From Planctomycetaceae bacterium (GTDB taxonomy: Bacteria > Planctomycetota > Planctomycetia > Planctomycetales > Planctomycetaceae), in assembly GCA_021732995.1 (NCBI GenBank), contig JAKFWA010000084.1, positions 62,001-126,000 of the forward strand: a stretch of 64,000 bases of DNA. Reading direction: 5' to 3'. Within the stretch, counting starts at the first letter, position 1; every line of letters starts with the position of its first letter. The notes below the pieces were generated by a model that saw nothing but the letters and a program-made list of their open reading frames with translations, searched no databases and was not told the origin of the DNA. Both the position numbers and the translations under genes were made by a program. Of this stretch, positions 1-64,000 are shown in pieces.

Positions 1-1553
1 AATCCATGCTTGCCGCTGAAGAAGTAATTCGATGACTTGCTTTGTGCTTCCACGTCCTGGCAACGCTTCAGGCGACTCTTGTAGAGCGGCCAGACCGTGC
101 TGCGATGGTGGCAATCCGGCCGGCCTTCGATATCGCCGTAGATGAAGAAGTCCAGGTCGTGCGGTTCGGTGACTTCCATGCCGGGAAGAATCGTCGGAGC
201 CTGGTTGGGTTCGAGCGGATGAACCAGTTCCGGGGTCACCAGAATCAGCAACTCGGTTTCATCGCGGGCGATGGTCTTGGATGATGTCAGCACGTTGAGC
301 CACGGGACATCGCCGACCAGCGGCAGACGCGTGCTGTCACCGCGCTGCTGTTCCTGCAGCAATCCAGCGATCGCCAGCACTTGCCCTTCACGCATTTCGA
401 CGGTCGTCGTCACGGTACGAGTATCCGTGCCGAACACACCATTCACCGCGTTCGTACGGTTCAAGGTGCTAAACGTCGGTTGCACTTCCAGTCGCACCCG
501 ATCCTTGTCCAGTACGATCGGCGTGAAGGAGATCGAGGTGCCGAAGCCTTTGAAGGATGTGGTCGCCGCCTGAGCACCACCCACGCCGACGACCGTCGGC
601 ACAGCGAATTCACCACCGGCGAGGAACGTGGCGGGCTTGCCGCTCAGCGTCACCAGGTTCGGTTCCGCGAGGATCTTCGCGGAACCGTTCTTCACCAGGG
701 CCTTCAAGACCAGGTTGAAGGATCCATCTTTAAAGGTTCCCGACGCCATCAGGTTGCCACCGCCAGCCAGCGTACTCTTCACCATGAATTCTTTGATGTT
801 GAAGTCAAAGTCAGCACCGAGGTCACGCGACGCTGATCGCTTCAATTCCGCGATGCGGACTTTCAGCATGACCTGTTTAACGCCCGGCACCTTTAACATG
901 TTGATGACCTGAGTCTGGGTCAGGTCCGAAGCTTCCGGGAACGGACGGGCTGCGTCACCCGCGTTGAACGGGTTCGACTGACTGTTGCTGCCCACCGACG
1001 CGCGGTCGGTCAGCAAACCAATGATCTTCACGGCTTCTTCTTCGTCGCGGGCTTCACCGCGGACGATCAGCTTGTCGGCCACGGGGATCAACTGGATGCG
1101 GCTGTTGGGAAACAGCTCATTGACCATGACGTTGAGTTCGCCGTACTCCATCCGGCGCTGATCATCGACGGCGTCGTCCTTGGTCACCGTGACAAGCAGG
1201 CTGAGCACTTGCGAATTCTCTTTGTCACCCAGCCAGATCGCGACGGTCGTGCTGCCGGTCGTCTTGCCGATGAACGACACTTCGCGGGGGCCGAACGCGA
1301 CGAATTCGACGATCGTGGGATCGGCCACGGCGGTTCGAATCACGTCCTTCTTCGTGCGAATGATCTTCGCACGTCGCAACGGGACCTGGATTTCGGTTTC
1401 CGCGCTGACTACTTCAGAAATAAGGTCTCCGACCTTGCTGGCTGGAGCGGCGTCTTGAGCGAACACCGTCGGCAACGTCGCTTGGGAGCTAATCGCCAGC
1501 GCGAGGGCGGTTAGAGCCTTACTTCTCAAACGCGTGTACCAATTCGTTCTCAT
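1..1553 (-). CDS. Pilus-type secretin (CpaC/RcpA-like), C-terminus cut by window edge
   Basis: Outer-membrane channel of a type II/IV-pilus-like secretion system, probably Tad/Flp type. About 517 residues are visible. ATG at 1553 follows an AAGGATGG-like ribosome site. Residues 1-32 look like a signal peptide (basic start, LTALALAIS core, cleavage near VFAQDA). Residues about 50-120 match the pilus-formation N-terminal domain seen in CpaC (EIQVPLRRAKIIRTKKDV, then GKTTGSTTVAIW). Next comes a BON-like segment (VADKLIVRGEARDEEEA) and then the secretin core, with LAEPNLVTLSGKPATFLAGGE and a C-terminal LILVTPELVHPLEP. A tail of some 60 residues after the core runs off the window, so the true end is unknown. 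No other pilus gene is visible; the remainder should lie to the left. Family assignment is strong; the Tad assignment is inferred from the CpaC-like N-domain. Confidence 0.9.
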   Translation of the reverse strand, partial: MRTNWYTRLRSKALTALALAISSQATLPTVFAQDAAPASKVGDLISEVVSAETEIQVPLRRAKIIRTKKDVIRTAVADPTIVEFVAFGPREVSFIGKTTGSTTVAIWLGDKENSQVLSLLVTVTKDDAVDDQRRMEYGELNVMVNELFPNSRIQLIPVADKLIVRGEARDEEEAVKIIGLLTDRASVGSNSQSNPFNAGDAARPFPEASDLTQTQVINMLKVPGVKQVMLKVRIAELKRSASRDLGADFDFNIKEFMVKSTLAGGGNLMASGTFKDGSFNLVLKALVKNGSAKILAEPNLVTLSGKPATFLAGGEFAVPTVVGVGGAQAATTSFKGFGTSISFTPIVLDKDRVRLEVQPTFSTLNRTNAVNGVFGTDTRTVTTTVEMREGQVLAIAGLLQEQQRGDSTRLPLVGDVPWLNVLTSSKTIARDETELLILVTPELVHPLEPNQAPTILPGMEVTEPHDLDFFIYGDIEGRPDCHHRSTVWPLYKSRLKRCQDVEAQSKSSNYFFSGKHG

Positions 1554-1895
1554 AATGCGAACCATCCTTGGTTTCCGCAAAGGGCTGCGGCAAAGTCCTG
1601 TCCTGTGCCCGCAGCGCGTTTGCAAAGGTAGGATCGTCTTGCCGTGTACGAAGCGTTCAATCGGAGCAGTCGGCATTAACGTCAGAATCAAAACTGGGGC
1701 CGGTCAGTCAAACTGGATAAGGACTGCCGAACCCAGCGACTTTGCGGCTGTCCGTTCCCATCTGTCTGCCAGCCCGTTGCTTGGCCGTAGCGCCTGCCGG
1801 TTCTAAAATGATCGTTCCCGCCCAATGGCTTCCGGCGAGACGCGTTTTACGGCTGATTTGCTGTGAAATCCGTGTTACTCCTGCAGAAAGAACTC
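1554..1895. other. Intergenic region between divergent secretin and trpB
   Basis: A 342-base gap that must hold the promoters for the leftward secretin gene and the rightward trpBA genes. I see no convincing -35/-10 pair, no tRNA and no leader-peptide/attenuator arrangement of the enterobacterial trp type (no run of Trp codons followed by alternative hairpins). The short reading frames here lack family resemblance. Confidence 0.5.
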
Positions 1896-3122
1896 ATGTC
1901 TACGACGACCACCACAGGTGCCGCGACCAGTCAGGTTCCGGACGATTTGGGCCGCTTTGGCGAATTCGGACGCCGATTTGTCCCCGAAACGCTGATGCAC
2001 GCCCTCGAAGAACTGACGGCTGAATACGCGCGAGCCACCCAGGATCCGGCGTTTCAAAAGGAGCTGGACGGCCTGCTGTCGACGTTCGTCGGGCGTCCGA
2101 ATCCGCTCTATTTCGCTGAGCGACTGACGCAATACTGTGGTGGCGCAAGGATTTACCTCAAGCGTGAGGACCTGAATCACACCGGCGCCCACAAGATCAA
2201 CAACACCATGGGGCAGGTGTTGCTGACGCGCCGCATGGGCAAGAAGCGCGTGATCGCCGAAACCGGAGCCGGTCAGCACGGAGTCGCCACGGCCACCGCC
2301 TGTGCCCGATTCGGACTCGACTGCGTCGTTTATATGGGTGAAGAAGACGTCCGCCGCCAGAAGCTCAACGTCTTTAATATGAGAATGATGGGCGCCGAAG
2401 TGCGGCCCGTGACCAGCGGCTCGCGAACCTTGCGTGATGCAATTAACGAAGCCATGCGCGACTGGATGGGTTCGGTTCAGAACACACACTACATCATCGG
2501 GTCCGTCGTCGGACCGCACCCCTTCCCGATGATGGTTCGCGACTTCCAGTCTGTCATTGGCCGCGAAGCTCGCCGCCAGTGCCAGGAAATCGTCGGACGC
2601 CTGCCGGATGAAGTGATTGCGTGCGTCGGCGGTGGTTCAAACTCGGCGGGCATGTTTTACCCCTTCGTGGATGACAAGACTGTCCGTCTGACGGGAGTGG
2701 AAGCTGGCGGTCGAGGCCCGCAACCCGGAGATCACGCCAGCACCTTGACTCACGGCGTAAAGGGCGTACTGCACGGCAGTTACAGCTACGTTCTGCAGGA
2801 CGTAGACGGCCAGACTGCGGACGTCCATTCGATTTCCGCCGGACTGGACTATCCGGGCGTCGGCCCTGAACACAGCTACTGGAAGGATTCCGGCCGGGTG
2901 GATTACGTCAGCATCACCGACCAGGAAGCTCTCGACGCGTTCCAGACGATGGCGAAGCTCGAAGGCATTCTGCCGGCATTGGAAAGCTCACATGCCATCG
3001 CCCATACCTTGAAAGCCGCCAAACGTCGCTCGCCGCAGGAAGTCATCGTGGTGTGCCTGTCGGGGCGAGGTGATAAAGATGTCTACGAAGTGGCCCGGTT
3101 GCTCGGTCGCGACCTCGGTTAG
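1896..3122 (+). CDS. trpB: Tryptophan synthase beta chain
   Basis: PLP enzyme joining indole and serine to make tryptophan; works as an alpha2beta2 complex with TrpA. 408 residues, a normal length. The PLP-binding lysine is K100 in HTGAHKINN, and the phosphate-binding loop [10 protein letters not shown] is at about 245-254. The N-terminal [15 protein letters not shown] is typical of TrpB. ATG at 1896 is preferred because AGAAAG lies about 6 bases upstream; an in-frame GTG at 1863 would add 11 residues with no TrpB similarity. trpA follows after a gap of about 65 bases in the same direction, so the two are probably one operon. No other trp gene is visible. Confidence 0.97.
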
Positions 3123-3188
3123 CAGCGCCTTTGCCATCCACTTACGACCTTGAATGCCATCGAGCGTCCATCACTTATCGGAGCCACC

Positions 3189-4010
3189 GTGACGAATTCC
3201 TCTCGTATCTCCCAAACCTTTGCGAAGCTGAAGCAGGCGGGACAACTCGCCTTCATGCCGTTCATCACCGCCGGTGATCCCGATATGGCCATGACGCTGT
3301 CGCTGATCCAGGAACTGGCTCAACGCGGAGTCGACCTGATTGAAGTCGGCTTTCCTTACAGCGACCCGATCGCCGACGGCCCGGTGATTCAGGCGTCCTA
3401 CACGCGAGCCTTGAATCGCAAACTCAAGGTGGAAGACATCTTCGCCGGGGTTGCCACCCTGAAGACGGCTGAGCTGCCGCCGCTCGTCGGGATGGTTTCG
3501 TACGCCTTGCTGTTCCGTCGCGGAGTGGATGCGTTCATGGCCCGCGCGGCTGAGGTCGGATTCGCGGGACTCATCATTCCTGATCTGCCCGCCGACGAAG
3601 CCTCTGAAGCGGCCGCTCTGGCCAAGAAGAACGGACTGGATCTGGTCCAGTTGATCGCCCCGACCACGCCCCGCGACCGCGCGATCAAGATCCTCAACGC
3701 GGCCAGCGGCTTTGTGTACTGCATCTCGATCGCTGGCATCACAGGCGTGCGCGATCAGTTGCCTCCCGAATTGCGTGATCAGCTCGCCTGGTTGCGTCAG
3801 CAGACGAAGCTGCCACTAGCTGTCGGTTTCGGCATCAGCAAGCCCGATCAGGTGGATGTCCTGCGCGACGTTGCTGACGGCGTCATCGTCGGCTCGGCGA
3901 TCGTCAAGCAGCTGGACGCCCTCGAGAAAGGCGGCACGCGCGAAGCCGTGTTGTCCGAAGTCGGCAAAGTCGCAGGAGGATTGGTGACGGCGACTCATCA
4001 GGCGAAGTAG
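3189..4010 (+). CDS. trpA: Tryptophan synthase alpha chain
   Basis: Cleaves indole-3-glycerol phosphate to indole and glyceraldehyde 3-phosphate and passes indole to TrpB. It has a TIM-barrel fold. With GTG at 3189 it has 273 residues, the usual size. Catalytic residues are visible as E52 and D63 in IEVGFPYSDPIADGP. The C-terminal phosphate site appears as VGFGISKPDQ and GVIVGSAIV. The GTG at 3189 has a CGGAG ribosome site 5 bases before it. A TTG at 3150 would add 13 residues and is less likely. The gene sits directly behind trpB. Confidence 0.96.
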   Translation: MTNSSRISQTFAKLKQAGQLAFMPFITAGDPDMAMTLSLIQELAQRGVDLIEVGFPYSDPIADGPVIQASYTRALNRKLKVEDIFAGVATLKTAELPPLVGMVSYALLFRRGVDAFMARAAEVGFAGLIIPDLPADEASEAAALAKKNGLDLVQLIAPTTPRDRAIKILNAASGFVYCISIAGITGVRDQLPPELRDQLAWLRQQTKLPLAVGFGISKPDQVDVLRDVADGVIVGSAIVKQLDALEKGGTREAVLSEVGKVAGGLVTATHQAK

Positions 4011-4023
4011 TCAACGCTGCCGA

Positions 4024-4153
4024 CTCGTTCCCAAGCTCCGCTTGGGGACCGGGATCCTGAAGCTTCGCGAGCGAGCGAGGCGATTATCCGCAATCGAAAA
4101 CGCTGGAAGCAGAGCTTCCGGGCGTGCGCTCCCAAACAGAGTTAGGGAGCGAG
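4024..4153. repeat. Composite intergenic hairpin element
   Basis: Three short perfect hairpins in a row between the 3-prime ends of trpA and fliM: CCCAAGC/GCTTGGG (4030-4036 with 4040-4046), GGAAGC/GCTTCC (4105-4110 with 4114-4119) and CGCTCCC/GGGAGCG (4127-4133 with 4145-4151). The outer ends (CTCGTTCCC and GGGAGCGAG) are themselves imperfectly complementary. The GTTCCCAAGCTCC-type motif resembles intergenic repeats I know from many planctomycete genomes; only one copy is visible here, so repeat status rests on that resemblance. It lies between convergent genes and might also end transcription. Confidence 0.6.
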
Positions 4154-4215
4154 TGAAAGGTAATTCCAAACGCGCAGCTTGTTGGCCGAAGATCCGGACA
4201 TCAAGCCGATGGGCG

Positions 4216-5247
4216 TCACTGCTTGTTGTTCTTGGCGAGTTGCTCTTCCACGATCGTCTTCGGCGACTTGATCTGAGCACCGACGCGGATGGCTTTCTTG
4301 CCCTTGAAGACCCCCGGTGAGGCTCGAAACACCGGGCGTCCTTCAATCAGGATTTCGGCGCCAATGGCTGCTTTGTGATCCGTCATGATCACATCGCCCT
4401 TTTCGAGTCCCATCACATCGGCAGTTGTCAGGTTGGTGGTTGCCATCCGCACGACCAGTTCGACGGTGGCTCGCGCCAGACCCGTCTCCACTTTGAGTTT
4501 CTGCGTCGGGTCTTGCGACTTCCGTTTGTAAGCCAGCCAACTGTCCGAAGTCAGCTTCGTCGCCTGCGACTCGATCGTATTGAAGGGCACACACAGGTTG
4601 AGAATGCCTCGGCGTTCCGCCATTGTGATTTCGAAGCTGACCAGCACGACCACCTCGTTCGGCGGCACGATCTGCACCAGTTGCGGGTTGCTTTCGATCT
4701 GAGCCACCTGCAGTTGCAGCTTGCAGATATTGCTCCACGCATTTTCCAGAGCCCTCAGGGCCAGCGTTGTGATCCGCGATGCAATGCGCAGTTCAATCTC
4801 GGTCAGCGGTCGCTGCGGCGAGTTCAGTTGCTTGGTGTCCTTGCCACCGCCGAGCAGGCGATCCACGATCGGAAAAACGATCGACGGATTGAGATCCAGA
4901 ATGATATGCCCGTCGAGTCCCTGCGATTCGATGAGATTGAAGCACGTCGGATTCTCAAGACTGAAGACGAACTCACTGTAGGTCAACTGGTCGACGCTGA
5001 TGAGTTTCACTTCGCAGATGGTGCGCAGCATCGCACTCAAGCCGGCACCGAACTCGCGACTGAACGCTTCGTGCAGCGCGTGCAAGGCGCGCATCTGCTC
5101 CTTGCTCACGCGTTCGGGACGCTTGAAATCGTAGACCGTCAGCCCGGCATCTCCGGCGCGCTGCGCGATTACCGCGTGTGGCTGCGAACTCGGATCAATC
5201 GCCGACAGCAGCGATTCCACTTCTGATTGACTCAAGACATCTGCCAT
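4216..5247 (-). CDS. fliM: Flagellar motor switch protein FliM
   Basis: Part of the flagellar C-ring; binds phosphorylated CheY and sets the direction of rotation. 343 residues from ATG 5247. The N-terminus carries the CheY-binding motif [13 protein letters not shown]. The middle CheC-like domain begins near [15 protein letters not shown], and the C-terminal SpoA/FliN-like domain spans roughly residues 255-335 ([20 protein letters not shown]). An upstream in-frame ATG at 5277 would add 10 residues; I chose 5247 because family members usually begin directly with this motif. No other flagellar gene is in the window, so it is separated here from the usual fliL-fliM-fliN order. Confidence 0.93.
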
Positions 5248-5324
5248 CCGTGGCGCCTTTATGTCAGTCCACTTCATCCACTCTCAAGACCGGCTCGCAC
5301 CATCCTGTGCCCGGCCCTGCTCAA

Positions 5325-6584
5325 TCAACCGCGTACCTGCCCGTTGCCGTGCACGACATACTTGTAACTTGTCAGTTCGCGGAGCCCGCACGGTCCGCGC
5401 GCATGAAACTTGTCCGTACTGATTCCAATTTCCGCACCGAGTCCAAATTCTCCACCATCATTGAATCGCGTGCTGGCGTTGATGTGTACGGCAGCGGAAT
5501 CCACTTCCGTCGCGAACTGGTTGGCCGCCAGCAGGTTGGTCGTCACGATGGCATCCGTGTGATGTGACCCGTACTCATTGATGTGCGCAATCGCATCGGC
5601 CACGCTATCGACGACCTTCACCGAGATAATCAATTCCGCGAACTCGGTCCGGAAGTCTTCTTCCGTAGCCGGCTTCGTATTCGGAACCAACTCACGAGTC
5701 CGAGGACACGCTCGAATTTCAACGCCCGCTGACTGCAACGCGGCCCCGGCGGTCGGCAGAAACTTCGCAGCGACGTCCTTATGTACCAGCAAAGATTCAG
5801 TCGCATTGCACACACCCGGACGCTGGCACTTGCTGTTGATGAGGATCTTCAGAGCCATCTCCAGATCGGCGCTGGCGTCCACATACACATGACAGTTGCC
5901 GTCGAAGTGTTTGATGACCGGCATCGTCGCGTCCGAGGTCACGCGTTCGATCAACGAACGGCCGCCGCGCGGAATGGTGACATCGATTTTGTTGCCGAGC
6001 TTCAGGAACGCGCCCACAGCCTCGCGATCCGTCGTGTCGACGAGTTGCACGGCATCCTTCGGCAGTCCGACCGCCTCCAGCGTTCTCACCAGCACTCGAT
6101 GCAGCGCCTGATTGCTGTTCAGAGCCTCTTTGCCCCCGCGCAGGATGACGGCGTTGCCACTCTTCACGCAGATGGCCGCCGCATCAGGCGTCACGTTCGG
6201 GCGAGACTCATAAATGAAGAACACAACCCCGAGCGGCACCCGGACCTTGTTGATGAGCAAACCATTCGGCCGCACTGTGCTCTCGAAGACTTCGCCGATC
6301 GGATTGGGCAGCGCCGCGATCTCTTCCAACGCGCGAGCGACACCTTCAAGGCGGCTGTCGTTCAACCTCAAGCGATCGACCTGCGCACTGTTCAAACCAT
6401 TGGCCGCAGCGGCTTCAACGTCCAGCAGATTGGCAGCCAGAATCTCAGCTTTGCTTTCTCGCAGAGCAGACGCAGACGCCAGCAGCCAGCGGTTCTTCTG
6501 CTCACCCGACGCGACAACGAGTTGCCGTGAGGCCTTGCGGGCACGATCGGCCCAGGTGTTGGCATAGGACGAAAAGTCGGTCAT
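5325..6584 (-). CDS. proA: Gamma-glutamyl phosphate reductase
   Basis: Second step of proline synthesis: NADPH-dependent reduction of gamma-glutamyl phosphate to glutamate semialdehyde. 419 residues, a normal length for the family. The catalytic cysteine is C259 in [10 protein letters not shown]. Also typical are [20 protein letters not shown] and the C-terminal [17 protein letters not shown] followed by [18 protein letters not shown] 6584 is preferred over TTG 6590. proB is not adjacent; the neighbours are fliM downstream and a divergent phosphatase gene upstream. Confidence 0.97.
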
Positions 6585-6868
6585 CAGCAACTCAATCAGA
6601 TTTCAGTCACGGCACGGAGCGGTTGCCCTAAATGCAGAGCACGCCACAGTATCCGACCATGCTCCAAATGTGTCAACGTGGGTCGGGAAGCGACCGGCCC
6701 GTCGCGGGCGGAATGCGGTGATTGGCCAGCGGCAGGTGAACCAGACACGTCCCGGCGATCCGCGATCGCGGAAAAAAGCCGAATTGTGAATTCAGAACCC
6801 TCTATCCCGCAGACACCCCGAGTCCTGCTATTCTGCCGGAAGTTCGCCATTTGAAGATGGAACTCCCT

Positions 6869-8473
6869 ATGACTCGCCCCGCTGAAGTTAGCCTGTTCGG
6901 TACTGCACTCGCGCAACCAGCGCGACAGAGCCCTCAAACTGTTGCTGTGATTGACATTGGCACCAGTTCCATCCGGATGGCGATTGGCGAAATTACGCCC
7001 GATGGAAGCGTTCGCACGCTGGAAGAACTGACCCAGGCGGTTTCGCTCGGAAAAGACACGTTCACCCGCGGCGAAATCACCCGGCAGACCATCGAAGACA
7101 GCGTGCGCGTGCTGGAGCGGTATCGTGAGTTGCTGAAGGCGTATGGCATCAGCCGCCCGGATCAGTTGCGGTGCGTCGCGACGAGTGCCGTGCGCGAAGC
7201 CACGAACAAGCTGGCATTCATCGATCGCGTCTACATCGCCACCGGTTTTCAGGTGGAGCCGCTCGATGAGTCCGAAGTCAGCCGGATCACGTACCTGGGC
7301 ATTCAACCGACGTTGAAGCAACACCCGGATCTATCAGCGGCTCGCAGCATCGTCGTAGAAGTCGGAGCTGGCAGCACCGAAGTGCTGGTCGTGGATCGTG
7401 GTCAGGTGGTGTTCTCGCACACCTACAACCTGGGCTCGCTGCGTTTGCGACAGACGCTCGAAGCGCTACGGACTCCGCGCGACAAAGAGCGCGAGATCAT
7501 GGAGAACCACATCGATCGTTTCATCGCGCAAGTGCTGCAGCAGATCGATGACGAGCAACCAGTCGTCCCCGAGATCATCGCCCTGGGCGGTGACTTTCGA
7601 TTCGCCGCTCACGAGTTGGTGAAGGACCACGTTGAGGAGTCACTGGCGAAGATTGACCTCGATACCTTCGGCAGCTTCGTCAACGCGATGTTTCCGCTCA
7701 GCGACGACGAACTGATGCACGAGTACCACTTGACGTTCTCGGATGCGGAAACGCTCGGCCCCGCGCTCCTCACGCTCTTGAAGTTCGCGCGCAAGATGCA
7801 GGTGGAGCACATTCGCGTTTCCGATGTGAATCTGCGAGACGGCCTGCTGCAGGATATGGCTCACAGCGGCGCCTGGACCGATGACTTCGTCGATCAGGCG
7901 TTGAACTCGTCGATCGAACTGGGTCGCAAGTACTCCTTCGATGAGTCTCACGCCCGACACGTTGCGCACTTGAGCCGAATGTTGTTCGTTGCACTTCAAC
8001 CAGTGCATCGGTTGGATCCGCGGTTCAGCGTCCTGTTGAAGATCGCCGCGCTGCTGCACGAAATCGGCATGTACATCGGCGTTTCGAGCTACCACAAGCA
8101 CTCGATGTATTTGATTCAGAACAGCGAATTGTTCGGCTTGAGTCGCCGCGATCTGGCATTGGTGGCGCATGTGGCCCGCTATCACCGGCGAGCTTCGCCC
8201 AAGCCGACGCACCCCGGCTACACGTCTCTGGATCGCGAGGACCGCGTCATAGTCGCCAAGCTGGCGGGGATGTTGCGAGTCGCCGACGCGCTGGATCGTT
8301 CCTACAGCCAGCGCATCAAAGAATTCGCCTGCTCAATCCAGGGCGAGCGGCTCATCATCTCAATTCCCGGCGTTGAGGATCTTTCGCTCGAACAGGTCGC
8401 TCTGAAACAGACAGTTAGCCTGTTTGAAGAAACATTCGGCCTGTCCGTACTGCTGCGCCGCTCGCGCATCTGA
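6869..8473 (+). CDS. Ppx/GppA-family phosphatase with HD domain
   Basis: Exopolyphosphatase or pppGpp phosphatase. About 534 residues from ATG 6869; in-frame starts at 6851 and 6857 are also possible. The ASKHA-fold N-terminal half shows the phosphate-1 motif VIDIGTSSIRMAIGE and the later glycine-rich VVEVGAGSTEVLVV. The C-terminal third is an HD-type helical domain with HARHVAHLS, AALLHEIGMYIG and VAHVARYHRR. This two-part layout fits the long Ppx/GppA form. Sequence alone does not separate Ppx from GppA. No ppk is adjacent. The gene converges on the ThuA-domain gene. Confidence 0.9.
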   Translation: MTRPAEVSLFGTALAQPARQSPQTVAVIDIGTSSIRMAIGEITPDGSVRTLEELTQAVSLGKDTFTRGEITRQTIEDSVRVLERYRELLKAYGISRPDQLRCVATSAVREATNKLAFIDRVYIATGFQVEPLDESEVSRITYLGIQPTLKQHPDLSAARSIVVEVGAGSTEVLVVDRGQVVFSHTYNLGSLRLRQTLEALRTPRDKEREIMENHIDRFIAQVLQQIDDEQPVVPEIIALGGDFRFAAHELVKDHVEESLAKIDLDTFGSFVNAMFPLSDDELMHEYHLTFSDAETLGPALLTLLKFARKMQVEHIRVSDVNLRDGLLQDMAHSGAWTDDFVDQALNSSIELGRKYSFDESHARHVAHLSRMLFVALQPVHRLDPRFSVLLKIAALLHEIGMYIGVSSYHKHSMYLIQNSELFGLSRRDLALVAHVARYHRRASPKPTHPGYTSLDREDRVIVAKLAGMLRVADALDRSYSQRIKEFACSIQGERLIISIPGVEDLSLEQVALKQTVSLFEETFGLSVLLRRSRI

Positions 8474-8490
8474 TGGGAGTCAGGTGCTTC

Positions 8491-8521
8491 AAAAAGAGTG
8501 CTCGGTAAAGCCCGAGCACTC
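8491..8521 (-). terminator. Intrinsic terminator for the ThuA-domain gene
   Basis: A 10-base perfect stem (8496-8505 with 8512-8521) with a 6-base loop. Read on the minus strand it is followed by five T (8495-8491), the arrangement of a factor-independent terminator. It lies just after the end of the leftward ThuA gene and just after the rightward Ppx/GppA gene, so it may serve both directions, though only the minus-strand reading has the T-run. Confidence 0.75.
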
Positions 8522-8562
8522 CAAAGACAGTTGCTAATCCCTGGTCGCCAATCCAACCGCTC

Positions 8563-9441
8563 TCACTCCGCAAGACTGGTCGCGGTCGCGGTCGGGAACT
8601 TTTCGGGAACAGGCAGTGTCACTTTGTTGGTGGCGACCCATTCCGAACCGCGTGCGACGACGGACTGGAAGCCGATGCATTTCATCGACACTTCGGCGTG
8701 CCCCATCACCGTCGTGAAGACCTTGCCCTTGCCGTAGGGAATCCACCAGACCATCGGCTCGTGCGCGTCGGTTCCGCCGGTTTTCTTGTCCGAGTAAGCC
8801 GTCGCGAGGATGTGCATGTCGAGCGCCGGGCCGCGCTGACCGTGATACAGCTCATCCTTCACGTGCATCCATTCCGCGGGCATGTCCTTCATGACGGGGT
8901 GCTCGCGATCGCGGGTCACAACTGAAAAATCGTGCTGAGACCCGTGACCGGCTCCTGGACCTTCGTTCTTCGGAGAACGGACAACCTTGCCCTCTCCAGA
9001 GAACGTGACGCGGTCACCGTAGTTCGCTCCGCGCCAGCCCAAACCGATCATGCGGTTGAACTCGGGCCATTCGGGAAAGGCGTTGTTCGCCGCGTGAACG
9101 ATGACCACGCCGCCGCCGTTGGAGACATATTGCTCAAAGTTCTTGCGCACGCCTTCGGGCCAGAGTTCGCCGTTGTAGTTACTGAGCACAACATTGAACT
9201 TCGTGAAGTCCGGATTGAACTTCTCCCAATCACCAGCGGGGGATTTGTTCGGGGGAGTCGTCGCGACTTCGACCTCAAACTTCCCGGAGCCGGTCAGAAA
9301 ATCCTTCAGGATCGGAGTCGTGGCCTTCCAATTGTGATTGTTCTGGCCATCAATGATCAGCAGCTTGAGTTTGTCCGCTGCGAAGACATTGCTCACGGCC
9401 AGCAAACTGAAACACACGAGCGCTAACAACAGTCGTTTCAT
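8563..9441 (-). CDS. Exported ThuA-like domain protein
   Basis: 292 residues with a clear Sec signal peptide (MKRLLLALVCFSLLAVSNVFA, cleavage near VFA-AD). The remainder is a ThuA (trehalose-utilisation) flavodoxin-like or glutamine-amidotransferase-like fold: LKLLIIDGQNNHNWKATTPI, then GGGVVIVHAANNAFPEWPEF, and near the end HEPMVWWIPYGKGKVFTTVMGH. The family is very common in planctomycetes, often in presumed sugar utilisation, but its reaction is not established, so I give no substrate. ATG 9441 has GAAGGAT about 8 bases upstream; ATG 9450 would overlap that site. A minus-strand terminator lies just downstream. Confidence 0.9.
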   Translation of the reverse strand: MKRLLLALVCFSLLAVSNVFAADKLKLLIIDGQNNHNWKATTPILKDFLTGSGKFEVEVATTPPNKSPAGDWEKFNPDFTKFNVVLSNYNGELWPEGVRKNFEQYVSNGGGVVIVHAANNAFPEWPEFNRMIGLGWRGANYGDRVTFSGEGKVVRSPKNEGPGAGHGSQHDFSVVTRDREHPVMKDMPAEWMHVKDELYHGQRGPALDMHILATAYSDKKTGGTDAHEPMVWWIPYGKGKVFTTVMGHAEVSMKCIGFQSVVARGSEWVATNKVTLPVPEKFPTATATSLAE

Positions 9442-9553
9442 TCGGGGCATCCTTCATCAGTAGAGTCGTAGCCGGTCCGCGAACCTTAGCCGCAGGGTGA
9501 CCGCAGGTAACGAGTCGTACTTCAGCAGACGCACGCGCGAATTTCGACCGTGG

Positions 9554-10489
9554 CTAGCTGACGACCGCCAGCCGCAGCTCTTTGGGCAGCGGGAAGTGCA
9601 CATGTTCTTCCCGGACGACGACGGAGTCCACCTCGGCTCCAAACCGCTCGACGAAGAAATCAATCGTCTCCTGCACCACAACTTCAGGAGCACTGGCTCC
9701 AGCGGTAATCAGAACTGTTTCGTCGCCGGTGAATTCTTCGATGGGCAGTTCTTTCACAGTGTCGATCAGGAACGCGCGCTTGCCGCCCGACTTCCCGATC
9801 TCCATCAACCGGCGGCTGTTGGAACTGTTCTGACTGCCCAGCACGATGAGCACGTCCGCGCGGGTTGCCAGCGTCGAAACCGCTTCCTGACGGTTTGTCG
9901 TTGCATAGCAGATGTCTTCTTTCGGCGGCGCGTCGATACGCGGGTAACGCTGCTTCAGCCGATCGATGATGGCTTGAGCTTCTGAGACACTGAGCGTGGT
10001 CTGAGTCAGATACGCGATCTTGTCGTCGGGACCAAACGGCAACCGGTCCACCGCTTCCGGGCTGTCGACCAGAGTGATGCTTTCGGGGGCCTCACCCATC
10101 GTGCCGATGACCTCGTCATGCCCTTCATGGCCGATCAGCACGATGTTGTAGCCGTCTTTGGCGAACTTGATGGCTTCCAGATGCACTTTCGTGACCAGCG
10201 GGCAAGTCGCGTCGATCGTGTGCAGATTTCGCTCGCGTGCCTGACGACGAATCTCCGGCGAAACGCCGTGAGCGCTGTACAGCAGAATTGACCCGTTCGG
10301 CGCCTCAGAGATCTCATTCACGAACGTCACGCCCTGCCGCGTGAAGCGCTCCACGACGTACTTGTTGTGCACGATCTCGTGATAGACGTAGATGTTGGAA
10401 CCGAACCGCCGAATCGACTCGTCCAGACACTCAATTGCCATGTTGACGCCGGCACAAAAGCCGCGCGGGTTCGCCAGAAGAATCTTCAT
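9554..10489 (-). CDS. ispH: 4-hydroxy-3-methylbut-2-enyl diphosphate reductase
   Basis: Last enzyme of the MEP isoprenoid pathway; a [4Fe-4S] protein making IPP and DMAPP. 311 residues from ATG 10489. The three cluster ligands are present: C12 (GFCAGV), C96 (DATCPLVTK) and C194 (DICYATTNRQ). Also present are H41, H74 (YSAHGVS) and the catalytic E126 (GHEGHDEVIGT). In-frame starts at 10522 and 10570 lengthen the N-terminus without adding conserved sequence. No ribosome site is strong at any of the three. No other isoprenoid gene is adjacent. Confidence 0.97.
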   Translation of the reverse strand: MKILLANPRGFCAGVNMAIECLDESIRRFGSNIYVYHEIVHNKYVVERFTRQGVTFVNEISEAPNGSILLYSAHGVSPEIRRQARERNLHTIDATCPLVTKVHLEAIKFAKDGYNIVLIGHEGHDEVIGTMGEAPESITLVDSPEAVDRLPFGPDDKIAYLTQTTLSVSEAQAIIDRLKQRYPRIDAPPKEDICYATTNRQEAVSTLATRADVLIVLGSQNSSNSRRLMEIGKSGGKRAFLIDTVKELPIEEFTGDETVLITAGASAPEVVVQETIDFFVERFGAEVDSVVVREEHVHFPLPKELRLAVVS

Positions 10490-10640
10490 GATGTCGCCGA
10501 AAGCCGTTTCCTGAAAAGCCATCCATCCGCCTGCAGGAACTACTCCGTACTCTCCCGCCCGGGTTAACACAGCGTACTCGGCCTAACTGTGCTTCGCTAT
10601 CGCGGGTTCATCAGGAGTTGCTGGCGGCGAAGCGGGTCAC

Positions 10641-11066
10641 TCATTCCGGAAACAGGCACATGTCGACCTTCCATTCACCATTCTCGCGCCCGACGACCAC
10701 GCGGGTGTTGGTCTTCGCGTTCCCGTCGGGCGCGCGGAAGAGGTATTCCGAACGTGGTTCGTTCTGAATAGTGACCGTGTTGACGGCAAAGAACTCCATC
10801 GGCTGTTGCAGATAGGGACGCGACTTGACCGCTCGCACGAAGGCTTCCTGTCCTTGAGCGCTCTTGAACTCGCTGGTTGTCCCCGCCCATGCCTGCTCTG
10901 GCTTTCCTTCACGCACCTTGGTCAGAAACGCTGCGACGACTTGCTGGCCAGCGTCGAGACTGGGTTGCGTCGCGGGCTTCCAAAAGAAGCTCGCCACTGC
11001 GACCACCACAGCGATGCACAGGGCGACGACGATCAACTGCCGAACCGATGTCGTACTCAGTGACAT
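10641..11066 (-). CDS. Small membrane-anchored protein of unknown function
   Basis: 141 residues. One N-terminal hydrophobic helix (about residues 9-28, RQLIVVALCIAVVVAVASFF) suggests an inner-membrane anchor or uncleaved signal. The soluble part has alternating helix and strand character: AGQQVVAAFLTKVREGKPEQAWA, then a C-terminal strand region ending in VVVGRENGEWKVDMCLFPE. This resembles the NTF2-like/DUF4878 type of small lipoprotein-like domains, but I cannot assign it firmly. It lies between ispH and the DUF1559 gene, all leftward, with gaps over 150 bases, so an operon is uncertain. Confidence 0.7.
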   Translation of the reverse strand: MSLSTTSVRQLIVVALCIAVVVAVASFFWKPATQPSLDAGQQVVAAFLTKVREGKPEQAWAGTTSEFKSAQGQEAFVRAVKSRPYLQQPMEFFAVNTVTIQNEPRSEYLFRAPDGNAKTNTRVVVGRENGEWKVDMCLFPE

Positions 11067-11241
11067 GTGATTTACCTTCGTAATGCCATTCGCGGAATGG
11101 CGGTGTCAGCTTTGAACTCAGACGCGACCCCGACAAATGCACTCGATTTGAGAACTCAATTGCCGTGCGTTTCTCGCGCGAGAGAGCGTCACCCGAACCG
11201 CGATCCGGTTGAGCGACGTTTCCCGACGCCCGCAGTAGCAG

Positions 11242-12240
11242 TTACTCCAACGTCGCAGTCTCGCTACCACTGCGAGTCCCGAGTGCTCGCCAGACAGTGA
11301 GGGCAATATTGTCGGCCACCGACCGCACCGACCCATCCATCATCAGCACGTTGACACTGCCGATGTGATAGCTTCGCGCGGTGATCGCCGCATAAGTCGG
11401 CACGGTTGTGGACTCGCCGTCTCGCATGGTGGTCAAATCAACGTCGTACGTAATTGGACCACTCGTATACGGCACAAACGTGTTAGGACCGAACGTTGTC
11501 GTGAAGCCGCTTTCGTGGACGTCGCCTTCAATCCATTCCGTGTGCCCGTTGGAATCGAAGGTGCCACCAAAGTAGGCCGCCAGTGCTGCGGTACTCGACG
11601 GAGGCGCGACGCCCAGCGTGTTTGGGGAATTGCTATCCCACCAGTTCGGTTGAAACGCCTTGGTCTCGGCGGCTCCCAGCGTATTACTCATACCGTCGGT
11701 GAAGTCGCGCGGTGCATACGCCTGATTGGGAGCGAAAGCTCCGTCACCAACAGCCCGAGTAACCGGATCAAAGATGAACCAGGTGCCCTCGTTGAAGCTG
11801 TAGTTGAGCGGATAATGCTGCATCGTCGGAGTCTGTCGCGGACGATCATTGATCTCGCTCGGACACATGTAGATGGCCACTCGTGTCTTGGCTGCCAATG
11901 GGCTGGCCGTGAAGGCCGTGTTTTTGTCCCAGTCGATCAAATCGGCAAGATTAGCTCCGTCAATGTACGGCAGCAGGCGAGCTTGAGCGGAGTAGGGTTC
12001 GAACGTGACAGTGGCGGGCAGAACGGAAATCGGCGGGAAGCGTGTTGTGGTTTCCTGGTAATTCTGCAGGGCGAGTCCGACCTGCTTCATGTTGTTGCGG
12101 CATTGAGCTCGACGCGCGGCTTCACGCGCCTGCTGCACAGCGGGCAGTAGCAGAGCTACGAGCACGGCGATGATGGCGATGACGACGAGCAGTTCGATCA
12201 GCGTGAATCCGCGCACACGCGAAGTCTGGGCAGCAAGCAT
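11242..12240 (-). CDS. DUF1559 prepilin-like protein
   Basis: 332 residues. The N-terminus is a type IV prepilin-type methylation/cleavage site (RGFTLIELLVVIAIIAVLVA) followed by the standard planctomycete continuation LLPAVQQAREAARRAQC. The C-terminal signature of DUF1559 (an H-x9-DG-type motif) is visible as SYHIGSVNVLMMDGSVRSV. These proteins are probably pseudopilin-like surface or periplasmic proteins and occur in many copies in planctomycetes; their role is unknown. ATG 12240 is supported by AAAGGGA six bases upstream; 12285 would add 15 residues before the prepilin leader. Confidence 0.95.
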   Translation of the reverse strand: MLAAQTSRVRGFTLIELLVVIAIIAVLVALLLPAVQQAREAARRAQCRNNMKQVGLALQNYQETTTRFPPISVLPATVTFEPYSAQARLLPYIDGANLADLIDWDKNTAFTASPLAAKTRVAIYMCPSEINDRPRQTPTMQHYPLNYSFNEGTWFIFDPVTRAVGDGAFAPNQAYAPRDFTDGMSNTLGAAETKAFQPNWWDSNSPNTLGVAPPSSTAALAAYFGGTFDSNGHTEWIEGDVHESGFTTTFGPNTFVPYTSGPITYDVDLTTMRDGESTTVPTYAAITARSYHIGSVNVLMMDGSVRSVADNIALTVWRALGTRSGSETATLE

Positions 12241-12439
12241 GGCAATCCCTTTGAAGAAGCGGCGCTCGGGAGCTGGCGTCTCCAATGCACGAGGCCGATA
12301 TGATGGAATTTGTCGGTCTCTGGCGGTTCTGCCTAGAAGCTGCGTTCGATCATGAGAAAAGACTCATGGGAGGCTCATTCCAAGCGGTTTCCGAGGACCT
12401 GTGAGGCCGTCATACTCTCGGTATAGAGAGGGATCGGAC
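12241..12439. promoter_or_regulatory. Divergent promoter region, DUF1559 gene / two-component genes
   Basis: The 199-base gap separates the divergent DUF1559 gene and the response-regulator/kinase operon, so it should hold both promoters and possibly the regulator's own binding site. A small dyad CATGAG-AAAAGA-CTCATG lies near 12351-12368. I see no clear -10/-35 pair, and the operator role of the dyad is a guess. Confidence 0.35.
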
Positions 12440-13114
12440 ATGGCTCGAATACTCGTCGTCGAGGATCAGCGCAAGCTGTTACAGGCGCTTAAGCAAGGGC
12501 TGGCCGAAGAACAGTTCGACGTGCTAACCGCCGAAACTGCAGAAGCGGGCTTCTACCTGGCGTCTACGCAAAGCGTGGACTTGATGGTGCTCGATCGCAT
12601 GCTGCCGGGACGCGACGGCGTCGAGGTCGTCAAAGAACTGCGTCGCGCCGGACATCGTTTCCCGGTGCTGATGCTGACCGCTCGCGATCAGGTTCAGGAT
12701 CGGATTCAAGGACTCGATGCCGGGGCGGATGACTATCTCGTCAAGCCTTTTGACTTCGGTGAACTCCTGGCCCGCATTCGAGCGTTGCTGAGACGTCGGC
12801 AGCCGCATCGCAACTTCGTGCTGCGAGTAGACGACCTGGAAGTCGATCTGCTGGCTCGACGCGTGATTCGTGCGGGCGAGGAGATCGTACTTTCTCCCCG
12901 CGAGTTTGAACTGCTCGAATACCTCATGCAGCAGCCGGGTCGCACGGTCACACGTGAGGAACTCTCGCGCGAAGTCTGGAAGGAGCCGACCGTCATGACG
13001 AACGTCATTGATGTCTGCGTGATGCAACTGCGCAAGAAGGTAGAGCGGTCGGGGCTGAAGCAGTTGCTTTGCACCGTGCGCGGTGTGGGGTATGTCGTGC
13101 GGGAGCCATCATGA
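12440..13114 (+). CDS. OmpR-family response regulator (CusR/CopR-like)
   Basis: 224 residues. The receiver domain has the acidic pair E8-D9 (ILVVEDQ), the phospho-acceptor D52 (LMVLDRMLPGRDG), the signalling Thr in MLTARD and the Lys in YLVKPF. A C-terminal winged-helix DNA-binding domain follows (LSPREFELLEYLMQQPGRTV, then VIDVCVMQLRKKVE, ending TVRGVGYVV). ATG 12440 follows GAGAGGGAT. The stop overlaps the start of the sensor kinase (ATGA at 13111-13114), so the two are translationally coupled. The CusR-like label comes from overall similarity of the pair; no metal-handling gene is adjacent. Confidence 0.94.
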   Translation: MARILVVEDQRKLLQALKQGLAEEQFDVLTAETAEAGFYLASTQSVDLMVLDRMLPGRDGVEVVKELRRAGHRFPVLMLTARDQVQDRIQGLDAGADDYLVKPFDFGELLARIRALLRRRQPHRNFVLRVDDLEVDLLARRVIRAGEEIVLSPREFELLEYLMQQPGRTVTREELSREVWKEPTVMTNVIDVCVMQLRKKVERSGLKQLLCTVRGVGYVVREPS

Positions 13115-14571
13115 GAAGCTGGAGCATCCGCTGGCGCATGACGTTGTGGTACGGAATGATGGTCGCTCTGCTGGTCATTGTTTTCGGGGCGTCAGTGTTT
13201 GTGCTCACCCTGCGCCGATTCTCAACACGCGTGGATTTTGAGCTCGCGGAAGAGATGCACGAGTTGCAGTTGGAGGTCATCGGCGAGCACAGCCGCGAAC
13301 GCCTGCTGAAAGAGCTGCAGGCCGAGTTCGCGGAACATCAATCCTACGAGTTTGAAATTCTGCAGGAAGATGGTTCGCCGCTGTTTCGCAGTCAGCGTCT
13401 GCACTCTCTGCCGCTACAAGTCAACGGTCCCAGTGAAACGTGGCCGACGGAGTTGGAGACATCCGAGGTGCGGCTGAAGGGGCTCGGTGAGTATCGCGTG
13501 ATGAGGCAGGCCGCGAAGTCGCGGTATGGATTACTTTTGCTGCAGGTGGGAATCCCGCTGCAGCCGATGCGGGATGTCGAAAGCGAACTACTCAAGGCTA
13601 TGGCCTGGTTCGGCCCGCTGATTCTCGTGCTCGCAGTGAGCGGTGGATACTGGCTCGCGGGCCGCATGCTGGCTCCGATTCAGAGCATCACCGAGACAGC
13701 GGCTGAAATCACGGCCCAGCGTCTGAAGCGACGCATTGTCATCCCCGACGTCGATGATGAACTCAGTCGGCTGGCTCATACTCTGAATGAGATGATTAAC
13801 CGGCTCGATCGTGCGTTTGACGACATGCAACGCTTCACGGCCGATGCTGCGCACGAACTGCGAACCCCGTTAGCTGTCATGCGCACTCAATTGGATGTCG
13901 CGTTGCGAACCGAACGCTCGCCTGACGCCTATCGCAGCGTGCTCGTCAGCTTGAAAGAGGACGTCGACCGCATGAGTTCGCTCGCTGCTCAATTGCTTGA
14001 GCTGGCGCGAGAAGACGCCGGAGTTGAATCATCAACGCACGAACGAGTCTGCCTGCGGAACGTGCTGCAGGAGGTCGCTCAACACTATCAATCAGGGACA
14101 AATCAGCGCGGCGTGACCGTCCAGCTTTCAGCAGGAGCTGCCGCCCACGTGCACGGTGATAAAGAGCGATTGCGCAGAGTCTTCCTCAACGTGCTCGACA
14201 ACGCGGTGAAGTACACGCCAGATGGTGGCGCCGTCTCGATGGTGCTTGAGGTCTCATCTGATCGCCAGCATGTGCAAGTTGTCGTGACGGATACAGGTTC
14301 CGGTATCTCGCCCCGGCACCTGCCGCATGTCTTCGATCGCTTCTACCGGGCCGACCCGGCCCGCTCGTCGCCGCTTGGAACAGGTCTGGGGCTGGCCATC
14401 TGCAAGGCGATTGTCGCTTCACATGGAGGCACGATCGAAGTCGAAAGTCCGGCCTCGGAACACGTTCTTCCAGATGACGCCAAGGCCGACGCGCGTTCTG
14501 CTCGGCAACCCGTCAACGGGAACACTCGCGGGACGTCGATTCGTATTCGTCTGCCGCTCACCGCCACCTGA
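13111..14571 (+). CDS. HAMP-type sensor histidine kinase (CusS-like)
   Basis: 486 residues, two membrane segments (about 11-34 and 166-186) enclosing a periplasmic sensor of some 130 residues. A HAMP linker follows from about 186 (AGRMLAPIQSITETAAEI). The phospho-accepting H248 is in FTADAAHELRTPLAVMR. The ATPase domain shows an N-box (FLNVLDNAVKYTPDGG), G1 (VTDTGSGIS), an F-box (HVFDRFYRAD) and G2 (GTGLGLAICKAIV). The start overlaps the regulator's stop. Signal unknown: the sensor region has no ligand motif I recognise. Confidence 0.94.
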   Translation: MRSWSIRWRMTLWYGMMVALLVIVFGASVFVLTLRRFSTRVDFELAEEMHELQLEVIGEHSRERLLKELQAEFAEHQSYEFEILQEDGSPLFRSQRLHSLPLQVNGPSETWPTELETSEVRLKGLGEYRVMRQAAKSRYGLLLLQVGIPLQPMRDVESELLKAMAWFGPLILVLAVSGGYWLAGRMLAPIQSITETAAEITAQRLKRRIVIPDVDDELSRLAHTLNEMINRLDRAFDDMQRFTADAAHELRTPLAVMRTQLDVALRTERSPDAYRSVLVSLKEDVDRMSSLAAQLLELAREDAGVESSTHERVCLRNVLQEVAQHYQSGTNQRGVTVQLSAGAAAHVHGDKERLRRVFLNVLDNAVKYTPDGGAVSMVLEVSSDRQHVQVVVTDTGSGISPRHLPHVFDRFYRADPARSSPLGTGLGLAICKAIVASHGGTIEVESPASEHVLPDDAKADARSARQPVNGNTRGTSIRIRLPLTAT

Positions 14572-14658
14572 TCGACGAATCGTTGCCCGTTCTGCACAAG
14601 GTCTTGGGAGTCGTCGCCCGAAGCCCTGCGAGGTTAAGCGGGACTCTCTCATCAGGTG

Positions 14659-15984
14659 CTACGGATCAAGCGGCAATTCAACGCAGACCCATTCGCTGTC
14701 GCTGCGAGCGACGACCAGTTTGCCGGAGAAGGCAGGGTGAGCCCATGTGTCACCGATGATGTCGGCACGGGCGGTTTCGTGGTAGCCGGAGGGATCAACC
14801 CGAGCCGTAACCAGTTCCCCATTCGCGTTCAGGGCCAGGATGCGGTTGCTGTCTCCAAGCCAGACTAGAGCCGCCTGCGGGTTGCGATCGCGCGGCGTGA
14901 GCTTGTTGCCATCGTTCCAGATCTTCTTGCCAGTCTTCAACTCAAAGCAGGTCAGGCCGTGCTGCTTATCCAGTAGATACCCATAGTCGCCGCGTACCAG
15001 CGGCTGCGACATCAAGCCACGCAGGTGACGATTCTCTTCCCACTCCAGCGTGGCGGCCTTCGGTTGAGCACCGAGACGCACGGCCTTCGAACCATGCCAG
15101 TAACCACAAACGATGGCCAGATCATCCACAACGATCGGTGTGGCAATCGACACGCCGTAAGTCACTTCATAGGGCACAGACCAGTAGTCAGCACCGGTTT
15201 TGGCATCAATGCCGCGTACGTGCGAGGGAGTCCAGCAGATCAACTGCTGATGCCCGTCACGCTGAGTCCGCACGGGCCAGGAGTAACCGGCTTCGTCGCT
15301 CAGAGCTTTCCACTTCACGCTGCCGTTCAAGGCATCGAAGGCCAGCACGCAATTTCCGTCGGGTCCGCCTGCGAAGACGACGACCGTATTGTCGTAGACC
15401 AGTGGTGAGGCAGAATAACCCCACATCGGCGGGCGGCCTTTGAACTCGGCCACGATGTCATGCGACCAGACCGCACTGCCATCCTGATACTTCAAACACA
15501 GCAGCTTGCCGAGCGCGCCCAGCGTGTAGACGTAATCCCCGACAATGGTCGCTGCGGCACGCGGGCCGTTGCCGTAGTCGAGTTTGCCGTAGGTCTCGGG
15601 ATAAGGGTGAGTCCAAACTTCGTTGCCGGTCGTGAGGTCTACACAGACGACGCGCTCGACCTCTTTGACGATCTTGCCCTGCGGCTCAGCATCGGTCTTG
15701 GTGAGCGGGTCGCGCTCGACCTGACGATCCAGCGTAATTGCTCGCCCACGCGATACCACCACTCCCGCATACCCACCGCCGAGCGGTCGATTCCAGACAT
15801 TCTTCAGCCCGGTCTCCGGCCATTTTTCGGCCACGGCCGGTGCTCGCCAAGTCCCATCCCCACGTGGTCCGCGCCACTGCGGCCACTCGGTTTCGACGAC
15901 GTCATTGGCCACAACGAACGATGCACCCAGTAACGAACCGGAGATTGCCAGACAGCGTAGGATTGACGTGATTACTTGAGGCAT
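14659..15984 (-). CDS. Exported PQQ-like beta-propeller repeat protein
   Basis: 441 residues from ATG 15984. The N-terminus is a plausible signal peptide (MPQVITSILRCLAISGSLL, cleavage near VVA-ND). It is followed by the planctomycete signature EWPQWRGPRGDGTW and a series of propeller blades with the pattern A.D..TG..VW (CVDLTTGNEVWTHPYP, AFDALNGSVKWKAL, GIDAKTGADYWSVPY, CFELKTGKKIWNDG). Such proteins are PQQ-dehydrogenase-like or BamB-like in fold, but here no quinone-binding or heme motif is seen, so an enzyme activity is not implied. An upstream in-frame start at 16056 would place the long inverted repeat inside the gene and is unlikely. Confidence 0.9.
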   Translation of the reverse strand: MPQVITSILRCLAISGSLLGASFVVANDVVETEWPQWRGPRGDGTWRAPAVAEKWPETGLKNVWNRPLGGGYAGVVVSRGRAITLDRQVERDPLTKTDAEPQGKIVKEVERVVCVDLTTGNEVWTHPYPETYGKLDYGNGPRAAATIVGDYVYTLGALGKLLCLKYQDGSAVWSHDIVAEFKGRPPMWGYSASPLVYDNTVVVFAGGPDGNCVLAFDALNGSVKWKALSDEAGYSWPVRTQRDGHQQLICWTPSHVRGIDAKTGADYWSVPYEVTYGVSIATPIVVDDLAIVCGYWHGSKAVRLGAQPKAATLEWEENRHLRGLMSQPLVRGDYGYLLDKQHGLTCFELKTGKKIWNDGNKLTPRDRNPQAALVWLGDSNRILALNANGELVTARVDPSGYHETARADIIGDTWAHPAFSGKLVVARSDSEWVCVELPLDP

Positions 15985-15998
15985 GTCGTTAACCACCG

Positions 15999-16068
15999 GG
16001 CGAGCGGGGGATGTCAATCCCCCGAGCATCTCGACATAATCTCGGGGGATTGACATCCCCCGCTCGCC
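15999..16068. repeat. Perfect 28-bp inverted repeat
   Basis: Arms at 15999-16026 and 16041-16068 are perfectly complementary over 28 bases, with a 14-base loop (16027-16040). Each arm itself contains the smaller dyad GGGGGAT-GTCA-ATCCCCC. It lies between the glycosyltransferase gene and the PQQ-like gene, both leftward. It could end transcription of the former or be a mobile or repetitive intergenic element. There is no T-run, so it is not a standard factor-independent terminator. Confidence 0.85.
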
Positions 16069-16087
16069 GTCATGTTGTTGATAAGAG

Positions 16088-17305
16088 CTAACCTCGCGAA
16101 CGTTTCAGAGTCAGCGTGCGTTGATACAGCTCCAGCATGCGCGGCAGGCAGACGTCGAGGCTGTATTGTTCGCGAATCAGCTTCGCGCCGTTCTGGCCCA
16201 TGTAACGATATTTCTCCGGGTCATCCAATACTTGCATCGCCAAGTCCGTCAGACCATCCACATCGAAGAAGTCGGCGACGAAACCGGTTTCTCCATGCTT
16301 GATCATTTCTTTGACCGGAGCCGTCGCCGATCCCAGGACCGTGCAACCGCACGCCAGCGAATTCATCAGCGACCAGCTCAAAACGAACGGCACCGTCAGA
16401 TAGATGTGCAGATCACTGATGCTGAAGACATCTACGAGTTCGTGCGGTTCGACACGGCCGGTGAAGATGAAGCGGCTCATGTCGTAGTTGTCCTGCTTCA
16501 ACACGAAGTCTTTGTAAGTCTGCTCGTTGATGCGGTTCAGGTCGCCGCCATAGCAGACTCGATCCGACCCCACGCACAGGAAGATGACGTCCTTCCGCGC
16601 GTCGCAGATCTTCTTTGCGACCTTCATGAAGACATCGAAGCCGCGCATCGATTCGAAGCCGCGCGACACGTAGGTAACGATCTTCATCTCGGGCGGAATC
16701 ACGCGCCCCTGAATCGTTCGCGGAATCTGCTTGCGATACCAGATGTTGGTGTCGATGCCGTCAAAAATCGTTTCCAGTTTTGGCTGATACTCCTCCGGAA
16801 ACAGGCTGCGCTGATAGGCGGTCGGGCAGTAGCCCATCGTGCAGGTTTGAGCGTCCAGCAGAATCATCGAGTTACGAGTTCGCGAACGCAGCACGTCCAG
16901 CTCCTTCACCGGGAAGTCCGGTCGGAAGTCCAGATCGGAGCCTTTGCTGCGGTAGTAGTATTCGAAGTAGTTGATGATGGGGCAGTCGTAGAGATCCGCC
17001 AGCCACAACGTGCTGCCGAAGCCGCTGTGCCCGACGACCAGATCCGGCTTGATGTCCGGGCGATTCTTCATCGCCTCGTAGACCGCATGCGAGTGCCAAA
17101 CGCAGTTCTCGAAGGTGCGGCTGCAATAGTGAGTCGACTTCGTCGCCCCGCCCGTCAGCTTGTATTGAATGCGCTCGATGCCATCGATCACCGCCGGCGG
17201 CAGTTCGGACACGAACGAGCAGCGAAACCGATGATTCTTGATGAGATAGCTGGCGATGTGGCCGAACTGAGCGGGAAAGTTCTTATGGACGAACAACACG
17301 TGCAT
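16088..17305 (-). CDS. Family 4 glycosyltransferase
   Basis: 405 residues or so from ATG 17305, which has a strong GAAGGAG ribosome site. GT-B fold. The N-terminal half begins MHVLFVHKNFPAQFGHIA; the C-terminal GT4 half has VTYVSRGFESMRGFDVFMKV, IFTGRVEPHELVDVFSISDL and the donor-binding end SLACGCTVLGSATAPVKEMI. Probably transfers a nucleotide-sugar hexose to a surface polysaccharide or glycoconjugate; acceptor and donor cannot be read from sequence. It stands alone, without other polysaccharide genes nearby. In-frame start 17377 would add 24 residues with no similarity. Confidence 0.92.
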   Translation of the reverse strand: MHVLFVHKNFPAQFGHIASYLIKNHRFRCSFVSELPPAVIDGIERIQYKLTGGATKSTHYCSRTFENCVWHSHAVYEAMKNRPDIKPDLVVGHSGFGSTLWLADLYDCPIINYFEYYYRSKGSDLDFRPDFPVKELDVLRSRTRNSMILLDAQTCTMGYCPTAYQRSLFPEEYQPKLETIFDGIDTNIWYRKQIPRTIQGRVIPPEMKIVTYVSRGFESMRGFDVFMKVAKKICDARKDVIFLCVGSDRVCYGGDLNRINEQTYKDFVLKQDNYDMSRFIFTGRVEPHELVDVFSISDLHIYLTVPFVLSWSLMNSLACGCTVLGSATAPVKEMIKHGETGFVADFFDVDGLTDLAMQVLDDPEKYRYMGQNGAKLIREQYSLDVCLPRMLELYQRTLTLKRSRG

Positions 17306-17400
17306 GAATACGGCTCCTTCAAACTCCGTTCCGACAGGTGGCGGGAGTCTAGGGAGAGCCTGCGCGGCAAGCCACACTGATTGATCCGACTGTCAGCGAA

Positions 17401-19362
17401 CTACTTCGGCAACTCGCCTTCGCCGATACCGAGGGCTTCACGCAGGAAGCGTGATGGCACAGACGGGCGTTTCTTGCCCCACTTCTTGCGGAAAGCCGTG
17501 CGAGTCAGTGTCAGATGATCGCGGGCTCGCGTGATACCGACGTAACACAGCCGCCGCTCTTCATCGACGTTGCCGCCGGTTTCTTCCGCTTCGACCGATC
17601 GCTTGTGTGGCAGGATGCCCTCTTCCATGCCGACCATGTAGACGCGCGGGAACTCCAGCCCCTTCGCGCTGTGCAGGGTCATCAGCTTCACGGCGTGCTG
17701 GGTGAGCTTGTCTTCCTTGCCATCGTCCTCACGGCCAAACAACGAGGTCTCTTCGAGAAAGTTTGATAGAGAGGGCTCGTCAGCACGGCTGGTGTAAGTG
17801 CGCAGCGAATCGAGCATCTGCTCGATCATCTCGCCGCGGACGAGTTGCATGTCTTCGTTTTCGTACTGTTTCTGAATCTCGCTGGCGTAATCGATCTCGG
17901 TCAGCAGTTGTTCGGCAATCACGGGCAGTTCGCGCGGATCGGCCTGCAGCCGCGCACGATATCGATCCAGCATTCCGTAGAAGCTGTTGATGGCCGCACT
18001 GGCTTTGGGAGTGATCTCTTTCTCGGCGAGAGCTCCGGGAACGACCTCGCGCAATTGCTTGCCCTCACGGACAGCTCGTTTCAGCAGCTTTTCGACGGTT
18101 GAATCGCCGATCCCGCGCGCGGGCACATTGATGATTCGCAGCAGCGCGGTTTCGTCCTTCGGATTCTCCAGCACCTTGAGATACGACATCATGTCGCGAA
18201 TCTCGCGCTTATCGAAGAACGACTGGCTGCCCATGATGACGTACGGCAACTTCACGCGCCGCATCTCGGTTTCAAAGACGCGCGGCTGCTCGTTAGTGCG
18301 AAACAGAATGCAAAAATCTTCGAGCGGCACGCCCTTCTTCTCAGTGTAGTATTGGATCTCGGCCACGATCTGCTCGGCCTCGACCTGCTCGTCTTCGTAC
18401 TCGCGGCAGCGGACTGGCGATTCAGCCTTCTTGTGCGCGACGAGTTGCTTGTCGTGCCGGCCCTTGTTGTACTTCACCAGCCGGTTGGCGGCATCGATGA
18501 TCAGGTCGGTGCACCGGTAGTTCTCCACCAGCCGCACGACCTTCGCGCCTTTGAACTGCTCATGGAACCCGAGGATGTGAGTGACCTCGGCCCCGCGCCA
18601 GCCATAGATCGACTGATCGTCGTCACCCACCACGCACAGGTTCTGATGCGGCCGTACGAGCGCTTCGATGAGATCGAACTGCGCGCCGTTCGTGTCCTGA
18701 TACTCATCGATCTGCACGTGATCAAACCGCTGCTGCTGTCGATCGAGCGCATCCGGAAATTCATCGAAGAGCTGACCGGTCAACAGCAGCAGATCATCGA
18801 AGTCGACCGCGCCGCACGCACGCAGGTTCGACTGATACTTTCGATAACCTGTCGCCGCCAGAAACTCCTTGTCGTTCTCGACATGCTCGCGAGCAAACTG
18901 CGGCCGGATGTTCTGCATCTTCCAACGGCTAATGATGCTCAGCAGGTCCTCGGGGCTGAGCGTCGTGTCCGGCACGCGAATGTCGCGCAGAGCCTTCCGC
19001 GCCGCCGACTCCTGATCTCCGCGATCGTAGATCGAAAACGTCTTCGGATAACCGAGCAGTTCGATCTCCTGCCGCAGCACGCGCACGCAGTAGGCGTGAA
19101 ACGTCGAGATCAGCGGCCGCTTCTTGAGGTTCTTGCCCAGGAGATGCTGAGTACGTTCCAGCATTTCCTTCGAGGCTTTATTCGTAAACGTCACCGACAG
19201 GATGCGATCCGGCACGATGCCATGCCGGATCAGTTCCACCATGCGGTGCGTGATCACTCGCGTCTTGCCCGTCCCCGCGCCGGCCAGCACCAGCAGCGGC
19301 CCCGACAACGTCATGACGGCTTCGCGCTGAGCCTGATTCAAATGAGCAAGACGGTCTGACAT
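17401..19362 (-). CDS. UvrD/PcrA-family DNA helicase
   Basis: Superfamily 1A 3-to-5 helicase used in repair and replication restart. 653 residues from ATG 19362 (LNQAQREAVMTLSGPLLVLA). The Walker A motif is GAGTGKT, motif II is QIDEYQDTNGAQF, motif III VVGDDDQSIYGWRGAE, and motif VI LCYVGITRARDHL; motif V is VKLMTLHSAKGLEFPRVYM. The end, FRKKWGKKRPSVPSRFL, is of the Rep/PcrA type but shorter than the usual C-terminal tail. I leave the gene name open between pcrA, uvrD and rep. ORF extension to 19533 runs through an inverted repeat and is not believed. Confidence 0.93.
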   Translation of the reverse strand: MSDRLAHLNQAQREAVMTLSGPLLVLAGAGTGKTRVITHRMVELIRHGIVPDRILSVTFTNKASKEMLERTQHLLGKNLKKRPLISTFHAYCVRVLRQEIELLGYPKTFSIYDRGDQESAARKALRDIRVPDTTLSPEDLLSIISRWKMQNIRPQFAREHVENDKEFLAATGYRKYQSNLRACGAVDFDDLLLLTGQLFDEFPDALDRQQQRFDHVQIDEYQDTNGAQFDLIEALVRPHQNLCVVGDDDQSIYGWRGAEVTHILGFHEQFKGAKVVRLVENYRCTDLIIDAANRLVKYNKGRHDKQLVAHKKAESPVRCREYEDEQVEAEQIVAEIQYYTEKKGVPLEDFCILFRTNEQPRVFETEMRRVKLPYVIMGSQSFFDKREIRDMMSYLKVLENPKDETALLRIINVPARGIGDSTVEKLLKRAVREGKQLREVVPGALAEKEITPKASAAINSFYGMLDRYRARLQADPRELPVIAEQLLTEIDYASEIQKQYENEDMQLVRGEMIEQMLDSLRTYTSRADEPSLSNFLEETSLFGREDDGKEDKLTQHAVKLMTLHSAKGLEFPRVYMVGMEEGILPHKRSVEAEETGGNVDEERRLCYVGITRARDHLTLTRTAFRKKWGKKRPSVPSRFLREALGIGEGELPK

Positions 19363-19405
19363 ACGTACTCGATACGGCGAACATAAACCCTGCGCAACGA
19401 CGCCG

Positions 19406-19465
19406 ATGTATGGCGGACAATCCTGTCTGCCATCGGTTCGGCGGACAAGATTGTCCGCCCTACAT
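19406..19465. repeat. Imperfect inverted repeat of GGCGGACAA type
   Basis: Two 26-base arms (19406-19431 and 19440-19465) match at 23 of 26 positions around an 8-base loop. The sequence class GTAGGGCGGACAATCTTGTCCGCC resembles repeats I recall from other planctomycete intergenic regions. It lies between secA and the helicase gene, both leftward; the secA stop is at 19485. It could act as the secA terminator. Confidence 0.7.
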
Positions 19466-19484
19466 GGAGAATGCCAGCCGCGCC

Positions 19485-23051
<3,567 letters not shown>

Positions 23052-23561
23052 GAAAGACACCTAATCCCAAGATCTCACAAACCGGCAGTCCACATCCGCG
23101 AACCGCTGACACTTCCGAAAGAATGACGTCCAGCAGCCGTTTCCTCGTCGTCGAAATCGCAAGGCAGTCAACGACTTCAGGAAAACCGCAACGACCAGAC
23201 TCGTCACTCCTGCATTCACCGTTTGGACGTGGCAGCCGCACACTCAGATCAAGCATTACGTCTGAGAATCGCTCCCAGCGGGACATCCCTGTCTGCGGGC
23301 TGACCGCCGAGGCGCGAATTCGCGACGCACTCTCGCCGAACCCAGGCAATGTGGCTGAGGGTGGCTCTGAACGTTTCCGAAGCCATTCGGACCATCAACG
23401 TTCCAGCCACCCACAGAACAACACTCCCTGCTGTTCGCGCGGGATGCTATTGGGGCCTATTTCGAGGGTCAACGGCGGTACTCCGGGAGTAGCTGGCAAC
23501 GTTTGTTCAAAATCCAGGAATCTCTCGCCCGGTGCTCCACCACGCAATCGCGTCGTTCGGG
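23052..23561. other. Gene-free region upstream of secA
   Basis: 510 bases between the M24 peptidase gene and secA, both leftward. It should carry the secA promoter and leader. The reading frames that cross it have no recognisable family and unnatural composition, so I see no gene. No tRNA or clear terminator was found. Confidence 0.5.
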
Positions 23562-24698
23562 TTATCGCAGCCGCAGTTCGTGACTGCTCAGGCGTCGCGA
23601 ACCTGATTTTGTCACCAGCACATTGTGTTCGAGACGCACGCCACCGATGCCTTCGATGTAGAGCCCGGGTTCGATCGTGACGACGTCACCTTCCAGCAGG
23701 ACATCGTCGCTCTCAGCAACGAGAATCGGTGCTTCGGGATGCGCTAAACCCAAGCCGTGTCCTGCGTGATGTACCAGTGGCGCATGGCCGGCGTCTTCCA
23801 GCACCTTGGATGCGGCGCGGTACACATCCGCGGCACGCACGCCAGCTTTCGTAACCGCTTCCGCAGCCAGTAACGCAGACTTGTCGGTTTCGAAGATTTC
23901 AATCTGGTTGGAGGTCGGCTCACCCACGGCCAGAGTGTTCGTGAAGTCGCTGCGATAGCCGCCAATCATCACGGAGTAATCGAGGATGAACATGTCGCCC
24001 TCTTTCAGCACGTAACTCGTCGGCTGCCCTCCGCGTTTGGGAATTTCGGCATTCACCGCGCGGAAGTCACCGTAGACGACGCTTGCCAGACCTGCCGCCA
24101 GTTGGGCCGCCCGCTGCACGTCGCAGTACAGTTCGAGTTCCGTCATGCCCGGTCGAACGGACTTCAGGGCCTGAGCGTGTCCCGCGTCGCAGGCCTGCAT
24201 GCAGCGGGTCAGCAACTCGATCTCGTCCGGTTCCTTTTGGCGGCGCAACTGCCGTACGACGCTGCCCAGTTCGAGCGCGCGACACTCATGAGCCAGGTCC
24301 AGTTCGTCGGCGGCCATGACCGGCAGCCACTCGGCTTCGACCAGCCCACGCCGCCCTTTGAGCCTCGGCGCCAGCGACTTGAGTTGAGCGAACAGCACAT
24401 GATCGCGGTTCATCACCGAATGCTTGTGGTCGTACCACTTGCCGAGGACCTCTTCGTCCACGAACGGATCGGCAACCGCAGAGCGACGCGTGAAGTTGTC
24501 CGCCATCAAGGTGGACTGGCCGCTACGCTCCAGCAGCAACAAACCACGCTCGCACGTCGAAAAGCTGATGGGGTTCACCCAGAAATTGGAGAAGTAGTGC
24601 ACATGCCGCGGGTCGGCGATCAAGACCCAGTCGTACTCCTGCGGCAATGCGTCCCAAAGGCGATAGCGGCGAGCCAGACAACCGTCGGCGGTGAGCAT
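23562..24698 (-). CDS. M24-family metallopeptidase (Xaa-Pro aminopeptidase-like)
   Basis: 378 residues, cytoplasmic, no signal peptide. The N-terminal creatinase-like domain occupies residues 1-155 and the pita-bread catalytic domain 160-375. All five metal ligands are visible: D240 (FILDYSV), D251 (YRSDFTNT), H314 (HHAGHGLGLAH), E343 (TIEPGLY) and E357 (VRLEHNV). This is the usual set for Xaa-Pro dipeptidase or aminopeptidase. Whether it acts on Xaa-Pro peptides or, like creatinase relatives, on another amide cannot be told. Single gene between secA and the large fusion protein gene. Confidence 0.92.
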   Translation of the reverse strand: MLTADGCLARRYRLWDALPQEYDWVLIADPRHVHYFSNFWVNPISFSTCERGLLLLERSGQSTLMADNFTRRSAVADPFVDEEVLGKWYDHKHSVMNRDHVLFAQLKSLAPRLKGRRGLVEAEWLPVMAADELDLAHECRALELGSVVRQLRRQKEPDEIELLTRCMQACDAGHAQALKSVRPGMTELELYCDVQRAAQLAAGLASVVYGDFRAVNAEIPKRGGQPTSYVLKEGDMFILDYSVMIGGYRSDFTNTLAVGEPTSNQIEIFETDKSALLAAEAVTKAGVRAADVYRAASKVLEDAGHAPLVHHAGHGLGLAHPEAPILVAESDDVLLEGDVVTIEPGLYIEGIGGVRLEHNVLVTKSGSRRLSSHELRLR

Positions 24699-24744
24699 GG
24701 AGTCCGTTCCTGGTCAGGGTTGAGGATTCGCCGCTCGATGCGGC

Positions 24745-27700
24745 CTAAGGCAGTTCCCAAAGCTGCAGCATCTTATTGTAACCGCACGTCAGCACCAACT
24801 TACCGTCCGCCGACAGCGCCACGTTCTGAGCCGTCAGCGTGTCGACCTGCCAGGAATCGATGACCTCGCCCTTACCCACGTCCCATACCACCACGTTCTT
24901 GTTGTTCGCGGCATCGGCGATGGCAACTCGGTTGCCATTCTCAGAGAAAGCGAACCCGCTGCCGGAGGAATGTGAGCGAAAATTCAACGTGGAGCCATCG
25001 CCCGGCTTTTCCAGATACGCCAGGAAGAGACTTTGGTGACTCTTGTCGAACAGCACTTTGCCAGACGCCCCACTGATCCGCGCTCCCCTGTAGTTTGACC
25101 CCTCGCCCGCTGAGGCAGTCCGAATCTGAGTCCCGGTTTCGGGATTCCACCAATCCACCGAACGACCATCCGTCGAGATCAGTTCTTTTCCGTCTACCGA
25201 GATCGCCAACGCCTGGATGAAGGCGCCCTGGTTGTGACGCCAGTCCTTGAGTTTCTTCTTCTCCGCTACGTCCCAGACTTCCATCTGCCGCGATAGGAAA
25301 CTGAAGTAGACGCGGCCACTGTCCTTCGAAAACACCATCGCATTCGGCTTGATGGCCATCTCGGGCTTCAGCAGCGATTCCCGGGTCTCGGCATTCCAGA
25401 TGTTGAGACCGGTATGGCTCGACACTCCCAGCAACTTGCTGTCCGGTGAAAAGGCGACGGCCTGAACACCAATCCCCACCGCGTCGAACTTGCCGATCGG
25501 GTCCTTCTGAGTGACATCATAGACTTGAACGGTACCGTCCTGACCAACCGCAATCGCCTGCTTGTTGTCGGGACGCAGGTAGATCGCATGCACCAGTGCG
25601 GACGAGACCGGCGCGAACCGCTGGACGAGTTTCGCAACTTTCGGAGCCTGCAGCTTGGCCAGTTCTTCCGCCGCCTTCTGAGCCTGTGAGGCTTGCAGCT
25701 CGGCCATTCGTTCAGCGGCAGCCTTCTTCTCGGCCTCAATAACCTTGGGGTCCGTGTAGTTGATCCGCACTTCAAAGGGCAGTTTGACGCTGATCGCACC
25801 ATCGTTGCGGGCGAGTTCAAACTTCAACAACGCTGAAACCGGCTTGTGGTCTTTGGTGTCGAACTTCCATTCGCCGCCGCCTTTCACGGCCAGGTACGGC
25901 TTCTCTTCGCTGTCCGTCGTATGCAGATCGTAAGACTTCTTGATGTGGCGGTACTCAGCGTCCAGTTCGCCGAGTGTGTAAGTGACCTGCTCGTGAGCCG
26001 GAATCACTTTGACGTTTTGCGGACGTCGATCAAAGAAGCGATTGATGCCCGGCGGACGCATGCGGGCAAACGGATCGTTCGGGTCCTGTTCAATCCGACT
26101 GATGCTGGTGTCCTGACTGGAACCCCATGTGCCCTGACCACTCGAATTCACGGGCACGATGGCCAGCAGCGCGGCCGGTCCCATGACGAACGGCAACTGC
26201 TCTTCGCCCTTGAAATTGACGACGTCACCGAACTCGTCGATCGTCAGCGTCCCCTTGCCGAATTCGGTCCTCGGCACGGAAAAACGCATGCTGGGAAAAC
26301 GCCCAACGTTCGGTCGATTGCTGCTGGAGAAAGAGGCGTCATATTCGAGCGTCGTGCGGTTCTCACCAGCGCCCATCCGCACTCGCACGAAGCCCAACGA
26401 GGGACCAAGTTTCGCTGCCAGCGCTGGACCATCAAGCTTCTGTTGTCCGACCGCAGCAGCCAGTTTGATGCCCGCCTTGTCGAGTAACGCCTTCGCGTCG
26501 CTGGAGGGGCGAGCAAACCCTACGGTGGAAACCGTGGGGCCGGTCAGCTTGGCGCTCGCGACGCCGATCACGTCGCCGAATTCGTTGACGACCGGGCCAC
26601 CGCTGTTACCCGGATTGATCGCTGCGTCGATCTGAAAAATGCGGCTGTCGCCTTGCTGATTCAATCCGGCAACGGTGCCAGTCGTGACCTTCAAGTTGTT
26701 GCCGAGTACATCAGACAACGGGAACCCCAGCACACGGACGGCCTGCGCCAACTGCACACTGCTGGAATCCGCCAGCGCGATCGGCGTGAGGTTCTGCGCG
26801 GCGATCTTGATGATCGCGACGTCATGCGGTGCGTCCGAAGCAATCACGGTTGCGGCGTACTTCTTGTCGCCGAGTTGCACTTCAATGTTCTTGGCGCGGT
26901 CGATGACGTGCGCGCACGTGACGAGATAACCGTCGGCGGAAACAACAAACGCCGAGCCGGTACCCTCCTGACGCGATTCAATGCTGATCGCCGGTGGCTG
27001 CTTCGAGATGCGATAGATCACGGTGCCTTCCGTGCGTTCCGTCGAATCCCCCATGTTGGCTTCAATGGAAAACTTGTAGGGGTAGTCTCGATTCGGCTCG
27101 AACTTGTAGCGCAGCGTGTTGGCAACATCGGCCACGATGATCGGAGCCGGTGCCGGGTTCACTGGCGCGGGAACAACTGGAGCAGGCGGGTTGACCGGGG
27201 GCAGCACCGGAGCAGGCTGCGCCGGCACAACGGGCACCGGAGTTACGGTCGGCCCCTCAGTCCCAGCAGGTTTATTTGGTTCAGGATTCGTCGCTGGCTG
27301 ACTGGGGGGAGGTTGATTCCGCGCCAGTTGATTCGGCGCAGGATTGACGGCGGGCGCTGGAGCCGCCTGGTTCTGAGCAATGGGCGCCGTATTCGTAGTC
27401 GCATCAGCGGGCTGGTTCACAACCGGCGGGTCGTTCTGCGCGACCTGCTGATCTTGCGGGTTGAAGAAACTGATCAGGAAGAACACCGCCGCAACCACCG
27501 CGACGAGGCCACCACCCAGAATGATGCCGACCAGCATGCCGCCCGATGAACCGGACTCTTCGTCATGATGATGTTCTGCGCGCGGCAGGGGAGTCGCCCG
27601 TGGAGCCTTGCGCGGCTGGTACTCTTCAGTGACTTCCAGCACTTCGTCTTGCGCATCGTCGTCGCGCGAATTCCGTGCGGACGGACGCAGTCGCGATTCC

Positions 27701-27816
27701 GGCGACTCACCTATGCGGATGGTCTCACCACAGTTCGGGCAGTCGAAGGTCTTTTTCGACGTATCGTCCTTGAGCCGGTAACGGGTCTCACAAGCGGGGC
27801 AGCTCACGATAGGCAT
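24745..27816 (-). CDS. Zinc-ribbon / TM / trypsin-like protease / WD40 fusion protein
   Basis: 1023 residues in a single frame. Residues 1-35 form an MJ0042-type zinc ribbon (C6, C9, C26, C29), presumably cytoplasmic. A transmembrane helix at about 94-118 is followed by a Pro/Ala/Asn-rich spacer (120-228). A trypsin-like (DegP/HtrA-type) domain spans about 270-450 with the full triad: H303 (VTCAHV), D332 (APHDVAIIK) and S405 (INPGNSGGPV). No PDZ domain is seen. A charged helical segment (about 690-730, KAAAERMAELQASQAQKA) leads to C-terminal WD40-like repeats, such as QAIAVGQDGTVQVYDV and ADGKLVLTCGYNKMLQLWEL. Probably an inner-membrane protein with its protease and propeller outside. Substrate unknown. 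Confidence 0.9.
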   Translation of the reverse strand: MPIVSCPACETRYRLKDDTSKKTFDCPNCGETIRIGESPESRLRPSARNSRDDDAQDEVLEVTEEYQPRKAPRATPLPRAEHHHDEESGSSGGMLVGIILGGGLVAVVAAVFFLISFFNPQDQQVAQNDPPVVNQPADATTNTAPIAQNQAAPAPAVNPAPNQLARNQPPPSQPATNPEPNKPAGTEGPTVTPVPVVPAQPAPVLPPVNPPAPVVPAPVNPAPAPIIVADVANTLRYKFEPNRDYPYKFSIEANMGDSTERTEGTVIYRISKQPPAISIESRQEGTGSAFVVSADGYLVTCAHVIDRAKNIEVQLGDKKYAATVIASDAPHDVAIIKIAAQNLTPIALADSSSVQLAQAVRVLGFPLSDVLGNNLKVTTGTVAGLNQQGDSRIFQIDAAINPGNSGGPVVNEFGDVIGVASAKLTGPTVSTVGFARPSSDAKALLDKAGIKLAAAVGQQKLDGPALAAKLGPSLGFVRVRMGAGENRTTLEYDASFSSSNRPNVGRFPSMRFSVPRTEFGKGTLTIDEFGDVVNFKGEEQLPFVMGPAALLAIVPVNSSGQGTWGSSQDTSISRIEQDPNDPFARMRPPGINRFFDRRPQNVKVIPAHEQVTYTLGELDAEYRHIKKSYDLHTTDSEEKPYLAVKGGGEWKFDTKDHKPVSALLKFELARNDGAISVKLPFEVRINYTDPKVIEAEKKAAAERMAELQASQAQKAAEELAKLQAPKVAKLVQRFAPVSSALVHAIYLRPDNKQAIAVGQDGTVQVYDVTQKDPIGKFDAVGIGVQAVAFSPDSKLLGVSSHTGLNIWNAETRESLLKPEMAIKPNAMVFSKDSGRVYFSFLSRQMEVWDVAEKKKLKDWRHNQGAFIQALAISVDGKELISTDGRSVDWWNPETGTQIRTASAGEGSNYRGARISGASGKVLFDKSHQSLFLAYLEKPGDGSTLNFRSHSSGSGFAFSENGNRVAIADAANNKNVVVWDVGKGEVIDSWQVDTLTAQNVALSADGKLVLTCGYNKMLQLWELP

Positions 27817-28504
27817 GGCGTGGTTCTCTCACTGACAAACAACGCATCGGGCGCGAGACCTGAGTGGCTTAACGTGCGTGCCAATACATCAGCAAGTATC
27901 AGACGCAGGTCATGCGGAAAGTTCTTCACCAAAAACTTCCCAAACGCAAACTCAGTGTGTCTTGACCTGATTCGAGGCATGGGCGAGCATTCGACGTGTC
28001 AGCCGTGAGTCAATTCTGGCAAAGCTCGCTTTGTCAGGCTGATTTGCAGCAGTTTTCGGTATTTTCTGCCGAAACATGTCTGTCACACGGTTGGCTCGTT
28101 TTCCTTTTGACGATCATGCCTCTCAGAATCAATCCAACGGAGGGACCTAAACCATCTGATGGGCCCCGATGATCAAACGGCGAGTGCTTAAGCACTGCTG
28201 CATCGCGCCCGTCTTCAAGAGACTCTGCCTGTTGCTTTGCGAGAGAGGCTTGATGTGTAGAAACCGCAGGTTCTTCGGAACCTGCGGTTTTGTTTTTGTG
28301 GAACAACAACTTTTTGGAACAACAACTGGCGGAAAACATTTCCGCTGAGGCTTGCCGCCTGCCTGATTGTTGCCCGCCAGTGTCGAGAGCCGAGTTCCCT
28401 GAGTCTGGCAACACTCCCGCTGTCGCGGCTTGTCAGGTTCGATCAACCACTTCTAAGATCGACTTCACCGAAGACAACAACCGTCATCGAATGAGAGCAG
28501 CAAC
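27817..28504. other. Large gene-free region with an internal terminator
   Basis: 688 bases between divergent genes without a believable protein gene. It contains small dyads at 28018-28036 (GGCAAAGC/GCTTTG-C) and 28052-28074 (TTTCGG/CCGAAA), a palindromic AGTGCTTAAGCACT near 28183, then a strong terminator at 28261-28297. Right after the terminator a 13-base direct repeat (TGGAACAACAACT) occurs at 28299-28311 and 28315-28327. The terminator with no upstream reading frame suggests a short untranslated transcript (see findings). Confidence 0.6.
28261..28297 (+). terminator. Intrinsic terminator with UUCG tetraloop
   Basis: A 13-base perfect stem (28261-28273 with 28278-28290) capped by the extra-stable C(TTCG)G tetraloop and followed by TGTTTTTG on the plus strand. 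It is the clearest factor-independent terminator in the window. It is more than 400 bases beyond the start of the leftward fusion-protein gene and about 205 bases before the GNAT start, so it does not close any annotated protein gene. Confidence 0.9.
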
Positions 28505-29461
28505 GTGATCGAGTATCGGTCGTTCCGTAACTACGACCCGCCGAAGATTCTGCAGTTGTGGCATGAAGCTCAGCTTGGTCGCGGTGCGGCTCAACCACTG
28601 CGGAACGACGAATCGTTCGACAACGTCAATTACTCGCAGCACTACTTCGATCCGCAGGGTCTGATCGTCGCCACAGACGGTGATCGCCAGGTGGGCTACG
28701 TGCATGCGGGATTCGGTCCCGAAGCAGACGGCTCCTACATCGATCGCACTCGCGGAGTGATCTGCGCTGTTGTTGTACATCCCGACTATCGGCGGCAAGG
28801 CATCGGTCGGGAACTGGTCCTCCGCGCTGAACAGTATCTCCAGAAAAGCGGAACCACAGACATCACCGCTGGCGGTGCGCCGAAACGCGACCCGTTCTAT
28901 TTCGGAATATATGGAGGCGCCCAGCCCGCCGGTTTTCTCGAGTCCGACGCAGCGGCAGCTCCCTTCTTCGCCAAGCTGGGCTATCAACCAGGCGACCGTT
29001 TTCTGATGACACTGCGGTCAATGGCCGATCGCGATCCGGTGAGCTTCCGATTGACGATGATCCGTCGCAAGTGGGAGCTGCTACGATCTGACTTGCCGAA
29101 GCCATGCCCGTGGTGGTGGTGCGCCCGTTACGGACGTCTCGATTCGTGCTACTGCCAGTTGATCCCTCGCGGCGGCGGAGCGCCGGTCGCAGGACTGACC
29201 GTCACCGGCCTCGGAATCTACTCGCATACGTGGCACGAGCAGGCGATTGGCATCGCTGATCTGTGGGTGCTGGAGGACCAGCGCCGACAGGGATACGGCC
29301 AGACGTTGCTGGTGGAAGTCATCAAGTGGCTGCGTCAGGAAGTCGTCACCGCCGTGACGGCAAACATTCCAGAGACGGACATCGCGGCCCAAGCCGTGTT
29401 CCGCACCAGCGGCTTTCAGACGATTGATCGGGGCGTCGTCTATCGAGCTCAACGCACCTGA
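28505..29461 (+). CDS. Protein with two tandem GNAT acetyltransferase domains
   Basis: 318 residues from GTG 28505. Each half carries an acetyl-CoA-binding motif A: residues about 83-110 (VVVHPDYRRQGIGRELVL) and about 258-280 (LWVLEDQRRQGYGQTLLVEV). Motif B of the first domain ends APFFAKLGYQPGDRF, and the second ends AVFRTSGFQTIDRGVVY. Tandem GNATs include MshD-like enzymes, but actinobacterial mycothiol synthesis is not expected here, so the substrate is unknown. Its last 13 bases overlap the end of the convergent MOSC gene. Confidence 0.88.
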   Translation: MIEYRSFRNYDPPKILQLWHEAQLGRGAAQPLRNDESFDNVNYSQHYFDPQGLIVATDGDRQVGYVHAGFGPEADGSYIDRTRGVICAVVVHPDYRRQGIGRELVLRAEQYLQKSGTTDITAGGAPKRDPFYFGIYGGAQPAGFLESDAAAAPFFAKLGYQPGDRFLMTLRSMADRDPVSFRLTMIRRKWELLRSDLPKPCPWWWCARYGRLDSCYCQLIPRGGGAPVAGLTVTGLGIYSHTWHEQAIGIADLWVLEDQRRQGYGQTLLVEVIKWLRQEVVTAVTANIPETDIAAQAVFRTSGFQTIDRGVVYRAQRT

Positions 29462-30237
29462 ACGGCGTCACCGACTTGAATCGTGCCGGGGTCGATGCGA
29501 TCCAGCAGCAGCGTATTCACCGCCAGTCGATAGAAGTGATTAAACCGACTGCGTTCCGCAAAAGCGGGTAGTTCTGCTTCGCGTCGTTCGGCAAACGTCT
29601 TTTGGAACAGCGCTGTGACTTCGCCGGTTTCGGAATCCCGAGTCGGCACCGCGCACCGCTGGCACGGATTCGTTCCACCCAGGGTGATGTACTTGCCAAT
29701 CACGATGGGCCTGAACTCACTCTTCACACCGAACAGCGCGTCCTCGGCAAAGGGCTCGGAAACTTTCAATTCGATATTCGCGCGAAACCGACGTCGTACT
29801 TCCGACGTTTCCATTCCGGGGAACCAGCTCGCAACCCGCGTCAGCGACTGCGTTGAAATCATCGTTGGTCCCGGAGCTTCCGAGTCATCCGGAAACCCGC
29901 CGGAAGTGTCTTCGACGACGCGCACCTCGAAGCCGAGCTGATCGCTGAGCCACCGGGCCATGTCATCGCGATCATGAGTGAGATGCCCGTCAAAGCGGCT
30001 CTGCGTCGCCGCATCAGTAAGCTGCACTGTGCCAGCGGACAGGTCAAAGCTGGACCTTATCCCGTGCACCGCAGGCTGACGCTTCCCGTTCACGAAGTTG
30101 CCTTGCTGATCCACGATTGCCAGTCCGCGGTCGTATTTCAAAGCACCCGACGGCAGAACTTCGACCTGCTGGACGTCAACGCCATCCAGCGACTTGATCG
30201 GATACAGCACAATTCGATCAACCAACGCGGAAAACAT
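29449..30237 (-). CDS. MOSC domain protein (MOSC_N + MOSC)
   Basis: 262 residues from ATG 30237 (GAGG five bases upstream; 30303 is a longer alternative). The N-terminal beta-barrel domain starts VDRIVLYPIKSLDGVDVQQV and contains the typical LKYDRGLAIVDQQGNFV. The C-terminal MOSC sulfur-carrier domain has FRANIELKVSEPFAEDAL and the conserved cysteine motif GGTNPCQRCAVPTRD. Similar to YcbX/mARC-type proteins that bind molybdenum cofactor and reduce N-hydroxylated compounds, but no ferredoxin domain is attached. A molybdopterin oxidoreductase gene lies about 10 kb away; a link is only suggestive. Confidence 0.9.
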   Translation of the reverse strand: MFSALVDRIVLYPIKSLDGVDVQQVEVLPSGALKYDRGLAIVDQQGNFVNGKRQPAVHGIRSSFDLSAGTVQLTDAATQSRFDGHLTHDRDDMARWLSDQLGFEVRVVEDTSGGFPDDSEAPGPTMISTQSLTRVASWFPGMETSEVRRRFRANIELKVSEPFAEDALFGVKSEFRPIVIGKYITLGGTNPCQRCAVPTRDSETGEVTALFQKTFAERREAELPAFAERSRFNHFYRLAVNTLLLDRIDPGTIQVGDAVQVR

Positions 30238-30601
30238 GCACGCCTCAGTAACTACGGCATCTTCATTAAGACTCGGAGAGTCTACCAACTCACAAGCTAT
30301 CATGCCTGTGCCACCATCGCAGCCTACCGACAGCAGGCCATCACGAATGGTTCACCTTGCCAGCTTGCTGAGTATCTCGTGCACGAGTTGAAATCTTCTC
30401 GCAACCGGAAAACTTCCGCGTGAGACTTTGCGTCTGAAATTGATGGTTCCAGTGAACCGAATTCACTTTCGGTGATTGCTAAGGCAGTCGACTGGCTTAT
30501 TCTCAAAGGTGAGTGAATAGTCTTCTCGATACGAAGTGCAGACGCTGCTGAGATCGTTCTCGCGGCTTCATTCGTCAGACGGCGCAGTCGGTGAAATCGT
30601 T
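30238..30601. other. Divergent intergenic region, MOSC gene / hydrolase-like gene
   Basis: 364 bases that must contain both promoters. Frames crossing it have no recognisable family. I see no hairpin or strong promoter match. An in-frame GTG at 30536 lies inside and could be the start of the hydrolase-like gene if the signal peptide prediction is wrong. Confidence 0.4.
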
Positions 30602-32986
30602 ATGCCTGAGTTCCGGTCACACTTCAGAACGCTGGCATGCTGGGCCGCAGCGATTTGCTGGAGTTTGACGGTCACAGCGGGCGAAGTCCGCCTGAAGGGC
30701 AACGGCTTCACGATTCAAGGCAATCCGGCTCCGGTTCAGAACGTCTCGCCGAATGGAAAGACGGAAACCGGGCTGAATAACGAAGTCTATCCGATCACCA
30801 TGATCGAGAACGGCATGGTGCGGTACTTCGTGCCGACTCATAGCATCGCCGGCATCAACCGCGATCAGATCCTCGGTCAGTTCGATGTCTTCAAGCTCAA
30901 GCAGGCGCTGGGGTCACGGAGTCAGCCCGTCGGCCACGTCGGCATTCCCACCAAAGTGACTGAGTTCAATGCGAAGGGTCACCGCTCGATCACGTTGCAG
31001 TCAGAACGCGGACCCGTGGATGTGGTGCAGGTGATCACAGAGATCGGACCTCAGTACTGCAAAGTGTCTGCTACAGGCCGGTTGCTGTGGGACTTTTCGA
31101 TCGCAACCACGTCTCTGAAGTCGGATCGCCTCGATGAATTGATCCGCGGCGTAACAGATCAGACCAAGATCGAAGACCGGCTGACGATCGCTCGCTTTTA
31201 CGTGCAGGCGAATCGCTACATCGAAGCGCTCCGCGAACTCGAATCCATCATAAAAGATTTTCCGGAGAAGGAAGCGCAGGTCAATGGCATCGCGCTGGAA
31301 GCTCGCCAGCAACTGGCCGCGCAACTGTTGAATGAACTGGAACACCGTCGAGTTCGAGGACAGCACCGCGTGGCGTATGAAAGCGCCAAAGCGTTCCCCG
31401 TCGAGCAGATGAGCGCCGCGAACCTGCGCCGCGTGCGTGAGTTCATCGCCGCTTATGACCAGTCGCGCGAGGACGCCGAACGCGTGCTGATGCTGCTGGG
31501 GGAATTGCAGGGGCAGATCAAAGACCAGCAACAGCGTGAGCTGCTGGAAGCGATGCGTGCCGAGGTCAACGAACAGCTCAGCTACGAAACGTTGTCTCGC
31601 ATGAAACCGTTTCTGGCACGCTGTGATGACGCGACAGCCAAGGCCGATGAGAAACTCGCCTTGGCCTATTCGGGATGGCTGCTGGGCGATTCAAAAGCGA
31701 TCGACCGCCTGGATAAGGTCGTGGCGATCTGGAAGGCTCGGTTTTTGGCCCTCGACACCTTACGCGAGCTGGATGGCAAGAAACGTCTGCAATCCCTCGC
31801 CGATCTGATCAAGCTGGAAGGCGTCGGCCCCGAAACCATCGCCGCCCTGCTGCCCTTTCTTCCGCCGGTGCTGGAAACTCCCGCAGTCAAACCCGGCCAG
31901 CCGGCGCTCGTCACAGCGAATCTGGAACATGCGGATCTGCCGGCCGATTCACCGCCTGTGAACTATCAAGTGCTGCTGCCTCAGGAGTATTCGCCGCAGC
32001 GTTCTTATCCGGTCATTGTCACACTGAGACCGATCGAACGCACGCTGGAGTGGTCGCTGCGCTGGTGGGGCGGCAACTCGGACGAGCCCTTGCAGGCTCA
32101 GCGGCATGGCTACATCGTCATTGCACCCGAGTACCTGATCCCCGGCGAGAAAAGTTACTCGCCGAACGCGCACTCGCATTACGTCGTACTGCAAACCCTG
32201 CGGGATGCGCGGAAGCGGTTCAACATCGATTCCGATCGTATTTTTCTGACCGGACACGGAACGGGCGGAGACGCCACTTTCGACATTGGGCTCGCTCATC
32301 CCGATGAGTTTGCCGGCCTCATTCCGATCTGCGGAACGATTCCCAACCTGACACGACACCTGTCCGGAAACTCCAAATGGACTGGGCTGTACATCATCAC
32401 GGGAGAACTCGACCGCGACACGTTCGAGCGGAACGCGGTGATCGTAAACCGCTGGCTGATCGGCATGCAGGACGTGATTTTGGCCGAATACCTGGGTCGT
32501 GGTTACGAATCTTACTACGGCGAGATCCACAAGCTCTTTTCGTGGATGGAACTTCGACAGCGTCCAAAACTGCCGAAGGAGTTCTTCATTGAGTCCATGC
32601 GGCCGAACGACAACCGATTCTTTTGGGTGAAGGGTCAAACGTTGCCACCGGCCCCGCGTCCGCTAAACAACCGCTTAAATGCCAAGACCCCGCCGGTGCC
32701 GAAGCCTCGACCGCAGGTTCAAGATCGCGCCTTTAGCTTGAGCGTCAAGATTCTCGATGGGCGAGAGGATGCCACTCAATTGCTGATCCCAATTACGACA
32801 GCTAGCCAGCACACCATTTGGCTCAACCAGGACTTATTGAGCTTCGACAAGCGGTTGCATGTTAAGGTGAAGGAGGAGCGCAAGTTCAACGATTTCATCG
32901 CACCGAACACGGAAGCCATCCTGGAAGACTTTCGTACCCGAGCCGACCGGCAGCGGATCTTTCAGGTCAAACTTGAGCTGAACTGA
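30602..32986 (+). CDS. Exported alpha/beta-hydrolase-like protein lacking the nucleophile serine
   Basis: 794 residues from ATG 30602, chosen because a signal peptide follows at once (FRTLACWAAAICWSLTVTAG). A middle part (about 170-430) is helical and repeat-like, with short TPR-like segments. The C-terminal part (about 445-700) has the alpha/beta-hydrolase or PHB-depolymerase layout: NYQVLLPQEYSPQRSYPVIV, GYIVIAPEY, RIFLTGHGTGGDATFDIGLA and LIPICGTIPN. At the nucleophile elbow, where active esterases read G-x-S-x-G, this protein reads G-H-G-T-G with G553 in the serine place. I infer a non-catalytic or differently acting member. The gene's end is covered by a 31-bp tandem duplication. Confidence 0.85.
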   Translation: MPEFRSHFRTLACWAAAICWSLTVTAGEVRLKGNGFTIQGNPAPVQNVSPNGKTETGLNNEVYPITMIENGMVRYFVPTHSIAGINRDQILGQFDVFKLKQALGSRSQPVGHVGIPTKVTEFNAKGHRSITLQSERGPVDVVQVITEIGPQYCKVSATGRLLWDFSIATTSLKSDRLDELIRGVTDQTKIEDRLTIARFYVQANRYIEALRELESIIKDFPEKEAQVNGIALEARQQLAAQLLNELEHRRVRGQHRVAYESAKAFPVEQMSAANLRRVREFIAAYDQSREDAERVLMLLGELQGQIKDQQQRELLEAMRAEVNEQLSYETLSRMKPFLARCDDATAKADEKLALAYSGWLLGDSKAIDRLDKVVAIWKARFLALDTLRELDGKKRLQSLADLIKLEGVGPETIAALLPFLPPVLETPAVKPGQPALVTANLEHADLPADSPPVNYQVLLPQEYSPQRSYPVIVTLRPIERTLEWSLRWWGGNSDEPLQAQRHGYIVIAPEYLIPGEKSYSPNAHSHYVVLQTLRDARKRFNIDSDRIFLTGHGTGGDATFDIGLAHPDEFAGLIPICGTIPNLTRHLSGNSKWTGLYIITGELDRDTFERNAVIVNRWLIGMQDVILAEYLGRGYESYYGEIHKLFSWMELRQRPKLPKEFFIESMRPNDNRFFWVKGQTLPPAPRPLNNRLNAKTPPVPKPRPQVQDRAFSLSVKILDGREDATQLLIPITTASQHTIWLNQDLLSFDKRLHVKVKEERKFNDFIAPNTEAILEDFRTRADRQRIFQVKLELN

Positions 32987-33025
32987 TTCGGTCTAGGTCA
33001 AACTTGAGCTGAACTGATTCGGTCT
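32964..33025. repeat. Tandem 31-bp duplication over a stop codon
   Basis: Two identical 31-base copies (32964-32994 and 32995-33025) followed by the start of a decayed third copy (AGGTCCAACTTG from 33026). The first copy encodes the last residues (QVKLELN) and stop of the hydrolase-like gene; the second is downstream and untranslated. Confidence 0.95.
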
Positions 33026-33157
33026 AGGTCCAACTTGCCGAACATGCGACAGTAGGCGGTCCGCCAAAGCCTGCTCATTCGCTATCCCGTCGCAGGCCAT
33101 TAGGGCGGCAGATATTGAACCTTCAAGTCGTTTGAATCCTCGAGAAAAGGACATCTC

Positions 33158-34426
33158 GTGAGCGTCGGTCTGAGGGCCCCCACGGAAATCGCAGAGGTCG
33201 CCGTACCACTCTTCGTGGTGGATGTTAGCGCTGCGCCGTCGGCTGCTCAGCAGGATTCCTGGCGCCGCGCCGCTGGCTACTGGTTCTGCTCCCTGCTGAT
33301 TCACGCGGCGGTGCTGAGTATCGCAGTGCTGGTCATGAACGGACGCGCGGGCGGAGGTCGCGGAAACGGCCAGGGCGACGGGCGTGATTCTCTGTCGGTT
33401 TCATTTCTGAGCGGTGGCAATCCGCCAGCCCGGAACTTCGATAACGCACTGCCCGGTGGTGAGTCGTGGGAGTCAGAGGCAACCGACAGTCGCGCGTTGC
33501 AACTAGAAGCCGCCGCCAAATCCTATGCGCTGACCGATCCGCAGAATGTATTTCAGTCCGAGTCGCCCGAAACGGTCTCCATCGAAGCTCTGCTCAACGA
33601 GCGTCCCGCTCAGCGCAATCCGCCTCAACCCAAAGCTGTTGAACCAGTCGAACCGGAACCAATCCCGGAAGAAACTCCCCTCCCCCCTCCTCCACGACCG
33701 ACCACAACAGAACGAGTGATCGCCAAGGCGACGTCGCCGGCTCGATTCAGTCCAAATGCCAGCAGCAACGACGGCAATTCATCCAGCTCGCCCGGAGCAA
33801 TGGGTTCGCCAGCCGATCAAATTAACGGAGCCAGCCGCCCTGGTCCGGGCATCGGTCGCGGCCAGGGAACTGGAACGGGCTCAGGAACCGGTGACCGCAC
33901 GCAGTTCTTCGGTATCGAAGTCCACGCGAAGCGATTCGTCTACGTGATCGATGCGTCGGACAGCATGCTGCAGCATCGAGCATTGGACATCGCTCGTGAA
34001 GAACTCTGGTTGAGCTTGCAGGAGCTCGCGCCGCCTACCCGATTTCAAGTCGTGTTCTTCAACCTCAGTCAGCGCGCGGTCACCCGCTCCGGGGCTCGCC
34101 CCGAACTGCTGCTAGCCTCACCGCAGAACCTGCAAGTCGCGTTTCAATCAATCGCTGAAGTGCAGACCGATTCCGGTACCGATCGGCTGCGGGCCCTCAC
34201 CTACGCTCTCAAATTCGAGCCCGATACAATCTTTCTGCTGACCGACGCCGATGCCCCGGTGATGTCAGCCGCCGATCTCAACCGCTTCCGCACGCTCAAC
34301 CGCAGCAAAGCCGCCGTGCACGTCGTCGAATTCGGTAAAGGCGCCGATCTCACGGACGACAACTTTCTGAAAGTTCTCGCTCGCCAGAACTCCGGCTCGC
34401 ACCGCTACTATGATCTCAGTCAGTGA
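33158..34426 (+). CDS. Membrane-anchored VWA-domain protein
   Basis: 422 residues from GTG 33158, preceded by AAAAGGA. One transmembrane helix at about 40-61 (WFCSLLIHAAVLSIAVLVMNG), placed like the TonB/energy-transducer-type N-terminal anchor seen in planctomycete VWA proteins. A long low-complexity stretch follows, rich in Pro, Glu and Gly (about 140-250; PVEPEPIPEETPLPPPPRP, GIGRGQGTGTGSGTGD). The VWA domain begins at about 255 (RFVYVIDASDSMLQHRALD, the MIDAS D-x-S-x-S motif) and continues through FQVVFFNLSQRAV and DTIFLLTDADAPV. Probably a periplasmic metal-dependent binding module. Ligand unknown. Confidence 0.88.
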   Translation: MSVGLRAPTEIAEVAVPLFVVDVSAAPSAAQQDSWRRAAGYWFCSLLIHAAVLSIAVLVMNGRAGGGRGNGQGDGRDSLSVSFLSGGNPPARNFDNALPGGESWESEATDSRALQLEAAAKSYALTDPQNVFQSESPETVSIEALLNERPAQRNPPQPKAVEPVEPEPIPEETPLPPPPRPTTTERVIAKATSPARFSPNASSNDGNSSSSPGAMGSPADQINGASRPGPGIGRGQGTGTGSGTGDRTQFFGIEVHAKRFVYVIDASDSMLQHRALDIAREELWLSLQELAPPTRFQVVFFNLSQRAVTRSGARPELLLASPQNLQVAFQSIAEVQTDSGTDRLRALTYALKFEPDTIFLLTDADAPVMSAADLNRFRTLNRSKAAVHVVEFGKGADLTDDNFLKVLARQNSGSHRYYDLSQ

Positions 34427-34556
34427 TCGCGGAGAACCGTCTTTGCTGCGTTGCCTGCCGCGATCGGTTAGACTCTCGTGTCGAAACTGACACTCGAAAT
34501 CACTGTTCAACCTCGCCTCTTGCGTTCCCGCCGCTCCTTTCGATGAGACCCACCCC

Positions 34557-35195
34557 ATGACGACCGCGATGATCTCCAGCGACCAGGTCGTCGTCATGCG
34601 CGACGTGGAGTGGTCGGTCTACGAGGCGCTGGTCTCTTCCGGTCGTCGTCGCGCGGAGCGAATCTCCTACGACCACGGAGTGATGGAAATCCTGTCGCCC
34701 TCTCGATTGCACGAAACCACCGGCAAGTGGATCGGTCGGATGGTGGAACTGTTCCTGTTCGAGTTTGAAATCGAAGTCGAGAGCGTGAAATCCACCACAT
34801 TTCGTCGCGAGGACCGACAACGCGGCTTCGAGGCGGACGAAAGTTATTACATCCAGCACGCACAAGCCGTCCGGGGATTGGCTGAGATTGACCTGACCAT
34901 TCACCCGGCTCCCGATCTGGTTATTGAAATTGACATCAGTCGCTCGTCTGTCAGCAAGTTCGCCATTTATGCTGAACTCGGAGTTTCCGAAGTCTGGCGC
35001 TACGACGGGGAAACTCTGCACGTTTGTGTGAACGACGGAGGCCGCTTCGTCGAAGTCGCGCAAAGTAGCGTCCTGCCTTTGTTTCCCACCCAAGATGTTC
35101 CGCAATGGATCAAGAGGGCGGAAACGGACGGCGAGTCCAAGATGTTGAAAGCGTTTCAAGCCGAAATACGACGTCGCACCAGCAGCGATCTCTAG
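34557..35195 (+). CDS. Uma2-family (DUF820) putative endonuclease
   Basis: 212 residues. PD-(D/E)xK-like core of the Uma2 family: RISYDHGVMEILSPSRLHE, then ADESYYIQ, APDLVIEIDISRSSVSKF and the family signature YAELGVSEVWRYDGETL. These proteins are numerous in cyanobacteria and planctomycetes; nuclease activity is predicted from fold only. It is followed 10 bases later by the DUF1501 gene; this spacing suggests cotranscription but no functional link is known. Confidence 0.88.
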   Translation: MTTAMISSDQVVVMRDVEWSVYEALVSSGRRRAERISYDHGVMEILSPSRLHETTGKWIGRMVELFLFEFEIEVESVKSTTFRREDRQRGFEADESYYIQHAQAVRGLAEIDLTIHPAPDLVIEIDISRSSVSKFAIYAELGVSEVWRYDGETLHVCVNDGGRFVEVAQSSVLPLFPTQDVPQWIKRAETDGESKMLKAFQAEIRRRTSSDL

Positions 35196-35205
35196 GAGCC
35201 TCCCG

Positions 35206-36657
35206 ATGCAATCGCACGATGAGCAACTGCAACACCTCACGCGACGTCATTTCCTGAAAGACTCGCAAGCAGGCATTGGTGCGATGGCGCTGGCTTCGCT
35301 GATGGCGAATGAATCCACGGCCGCGCCGCGCAAGGTCGAGAATCCGCTGGCTCCCCGGAAGCCGCACTTCGAAGGCACGGCCAAGCGAGTCATTTATCTG
35401 CACATGACTGGCTCACCGCCGAATCTGGACTTGTTCGACTACAAGCCGAAGCTGGTCGAGCTGACCGGCAAGCCGGCGCCTGACTCGTTCATCAAGGGCA
35501 AGCGGTTTGCCTTCACGTCCGGAGTGCCGAACCTGCTGGGAACTCCCCGCGAGTTCAAACAGCACGGCCAGGGCGGCGTGTGGATGTCCGACGCGCTGCC
35601 AAACCTGCATAGCGTCGCCGATGAGATGACCGTCATTCACTCCATGACGACCGACCAGTTCAACCACGCGCCAGCCGAGCTGCAGGTTTACACGGGCTTC
35701 CCACGCCCCGGTCGACCGTCGATGGGTTCCTGGATCACCTACGGCCTCGGCACTGAAAATGAAAACTTGCCCGGCTTCGTCGTGCTGATCTCCAGCGGCG
35801 TGCAGCCCAATGGCGGCAAAAACTCGTTCGGTTCCGGCTTCCTGCCCAGCGTGTTTCAGGGCGTGCAGTGCCGCTCTAAAGGCGATCCTGTGCTGTATGT
35901 CTCCGACCCGGAAGGCATGAACCGCGACATGCGCCGCATGAGTCTGGACGCTCTGAAGGATCTCAATGAGATTCAGGCCGAGGAACTCGGCAATCCCGAA
36001 ACGCTCACACGCATCGCTCAGTACGAACTCGCCTTCCGCATGCAGACCGCGGTGCCAGAGGTGATGGACATCTCCAAGGAGCCCAAGCACATTCTGGATG
36101 AATACGGCGCCCAACCCGGTGCGGGTAGCTTCGCCAACAACTGCCTGCTGGCCCGCCGCCTGTGTGAACAAGGTGTGCGCTACATTCAGCTCTTCGACTG
36201 GGGCTGGGACTTCCACGGCACCGGTCCGGGTGAAGCCATCACGCAAGGTCTCACCAACAAGTGCGCCACAATGGACAAACCCGTCGCGGCGCTCATCAAG
36301 GACCTCAAGCAGCGCGGCATGCTGAAGGACACGTTGATCGTGTGGGGCGGCGAGTTCGGTCGCACCCCGTTCCGCGAAGGACGTACTGCCGGCAGTCAAA
36401 ACCTCGGCCGTGACCACTATCCGGATTGCTACAGCACCTGGATGGCCGGCGGCGGCGTGAAGGGTGGTTTTTCATATGGAGAAACCGACGAACTCGGCTT
36501 TGGTGTCGTGAAAGACAAAGTCGAAGTGTTCGATCTGCAGGCCACGATTCTGCATCTGCTCGGCTTCGATCACGAGCGACTCACCACCCGCTTCCAGGGC
36601 CGCGATTACCGCCTCACCGACATTCACGGCCACGTGCTGAAAGACGTCATTGCCTGA
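35206..36657 (+). CDS. DUF1501 Tat-exported protein
   Basis: 483 residues. A twin-arginine signal is visible near the start (TRRHFLKDSQAGIGAMALAS, cleavage around STAA). The body is a DUF1501 sulfatase-like domain: RVIYLHMTGSPPNLDLFDYK at the beginning, MTTDQFNHAPAELQVYTG, and a metal-site-like stretch LIVWGGEFGRTPFREG and GRDHYPDCYSTWMAGGGV near the end. The start has AGGAG eight bases upstream. In planctomycetes such genes usually follow a DUF1549/DUF1553 cytochrome-type gene; here the upstream neighbour is Uma2 instead. Function unknown, periplasmic. Confidence 0.95.
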   Translation: MQSHDEQLQHLTRRHFLKDSQAGIGAMALASLMANESTAAPRKVENPLAPRKPHFEGTAKRVIYLHMTGSPPNLDLFDYKPKLVELTGKPAPDSFIKGKRFAFTSGVPNLLGTPREFKQHGQGGVWMSDALPNLHSVADEMTVIHSMTTDQFNHAPAELQVYTGFPRPGRPSMGSWITYGLGTENENLPGFVVLISSGVQPNGGKNSFGSGFLPSVFQGVQCRSKGDPVLYVSDPEGMNRDMRRMSLDALKDLNEIQAEELGNPETLTRIAQYELAFRMQTAVPEVMDISKEPKHILDEYGAQPGAGSFANNCLLARRLCEQGVRYIQLFDWGWDFHGTGPGEAITQGLTNKCATMDKPVAALIKDLKQRGMLKDTLIVWGGEFGRTPFREGRTAGSQNLGRDHYPDCYSTWMAGGGVKGGFSYGETDELGFGVVKDKVEVFDLQATILHLLGFDHERLTTRFQGRDYRLTDIHGHVLKDVIA

Positions 36658-37021
36658 TCACGCCCTTCGCCGTTCCGCATGGTGGCTGAGATTGCTGACG
36701 AGTACCGCGTCGCGGACATGTCGATGACGTCTTTCAACGAGTGCACCGCATCGGCACGTGCGTGTGTTCTTGCGGCACATCGGAGCGTTTTTGTCGCGCG
36801 CCGAGCGGCAGTTCAGAATCATCTCTTCCAGGGAGACAACTGCGGCACGGTCGGCGGTAACTCCGCAGTGCTCTTTGAACGGAGGTCTGCGGATCAGGAT
36901 CTGCCGGATGCTGATGTTGATTGAGTTCGGCGGCTGATTCGCCTGATTGAAACTGGTATGGTTCAGCGTGTTTCGTGCTGATGCGCGAACGGACACCAGA
37001 CACGGTACCGACCAAATTCTC
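36658..37021. other. Gene-free stretch between DUF1501 and VOC genes
   Basis: 364 bases with no supported gene, hairpin or repeat. The longest frame across it is on the minus strand and has no family resemblance. Confidence 0.5.
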
Positions 37022-37396
37022 ATGAACGCACCACCCAGGTTCTCCGCGGGTCGCAACATCGCGATGAAAGTGCCGCCTCATCAGTACGAGGACACCATTC
37101 GCTTTTATCGTGATGTGCTCGGCTTCAAGGAGATTGCTCGACACGCTCCGTCGGTGTGCTTCGAGTTCGGAGCCAATCAACTCTGGATTGATCGGGTACC
37201 TGGACTGAGCCAGGCCGAAACATGGTTGGAGGTGGTCACCAACGACCTGGCAGCGGCAGCGGAGTATTTGAAGTCGAAAGACGTCGTTCGTTGCGATGAG
37301 ATTGAACCGCTACCGCCGGGTTTTCAGGCGTTCTGGGTTTCGAGTCCCGCCTCAATCATTCATCTCGTTTGCGATAAGACGGAATCGATGTCATGA
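37022..37396 (+). CDS. VOC-family (glyoxalase/bleomycin-resistance-like) protein
   Basis: 124 residues from ATG 37022. One VOC module: FSAGRNIAMKVPP, then DTIRFYRDVLGFKEIARHAP, CFEFGANQLWIDRV and WVSSPASIIHLVCDK. Such domains pair to form metal sites or bind small ligands, so a dimer is likely. Substrate unknown. The in-frame start at 36947 would add 25 residues with no VOC similarity. First of a run of plus-strand genes to 42475. Confidence 0.82.
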   Translation: MNAPPRFSAGRNIAMKVPPHQYEDTIRFYRDVLGFKEIARHAPSVCFEFGANQLWIDRVPGLSQAETWLEVVTNDLAAAAEYLKSKDVVRCDEIEPLPPGFQAFWVSSPASIIHLVCDKTESMS

Positions 37397-37451
37397 ACGA
37401 ACTGGCGCGTGCAGGTCGGAAATGATGTATCGGACGATCGGAGGGTGAAAG

Positions 37452-38204
37452 ATGGCCGGAACAGTTCTGGTGTTGCAGCATGTGGCGTGTGAGACGCTCG
37501 GCACGATTGAATTGGCGTTGCAAGCACACGGATTGCAGCATCGCCATGTTCGCATCCACGAGGGCGACGAGGTCCCCGCAGACCTCGGAGACGCGGCCGC
37601 GCTGATCGTGATGGGCGGGCCAATGAGCGTTTACGACCACGATCAATTGACTCACTTGAAGCACGAAATGCGGTTGATTGAATCCGCGTTGAAGGCTCAA
37701 CGGCCTGTGCTGGGGGTGTGCCTCGGCAGTCAGTTGCTGGCTCATGTTCTCGGCGCGCGAGTCTATCCGGCTCAACAAAAAGAGATTGGCTGGCACACCG
37801 TCAAACTTTCGCAAGTCGCAGAAAAAGACGCGATCTACGCGAACGCCCCCGATGAGTTCACCGCGTTTCACTGGCACGGCGATGTGTTTGATTTGCCTCC
37901 CAACACCGTCTCGCTGGCTTCCAGTGAACTGACTCGTTGCCAGTCGTATCGCTTTGGCGATTCGGTCTACGGGATTCTGTTTCATATGGAAGTCACGCAG
38001 CCTCAAGTGATTGAGATGGCGGCGAGGTTTCCCGAAGACCTTGCTCAGACGGGTGTTTCTGAAGCTCAGTTGCAGGCAGGCGCCCAGCAGCATTTGTCCC
38101 ACCTGACGCGAATTGGTCAGGACATCTTCGGCGGTTGGTCGCAGCTTGCAGTTGGTGAAGTTGTGGATGTCCATCTGCATGACATCACCACCGCTCACGC
38201 GTAG
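37452..38204 (+). CDS. Class I glutamine amidotransferase (GMP-synthase-like)
   Basis: 250 residues with a GGAGGGTGAAAG ribosome site. The triad is C90 (PVLGVCLGSQLLAH), H178 and E180 (GILFHMEV). An oxyanion-type motif LIVMGGPMSVYD precedes it. This stand-alone GuaA-N-like form usually hydrolyses glutamine or gamma-glutamyl amides for an unknown acceptor; no synthetase domain is attached and no purine gene is near. Confidence 0.9.
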   Translation: MAGTVLVLQHVACETLGTIELALQAHGLQHRHVRIHEGDEVPADLGDAAALIVMGGPMSVYDHDQLTHLKHEMRLIESALKAQRPVLGVCLGSQLLAHVLGARVYPAQQKEIGWHTVKLSQVAEKDAIYANAPDEFTAFHWHGDVFDLPPNTVSLASSELTRCQSYRFGDSVYGILFHMEVTQPQVIEMAARFPEDLAQTGVSEAQLQAGAQQHLSHLTRIGQDIFGGWSQLAVGEVVDVHLHDITTAHA

Positions 38205-38258
38205 CTGTATTAGCCAAACACTGCTTGAGCGATGTGAGTCAGCAGAGGAGACAAGTTC

Positions 38259-38681
38259 ATGAAGTCACATACGGAATACCTGACGTTCAACCTGCCCGAA
38301 CGTATGGCTTTCGAGAATATCACACCCAAGATCACGGAAATCGTGCGAAAGAGCGGAGTTCAAGAGGGACTCGTGCTGTGCAATGCGATGCACATCACCG
38401 CCTCAGTCTTCATCAACGATGATGAGCCGGGTCTGCACGCGGACTACAAGGCGTGGCTGGAGCAACTGGCTCCGTTTGATGAGTCGCCTCAGCGGTACGC
38501 TCACAACCGCACTGGCGAAGACAATGCCGACGCTCATATGAAGCGTCAGATCATGGGTCGCGAAGTTGTCGTGGCAATCACGAATGGCAAGCTGGACTTC
38601 GGCCCGTGGGAGCAAATCTTCTACGGTGAGTTCGATGGCCGTAGACCGAAGCGGGTTTTGGTGAAGATTATCGGGGAGTGA
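38259..38681 (+). CDS. YjbQ/UPF0047 family protein
   Basis: 140 residues, the usual size. Typical motifs: [23 protein letters not shown], the histidine-containing [20 protein letters not shown], and the ending [25 protein letters not shown] ribosome site precedes ATG 38259. Members have been annotated as secondary thiamine-phosphate synthase because they complement thiE mutants weakly; the physiological role is open. Confidence 0.9.
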
Positions 38682-38882
38682 ATTCGCAGTATTCGCTGCA
38701 GGTTAAGCGGTGGCGCGGTTCCGGGTGTTGATCTTGAAACACCAGAGCCTTATCAAACCTGGTTGTCCTCGAGACCTGAGTTCGCTGTTGCGGCGAATGG
38801 ACCAATTGAGAATGAATTAGCAGGCTCGTGATTGTTGTGCTCTGCATTCAGCTCCAGACGAGATTCAACGGCGAACGGCCAT

Positions 38883-39572
38883 ATGGATTTGCAGACGTTA
38901 CTGGCTGGTTGGCACGAAATCATTCGGGACGACGCTCGTCATGCCTTTGCTGACATGCGGCGACAACATCCCGACTCTGTGATTTGCTCCTTCGCGCTGG
39001 TGACTGACGAAGATGGTCGGGGCGCAAGTCCGGCCGCTGACCTGCGGGAACTTCGGGAGAAGCGATTCGCCGAGAATCGCGGCGTTGGGCTGATGGGTAG
39101 TATCACTTATTGGTTAGGTCTGCGATTCATGGCACTGTCCGACACGACCGAGTGGCGAGACGTCTATTCGGGAGAATTTGTTCGATCGAAGCCGCTTCCG
39201 GTGGACCGCATCAACGAGTTGGAAGCTGCGGAGAAGAAATGGTTGAAGGATAACCCCGACTACCTTCGCTATCGGAGTCTGCTACTGCGAACGATGGTTG
39301 AGGCGCTCAGAAAACTCGACAACGAGGGTGTATTCGGACGAGGCGCGGAGCGAGATCAGTTAACGTTGTTCATTGATATGACGGACTCAAATCTCGGTCC
39401 GTTGTTGCGTCTCTTCACAGCCAACATGCTCAATGCGGGGATTGCTCGCCAGCGACTGACAAGAACGCTGCCGCTCGGCGTGCGAGTTGCCTTTCATCTC
39501 ATTGCCTGGGGAAGATCCTTGAGCAAGGGCCGACTCATCGCTCGTCGCACGAACGGACGCAATGGCGGCTGA
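38883..39572 (+). CDS. DUF4303-like protein, possible immunity-type
   Basis: 230 residues from ATG 38883 (the in-frame start at 38832 adds 17 residues). Sequence is mainly helical at the start (MDLQTLLAGWHEIIRDDARH) with SVICSFALVTDEDGRG and TEWRDVYSGEF, which resembles the DUF4303 family of SMI1-neighbourhood proteins. The end is basic (GRSLSKGRLIARRTNGR). The assignment is by eye and weak. No toxin gene is next to it; the following gene is another small protein of a family that I also associate with toxin/immunity regions. Confidence 0.55.
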   Translation: MDLQTLLAGWHEIIRDDARHAFADMRRQHPDSVICSFALVTDEDGRGASPAADLRELREKRFAENRGVGLMGSITYWLGLRFMALSDTTEWRDVYSGEFVRSKPLPVDRINELEAAEKKWLKDNPDYLRYRSLLLRTMVEALRKLDNEGVFGRGAERDQLTLFIDMTDSNLGPLLRLFTANMLNAGIARQRLTRTLPLGVRVAFHLIAWGRSLSKGRLIARRTNGRNGG

Positions 39573-39609
39573 CAACGGCTTTGGTTCGTCATGATGAGCG
39601 AGGAATCGC

Positions 39610-40065
39610 ATGTTGGAGTTCGACGCACTGCCGCTGGTCGGGGTTGGTCCCGTTAATTTCGGAATGTCCCGCCGTGAGGTCCGACGCGTTCTGGCGGACC
39701 TTGGCCAGCGTAAGGCACTCAAACGCGGACCGAACACAGACTGCTTTTTCAAAAATGCTTTTCAGGTGCATTACAGCAGCGATGACGCGGTTGAGTTCAT
39801 CGAGACGGCATCGGAAAGCCTGTTCCGAGTCCTTTTCCACGGCCAGTGCTTGCACGAATTGATCGCCGACGAAGCCGTGAAATTTGTTTCCAAGTTTGGA
39901 GAGTACGATCGGAACGACCGCGAACTCGGGTACAGCTACGTCTTTCCGACGCTGCAAATTTCCCTGTGGCGCGCAGTGCTGCCTGAAGGGCCTGATGACA
40001 CGGTGGGCCGGTACTTTGAGGCGGTTGGTTTCGGGAAGACTGGATACTTCAACTCGGAGGCGTAA
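39610..40065 (+). CDS. Small protein with GxGPxxFGM motif, function unknown
   Basis: 151 residues. GAGGAA lies about 6 bases before ATG 39610. The start VGVGPVNFGMSRREVRRVL and the next part AVEFIETASESLFRVLF match a pattern I have seen in unnamed small bacterial proteins, some near toxin/immunity loci. No signal peptide or membrane helix. Follows the DUF4303-like gene by 37 bases, same strand, so cotranscription is likely. I do not assign a function. Confidence 0.6.
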   Translation: MLEFDALPLVGVGPVNFGMSRREVRRVLADLGQRKALKRGPNTDCFFKNAFQVHYSSDDAVEFIETASESLFRVLFHGQCLHELIADEAVKFVSKFGEYDRNDRELGYSYVFPTLQISLWRAVLPEGPDDTVGRYFEAVGFGKTGYFNSEA

Positions 40066-40297
40066 CTACATTCGCTACGGAAGGATCTGTAGATGCATGG
40101 CTGTGAGGTGTTCTTTCGAAAAACGTGCCTCGCTCAGTTGTGAAGAATCTGCATGAGCCTGCAACATCTGGCGGTAGGTATGTTGACGCGTTCAAAATCG
40201 CCGATGACGGCGCTGGCGAGTTGCGGTTCAATTCGAGTTCGGAGCGTGAGTGCTCCGAAGGTCGATTGCTGGCGCGAGTGAAACCTGGGTTACATCG

Positions 40298-42475
40298 ATG
40301 AAACAACTGAAGAGTGGCGGCGGGTGGAAGGCGATTGGCTACACGTTTCGCATGGCGAATCGAGTGGGGTGGCTGAAGCTGTGGCGCGCGATGCGCAGCA
40401 AGAACGCGTGCAAGACCTGCGCGTTGGGCATGGGCGGCCAGATGGGCGGGATGGTCAACGAAGGCGGCTACTTTCCTGAAGTCTGCAAGAAGTCTTTTCA
40501 GGCGATGGTCTCGGACATGCAGGACGGGATCACGCCGGAATTCTTCCAACGCTACGGCTTCAATGAATTGCGGGCGTTCTCACCGCGTGAGATGGAGATG
40601 AGCGGTCGGCTGGTGTCTCCGATTTACGCGGGGCCGGGTGATACGCACTATCGCGTCATCAGTTGGGAAGAGGCGTTCGACAAGCTGGTCGATCGACTGA
40701 AGGCGGCCGGGCCGAATCGCAGCTTCTTCTATGCGAGCGGTCGTTCGTCGAATGAAGCGGGCTTCCTGCTGCAGTTGTTCTCGCGGTTGTTCGGGACGAA
40801 CTACGTCAACAACTGCTCGTACTATTGTCATCAGGCGAGCGGCGTCGGCTTGGCTGCGGCGATTGGTGCGGGCACAGGCACCATTCGCTTTGATGATCTG
40901 CATCACTGCGATCTCTACATCCTGATCGGCGGCAATCCGGCTTCGAACCATCCGCGTCTCATGCGATCGATCATGGAGATCCGTCGACGCGGCGGTAAGT
41001 GCATTGTCATCAACCCCGCGAAGGAACTGGGACTGGTCAACTTCCGCGTTCCCAGCGACGTGCGCAGTCTGTTCTTCGGATCGAACATCGCTTCGCAGTA
41101 CATGCAGCCGCACATTGGCGGGGATATCGCTCTGCTCACAGGCATGGCGAAGGAGATTCTGGCCGCGTCCGCGCAGGACAAGGACTTCATCGCCAGTTCG
41201 ACGCTGGGCTACGAAGACTTCATCAAGCAGGTGGAAGCTACTTCGTGGGAACAGATCGAACGTGACTCGGGCGTGACGCGGGCTGAGATTCAGCAGCTCG
41301 CGAAAACCTACATCGAAGCGAAGAACGTTGTCATCGGCTGGACGATGGGGATTACTCATCACCTGCACGGCACCGACAACGTGAAGATGATTGCGAACAT
41401 CGCGTTGCTGCGCGGCATGGTGGGGCGACCGCATGCAGGCCTGATGCCCATTCGCGGGCATAGCAACGTGCAGGGCATTGGCTCCGTGGGCGTGACTCCG
41501 CTGTTGAAGAAGCAAATCATCGAGCGCTTCGAGCAACGCTTGGGCGTCGAAGTTCCGAAGTCTCCGGGCCTCGACACGATGGCCTGCATGTGGGCGGCGG
41601 AACGCGGCGAGATGGATGTCGCACTGTGCCTCGGCGGCAATCTGTATGGCAGTAATCCCGATGCGCAGTTCGCGTTAAAAGCGCTGCAGAAGATTGGGCT
41701 CGTTACCTACATGACGACTACTCTCAACACGGGGCACGCCTGGGGACAAGGTAAGGAAACACTGGTGCTGCCGGTGTTGCCGCGCGATGAAGAGTCTCAA
41801 CCAACGACGCAAGAGTCGATGTTTTCGTATGTGCGGGTCAGCGATGGCGGCAAGTCCCGCTATGTCGGACCGCACAGCGAGGTGTCAGTGCTCACGACGC
41901 TGGGCCAGCGAGTGCTTCCTCAGTATGCAGCGATCGATTGGCACGAGTTGGAGAGTCACGACGCGGTCCGCAAGCTGATTGCCGACTTGATTCCCGGTTA
42001 TGAACCGATCGCCGACGTCGGCAAGACGAAGAAGGAGTTTCACATCGAAGGCCGACAAATGGCTGCGAGGACGTTTGCTACGCCGACCGGCAAGGCGACC
42101 TTCCATGCGGTTTCGCTGCCGGTGCGCGAACAGCTCGCGAACAACCAGTTCCGGTTGATGACCGTGCGTTCGGAAGGGCAGTTCAACACGGTCGTTTATG
42201 AAGATGAAGACCTCTATCGCGGACAGGATCGTCGCGACATCGTGCTGATGAGTCCGCAGGACATTGAGCGGCTCAGGCTGAAAACCGACCAGCAGGTGAA
42301 AATCAAAAGTTGCAAGGGCGAGATGCGCTATCAGCGTGTGCGCCCGTTCGATGTCCGCAGCGGCAACGTGATGATGTACTGCCCGGAATCCAACATCCTG
42401 ATTCCGGGCGACGTCGATCCGCAGTCCAAGACTCCGGCGTTCAAAAACATCCTGGTGACAATTGAGCCGGAATAG
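40298..42475 (+). CDS. Molybdopterin oxidoreductase, FdhF/YdeP family
   Basis: 725 residues from ATG 40298 (40250 is a longer in-frame start). N-terminal C38-x2-C41 (NACKTCALGMGG) with a further C63 is the small iron-sulfur part. The predicted Mo-ligand cysteine is C177 in NNCSYYCHQASGVGL, matching the formate dehydrogenase CxxH type. Cofactor-binding stretches are ILIGGNPASNHPRLM, GHSNVQGIGSVG and ALCLGGNLYGSNPDA. The C-terminal molydop-binding domain has LMTVRSEGQFNTVVYEDEDLYRG. YdeP-type enzymes are uncharacterised oxidoreductases, linked in E. coli to acid resistance. No partner electron-transfer subunit or Mo-chaperone gene is adjacent. Confidence 0.9.
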   Translation: MKQLKSGGGWKAIGYTFRMANRVGWLKLWRAMRSKNACKTCALGMGGQMGGMVNEGGYFPEVCKKSFQAMVSDMQDGITPEFFQRYGFNELRAFSPREMEMSGRLVSPIYAGPGDTHYRVISWEEAFDKLVDRLKAAGPNRSFFYASGRSSNEAGFLLQLFSRLFGTNYVNNCSYYCHQASGVGLAAAIGAGTGTIRFDDLHHCDLYILIGGNPASNHPRLMRSIMEIRRRGGKCIVINPAKELGLVNFRVPSDVRSLFFGSNIASQYMQPHIGGDIALLTGMAKEILAASAQDKDFIASSTLGYEDFIKQVEATSWEQIERDSGVTRAEIQQLAKTYIEAKNVVIGWTMGITHHLHGTDNVKMIANIALLRGMVGRPHAGLMPIRGHSNVQGIGSVGVTPLLKKQIIERFEQRLGVEVPKSPGLDTMACMWAAERGEMDVALCLGGNLYGSNPDAQFALKALQKIGLVTYMTTTLNTGHAWGQGKETLVLPVLPRDEESQPTTQESMFSYVRVSDGGKSRYVGPHSEVSVLTTLGQRVLPQYAAIDWHELESHDAVRKLIADLIPGYEPIADVGKTKKEFHIEGRQMAARTFATPTGKATFHAVSLPVREQLANNQFRLMTVRSEGQFNTVVYEDEDLYRGQDRRDIVLMSPQDIERLRLKTDQQVKIKSCKGEMRYQRVRPFDVRSGNVMMYCPESNILIPGDVDPQSKTPAFKNILVTIEPE

Positions 42476-42833
42476 CGAATCAGGCGAGCGATCGCGGTGG
42501 TGTCGCGGTTGCGACAAACGTGACTTCTTGGGATTAACAGACAAACCTGAAGTTGGTGTTAACCAGGCGTAAGTCACAGATCATTTCGGCAGGACGCAGA
42601 AGGCCGAGCGTGGACAGGGTTGTCGCTTGCGAGGAAAAGACGTAGTACGTTTACTAACGCTTGCCCTTCGTCGAACTGTATCGTTTGTCGAAGGATCATT
42701 CTGAGGCAGTCACATCCGATGCTTCGCCAGTAGCGCCGGTGATTGCTGCTTCTCCCCGAAGATTCCCGCCGATCACTCCCTCGCCCATCGTCCGCAGGAT
42801 GCAGTAGGCACAGCCTCGTAAGGTGCTTTACTG
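42476..42833. promoter_or_regulatory. Intergenic region before the RND efflux operon
   Basis: 358 bases between the YdeP-type gene and the adaptor gene, both rightward. The RND operon's promoter should lie here. I see no strong promoter match, repeat or regulator gene. AAGGTG eight bases before ATG 42834 is the probable ribosome site. Confidence 0.4.
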
Positions 42834-44156
42834 ATGACGTTACTACCTCCAGTTTCGGAAGCGTCAGCGCCTCCGATTCGAAAAGCAGCGGTACCGCCCG
42901 CAGAGACTCCGCCGCCACCGCAACGACCTTCGCGCTGGCGCTGGATTCCGTGGGTGTTGGTACGGTTGCTGGCATTGGCTGCCGCTGTAGCTGCATGGCA
43001 CTACCGCGATGAGTGGCTTCCCAAAGCGAAAGCGTTCCTCATTCGTGAAGAGACCAAACCCACCAAACCTGCGGCTCGCGCTGTTGCAGTGGTGGCGGCT
43101 CCCGCGAAACAACGCGACCTGAACCTGTACCTCAACGGCCTGGGCACGGTGACAGCGTTCAACACGGTCACCATTCGCAGCCGGGTCGATGGCGAACTGA
43201 TCAATGTGGCCTTTGACGAAGGTCAGTTCGTTACTGAAGGCGATCTGCTCGCTGAAATCGATGGTCGCGCGTATGAAGTTCAGTTGGAAGAAGCCGAAGG
43301 CCAACTGGCTCGCGATGAAGCCACGTTGGATGCTGCGAAGCTGGTGATGGCTCGCTATGAAAAACTCTTACCCACCAAGTCGGTAACGCAGCAGGAGTTT
43401 GATGAGCACCTGGCATTGATGGGACGCACCGAGGGTGTGATCCGGACCGATCGAGCGTTGGTTGCGAATGCCAAACTGCAACTGAGCTACTGCCGCATCG
43501 TGGCTCCGATCAGCGGACGCATCGGGCTGAGGCATGTCGATAAGGGCAACATCATTCGTGCCAACGACATGACCGGCATGGCGGTCATCACGCAACTGCA
43601 ACCGATCTCGCTGATGTTCACGATTCCGCAGGACGACATCGTCCGCGTGCAGCGACGATTGCACTCGGAATCGGAATCGAAAATGGAGGTCGCCGCGTTT
43701 GATCGCGACTTCAAAACGAAGCTGGCGGTTGGGCACCTGGACGCGATCGATAATCAAGTCGACCCGCTGACTGGCACTGTGAAACTGAAGGCCGAGTTTG
43801 AAAACGACGAGAGCACGCTTTTTCCCAACCAGTTCGTCAATGCACGGTTACTGGTGGAAACGAAGCAGAACGCGATTGTCGTGCCCTCGGCCGCCGTGCA
43901 GCGCGGGCCGGGAAGTCCGTATGTGTACGTGCTGAAAGAGGACGACACCGTCGAGCTGCGCAACGTCACTATTGGTCCGGCGGAAGGCACCGAGACGTCG
44001 ATTGAGTCCGGGCTGACTGCGGGCGAACTGGTCGTGGTGGAAGGTCTCGACAAGTTGCAGCCCGGTGCCAAAGTGGCGACTCGCGACAAGGAAAAGAAGG
44101 CCGAGGGTGAGGGAGCTAAACAGTCTGAAACGGCTCCCAAAGAGGCCTCGAAATGA
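42834..44156 (+). CDS. RND efflux periplasmic adaptor (MdtA-like)
   Basis: 440 residues. A Pro-rich cytoplasmic start is followed by one membrane helix (about 36-57, [20 protein letters not shown]). Then comes the HlyD/MFP layout: barrel-sandwich half ([40 protein letters not shown]), a helical hairpin (about 150-215), the returning half ([20 protein letters not shown]) and a beta-barrel/membrane-proximal part ending [15 protein letters not shown]. The Lys/Glu-rich tail ([14 protein letters not shown]) is not conserved in the family. The stop overlaps the next start by 4 bases (44153-44156), so expression is coupled to both pumps. Confidence 0.93.
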
Positions 44157-47100
44157 ATGTTTCCCGGCCCTTCATTCTCCGGCCGGTGGCGACGGTATTG
44201 CTGATGGTCGCCATCCTGCTGGCGGGCATTGTGGCTTATCGGGAACTACCCGTCTCTGCGTTGCCGCAGGTGGACTATCCGACGATTCAGGTGCTGACAT
44301 TCTATCCCGGCGCCGGCCCGGACGTGATGGCGTCATCCATCACGGCGCCGCTGGAACGGCAGTTCGGGCAAGTGCCGGGCTTGAGCCAGATGATGTCAAC
44401 CAGTTCGGATGGTTGCTCGGTCATCACGCTGCGGTTCGCGCTCGAACTGGACATCGACGTCGCTGCGCAGCAGGTGCAGGCGGCGATTAACGTGGCGTCG
44501 AGTTTTCTGCCGCGCGATCTGCCGAATCCGCCGATCTACACAAAGACGAACCCGGCCGACTCACCGATTCTGACGCTGGCGCTGTCGTCGGACACCTTGC
44601 CGTTGTCGAAGGTCGAAGACCTCGCCGATACGCGGCTGGCGCAAAAGATCTCGCAGTTGTCCGGCGTCGGCATGGTCAGCATTAGCGGCGGGCAGAAGCC
44701 GGCGATCCGCATTCAGGCGAATCCGACGGCGTTGTCTTCGATCGGCATGAATCTGGAAGACCTGCGAGTCGCGCTCACCCAAGCGAACGTCAATCAGGCG
44801 AAGGGGAGTTTCGATGGCCTTCGTCAGTCCTACACGATCGGTGCCAACGACCAGCTCCTGTCGAGTGAGCAATATCGCAAGCTGATCATCGCCTATCGGA
44901 ACGGCGCGCCGATTCAGATGTCGGACGTCGCGGACGTAATCGACAGCGCCGAGAACATCCGGCAAGCCGCGTGGATGAATGAAACGCCAGCCGTGATTCT
45001 CAACATTCAACGGCAGCCCGGCGCGAACATCATCGAGGTTGTGGACCGCATAAAGTCGTTGTTGCCGCAGTTGCAGGAGTCTTTGCCCGCAGCCGTTGAC
45101 GTGCAGGTTTTAACCGACCGTACCGTGACGATTCGCGCCTCGGTGGATGACGTGCAGCGTGAATTGATCATGACTATCGGGCTGGTGGTGCTGGTCATCT
45201 TTCTGTTCCTTCGCAACGTGCCCGCGACCATCATTCCGAGCGTCGCCGTGCCGCTGTCTCTGGTAGGCACGTTCGGGGTGATGTACCTGCTGGACTACAG
45301 CCTCAATAACCTGACGCTGATGGCGCTGACAATCTCGACGGGCTTCGTTGTCGATGATGCGATCGTGATGATCGAGAACATCATGCGCTACATTGAAGAA
45401 GGCGATGAGCCGCTCGAAGCCTCGCTGAAGGGTGCCCAGCAGATTGGCTTCACGATTATCTCGCTGAGCGTGTCATTGATCGCGGTGCTCATTCCGCTGC
45501 TGTTCATGGGCGACATCGTCGGCCGGTTGTTTCGCGAGTTCGCGGTGACGCTGAGCGTGACCATTCTGGTCTCGGCGGTCGTATCGCTGACACTCACTCC
45601 CATGATGTGCGCGAAGCTGCTGAAGCACACTCATCCGTCTGACCACGGCTGGATGTATCGGGCTTCCGAAGCAGCCTTTGACGGCATCATCTGGGTCTAC
45701 GGCAAGACCCTCACATTGGTGTTGCGCGTCCCGACAATCACGTTGCTGGTGGCGATTGCGACCGTCGCGGCAACCGTGGAGCTGTATCTGATTGTTCCCA
45801 AAGGCTTCTTTCCCGTGCAGGACACGGGCGTGATTCTGGGAATCTCGGAAGCGCCGCAGAGCATTTCGTTTGATGCGATGGCCAAGCGGCAGTTGGAACT
45901 CAACCGCATCATCCTGAAAGACCCGGCGGTCCAAAGCCTGTCGAGCTTCATCGGAATTGATGGCACCAACACGACGCTGAACAGCGGTCGCATTCTGATC
46001 AATCTGAAACCGTTGGCCGAGCGGAAAACTCCCGCGACGGATGTCATTCGACGACTGCAGCCCATGCTGACGGAAGTGTCGGGCATCACGCTGTTCATGC
46101 AGCCGGTTCAAGACCTGACCGTGGAGACGCGCGTCAGCCGAACTCAGTACCAGTACAGCCTGGAGAATCCGAACTCGAAAGAACTGGGCGAGTGGGCTCC
46201 AAAGTTTGTGGAGAAGCTGCAGTCACTGCCTGAGCTCCGCGACGTCGCGACCGATCAGCAGAACGAGGGCCTGCAGGCTCGTGTGGTGATCGATCGTGAC
46301 ACGGCATCGCGGTTGGGGATCACGCCGCAGATGATCGACGACGCCCTGTACGACGCGTTCGGCCAGCGGCAGGTTTCGATCATGTTCACGCAGCTCAATC
46401 AATACCGGCTGGTGCTGGAAGTGAAGCCGGAGTTCAAGAACGAGACACGCGATTTGCAGGAGATCTACCTGAAGTCGACGACGGGCGGTTCGATTCCGTT
46501 GGGGTCGTTCACTCGGATTGAAGAATCAGCCGCGCCGCTGGCAATCAATCATCAGGGACAGTTTCCGGTGGTAACGGTGTCATTCAATCTGGCTCCGGGA
46601 GTCGCGCTGGGTGACGCTGTTGATGCCATCGCAAAGGCGAAGGAAGAGGTCGGACTACCGAGCGGCATCGTGGGCGGTTTTCAGGGGACGGCTGAAGCGT
46701 TTCAGGCATCGCTCAAGAACACGCCGATGTTGATCCTGGCAGCGTTGGTCACCGTCTACATCGTGCTGGGTGTCCTGTATGAGAGCTACATTCATCCCAT
46801 CACGATTCTTTCGACGTTGCCTTCGGCCGGCGTGGGAGCACTTGTCGCGCTGTTGATTTATCAGGCGGATCTCAGCGTGATCGCGCTCATTGGCATCATC
46901 CTGCTGATCGGCATCGTGAAGAAGAATGCGATCATGATGATCGACTTCGCGCTGGATGCTCAGCGCAACGAAGGCAAGTCACCGCGCGACGCGATCTATG
47001 AAGCATGCCTGCTGCGGTTCCGACCCATCATGATGACGACGATGGCTGCGCTGTTGGGCGCAGTCCCGCTGGCGATTGGTACGGGCGTCGGTTCGGAACT

Positions 47101-47254
47101 GCGTCGCCCGCTGGGCATCACCATCATCGGTGGCCTGATCTTCAGCCAGTTGCTGACGCTTTATACGACGCCGGTGATCTATCTGTGGTTTGACTGGCTG
47201 GCATCGCTGCTGGGCATGCACGTTTCGACGGGAGTGGCGGAGGACGAGGCATGA
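44153..47254 (+). CDS. RND multidrug efflux transporter (MdtB-like)
   Basis: 1033 residues, normal for HAE1-type RND pumps. It starts [20 protein letters not shown] (TM1) and has two large periplasmic loops, DD in TM4 ([19 protein letters not shown]) for proton relay, and a second half with [34 protein letters not shown] and [17 protein letters not shown]. The gene overlaps both the adaptor gene and the next pump gene by 4 bases. Two paralogous pump subunits behind one adaptor is the MdtABC arrangement, in which B and C form a heterotrimer. Substrates cannot be inferred. Confidence 0.95.
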
Positions 47255-50200
47255 GCCTGTCAACGCCCTTCATTCAACGTCCCGTCGGGACGACTCTGCT
47301 GACGATTGCGATCACGTTGGCCGGTGTGTTGGGCTACGGGTTGCTCCCGGTTTCGCCGCTGCCGCAGATTGAGTTTCCGACAATTCAAGTGAGCGCGGGG
47401 CTGCCGGGGGCAAGTCCTGACGTCATGGCTTCGGCGGTGGCGACTCCGCTGGAACGCCAGTTCGGTCGTATCGCGGGTATCGCTGAAATGACGTCAGCCA
47501 GTTCGCTGGGTGGAACGTCGATCTCGATGCAGTTCGAGCTGGATCGCAATGTCGATGCCGCCGCTCGTGACGTGCAGGCCGCGATTAATGCCGCGCGGGG
47601 ACAATTGCCGGCCAATCTGCCGAACAATCCGTCCTATCGGAAAGTCAATCCAGCAGACGCGCCGATCATGATGCTGACGCTGACATCGAACACGTACACC
47701 CGACCGCAGATGTACGACGTGGCGGCGTCGATCCTGCAGCAGAAGCTGTCGCAAGTGCAGGGGGTGGGGCAGGTGAGCGTGAGCGGGGGATCGCCGCCTG
47801 CCGTGCGCGTCGACATCAACCCGACGGTCCTGAATAACTACAACATCGGCCTGGAAGATGTCCGCAATGTGTTGGGTTCGGCGAATGCCAATCGGCCGAA
47901 GGGGCAGATTTCGGACGAAGAACGCAGTTGGATCATCACGGCGACGGACCAGCTCAAGAAGGCTGCTGAGTATGAAGCGCTGATCGTCGCCTATCGCAAC
48001 GGAGCTCCGATCCGCCTGGGCGATGTTGCGACGGTCACGGACTCGGTCGAGGACATTCGCGCGTTTGGCATCGCGAACGGGGTGCCATCAATCACAGTCA
48101 TGATGTTTCGTCAGCCGGGCGCGAACATCATCGAAACCGTCGATCGCATTCGAGCCCTCCTGCCGCAACTTCAAGCTCAGGTACCCGCCGACATGCTGGT
48201 CTCGGTTGCGATGGACCGCACGCGTACCATTCGGGCGTCATTGGAAGAGGTGCAGTTCACGCTGTTGATTTCGATCGCGCTGGTGATCCTGGTGGTGTTC
48301 CTGTTCCTGCGGGACCTGCGGGCGACGTTCATTCCCAGTATTGCCGTTCCGGTCTCGCTGGTGAGCACCTTCGGGGTGATGTACCTGGCCGGTTACAGCA
48401 TCGACAATCTGTCGTTGATGGCTCTGACGATCGCGACCGGCTTCGTGGTCGATGACGCGATTGTGGTGATCGAAAATATCATTCGACACATTGAGGACGG
48501 CATGACGCCCATGCAGGCGTCGATTCGCGGCGCGAAGGAAATCGGCTTCACGGTGTTGTCGATCAGCGTGTCGCTGGTAGCCGTGTTCATCCCGATCTTC
48601 CTGATGCAGGGGATCGTGGGGCGGTTGTTTCGTGAGTTCGCGGTGACGCTGTCTGTCGCGATCGGCATCTCGCTGGTGGTCTCGCTGACAACGACGCCGA
48701 TGATGTGCGCGTACCTGCTGAAGTCGCGCCACGAGCAGCGTCGCGGATTGTGGTATCGCGCCAGTGAACGTGTGTTTGATGGCATCTTGTGGATCTACTC
48801 CGTATCACTGCGCTGGGTGCTGCGGCATCAATTCAGCATGCTGCTGGTCACGCTGTCGACGATCGGTCTGACGGTCTACTTGTATGTGATCGTCCCAAAA
48901 GGCTTCTTCCCCCAGCAGGACACGGGCCGACTCTCCGGCAGTCTGCAGGCGGATCAGGATACTTCGTTCCAGTCGATGGCGCGGCTGCTGGCAACCTTCT
49001 CGGCAGTCGTTGGCGAAGATCCCGACGTGGTCGGCATGGTGGCGTTCGTAGGTGGCTCGCGTGATGCGGGTGGATCGGTCAATTCGGGGCGTATGTTTGT
49101 GACCTTGAAGCCGCTCAGTGAACGTGGTGCGCGAGCCGACGAAGTCATCGCTCGCATTCGGGCGAAGACGTCGAAGGTCCCGGGTGCGAATCTCGTTCTG
49201 CAGTCGGTGCAGGATCTGCGTGTCGGTGGTCGAGCCAGCAGTGCGCAGTACCAGTACACGTTGCGCGGGGACAACCTCGAAGAGTTGAGTCAGTGGAGCG
49301 GCAAGCTGCTGCGGGAACTGAGAAAGACGCCCGGTCTGGTGGATGTGAACAGCGACCAGCAGACGCGCGGCTTGCAGACCCGGCTGAATATCGACCGTGC
49401 CAATGCGATGCGGATGGGGGTAACCGTCTCCAATATCGACAACACGTTGTACGACGCCTTCGGCCAGCGGCCAGTGTCGACCATCTACGAATCGTTGAAT
49501 CAATACCGGGTCGTGATGCAGGTCGAACCCGAGTTCTCACAGAACCCCGAGTCGCTGAGGCACATCTACGTACGCGGCAGCGGCGATGCTCAGATCCCGT
49601 TGGCGACGCTGTATCGTCAGACGGCGGTTAACACCTCGCTGACCGCAAATCATTCGGGCCAGTTCCCGTCGGTCACACTGTCGTTCAACCTCGCGCCGGG
49701 CACATCATTGGGTGATGTCGTGCCGCGCATTGAACAGGCGGCTCAGACGCTCGGCATGCCTGAGAACATTCAGGGCAAGTTTCAGGGGACCGCTCAGGCG
49801 TTTCAGGCATCGCTCAGCAATCAGCCCATTCTGGTGCTTGCTGCGTTGGTGACCGTCTACATCGTGCTGGGAGTTCTGTACGAGAGCTACATTCATCCGC
49901 TGACGATTCTCTCCACGCTGCCGTCGGCGGGAGTGGGAGCGCTGCTGGCTCTCATTGTTTGCAAGACGGAACTCAACGTGATGGCGTTGATCGGCATTCT
50001 GCTGCTGATTGGGATTGTGAAGAAGAACGCGATCATGATGATCGACTTCGCGCTCGAAACCGAGCGCACCCACCACAAATCGCCCGAAGAATCCATCTAC
50101 GAAGCCTGCGTGCTGCGCTTCCGGCCCATCACCATGACGACGCTCGCCGCGTTGCTCGGGGCGTTGCCATTGGCCATTGGCAATAGTGACGGATCGGAAT

Positions 50201-50388
50201 TACGCCGCCCGCTCGGCATCGCCATTGTCGGCGGTTTGATCTTCAGCCAGTTGCTGACGCTCTACACAACTCCGGTCGTATACCTCTATCTCGACCGCTT
50301 CAGCATCTGGTGCAACCGCATCCGCCGCAAGAAGCCGCGTCGACCGGTGACGCCCGCCGAACCCGATCCCGTTACGGCAGCAACATGA
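47251..50388 (+). CDS. RND multidrug efflux transporter (MdtC-like)
   Basis: 1045 residues. Paralogue of the preceding gene, with nearly the same landmarks: [20 protein letters not shown] (TM1), [19 protein letters not shown] in TM4, [19 protein letters not shown] and [19 protein letters not shown]. The end is basic and Pro-rich ([18 protein letters not shown]), cytoplasmic. ATG 47251 overlaps the previous stop. Its final 17 bases overlap the end of the convergent lactonase gene. No outer-membrane factor gene follows, so the exit duct must be encoded elsewhere. Confidence 0.95.
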
Positions 50389-51517
50389 TGCAGGAGGGCG
50401 ACTCGATCGAAATGGGTTCGCCCGTCGATTTGATGCTCCCGACTTGAGGATCAATGCGAAACACGGCGACGTTCTTGCCGGGCATGTTCGCGCATAGCAG
50501 CAGCTCACCGTTCGGAGTAATCGCCAGATTCTGCGGGCCCTTGCCGAGACTCGGCACGATCTCAATCAGGGTCAGTTTGCCGTCATCGCCGATGCGATAA
50601 ACGGCGATGCTGTCGTGTCCGCGATTGGTTCCATACAGGAAGCGGGCGTTCGGCGTGATCTTCAGATCGGCACAGTGGCTCGTGCCTTTGAAGTCTTCTG
50701 GCAGAGTTGAAATCGTCTGCTTCTCGGCGAGTGCTCCATTGTCGCTGTTGTAGCCAAACACGGTGACGGAATTTGTCAATTCGTTAATCGCGTACAATAG
50801 CTTGCCATTCGGATGAAACGTCAGATGACGAGGCCCTGCACCGGCTGGCGACTTCCCGAACGGCGGATCGTTCGGGGTGAGCTTCGAGGTCTTCGCGTCC
50901 AGTCGGTAGCACAGCACCTGATCGATGCCGAGGTCGGCGGCATAGACGAAGCGATTGTCGGGGCTGGTGATGATGCTGTGAGCGTGAGGTTCCTTCTGAC
51001 GCGCGGGATTAACGCTGGATCCTGTGTGCTGCACGAAACTGGCTGGCGGACCGAGCGAGCCGTCAGTCTGAATCGGGAGAGACGCGACGCTGCCGGTCAC
51101 GTAATTCGCAACCAGCACCGTCTTGCCGGTGGCATCGACATGCAGGTAACAGGCCGCAGTGCCCAGCGCCGACTGGCGATTGAGCAGCTTCAGTTCGCCC
51201 GAACGTCCGACGACCTCGTAGGCCGCGACCTGTTCGTTCTCTTTGCCGCCAAACTGCTTCGCATGAATCGAGTACAGGAATTTTCTGTCCGGCGAGAGCG
51301 CGAGAAAGAACGGGTGCTCGACGCCCGACGTTTTATGAATTGGCTTCAGAGTGCCCGCCCGCTGATCCAATTGATACGCCTGAATCGCACCCTGATCGCC
51401 AGGGGCAAATGCCGAAACGAAGACGACCGGGTCGGCGGCATCCGCCAGCTGCAGCGATGAACCCGTCAGCCAGACGAAGAAGCAAAGAATCACAGAACGC
51501 GAGGAAAGCCATGCCAT
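50372..51517 (-). CDS. Exported lactonase-type seven-bladed propeller protein
   Basis: 381 residues from ATG 51517, with AGGAG seven bases upstream. The signal peptide is MAWLSSRSVILCFFVWLTG with cleavage near ADA-AD. The body is a PF10282 (6-phosphogluconolactonase-like) propeller: FVSAFAPGDQGAIQAYQLDQ, GVEHPFFLALSPDRKFLYSI, PHAHSIITSPDNRFVYAADLG and AGPRHLTFHPNGKLLYAINE. The conserved PHAHS segment and GPRH are family marks. As a secreted form it is unlikely to act on 6-phosphogluconolactone in the cytoplasm; the real substrate is unknown. Its 3-prime end overlaps the mdtC-like gene. Confidence 0.92.
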   Translation of the reverse strand: MAWLSSRSVILCFFVWLTGSSLQLADAADPVVFVSAFAPGDQGAIQAYQLDQRAGTLKPIHKTSGVEHPFFLALSPDRKFLYSIHAKQFGGKENEQVAAYEVVGRSGELKLLNRQSALGTAACYLHVDATGKTVLVANYVTGSVASLPIQTDGSLGPPASFVQHTGSSVNPARQKEPHAHSIITSPDNRFVYAADLGIDQVLCYRLDAKTSKLTPNDPPFGKSPAGAGPRHLTFHPNGKLLYAINELTNSVTVFGYNSDNGALAEKQTISTLPEDFKGTSHCADLKITPNARFLYGTNRGHDSIAVYRIGDDGKLTLIEIVPSLGKGPQNLAITPNGELLLCANMPGKNVAVFRIDPQVGSIKSTGEPISIESPSCIMLLP

Positions 51518-51772
51518 CAAGAGGCTCCTGACTGCGAAGTGGTAAGTCGGCTCGAAGACGGGAAAGTACACATTGAAGATCGTTCGGCGCGAGCGAACTG
51601 TAAGTAAGTCGCTCGCGATTCGCTTGCGTGACGGGACGCAAGGCAGACCTGACAACCACCGCCGAAGACCGTGAATGCGACGTGCGGCGTTTCCGCGCTG
51701 GCCTGCGGATCGTTGGGCATTAGACTCCCGCCATTCTTGCTTTCCCTACATTCTCCGGGACGGAGCCCACTC

Positions 51773-53869
51773 GTGACGACATCTGCTGTACCTGCCGAAC
51801 TGCGCGATAACCCGCTGACCTGGACCGACGGCCTGCCGCGTTTTGATCTGATCAAGACAGAACACATCGAGCCTGCAGTCCGTCACCTGCTGAAGACGGC
51901 CGAGCAGCAGCTCACCGATCTGGAAGCGACGATTCAGCCGACGTGGGAAGGATCGTTCGCGAAGCTCGAAGAGATGGACCGCCCGTTCGAGTACGGCTGG
52001 GAGCCTGTTACGCACCTGTTCGGCGTGATGAACTCGGACGAACTGCGAGCCGCGTATGAAGCGGTGTTGAGCGAGGTGGTGCAGTTCGGTTTGCGAGCGT
52101 CGCAGAGCCGACCGATTTACGAAGCGTGCCTGAAGATTCGCGACGGTGCGGAATGGCCGAAGTTGAACGCCGCTCGGCAGCGGATCGTGACGAAACGCAT
52201 TCAGTCCGCCGAACTGGCCGGTATCGGACTGGAGGGCGCGAAACGCGATCGCTTCAACGCCATTGTGCAGGAACTGTCGCAGATCAAGACGAAGTTCTCG
52301 AACAACATTCTGGATGCGACCAAGGCGTATGAGCTTGTTCTGACTAACCCGGCCGACGTTGAAGGCATTCCACCGAGCTCGCTGGAGATGGCGGCTCAGT
52401 CGTACAACAGCGCGAAGCAGAAGACGGGTGATGACGCAGCTACGGGCGAGAAGGGGCCGTGGCGGTTTACTCTGGATGCTCCGAGCTTCATTCCGTTCAT
52501 GGAGCACTGCCGCAACCGGGATCTGCGGGAATCTCTCTACCGCGCCTACATCTGCCGGGCATCGTCGGGACCGCTCGACAACACACCTCTGATGACCTCC
52601 ATCCTGAAGCTGCGGCAGGAGAAGTCAGAGCTGCTGGGCTTCAAGAGCTATGCCGAATTGAGCCTCGCAACGAAGATGGCTCCCAGTGTCGAAGCCGTGC
52701 AATCGATGTTCGACACTCTGCGCAAAGCTTCGTGGGAGGCGGGCGTCAAAGACTTTGAAGAGCTGAAACAGCTCGCCGCGAAGTCCGGCCAATCGGTCAA
52801 GGTCATGAACTGGGACGTCGCGTTCTGGGCGGAACGGCTACGCGAGCAACGCTTCAACTTCACGGATGAAGAACTGCGCCCGTACTTCCCGCTCGAACCG
52901 GTGCTCGAAGGCATGTTCGGGCTGGTCAAACGCATCTTCGGTATTGAAGTGCGAGCGAAGTCCGGTGTTCCGGTCTGGCATTCGGATGTGCGGTACTTCG
53001 AAGTGCTCAACGACAAGGGCTCGGTCATCGCGGCTTTCTATCTTGATCCCTTTTGCCGTCCTGCGACGAAACGGCCGGGGGCCTGGATGGGCACTTGCCT
53101 GAATCGTCGGCGAGTGAATGGCGAGCTGCAGATTCCGATCGCTCATCTGGTTTGCAACAGCACGCCGCCGGTGGGAGACAAGCCCTCGCTGATGACGTTC
53201 GGCGAAGTCGAGACTCTCTTCCATGAATTCGGTCACGGTCTGCAACACATGCTGACCGTCGTCGACGAATCGGACGCCGCCGGGATCAACGGCGTCGAGT
53301 GGGATGCCGTCGAACTGCCGAGCCAGTTCATGGAAAACTGGTGCTATCACAAGCCGACGTTGCTCGGCATCGCCAGGCACTATCAGACCGGCGAGCCATT
53401 GCCGGACGAACTGTTCGAAAAGCTGTCGGCGGCTCGCACGTTCCGCGCCGGCAGCATGATGCTCCGCCAACTGACGTTTGGCATGACCGACATCCGCTTG
53501 CATCACGGTTTTGATCCCAACGGTTCGCAGACGGTCTTCGACGTGCAACGCGAAGTCAGCCAGATCACGTCGGTGTTGCCGCCGTTGCCGGAAGATCGGT
53601 CGCTGTGCACGTTCAGCCACATTTTTGCGGGCGGGTACGCCGCCGGTTACTACAGCTACAAGTGGGCTGAAGTGCTGAGCGCCGATGCGTTTGCGGCGTT
53701 CGAGGAGGCGGGACTCGACAACCCCGCAGCGATTGCCCAAGTCGGGCGCCGTTTCCGGGACACCGTTCTAGCCTTGGGCGGCAGCCAGCATCCGATGGAC
53801 GTGTTCCGGCAGTTCCGGGGACGCGAACCGGATCCGCAGCCTTTGTTGCGGCACAACGGCCTGGCTTGA
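51773..53869 (+). CDS. M3-family oligopeptidase (OpdA/PrlC-like)
   Basis: 698 residues from GTG 51773, chosen for the GGAG seven bases before it; the in-frame start at 51671 would add 34 poorly conserved residues. The zinc site is H484-E485-x2-H488 in ETLFHEFGHGLQHML, with the third ligand in the downstream EWDAVELPSQFMENW. Other M3 marks: FHAYFDPF-like AFYLDPFCRP, and the C-terminal HIFAGGYAAGYYSYKWAEVL. A cytoplasmic oligopeptidase that degrades short peptides, including signal-peptide remnants in E. coli. No Lon or other protease gene is adjacent. Confidence 0.94.
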   Translation: MTTSAVPAELRDNPLTWTDGLPRFDLIKTEHIEPAVRHLLKTAEQQLTDLEATIQPTWEGSFAKLEEMDRPFEYGWEPVTHLFGVMNSDELRAAYEAVLSEVVQFGLRASQSRPIYEACLKIRDGAEWPKLNAARQRIVTKRIQSAELAGIGLEGAKRDRFNAIVQELSQIKTKFSNNILDATKAYELVLTNPADVEGIPPSSLEMAAQSYNSAKQKTGDDAATGEKGPWRFTLDAPSFIPFMEHCRNRDLRESLYRAYICRASSGPLDNTPLMTSILKLRQEKSELLGFKSYAELSLATKMAPSVEAVQSMFDTLRKASWEAGVKDFEELKQLAAKSGQSVKVMNWDVAFWAERLREQRFNFTDEELRPYFPLEPVLEGMFGLVKRIFGIEVRAKSGVPVWHSDVRYFEVLNDKGSVIAAFYLDPFCRPATKRPGAWMGTCLNRRRVNGELQIPIAHLVCNSTPPVGDKPSLMTFGEVETLFHEFGHGLQHMLTVVDESDAAGINGVEWDAVELPSQFMENWCYHKPTLLGIARHYQTGEPLPDELFEKLSAARTFRAGSMMLRQLTFGMTDIRLHHGFDPNGSQTVFDVQREVSQITSVLPPLPEDRSLCTFSHIFAGGYAAGYYSYKWAEVLSADAFAAFEEAGLDNPAAIAQVGRRFRDTVLALGGSQHPMDVFRQFRGREPDPQPLLRHNGLA

Positions 53870-53951
53870 AACTTGGCGGTTGCCATGCAGGTAGTTTCGT
53901 CACGCGGCCCTGCGTAATGAAGTTCCTGCCACACTCGGACGAAGATTCGAC

Positions 53952-55175
53952 GTGACCTCAACTGAAGCACAGCTTGCTGTTATGGAAGATGAGGAAATCA
54001 TTTCCGAGGAGGCGGTGCCGGAACTGCCTGTTGAGCCGGCCGATGTCGATATCACGTCGTATCGTCTGCCGCCGTTTCCGCATCCGTTGCATCATCCGAT
54101 TCAGGCTCTGGTCTGGACGGTGCGGGCGGCTTTCGGCATCACCAGTCTGATATTGCTGCTGGCGGTCGTCGCGGCGATTCCGGTCGTCAACTTTTTGGCG
54201 CTGGGTTATCTGCTGGAAGTGGAAGCTCGAGTCGCCCGCACGGGCAAGTTGCGGAATGCGTTTCTGCTGCTGGATGTCGCACCGCGCATTGGTTCGATCG
54301 TCCTGTGTACTTGGCTGTGGCTGGCTCCGCTGCGATTCATCAGCGTGTTGTGGAATGACGCGCACTGGATTCAGCCCGATGGCCCGGCGGATCGCACGTG
54401 GTCGGTGGTCGCGCCGCTGGCGGCGATGTTCGTGGGCATTCATCTGTGCCTGGCACTGGCTCGCGGCGGCAGCTTTTGGTGCTTCTTCCGCCCGATCAAG
54501 AACCTGCGCTGGATGCTGCAGCACTGGAGCGCGGGAGACTACCTGGACATCGCCAACTCGGGCATTCGAGACTTCATCAGCCGCCTGCGTCTGAAGCATC
54601 ACTTCCTGCTGGGAGTGAAGGGCTGGGCGGGAACATTGCTCATCCTGTTGATACCGACGGCGCTGCTGGCGGCAGGAGATCCCGATAACCCGGCCACGTA
54701 CCTTCTTTCGTTGATCGCGGCACCGTTCATGATGCTCGCCCTCAGTTGGGCTCCGTTTCTGCAAGCGCACTTCGCGGTTACCGGCGAGTGGCGGGCGTTC
54801 TCTCAGGTGGGGACGATTCGCCAATACTTCAAGCGTGCGCCCATCGCATGGCTGTGCGCGATCGTCCTGACTTATGTGCTGTCCTTCCCGCTGTTCCTGG
54901 CGAAGGTATATCTGCTTCCGCAGGACGCGCGCTGGTTTGTGACCACCATCTTCATCGTCAGCATCTACCCGGCGAAAGTCGTCACCGGCTGGGCGCTTCA
55001 TCGAGCCGCTACTCGCTCAACAAAACCCTGGTTTGGCTGGCGCTGGATCACTCGCGCGCTGCTGTTGCCGTTGCTGGCTCTGTATGTGTTCCTGCTGTTC
55101 TTCACGCCGACGATCAGCGAACACGGCAAGCTCGTGCTGTTTGAACATCACGCTCTGCTGCTGCCCGTGCCATGA
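53952..55175 (+). CDS. Polytopic membrane protein, DUF4013-like
   Basis: 407 residues from GTG 53952. Acidic N-terminal tail of about 45 residues (EDEEIISEEAVPELPVEPAD) followed by roughly eight hydrophobic segments near 52-85, 112-134, 149-169, 224-242, 249-270, 297-321, 328-350 and 364-382. The NFLALGYLLEVEARVARTGK stretch, with a Gly-Tyr-Leu-Leu-Glu turn, resembles DUF4013-type proteins. No transporter signature or conserved charged residue pair was recognised. Location inner membrane; function unknown. Confidence 0.7.
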   Translation: MTSTEAQLAVMEDEEIISEEAVPELPVEPADVDITSYRLPPFPHPLHHPIQALVWTVRAAFGITSLILLLAVVAAIPVVNFLALGYLLEVEARVARTGKLRNAFLLLDVAPRIGSIVLCTWLWLAPLRFISVLWNDAHWIQPDGPADRTWSVVAPLAAMFVGIHLCLALARGGSFWCFFRPIKNLRWMLQHWSAGDYLDIANSGIRDFISRLRLKHHFLLGVKGWAGTLLILLIPTALLAAGDPDNPATYLLSLIAAPFMMLALSWAPFLQAHFAVTGEWRAFSQVGTIRQYFKRAPIAWLCAIVLTYVLSFPLFLAKVYLLPQDARWFVTTIFIVSIYPAKVVTGWALHRAATRSTKPWFGWRWITRALLLPLLALYVFLLFFTPTISEHGKLVLFEHHALLLPVP

Positions 55176-55245
55176 CTAATCGGGCAGCATCAAGTAGCAG
55201 GCACTTTCTGTCCCTTCTGGATTGATCGCGCAACTCGATCCCGGC

Positions 55246-58200
55246 TCATTGTCCGTTCAGGGCACGTTGCAGGGCCTCCATGACGCGTTCTGATGGGCAG
55301 TCAAAGAAGGCACCGCCGAGTTCTTGAGCATCGGGATCGACGCCGCGCAAGAACAGGTAGAGCACTCCGCCAAAGTCGCGAGTGAAGTCGAAGTCGGGCA
55401 AGCGCTGCTTCAGGAAGCGTTCCACCGCGGCGCAATACAGATGGTATTGCAGGATGTAGTCGTGATCGGACATGCCGGTCTCAAGACCGTGCGTATCGTA
55501 GTCTGCGATGCGCGGCCCGAGGTTGGTGGTCTTATAGTCGAGCACGTACCAGCGCCCCTGCCATTCGAACACGAGGTCGATGAAGCCTGTCAGGAAACCT
55601 TGCAACTCGGCTACCGCCAGACGCCGCACGCGCTCGGCATAACGCTGCACGACCGGGCGTTCGGATTGTTCAAAGCCTGCGGCCAGTCGGTCCATGCGAA
55701 ACGCCGTGCCTTCATTTCCCAGAGGCAGCACAAACGGCATTTCGCAAGCCAGTTGATTCACAGGGACATCCAACAACGCGGCAGGCGGTGTGAGACTCGC
55801 GATGGGTTGGGTCAACGTCGCCTGTAGAGCGGCTAGCAAGGGACCGTGCCAGCGCGGTTCCAAGGCCAGCCGACGTTGTGCGATCTCGAACCGCCTCGTC
55901 AGTTCATCCTGCAATGCTGCCGGGTTCGGCGCTCGAAATGTGCCACTCAGCAGGATGGCTTCAAACAGGCGGTGCACGGCGTCACCAACGGCAGTACCGC
56001 CGGGCATTGCGGCGAGTAGCCCAAGTTCCTCAGGACGGTCGGGACGCACTAATTCCAACGATCGATCCAGCGTCACGGCGTCGCGGTCCGCGTCGTCGAC
56101 TACATGCACATGGTCTGCAAACCGGGTCAGCGACGTATAGCTCGTCTGCACCAGAGCCGTGATGTGTTCGCGACGCAGCACGCGAGGATTAAGGTGGCTC
56201 ACGGTTCCCTGCGACCAGCGCAACTGTCCCGGATCACGAACGCCTTGAGCGACCGCTACTCCGTTAACGTGAACGCGAGGCACGCCCAGGCTTCCCGCCC
56301 AGCGCTGCAGTTGCTGTTCAATCACGTGATCGGGCTCGGGGCCTTCCAGATCGCCTAGAACGATCATGCCTGCCGCCGCCGCTTTCGCTCCCTTCGCCGC
56401 TGTCCAGTGAATGTGGCACTGGTGGCGCGCACGCGTCAGCGCTACGTACAAGAGTCGCCGATCCTCGGCAGCCTGCTCGTTCTGGCTGCGTTCCAAACGA
56501 TCATCGAAAAGTTCTGAGCCAACATCAATGACCGGCAGCCCCTCGTCGCCACCGTCCTCAGCCAGCAGGTACTGCGGAGTGCCTCGCCACGTGAAGGCTG
56601 ACCACAACGTCGGGCAATATACGACGGGGTATTCGAGACCTTTGGATTTGTGGATCGTCACCAGTTGTACGGCGGCGGCGTCTGTTTCCAGACGGAGTTG
56701 TGATTCATCATCGCTGCCAGCGGGATTCGCGCGCAGTTGCTCGAACCAGCGAAAGAGTTCGTCTGGTCCGGAATGACTGCTCGCGGCTTGCTGATGCAAC
56801 AGCTCGCTCAAGTGCAGGTAGTTTGTGATTTGACGCTCGCCGGTCGTCTGTTGTGCCAGCCGACGGATCGCGTCCGAATCGTCCAGCACGCCGCGCCACA
56901 TCACGATGAAGCCTTCGCGATGCCAGGTGGAACTCCACTGATGAAATTTCTCAGCCCAGCGAGCCAGTGCCTGCGGCTGTTGCGGTAACTCGGCCAGATC
57001 CTCAGCGAGTAGCCCGAACAGCGGTGTGCAGAGGGCGTTTGCCATCAGCGTCAGCGACGACGGTTTCAGCAGCGCTGCCAGAATGCGGCTCATGAACTCC
57101 GCCTCGGGAGTTTCATAGACGGACTCATCCGTGTAGAGCACCGCAGGAACCAGCCGTTGAGCGAGTTCCTGCTGAATCGCCCGCAGTTGAACTCCGCTAC
57201 GGCACAGCACGGCGATGTCTCCCGGTGAGATCGCGCGCACTCCGCCATCTCCGTCGGGAATCGGAAACTGCGAGTTCAACTGCTGCACAATGTCCGCGGC
57301 GACTCGCTGCACGACGACTTTCAGAGCATCTGCGTTTGACGGTTCCTTGTCGGCAGCGACAAACGGCGAACGCGGCACCAGATTGATGATCAACGCATCG
57401 CCGGCGGACAGCCGGTCAGGGTGATGAGCCCTGATTTCGGGCAAGCCGATCTGTGCGTTGAGAAATGGATCGCCGACGGATTTGAAGACCGCCTGCACGG
57501 CATCGACCAGCGACCGATCCGACCGCCAGTTCGTGCCCATTTCATGCCGCTGTTTGGCCGGCACACGCTGGTTGGCTGCCAAGTAAGAATGGATGTCTGC
57601 CCCACGAAACCGATAGATCGACTGCTTCGGGTCGCCGATGATGACGAAGGCACGGAGGCCGTCTTCGCTGACCGGTTGTTCTTCCGCTCCGTCCAGAAAG
57701 ATGCGTTCGAAGATGCGAAACTGAATCGGGTCGGTGTCCTGAAACTCATCCACCAGGGCGACGCGATAGCGATCGCTCAGACTTTCAATCAGAGCGTCCT
57801 GCAACGCGCCGCTGAGAGCGTCATCCACTCGCAACTGCAGGTCGCCAAAACTCATCAAACCGTGCTCGCGTTTGTAGTTGCTGACACGTTCCCGCACGTA
57901 AGTCGCCAGTTGAGCGAGCAACTGCGGTTTCAGAGTGTCGCCAATGCCGCGGACTCGCGCGGCCTGCTCCAGCAATTCCTGGATGAGTTCAAACGCCGCG
58001 TGGCGCGGAGTATCAGTTTCCTTGCCCTTTTTGGTGCCAGCCTCCAGCTTGTTCTGAGCCAGCCGGGACTGGTGCGATTCAACCTCGCGTTTGCTGGTGT
58101 CCCATTCCAGCAGGTGGAACGACAGCGATTTCGCGAAGAGATCCAGGAACGCCAGCGTCTCTTCGATCTGGTTGGCCTTGTAAGATCTCTGATTGAGGCA

Positions 58201-58995
58201 CCCGCTTTCGATCGCCTTGCGGAGCGTGCTTTCGATCCCGGCACGATCGCGCTGCCAGACTTCCGAGAACACTTGAGCCTTTGACTTGAAGGTCCGCAGT
58301 TCGGGCGAGTCCAGCAGTTCGCCGAGGCTACTCCCGTCCGGCTGCACGGCGTAAACCGGGTGATTGATGGCCTGCTTCGCGACTTCGAGGAGCAGTGACC
58401 AGAGCGTGCTGTTGAACGGCAACCAGTCCGCGACTTTCGAATCGGGAACGCCCCAGCGATTGGCCACAAAGTCACGGACGGCGTCTTCGCAGAGATCATC
58501 CTGTGATGTCAGGACTTCAAACTGAAAGCGGCTGCCAGTCTCAAAGACATGCAGTTGCAGCACTCGCTGGCAGAAGCTGTCGATGGTGTAGATCGGCGCC
58601 TGATCGAAGCTCAGAATCGCATCTTCGAGACGCTCGTTCACGCGGTCCCGATATTCTGCATTCCACGCACCAGCAGAGCTCAGTAAGGCCACCACTTGCG
58701 CGTCTGCGTCGCCGGACTGAACCAGTTCCTCGGCCGCCGCGTCTGATTCGCAACTGCGTACCAGAAACACGGCGTCGCTGAGTCGTTTGCGAATGCGTTC
58801 CTTCAGTTCGGCCGTCGCCGCTTTCGTGAACGTGGTCACCAGAATCTGGTCAACATGGCAGCCGGCTTCGAGCAAGTAGCGCAGATACAGCGTCGTGATG
58901 GTGTAGGTTTTTCCGGTTCCGGCACTGGCGTTGATGCTGTGCACTCCCGGCAGCGGAATCTTGAGAGGATCAAACTTCTGAGTCTGTTTAGGCAT
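55246..58995 (-). CDS. recB: Exodeoxyribonuclease V beta subunit (RecB)
   Basis: Helicase-nuclease subunit of RecBCD, used in double-strand-break repair and foreign DNA degradation. 1249 residues from ATG 58995. Motif I is SINASAGTGKTYTITTLYL, Ia VTTFTKAATAELKERI, II VALVDEFQDTDPIQF, III VIIGDPKQSIYRFRGADI, motif V LVTIHKSKGLEYPVVY and VI LLYVALTRARHQCHI. The C-terminal RecB nuclease is intact: FIDLVFEWQGRWYVLDYKTT, then DHDYILQYHLYCAAV. recC and recD are not adjacent, though the neighbourhood is fully covered on both sides. The in-frame start at 59073 lies upstream of the conserved region. Confidence 0.95.
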   Translation of the reverse strand: MPKQTQKFDPLKIPLPGVHSINASAGTGKTYTITTLYLRYLLEAGCHVDQILVTTFTKAATAELKERIRKRLSDAVFLVRSCESDAAAEELVQSGDADAQVVALLSSAGAWNAEYRDRVNERLEDAILSFDQAPIYTIDSFCQRVLQLHVFETGSRFQFEVLTSQDDLCEDAVRDFVANRWGVPDSKVADWLPFNSTLWSLLLEVAKQAINHPVYAVQPDGSSLGELLDSPELRTFKSKAQVFSEVWQRDRAGIESTLRKAIESGCLNQRSYKANQIEETLAFLDLFAKSLSFHLLEWDTSKREVESHQSRLAQNKLEAGTKKGKETDTPRHAAFELIQELLEQAARVRGIGDTLKPQLLAQLATYVRERVSNYKREHGLMSFGDLQLRVDDALSGALQDALIESLSDRYRVALVDEFQDTDPIQFRIFERIFLDGAEEQPVSEDGLRAFVIIGDPKQSIYRFRGADIHSYLAANQRVPAKQRHEMGTNWRSDRSLVDAVQAVFKSVGDPFLNAQIGLPEIRAHHPDRLSAGDALIINLVPRSPFVAADKEPSNADALKVVVQRVAADIVQQLNSQFPIPDGDGGVRAISPGDIAVLCRSGVQLRAIQQELAQRLVPAVLYTDESVYETPEAEFMSRILAALLKPSSLTLMANALCTPLFGLLAEDLAELPQQPQALARWAEKFHQWSSTWHREGFIVMWRGVLDDSDAIRRLAQQTTGERQITNYLHLSELLHQQAASSHSGPDELFRWFEQLRANPAGSDDESQLRLETDAAAVQLVTIHKSKGLEYPVVYCPTLWSAFTWRGTPQYLLAEDGGDEGLPVIDVGSELFDDRLERSQNEQAAEDRRLLYVALTRARHQCHIHWTAAKGAKAAAAGMIVLGDLEGPEPDHVIEQQLQRWAGSLGVPRVHVNGVAVAQGVRDPGQLRWSQGTVSHLNPRVLRREHITALVQTSYTSLTRFADHVHVVDDADRDAVTLDRSLELVRPDRPEELGLLAAMPGGTAVGDAVHRLFEAILLSGTFRAPNPAALQDELTRRFEIAQRRLALEPRWHGPLLAALQATLTQPIASLTPPAALLDVPVNQLACEMPFVLPLGNEGTAFRMDRLAAGFEQSERPVVQRYAERVRRLAVAELQGFLTGFIDLVFEWQGRWYVLDYKTTNLGPRIADYDTHGLETGMSDHDYILQYHLYCAAVERFLKQRLPDFDFTRDFGGVLYLFLRGVDPDAQELGGAFFDCPSERVMEALQRALNGQ

Positions 58996-59534
58996 CAACC
59001 TGAACCGGAAAGAACGGTGAAGACGACGGGCGGTGATCGAGAACGCAGGTATCCTGATGGGGATATATGGCAACCGCGTCGTCGCCGCATGCGGGACGGT
59101 CGAAATTGTTTCTCCTGAACTTGAGCAGGGAAACGCCTTACGAAACTGCTGAACACGACGAGCGAAACTGTGCTAGCGGGCTGCGATGACTTGATGGATT
59201 CTTCCGCCTGCCGGGAATTTTGTGGAAGCCTCGGCCAGCGACGGCACTCGGCTTTCTCCTGACAAAACTTGGAGGCTGCCGCTTTCCGATGAATTCTCGG
59301 TAAGCACTTGCGCCAGTCTGACGGTCCGACAGGATGTCGTTTGTAAGCCACGCGTCTACGGCATGCGGGCATCTGTATGCATTGCCGCCGCTACTCGTTG
59401 CTTGACCACCAGGCAAGTCGCCGTGCCTTCAGTCAACTACTCCAGGGGCTGGGCCAACCCGCCTGTGCATGGCGGCGGTCGACCAAGGTCGTTGTGACGA
59501 CCCTGATCGTCCTTCGCCATGCGGGGAAAAGTGT
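58996..59534. other. Divergent gene-free region, recB / HlyD-like gene
   Basis: 539 bases between divergent genes. Should hold both promoters. No supported ORF, hairpin or repeat recognised; frames crossing it are short and Arg/Ser-rich without family resemblance. Confidence 0.45.
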
Positions 59535-60701
59535 ATGAGTAAGCAGCAGACATCGCCGTGTCCCGAGCTCAAGACTAACTCCACACTTCCCTTCGGCGGG
59601 CAGGTCGAGCCTCAAGAAGATTCGGCGGCACCGGCTCCGTTGCGACGCACCCTCGCCCTGACGGGCCTCGCTCTGGTGGCGAGCACAGTCCTCACCGGCA
59701 GCATAGGGTCGTCACACCATGAGCGATTCCCCAGCCATCTGTCGGCTGACAGGCAGGTGATCCTGGCTCCCAAGAGTGGTTCCATTGAGAGCCTGGCCGT
59801 GAAGCCGGGCCAGATCGTGGTGCCCGGTAACGTGCTATTCCGCATCGTAAATCGCAGCGCGGAAGGGAAGCGCGGCGACCTGGAACAAGCGGTACTACGA
59901 CTCGAACAGGAACTGAGTTCCGCTCAAGCCCGCGCTGAGGTCGAGACCAGCAGCTCGATCGACAATCTCGAAGCGCAAGTCTTCGCGGCGGAAAACCAAC
60001 TCGCTGAGCACCTCGCCTCGAAGTATCTCGAATCTGTGCGGGCGAAGGCTTGGGGTGATTTCGGCTCGCTGTTTGATTCGCTGGCCAGTTCCAAGAGCGA
60101 TCGTCTGGACATCCGCCCGCTCACTCGCGATCTGCAGGACCCCTCGCACCAGATCGAAGCAATCCTCAAGGAGGCCGAGGCGGAGAATAAGGCCGAGGCG
60201 CTGCAGACTCGCATCGAACTGTCTGAGAATCGCTTGAAAGCCCTGCGTCAGCGAGCCAAAGACCTGCCTCGCCAGCATGCGGTTGCCGCCAAGGTGCCGC
60301 AGATCGAGAAGCGCCTGGCTGACGCTCGCCAGCGGCTTGCCGACTACCAGGATCCGGTTGCGGAAGACATCACGACGCCGGTCTTCGGCATGGCTGGTAA
60401 CATCAATCGCAACATCCAGGATGAAGTCAAAGCCGGCGAACTGCTGGTGGAGATCTTCGACCGTGATCACGAGTTCCTGACAGCGACTCTGCCCGCCAAA
60501 TACGCGGCCAACCTGAAGCCGGGTTCGATCGTCAAGATCCACTTCTCGGAAGGCGTTCGCGAAGGATCGATCGAAGCGGTACCTCCGCAAGCGAAGACGA
60601 ACAGCAAGGGCGAGGCCGAAGTTGACGTCCGCATTCTGCCTACCGGCAAGGTATGGCCCTTCATGCCCATCGGCAGCACGGTGGAAATCAGCCTGAACTA
60701 A
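59535..60701 (+). CDS. HlyD-family secretion adaptor-like protein, no partner
   Basis: 388 residues from ATG 59535 (GGGGAAAAG upstream). One membrane helix at about residues 41-58 (TLALTGLALVASTVLTGSIG). The periplasmic part has lipoyl-like halves: VILAPKSGSIESLAVKPGQIVVPGN before and SIVKIHFSEGVREGSIEAV after a long coiled coil (about 100-285). The end is a short beta domain (PTGKVWPFMPIGSTVEISLN). The HlyD/CusB class normally joins an ABC or RND pump; neither is adjacent. An in-frame start at 59469 adds 22 residues ahead of the helix. Confidence 0.82.
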   Translation: MSKQQTSPCPELKTNSTLPFGGQVEPQEDSAAPAPLRRTLALTGLALVASTVLTGSIGSSHHERFPSHLSADRQVILAPKSGSIESLAVKPGQIVVPGNVLFRIVNRSAEGKRGDLEQAVLRLEQELSSAQARAEVETSSSIDNLEAQVFAAENQLAEHLASKYLESVRAKAWGDFGSLFDSLASSKSDRLDIRPLTRDLQDPSHQIEAILKEAEAENKAEALQTRIELSENRLKALRQRAKDLPRQHAVAAKVPQIEKRLADARQRLADYQDPVAEDITTPVFGMAGNINRNIQDEVKAGELLVEIFDRDHEFLTATLPAKYAANLKPGSIVKIHFSEGVREGSIEAVPPQAKTNSKGEAEVDVRILPTGKVWPFMPIGSTVEISLN

Positions 60702-60743
60702 CCCGCGATGTACTTCGCGATTCGAGTATATGCCGATCCCACG

Positions 60744-60787
60744 GAAGCCCTGAGGGACGTCGCCCGCACGACGCTCCTCAGGGCTTC
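60744..60787. repeat. Inverted repeat, possible terminator
   Basis: A 12-base perfect stem (60744-60755 with 60776-60787) around a 20-base loop that holds a further GTCG/CGAC pair. It lies 43 bases after the HlyD-like gene and about 100 bases before the end of the convergent DUF4159 gene. No T-run, so a terminator only by position. Confidence 0.55.
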
Positions 60788-60889
60788 AGGCATTTATGCC
60801 ATAATCGAGCGTCTGATGAACGGCATGCGAAGATCGGCGACAGAGCTTTACCGCCTTTGAGCAGCGGTTCTGCCGCGCCCCATCCAGGC

Positions 60890-63259
60890 TTACTTCAATT
60901 CCTGCAGTAAGGAATATTGCACGATATTGATCGCGATCTTGGTCGCGTCCTCGGGTAGGTAGCCTGCACAGGCTAAAGTCGCCTGACGTTCCAGGGCACA
61001 ACTGATGTCGTGCTTGCTGTAGATCACAACGTAACGGCCATCAACTTCGATGCCCTCCAGAAACGGCTCGCCCTCGACGATGTTGGCTTCGAGCGTCTGG
61101 TTGGCGCCGGAGATTTCCGCCGCACGCCGTCGCACCTTCTTGACGTCATATCCGATGCGGTTCGAGAACAGCTCATGATCAGTCGGAATGCGAGTCAGCT
61201 TGTGGTTCGGATAAAGCTGCTCAGCGAACTTGCGGAAGCTGGCGTCGAACTGCGGAGCGCCACAACACGCGTCAGCGAAGAGCACGTTGCCTTTCTCCAG
61301 AAATGACCTGATACGTTCGATTTCCCCTTCGGAGTATTCAAACCGGTAGCGGCCGTGCATGGTCAGCAGCGAGTAGTTGAACAATTGCGGATCGGCCGGC
61401 GTGACCGCTCCAAGCTTTGTGGAAGCCGTCAGGCCCGCCGTACGATTCAGGGCCAGCATCAGATTGCGAGCCGCCTTGGGCGCCGTGTCCCAACCGCCCG
61501 TGTGGCGAAGCTGTGCGACCTGCAGCAAGCCACGCTGCACGTTATCGGCCTGGCCTTCTTCCGAAGCCAGTTCCAACTGCTTCAACTTGTTCGTCGGTTC
61601 GCGGCCAGTGGCATATGCGACGATATTGACGCCGATCTTCATTGCCCGCTCGACACGCGTACGCAAGTCGATATGTCGCTTTGATGGGTCAAGTCGACTC
61701 CATTTGCTCCAGAAGCAACCCAAGTCCTCGGGGCAATACACAATCGCGGTGCGACACCCCAAGTCCGCTCCCCAGAGCTCGACCGTGGCTCCATCGAGAG
61801 GATGTTCAGCGCGAAAGATCGGATGCTCGGGCTTCAGCCGCTCCAGAGACGTTTCCCCCTTCGGATACATCCGCTGCACGAGTTCCTTAATACCGTCCCT
61901 GAAGCCGTTCGACTGGCAGGTATTCACTGCCAGAACAAAACCGCCCAGATTGACGTATTGCTTAAGTAGCTCCACTTCGGCATCGTTGAATTTTGGAGGC
62001 TCTGCACCGCAGAGATACAACACCGGAGACTGCCGCAGATCGGCAACGCTGCCGTGCTTGCTGACCTGCTTCATTTCGACTGTCTGCCAGGTCACCAGCT
62101 CCGGCCATTTCGGCGCGCCGCTGATGCGATCGGTGAGGTTGCGGATCTCGTACGGGTGCCGATTCCAGCCATCCGCTTCGTTGCTGTCATACTGCAGCTT
62201 GTTGATCAAGACCGGCGCGAGTCCCTTCGACAGGAACAACAGCGCCAAGCTGCTGCTGACAATCGGATCCTGTTCGTTGTTCTTACCCACCCACATGCCA
62301 ATGCGTTTGTCCTGAGCGTCGATCAGGTAGCGAGCCCCCTGCCGATACCAGTCATGCTCGCCGAAGAAACGCTGGCCGCTGAGGCGTCCCGCACGTTCCA
62401 GTCCGTAGAGGTAATACAACAACCAAGTGCCGCCAGCACCCGGATTGCTGCCCACGGCGAAGTGACTTTTCAGCCAGGACAGAGCGCGGTTCATTGGCTC
62501 GTCGGGTTCACGTTTGCCACAGCAGTTCGGGTTGCCCTGAGCGTCGACGTCTTTGTCGTCCTGCAACATGGAACTGGTCATGACCAGAGTCGCGATGCCA
62601 GCTACCGTCATGCTGCCGGTGCTTCCGCCACCGCCGCCTCCGCCACTGTAGTCCCAGCCGCCATCGCCGCTTTGGCATCTCAACCAGTGAGCACGCGCGC
62701 GCTCCCACACTTCCCGTTTCACGGGAATGCCGGCATGCGCGGCCTCAAACAGTCCCAGCACCGCGAACTGACCGTTGCTGCGATCGCCGCCGCCGAGATC
62801 GATCAGGCCACCGCTGTTGTAGCCCCAGCATCCGGCCATATCACCACGGGTGATTTGCCCCTTCTCCAGGTGGTCAACCAGCCGCGCCATCTTCAGTTTG
62901 TCGCGTGGCTCTTTCACGATCGCCAGCGTCATCAGCACCAGTGACGACGCGTAGGTGAAAGTCGGATCCGGGCTGTCGCGCAAATATTTCAGGGCGAGCT
63001 TGATCTCCTTGTCGTCGGGAGTCATCCCGGCATTGAGCAGCGAGAGCGTAACCAGCGCCGTGCCGCCAATCTCCATGCCTTGCAGAGGCAGTTTGCAGTC
63101 CCACGAACCATCGCCCTGCTGCTTGGCCAGCAGCGCCTTCTTGGCTGACTGAATGGTGTCCAGAACCTGTTGCTCGGTGAGATCATCCGCCGCCTGAGCT
63201 GGAGCACCGCACAAGCACGCCAGACCGCACAGCAGTAGCGTCAGCAACCAGGTTCTCAC
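60890..63259 (-). CDS. Exported DUF4159 protein with terpene-cyclase-like N-terminal region
   Basis: 789 residues. Signal peptide MRTWLLTLLLCGLACLCGAP, cleavage near QA-AD. Residues about 25-370 resemble the alpha/alpha toroid of prenyltransferase or squalene-cyclase-like proteins, with a QW-type motif (LLAKQQGDGSWDCKL) and a second one (RCQSGDGGWDYS). A Gly7 linker at about 204-212 sits inside this part. Residues about 400-600 and 620-789 are two copies of a DUF4159-type Rossmann-like domain, each with the order LLKQYVNLGGFVLAVNTCQS / IRSFLEKGNVLFADACCG, followed by a hydrophobic end. Located outside the inner membrane. No cyclase acid motif (DxDD) is seen, so a catalytic role is not claimed. 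Confidence 0.86.
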   Translation of the reverse strand: MRTWLLTLLLCGLACLCGAPAQAADDLTEQQVLDTIQSAKKALLAKQQGDGSWDCKLPLQGMEIGGTALVTLSLLNAGMTPDDKEIKLALKYLRDSPDPTFTYASSLVLMTLAIVKEPRDKLKMARLVDHLEKGQITRGDMAGCWGYNSGGLIDLGGGDRSNGQFAVLGLFEAAHAGIPVKREVWERARAHWLRCQSGDGGWDYSGGGGGGGSTGSMTVAGIATLVMTSSMLQDDKDVDAQGNPNCCGKREPDEPMNRALSWLKSHFAVGSNPGAGGTWLLYYLYGLERAGRLSGQRFFGEHDWYRQGARYLIDAQDKRIGMWVGKNNEQDPIVSSSLALLFLSKGLAPVLINKLQYDSNEADGWNRHPYEIRNLTDRISGAPKWPELVTWQTVEMKQVSKHGSVADLRQSPVLYLCGAEPPKFNDAEVELLKQYVNLGGFVLAVNTCQSNGFRDGIKELVQRMYPKGETSLERLKPEHPIFRAEHPLDGATVELWGADLGCRTAIVYCPEDLGCFWSKWSRLDPSKRHIDLRTRVERAMKIGVNIVAYATGREPTNKLKQLELASEEGQADNVQRGLLQVAQLRHTGGWDTAPKAARNLMLALNRTAGLTASTKLGAVTPADPQLFNYSLLTMHGRYRFEYSEGEIERIRSFLEKGNVLFADACCGAPQFDASFRKFAEQLYPNHKLTRIPTDHELFSNRIGYDVKKVRRRAAEISGANQTLEANIVEGEPFLEGIEVDGRYVVIYSKHDISCALERQATLACAGYLPEDATKIAINIVQYSLLQELK

Positions 63260-63316
63260 GATCGCCTCCTCGATAACTCTGCCAGACTATTGAAGCAGAG
63301 GAACGCAGCGAACGCC

Positions 63317-64000
63317 TCAATCGTTCGCCATCTGAACTCTCAAATCTGATGCAACGTCCTGAATGATGTCCTGCATTGACAGTGAGGGAGTCCAACCTAC
63401 TGCCTCGTGAATCTTCTGAATAGACGGCACGCGCCGCCGCATATCCTCGAAGCCATCACCATACACGGCTTGATACGGGATGACACGCAGCTTGGACTCG
63501 CTGCCGGTTTCGCGAATGATCAGTTCTGCGAGTTGCCGAATGGAAAGCTCTTCGGTGCTGCCGACGTTGTAGATCTGGCCGAGGCAGTTGCTCTTCTGAT
63601 CCGCGAGCAAAATTAACGCCCTGACCACATCATAGACGTGGCAGAAGCAGCGGCTTTGCTGACCGTCGCCATGCACTTCGAGATCCTCGCCGCGCAGGGC
63701 TCGCTGCACGAAGTTGGGGACCACCATGCCGTACTGCCCGCGCTGACGGGGGCCCACGGTGTTGAACAGCCGCACGATGGTCACCGGCAGGCGAGTCTCT
63801 TTCCAGTGCGCCAGCGCCAGGAATTCATCTAGCGCCTTGGCACATGCGTAGGCCCAGCGGTGCTTGGTTGTCGGACCTTCAACGCGGTCGTCGTCCTCAC
63901 AATAGGGCACTTTCTCCGACTTGCCGTAGACCTCGGACGTCGACGTGATGAGCACGCGGTTGCGGTACCGCCGCGCCAGCCGCAGCACAACTTCTGTGCC
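63317..64000 (-). CDS. NAD-dependent sugar-nucleotide epimerase/dehydratase, N-terminus missing
   Basis: 228 codons visible; the frame is open to the window edge (G-T-E-V-V-L-R-L-A), so the Rossmann GxxGxxG part is outside. Extended short-chain dehydrogenase family: TSTSEVYGKSEKVPYCEDDD carries the active-site Ser/Thr, and Y-x3-K appears in WAYACAKALDEFLAL. Also typical are VRLFNTVGPRQRGQYGMVVP, SRCFCHVYDVVRALI and YNVGSTEELSIRQLAELI. It is nearest to UDP-glucuronate decarboxylase or dTDP-glucose dehydratase relatives; the exact substrate is uncertain. Leftward, 57 bases after the start of the DUF4159 gene. Confidence 0.9.
   Translation of the reverse strand, partial: GTEVVLRLARRYRNRVLITSTSEVYGKSEKVPYCEDDDRVEGPTTKHRWAYACAKALDEFLALAHWKETRLPVTIVRLFNTVGPRQRGQYGMVVPNFVQRALRGEDLEVHGDGQQSRCFCHVYDVVRALILLADQKSNCLGQIYNVGSTEELSIRQLAELIIRETGSESKLRVIPYQAVYGDGFEDMRRRVPSIQKIHEAVGWTPSLSMQDIIQDVASDLRVQMAND

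Follow-up and report, generated by a model that had tools for sequence, protein, structure and literature searches.

A conserved, single-copy structured RNA with its own terminator, probably an undescribed small RNA family of planctomycetes

Results

Sequence features of a gene-free region

The window (the whole 64,000-nucleotide stretch of planctomycete DNA that was analysed) includes a region, positions 27817 to 28504, that shows no gene: none of the four open reading frames tested there matched a Pfam family, in agreement with a preliminary description of the region as gene-free. On one side lies a minus-strand gene (24745-27816) whose protein carries a zinc ribbon at the N terminus, a trypsin-like protease domain, and a WD40-type propeller at the C terminus, and on the other a plus-strand gene encoding a GNAT protein. 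Inspection of the sequence confirmed a perfect 13-bp stem with a C(TTCG)G loop, AAACCGCAGGTTC(TTCG)GAACCTGCGGTTT, at 28261-28290, with a T-rich tail behind it. A G.U pair closes the stem and extends it to 28260-28291, and the site (28260-28296, 14 pairs) was ranked first by a terminator pattern scan. Terminator-like sites as a class were not significant (7 seen versus 4.9 expected); significance rests on this particular stem and its conservation.

Two smaller dyads that had been noted upstream of the stem are both real. The first (28183-28196, AGTGCTTAAGCACT) is the apical tip of the conserved arm (P3) of the RNA delineated below, while the second (28052-28074) lies upstream of that RNA. A 13-base direct repeat, TGGAACAACAACT, is also present as reported, at 28299 and 28315 (28299-28327), just 3' of the terminator and outside the conserved RNA; no role was found for it.

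Comparison with related genomes delimits a predicted small RNA gene of approximately 184 nt (28113-28296), which includes its own terminator. The element from 28116 to 28297 folds with a free energy of -74.2 kcal/mol (z = -5.4). Features of the locus are as follows, with the evidence for each.

28067..28073, plus strand: TGCCGAA, a degenerate copy (one mismatch) of the upstream element TGCCGAT, based on enrichment of TGCCGAT in relatives
28113..28254, plus strand: structured RNA core, closing stem to closing stem, 142 nt; one match each in 207 of 397 genomes of the class, and covariation in 76 sequences
28113..28124, plus strand: 5' strand of closing stem P1, ATCATGCCTCTC, with one T.T mismatch; 11 modelled pairs, all changed on both sides, 91.5% of cells paired
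28134..28153, plus strand: near-invariant, largely unpaired motif on the 5' side of the internal loop, CCaaCGGAGGgaCCtaaACC (consensus CCGNCGGAGGNNCCAA); column conservation in 76 sequences
28157..28217, plus strand: apical arm P3, comprising TGA/TCA, GGGC/GCCC, CGATG/CATCG, GGC/GCT and AGTGC/GCACT; helices 2-5, 91.5-96.9% of cells paired
28217..28237, plus strand: hairpin P4, degenerate in the window, consensus AGCGAC-UCCACC-GUCGCA; 93.7% of cells paired, near-invariant sequence
28243..28254, plus strand: 3' strand of closing stem P1, GAGAGGCTTGAT; covariation in 76 sequences
28260..28296, plus strand: intrinsic terminator with a 13-bp perfect stem, UUCG loop and T-run; sequence and terminator scan, with 12 of 12 modelled pairs covarying in relatives

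Distribution of the RNA among planctomycetes

Searching 150 genomes of the window's family at the DNA level returned one match besides the window itself, with 74% identity over 179 bases, in a genome of another genus (G007) where the flanking genes were different. The match spanned almost exactly the interval from closing stem to T-run. Both sequences fold into a closing stem, an apical arm and a terminator (each z = -5.4), and many of the differences between them preserve pairs. A covariance model built from these two sequences (R1) matched once per genome in 88 of the 170 genomes examined from the window's family. With a second model based on 25 aligned sequences (R2), the RNA was detected in 130 of those 170 genomes and in 207 of 397 genomes of the class, spanning at least 15 families, at exactly one copy per genome in every listed case. 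In a sample of 392 genomes from the phylum, all 36 matches fell within the class. A third model (R3), used for 6S-bearing families and outside the class, yielded nothing convincing in class families f2, f3, f4, f6 and f8 or beyond the class; we regard the short or weak matches in a few genomes of those groups (best E 8.6e-4 over 59 bases) as chance.

The exact conserved pattern was found on contigs labelled Planctomycetaceae, Schlesneria, Pirellula, Pirellulales and Planctomycetia, and the RNA is present in Thermogutta terrifontis (genome G158), where it lies at 2927739-2927934, although numbering in the public record may be offset. Metagenome bins at six loci carrying it (L144, L153, L157, L159, L162 and L164) are labelled Kuenenia stuttgartiensis or Planctomyces sp. 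SH-PL62, labels that may be wrong.

The covariance-model search against Rfam that had been suggested for the region was run, and no family of Rfam 15 reached its gathering score anywhere in the window or for 18 relatives; around the stem, no lenient match for the window rose above chance. Our literature search, which covered mostly non-subscription sources, found no published description of such an RNA, and an earlier description elsewhere is possible.

Covariation supports a conserved fold

In an alignment of 76 diverse sequences, which was fitted to the model and thereby leans the counts towards structure, standard pairs occupied 93.9% of 3220 cells and both sides had changed at 42 of the 43 pairs. 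The covariation score was 0.794, versus 0.237 when shuffled and 0.10-0.14 with partners slid, and there were 910 double-change cells (239 in shuffles). Sliding partners by 1-3 columns reduced pairing to just 38-47%. The same helices were recovered in structure-naive alignments. Conservation of the stem in relatives, on which the preliminary description had staked its reading in advance, was borne out: almost all sampled copies end in a terminator, and its pairs covary. A chance terminator, or a decayed repeat without function, would fit a terminator scan that as such is near background, but this explanation is refuted by the covariation and by the presence of a single conserved copy in 15 or more families, which leave it with virtually no probability.

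Within the fold, a closing stem of 11-12 bp (P1) bounds a large internal loop that holds CCGNCGGAGGNNCCAA in its 5' part and the hairpin P4 (GCGAC-UCCACC-GUCGC) in its 3' part, both of them near invariant. P4 showed 4 double changes versus 0.6 in shuffles, and is kept, judged by eye, by paired changes (GCAGU/ACUGC in L121, GCGGC/GCCGC in L099 and L100). This local hairpin was put in place of a stem termed P2 (CAACGG/CUGUUG), which folding of the window had suggested and which paired changes had preserved in the initial two-sequence comparison; in wider sets, one of its pairs was broken in 11 of 29 and in 11 of 25 sequences. The GGAG and CUCC segments are able to pair in nearly all species, and are changed on both sides in L087. 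A pseudoknot between them is possible, but cognate pairs had no significant advantage over permutations (p = 0.08 and 0.18). One Planctopirus-like copy (G073, genome positions 3488643-3488802; L165 at about 3004-3156) is without a separate terminator hairpin, its closing stem running straight into the T-run.

Genomic context and upstream elements

The preliminary description had left two options, a small RNA or premature termination within the leader of the GNAT gene. The RNA does lie upstream of that gene on the same strand, with its terminator approximately 210 nt before the start codon, as a regulated leader would. However, in no other fetched locus, including that of the other genome of the same genus, was the RNA adjoined by the GNAT gene or by the protease gene that precedes it here. 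Flanking genes changed from genus to genus, any one neighbouring gene was shared by at most 7 of the 76 loci, and the RNA did not keep to a fixed place ahead of a particular gene or class of genes, as a cis-acting leader or riboswitch would. Because neighbouring genes are not conserved and GNAT adjoins no other copy, the RNA is not a GNAT leader. That role is highly improbable and can be considered refuted for the family. The small-RNA option stood, given occurrence in at least 15 families, a single copy per genome, covariation and, almost always, a dedicated terminator, while the leader option fell for want of gene linkage.

Comparative genomics strongly supports the plus-strand non-coding transcript that had been proposed, and the RNA gene is probably transcribed. 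Upstream of the RNA, TGCCGAT occurred within 160 nt on the sense strand at 41 of 76 loci (2.0 expected), and at 3 on the opposite strand. Its distance to the RNA is variable (mostly 17-112 nt), and the remaining intergenic DNA at these loci showed no enrichment of it. The sigma-70-like hexamers TACAAT and TAGAAT were enriched upstream on the sense strand as well; the window's own copy has no recognisable promoter. TGCCGAT resembles the FliA -10 element (GCCGATAA), and a FliA/WhiG factor scored above the cut-off in 37 of 40 genomes. A sigma-28 promoter was not adopted, as GCCGAT was found in 2 of the 18 flagellin upstream regions checked, and sigma-70-like -10 hexamers are enriched too.

Relationship to 6S RNA

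The covarying stems P1 and P3, placed around a conserved loop, reproduce a 6S-type architecture (closing stem, central internal loop and apical arm), and the two RNAs have a near-exclusive taxonomic distribution outside the window's family: the new RNA alone was found in 66 genomes, 6S alone in 110, and both in 6, most of which had weak 6S scores. Both observations could be expected of a diverged 6S RNA homologous to RF00013. Nevertheless, RF00013 gave no match for the window even at E values up to 10, nor at the gathering threshold for the 18 relatives. Moreover, within the window's family both RNAs occur, at different places, in at least 53 genomes, and the 6S matches in those genomes have canonical 6S ends and sequence. 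The new RNA is therefore not 6S: we rejected a 6S orthologue on the lack of an RF00013 match and on these separate loci, and consider orthology largely refuted and homology improbable. In the window's family, most genomes that have 6S also have the new RNA, although counts of genomes with only one of them are inexact here as the two samples used for co-occurrence overlap without being identical. The window's own genome had no 6S match at E 0.001.

By family, RF00013 was nearly absent from f5, f7, f11 and f15, which have only the new RNA, and was common in families without it (f2, f3, f4 and f8). Exclusivity follows family lines, and therefore reflects few events (few clades) rather than many independent ones. 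A previous study did not find 6S RNA in T. terrifontis, where the new RNA is present, and refers to reports that Pirellula staleyi and Rhodopirellula baltica lack 6S as well (PMC5673643). The near-exclusive distribution suggests some functional overlap with 6S RNA; a 6S-like role deduced from near mutual exclusivity by family is a lead only.

Discussion

We conclude that the locus very likely contains an independent, trans-acting, structured RNA gene, a confidence that attaches to the gene itself rather than to any specific mode of action. It probably represents an undescribed, housekeeping-type family of small RNAs that act in trans and are absent from Rfam 15. Such an RNA would work in trans rather than as a leader belonging to an adjacent gene, and may dock a protein or larger complex through its conserved internal loop. 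A single copy retained in many families, with sequence-fixed loop strands held in a freely covarying frame, points to docking of a conserved partner.

Among specific modes, global regulation through binding to RNA polymerase, in the manner of 6S RNA, appears the most likely, albeit tentatively. Ranked second is pairing of the GGAGG and CUCCACC strands with mRNAs or rRNA, a possible mode of the proposed RNA gene rather than a competitor to it. As a putative trans-acting small RNA, it could pair its CUCCACC loop or GGAGG strand with ribosome-binding sites or the 3' end of 16S rRNA, and its G-rich and C-rich strands, which are unpaired and near invariant, look like a Shine-Dalgarno sequence and the complement of one. 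However, those strands can also pair with one another, and single-copy conservation across many families is more usual for housekeeping RNAs; we consider this pairing role possible. Some other ribonucleoprotein role is a further, slightly less likely candidate. More speculatively still, the RNA might be a planctomycete-specific global regulator of the transcription or translation machinery that replaces 6S RNA in lineages that lost it (Pirellulales-type families). If true, one housekeeping RNA would have been replaced by an unrelated one.

Structured RNAs that much of a bacterial class carries in a single copy per genome usually have housekeeping functions, and few are left to find. Planctomycetes are odd in their cell biology, and their regulatory RNAs are almost unstudied. 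The new family offers a concrete single-copy target, the expression and importance of which could be shown by existing data sets, namely strand-specific RNA-seq of T. terrifontis (PMC5673643) and a transposon library of Planctopirus limnophila, saturated to one insertion per 11 bp (PMC10632474).

Comparison with known RNAs

The Rhodopirellula-1 motif of Weinberg et al. (2010, PMC2864571) is likewise a candidate RNA, tabulated there under Proteobacteria and Planctomycetes. This listed range extends beyond that of the new RNA, which was found here in a single planctomycete class. Csr/Rsm-type sponge RNAs (CsrB, RsmY) share a conserved unpaired GGA motif with the new RNA. Nonetheless, the latter has only one or two GGA, situated in the internal loop rather than in repeated hairpin loops, and most of its conservation lies elsewhere; the several GGA in hairpin loops typical of CsrB/RsmZ-type RNAs were not present. 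A further likeness is to 6S RNA (RF00013, SsrS), which is also a single-copy RNA of approximately 180 nt with a closing stem, a large internal loop, an apical arm and its own gene. In contrast to 6S RNA, to which it has no covariance-model match and from which its conserved sequences differ, the new RNA has a shorter core (142 nt) and a fixed-sequence hairpin in its 3' strand, and the two occur in the same genomes at different places.
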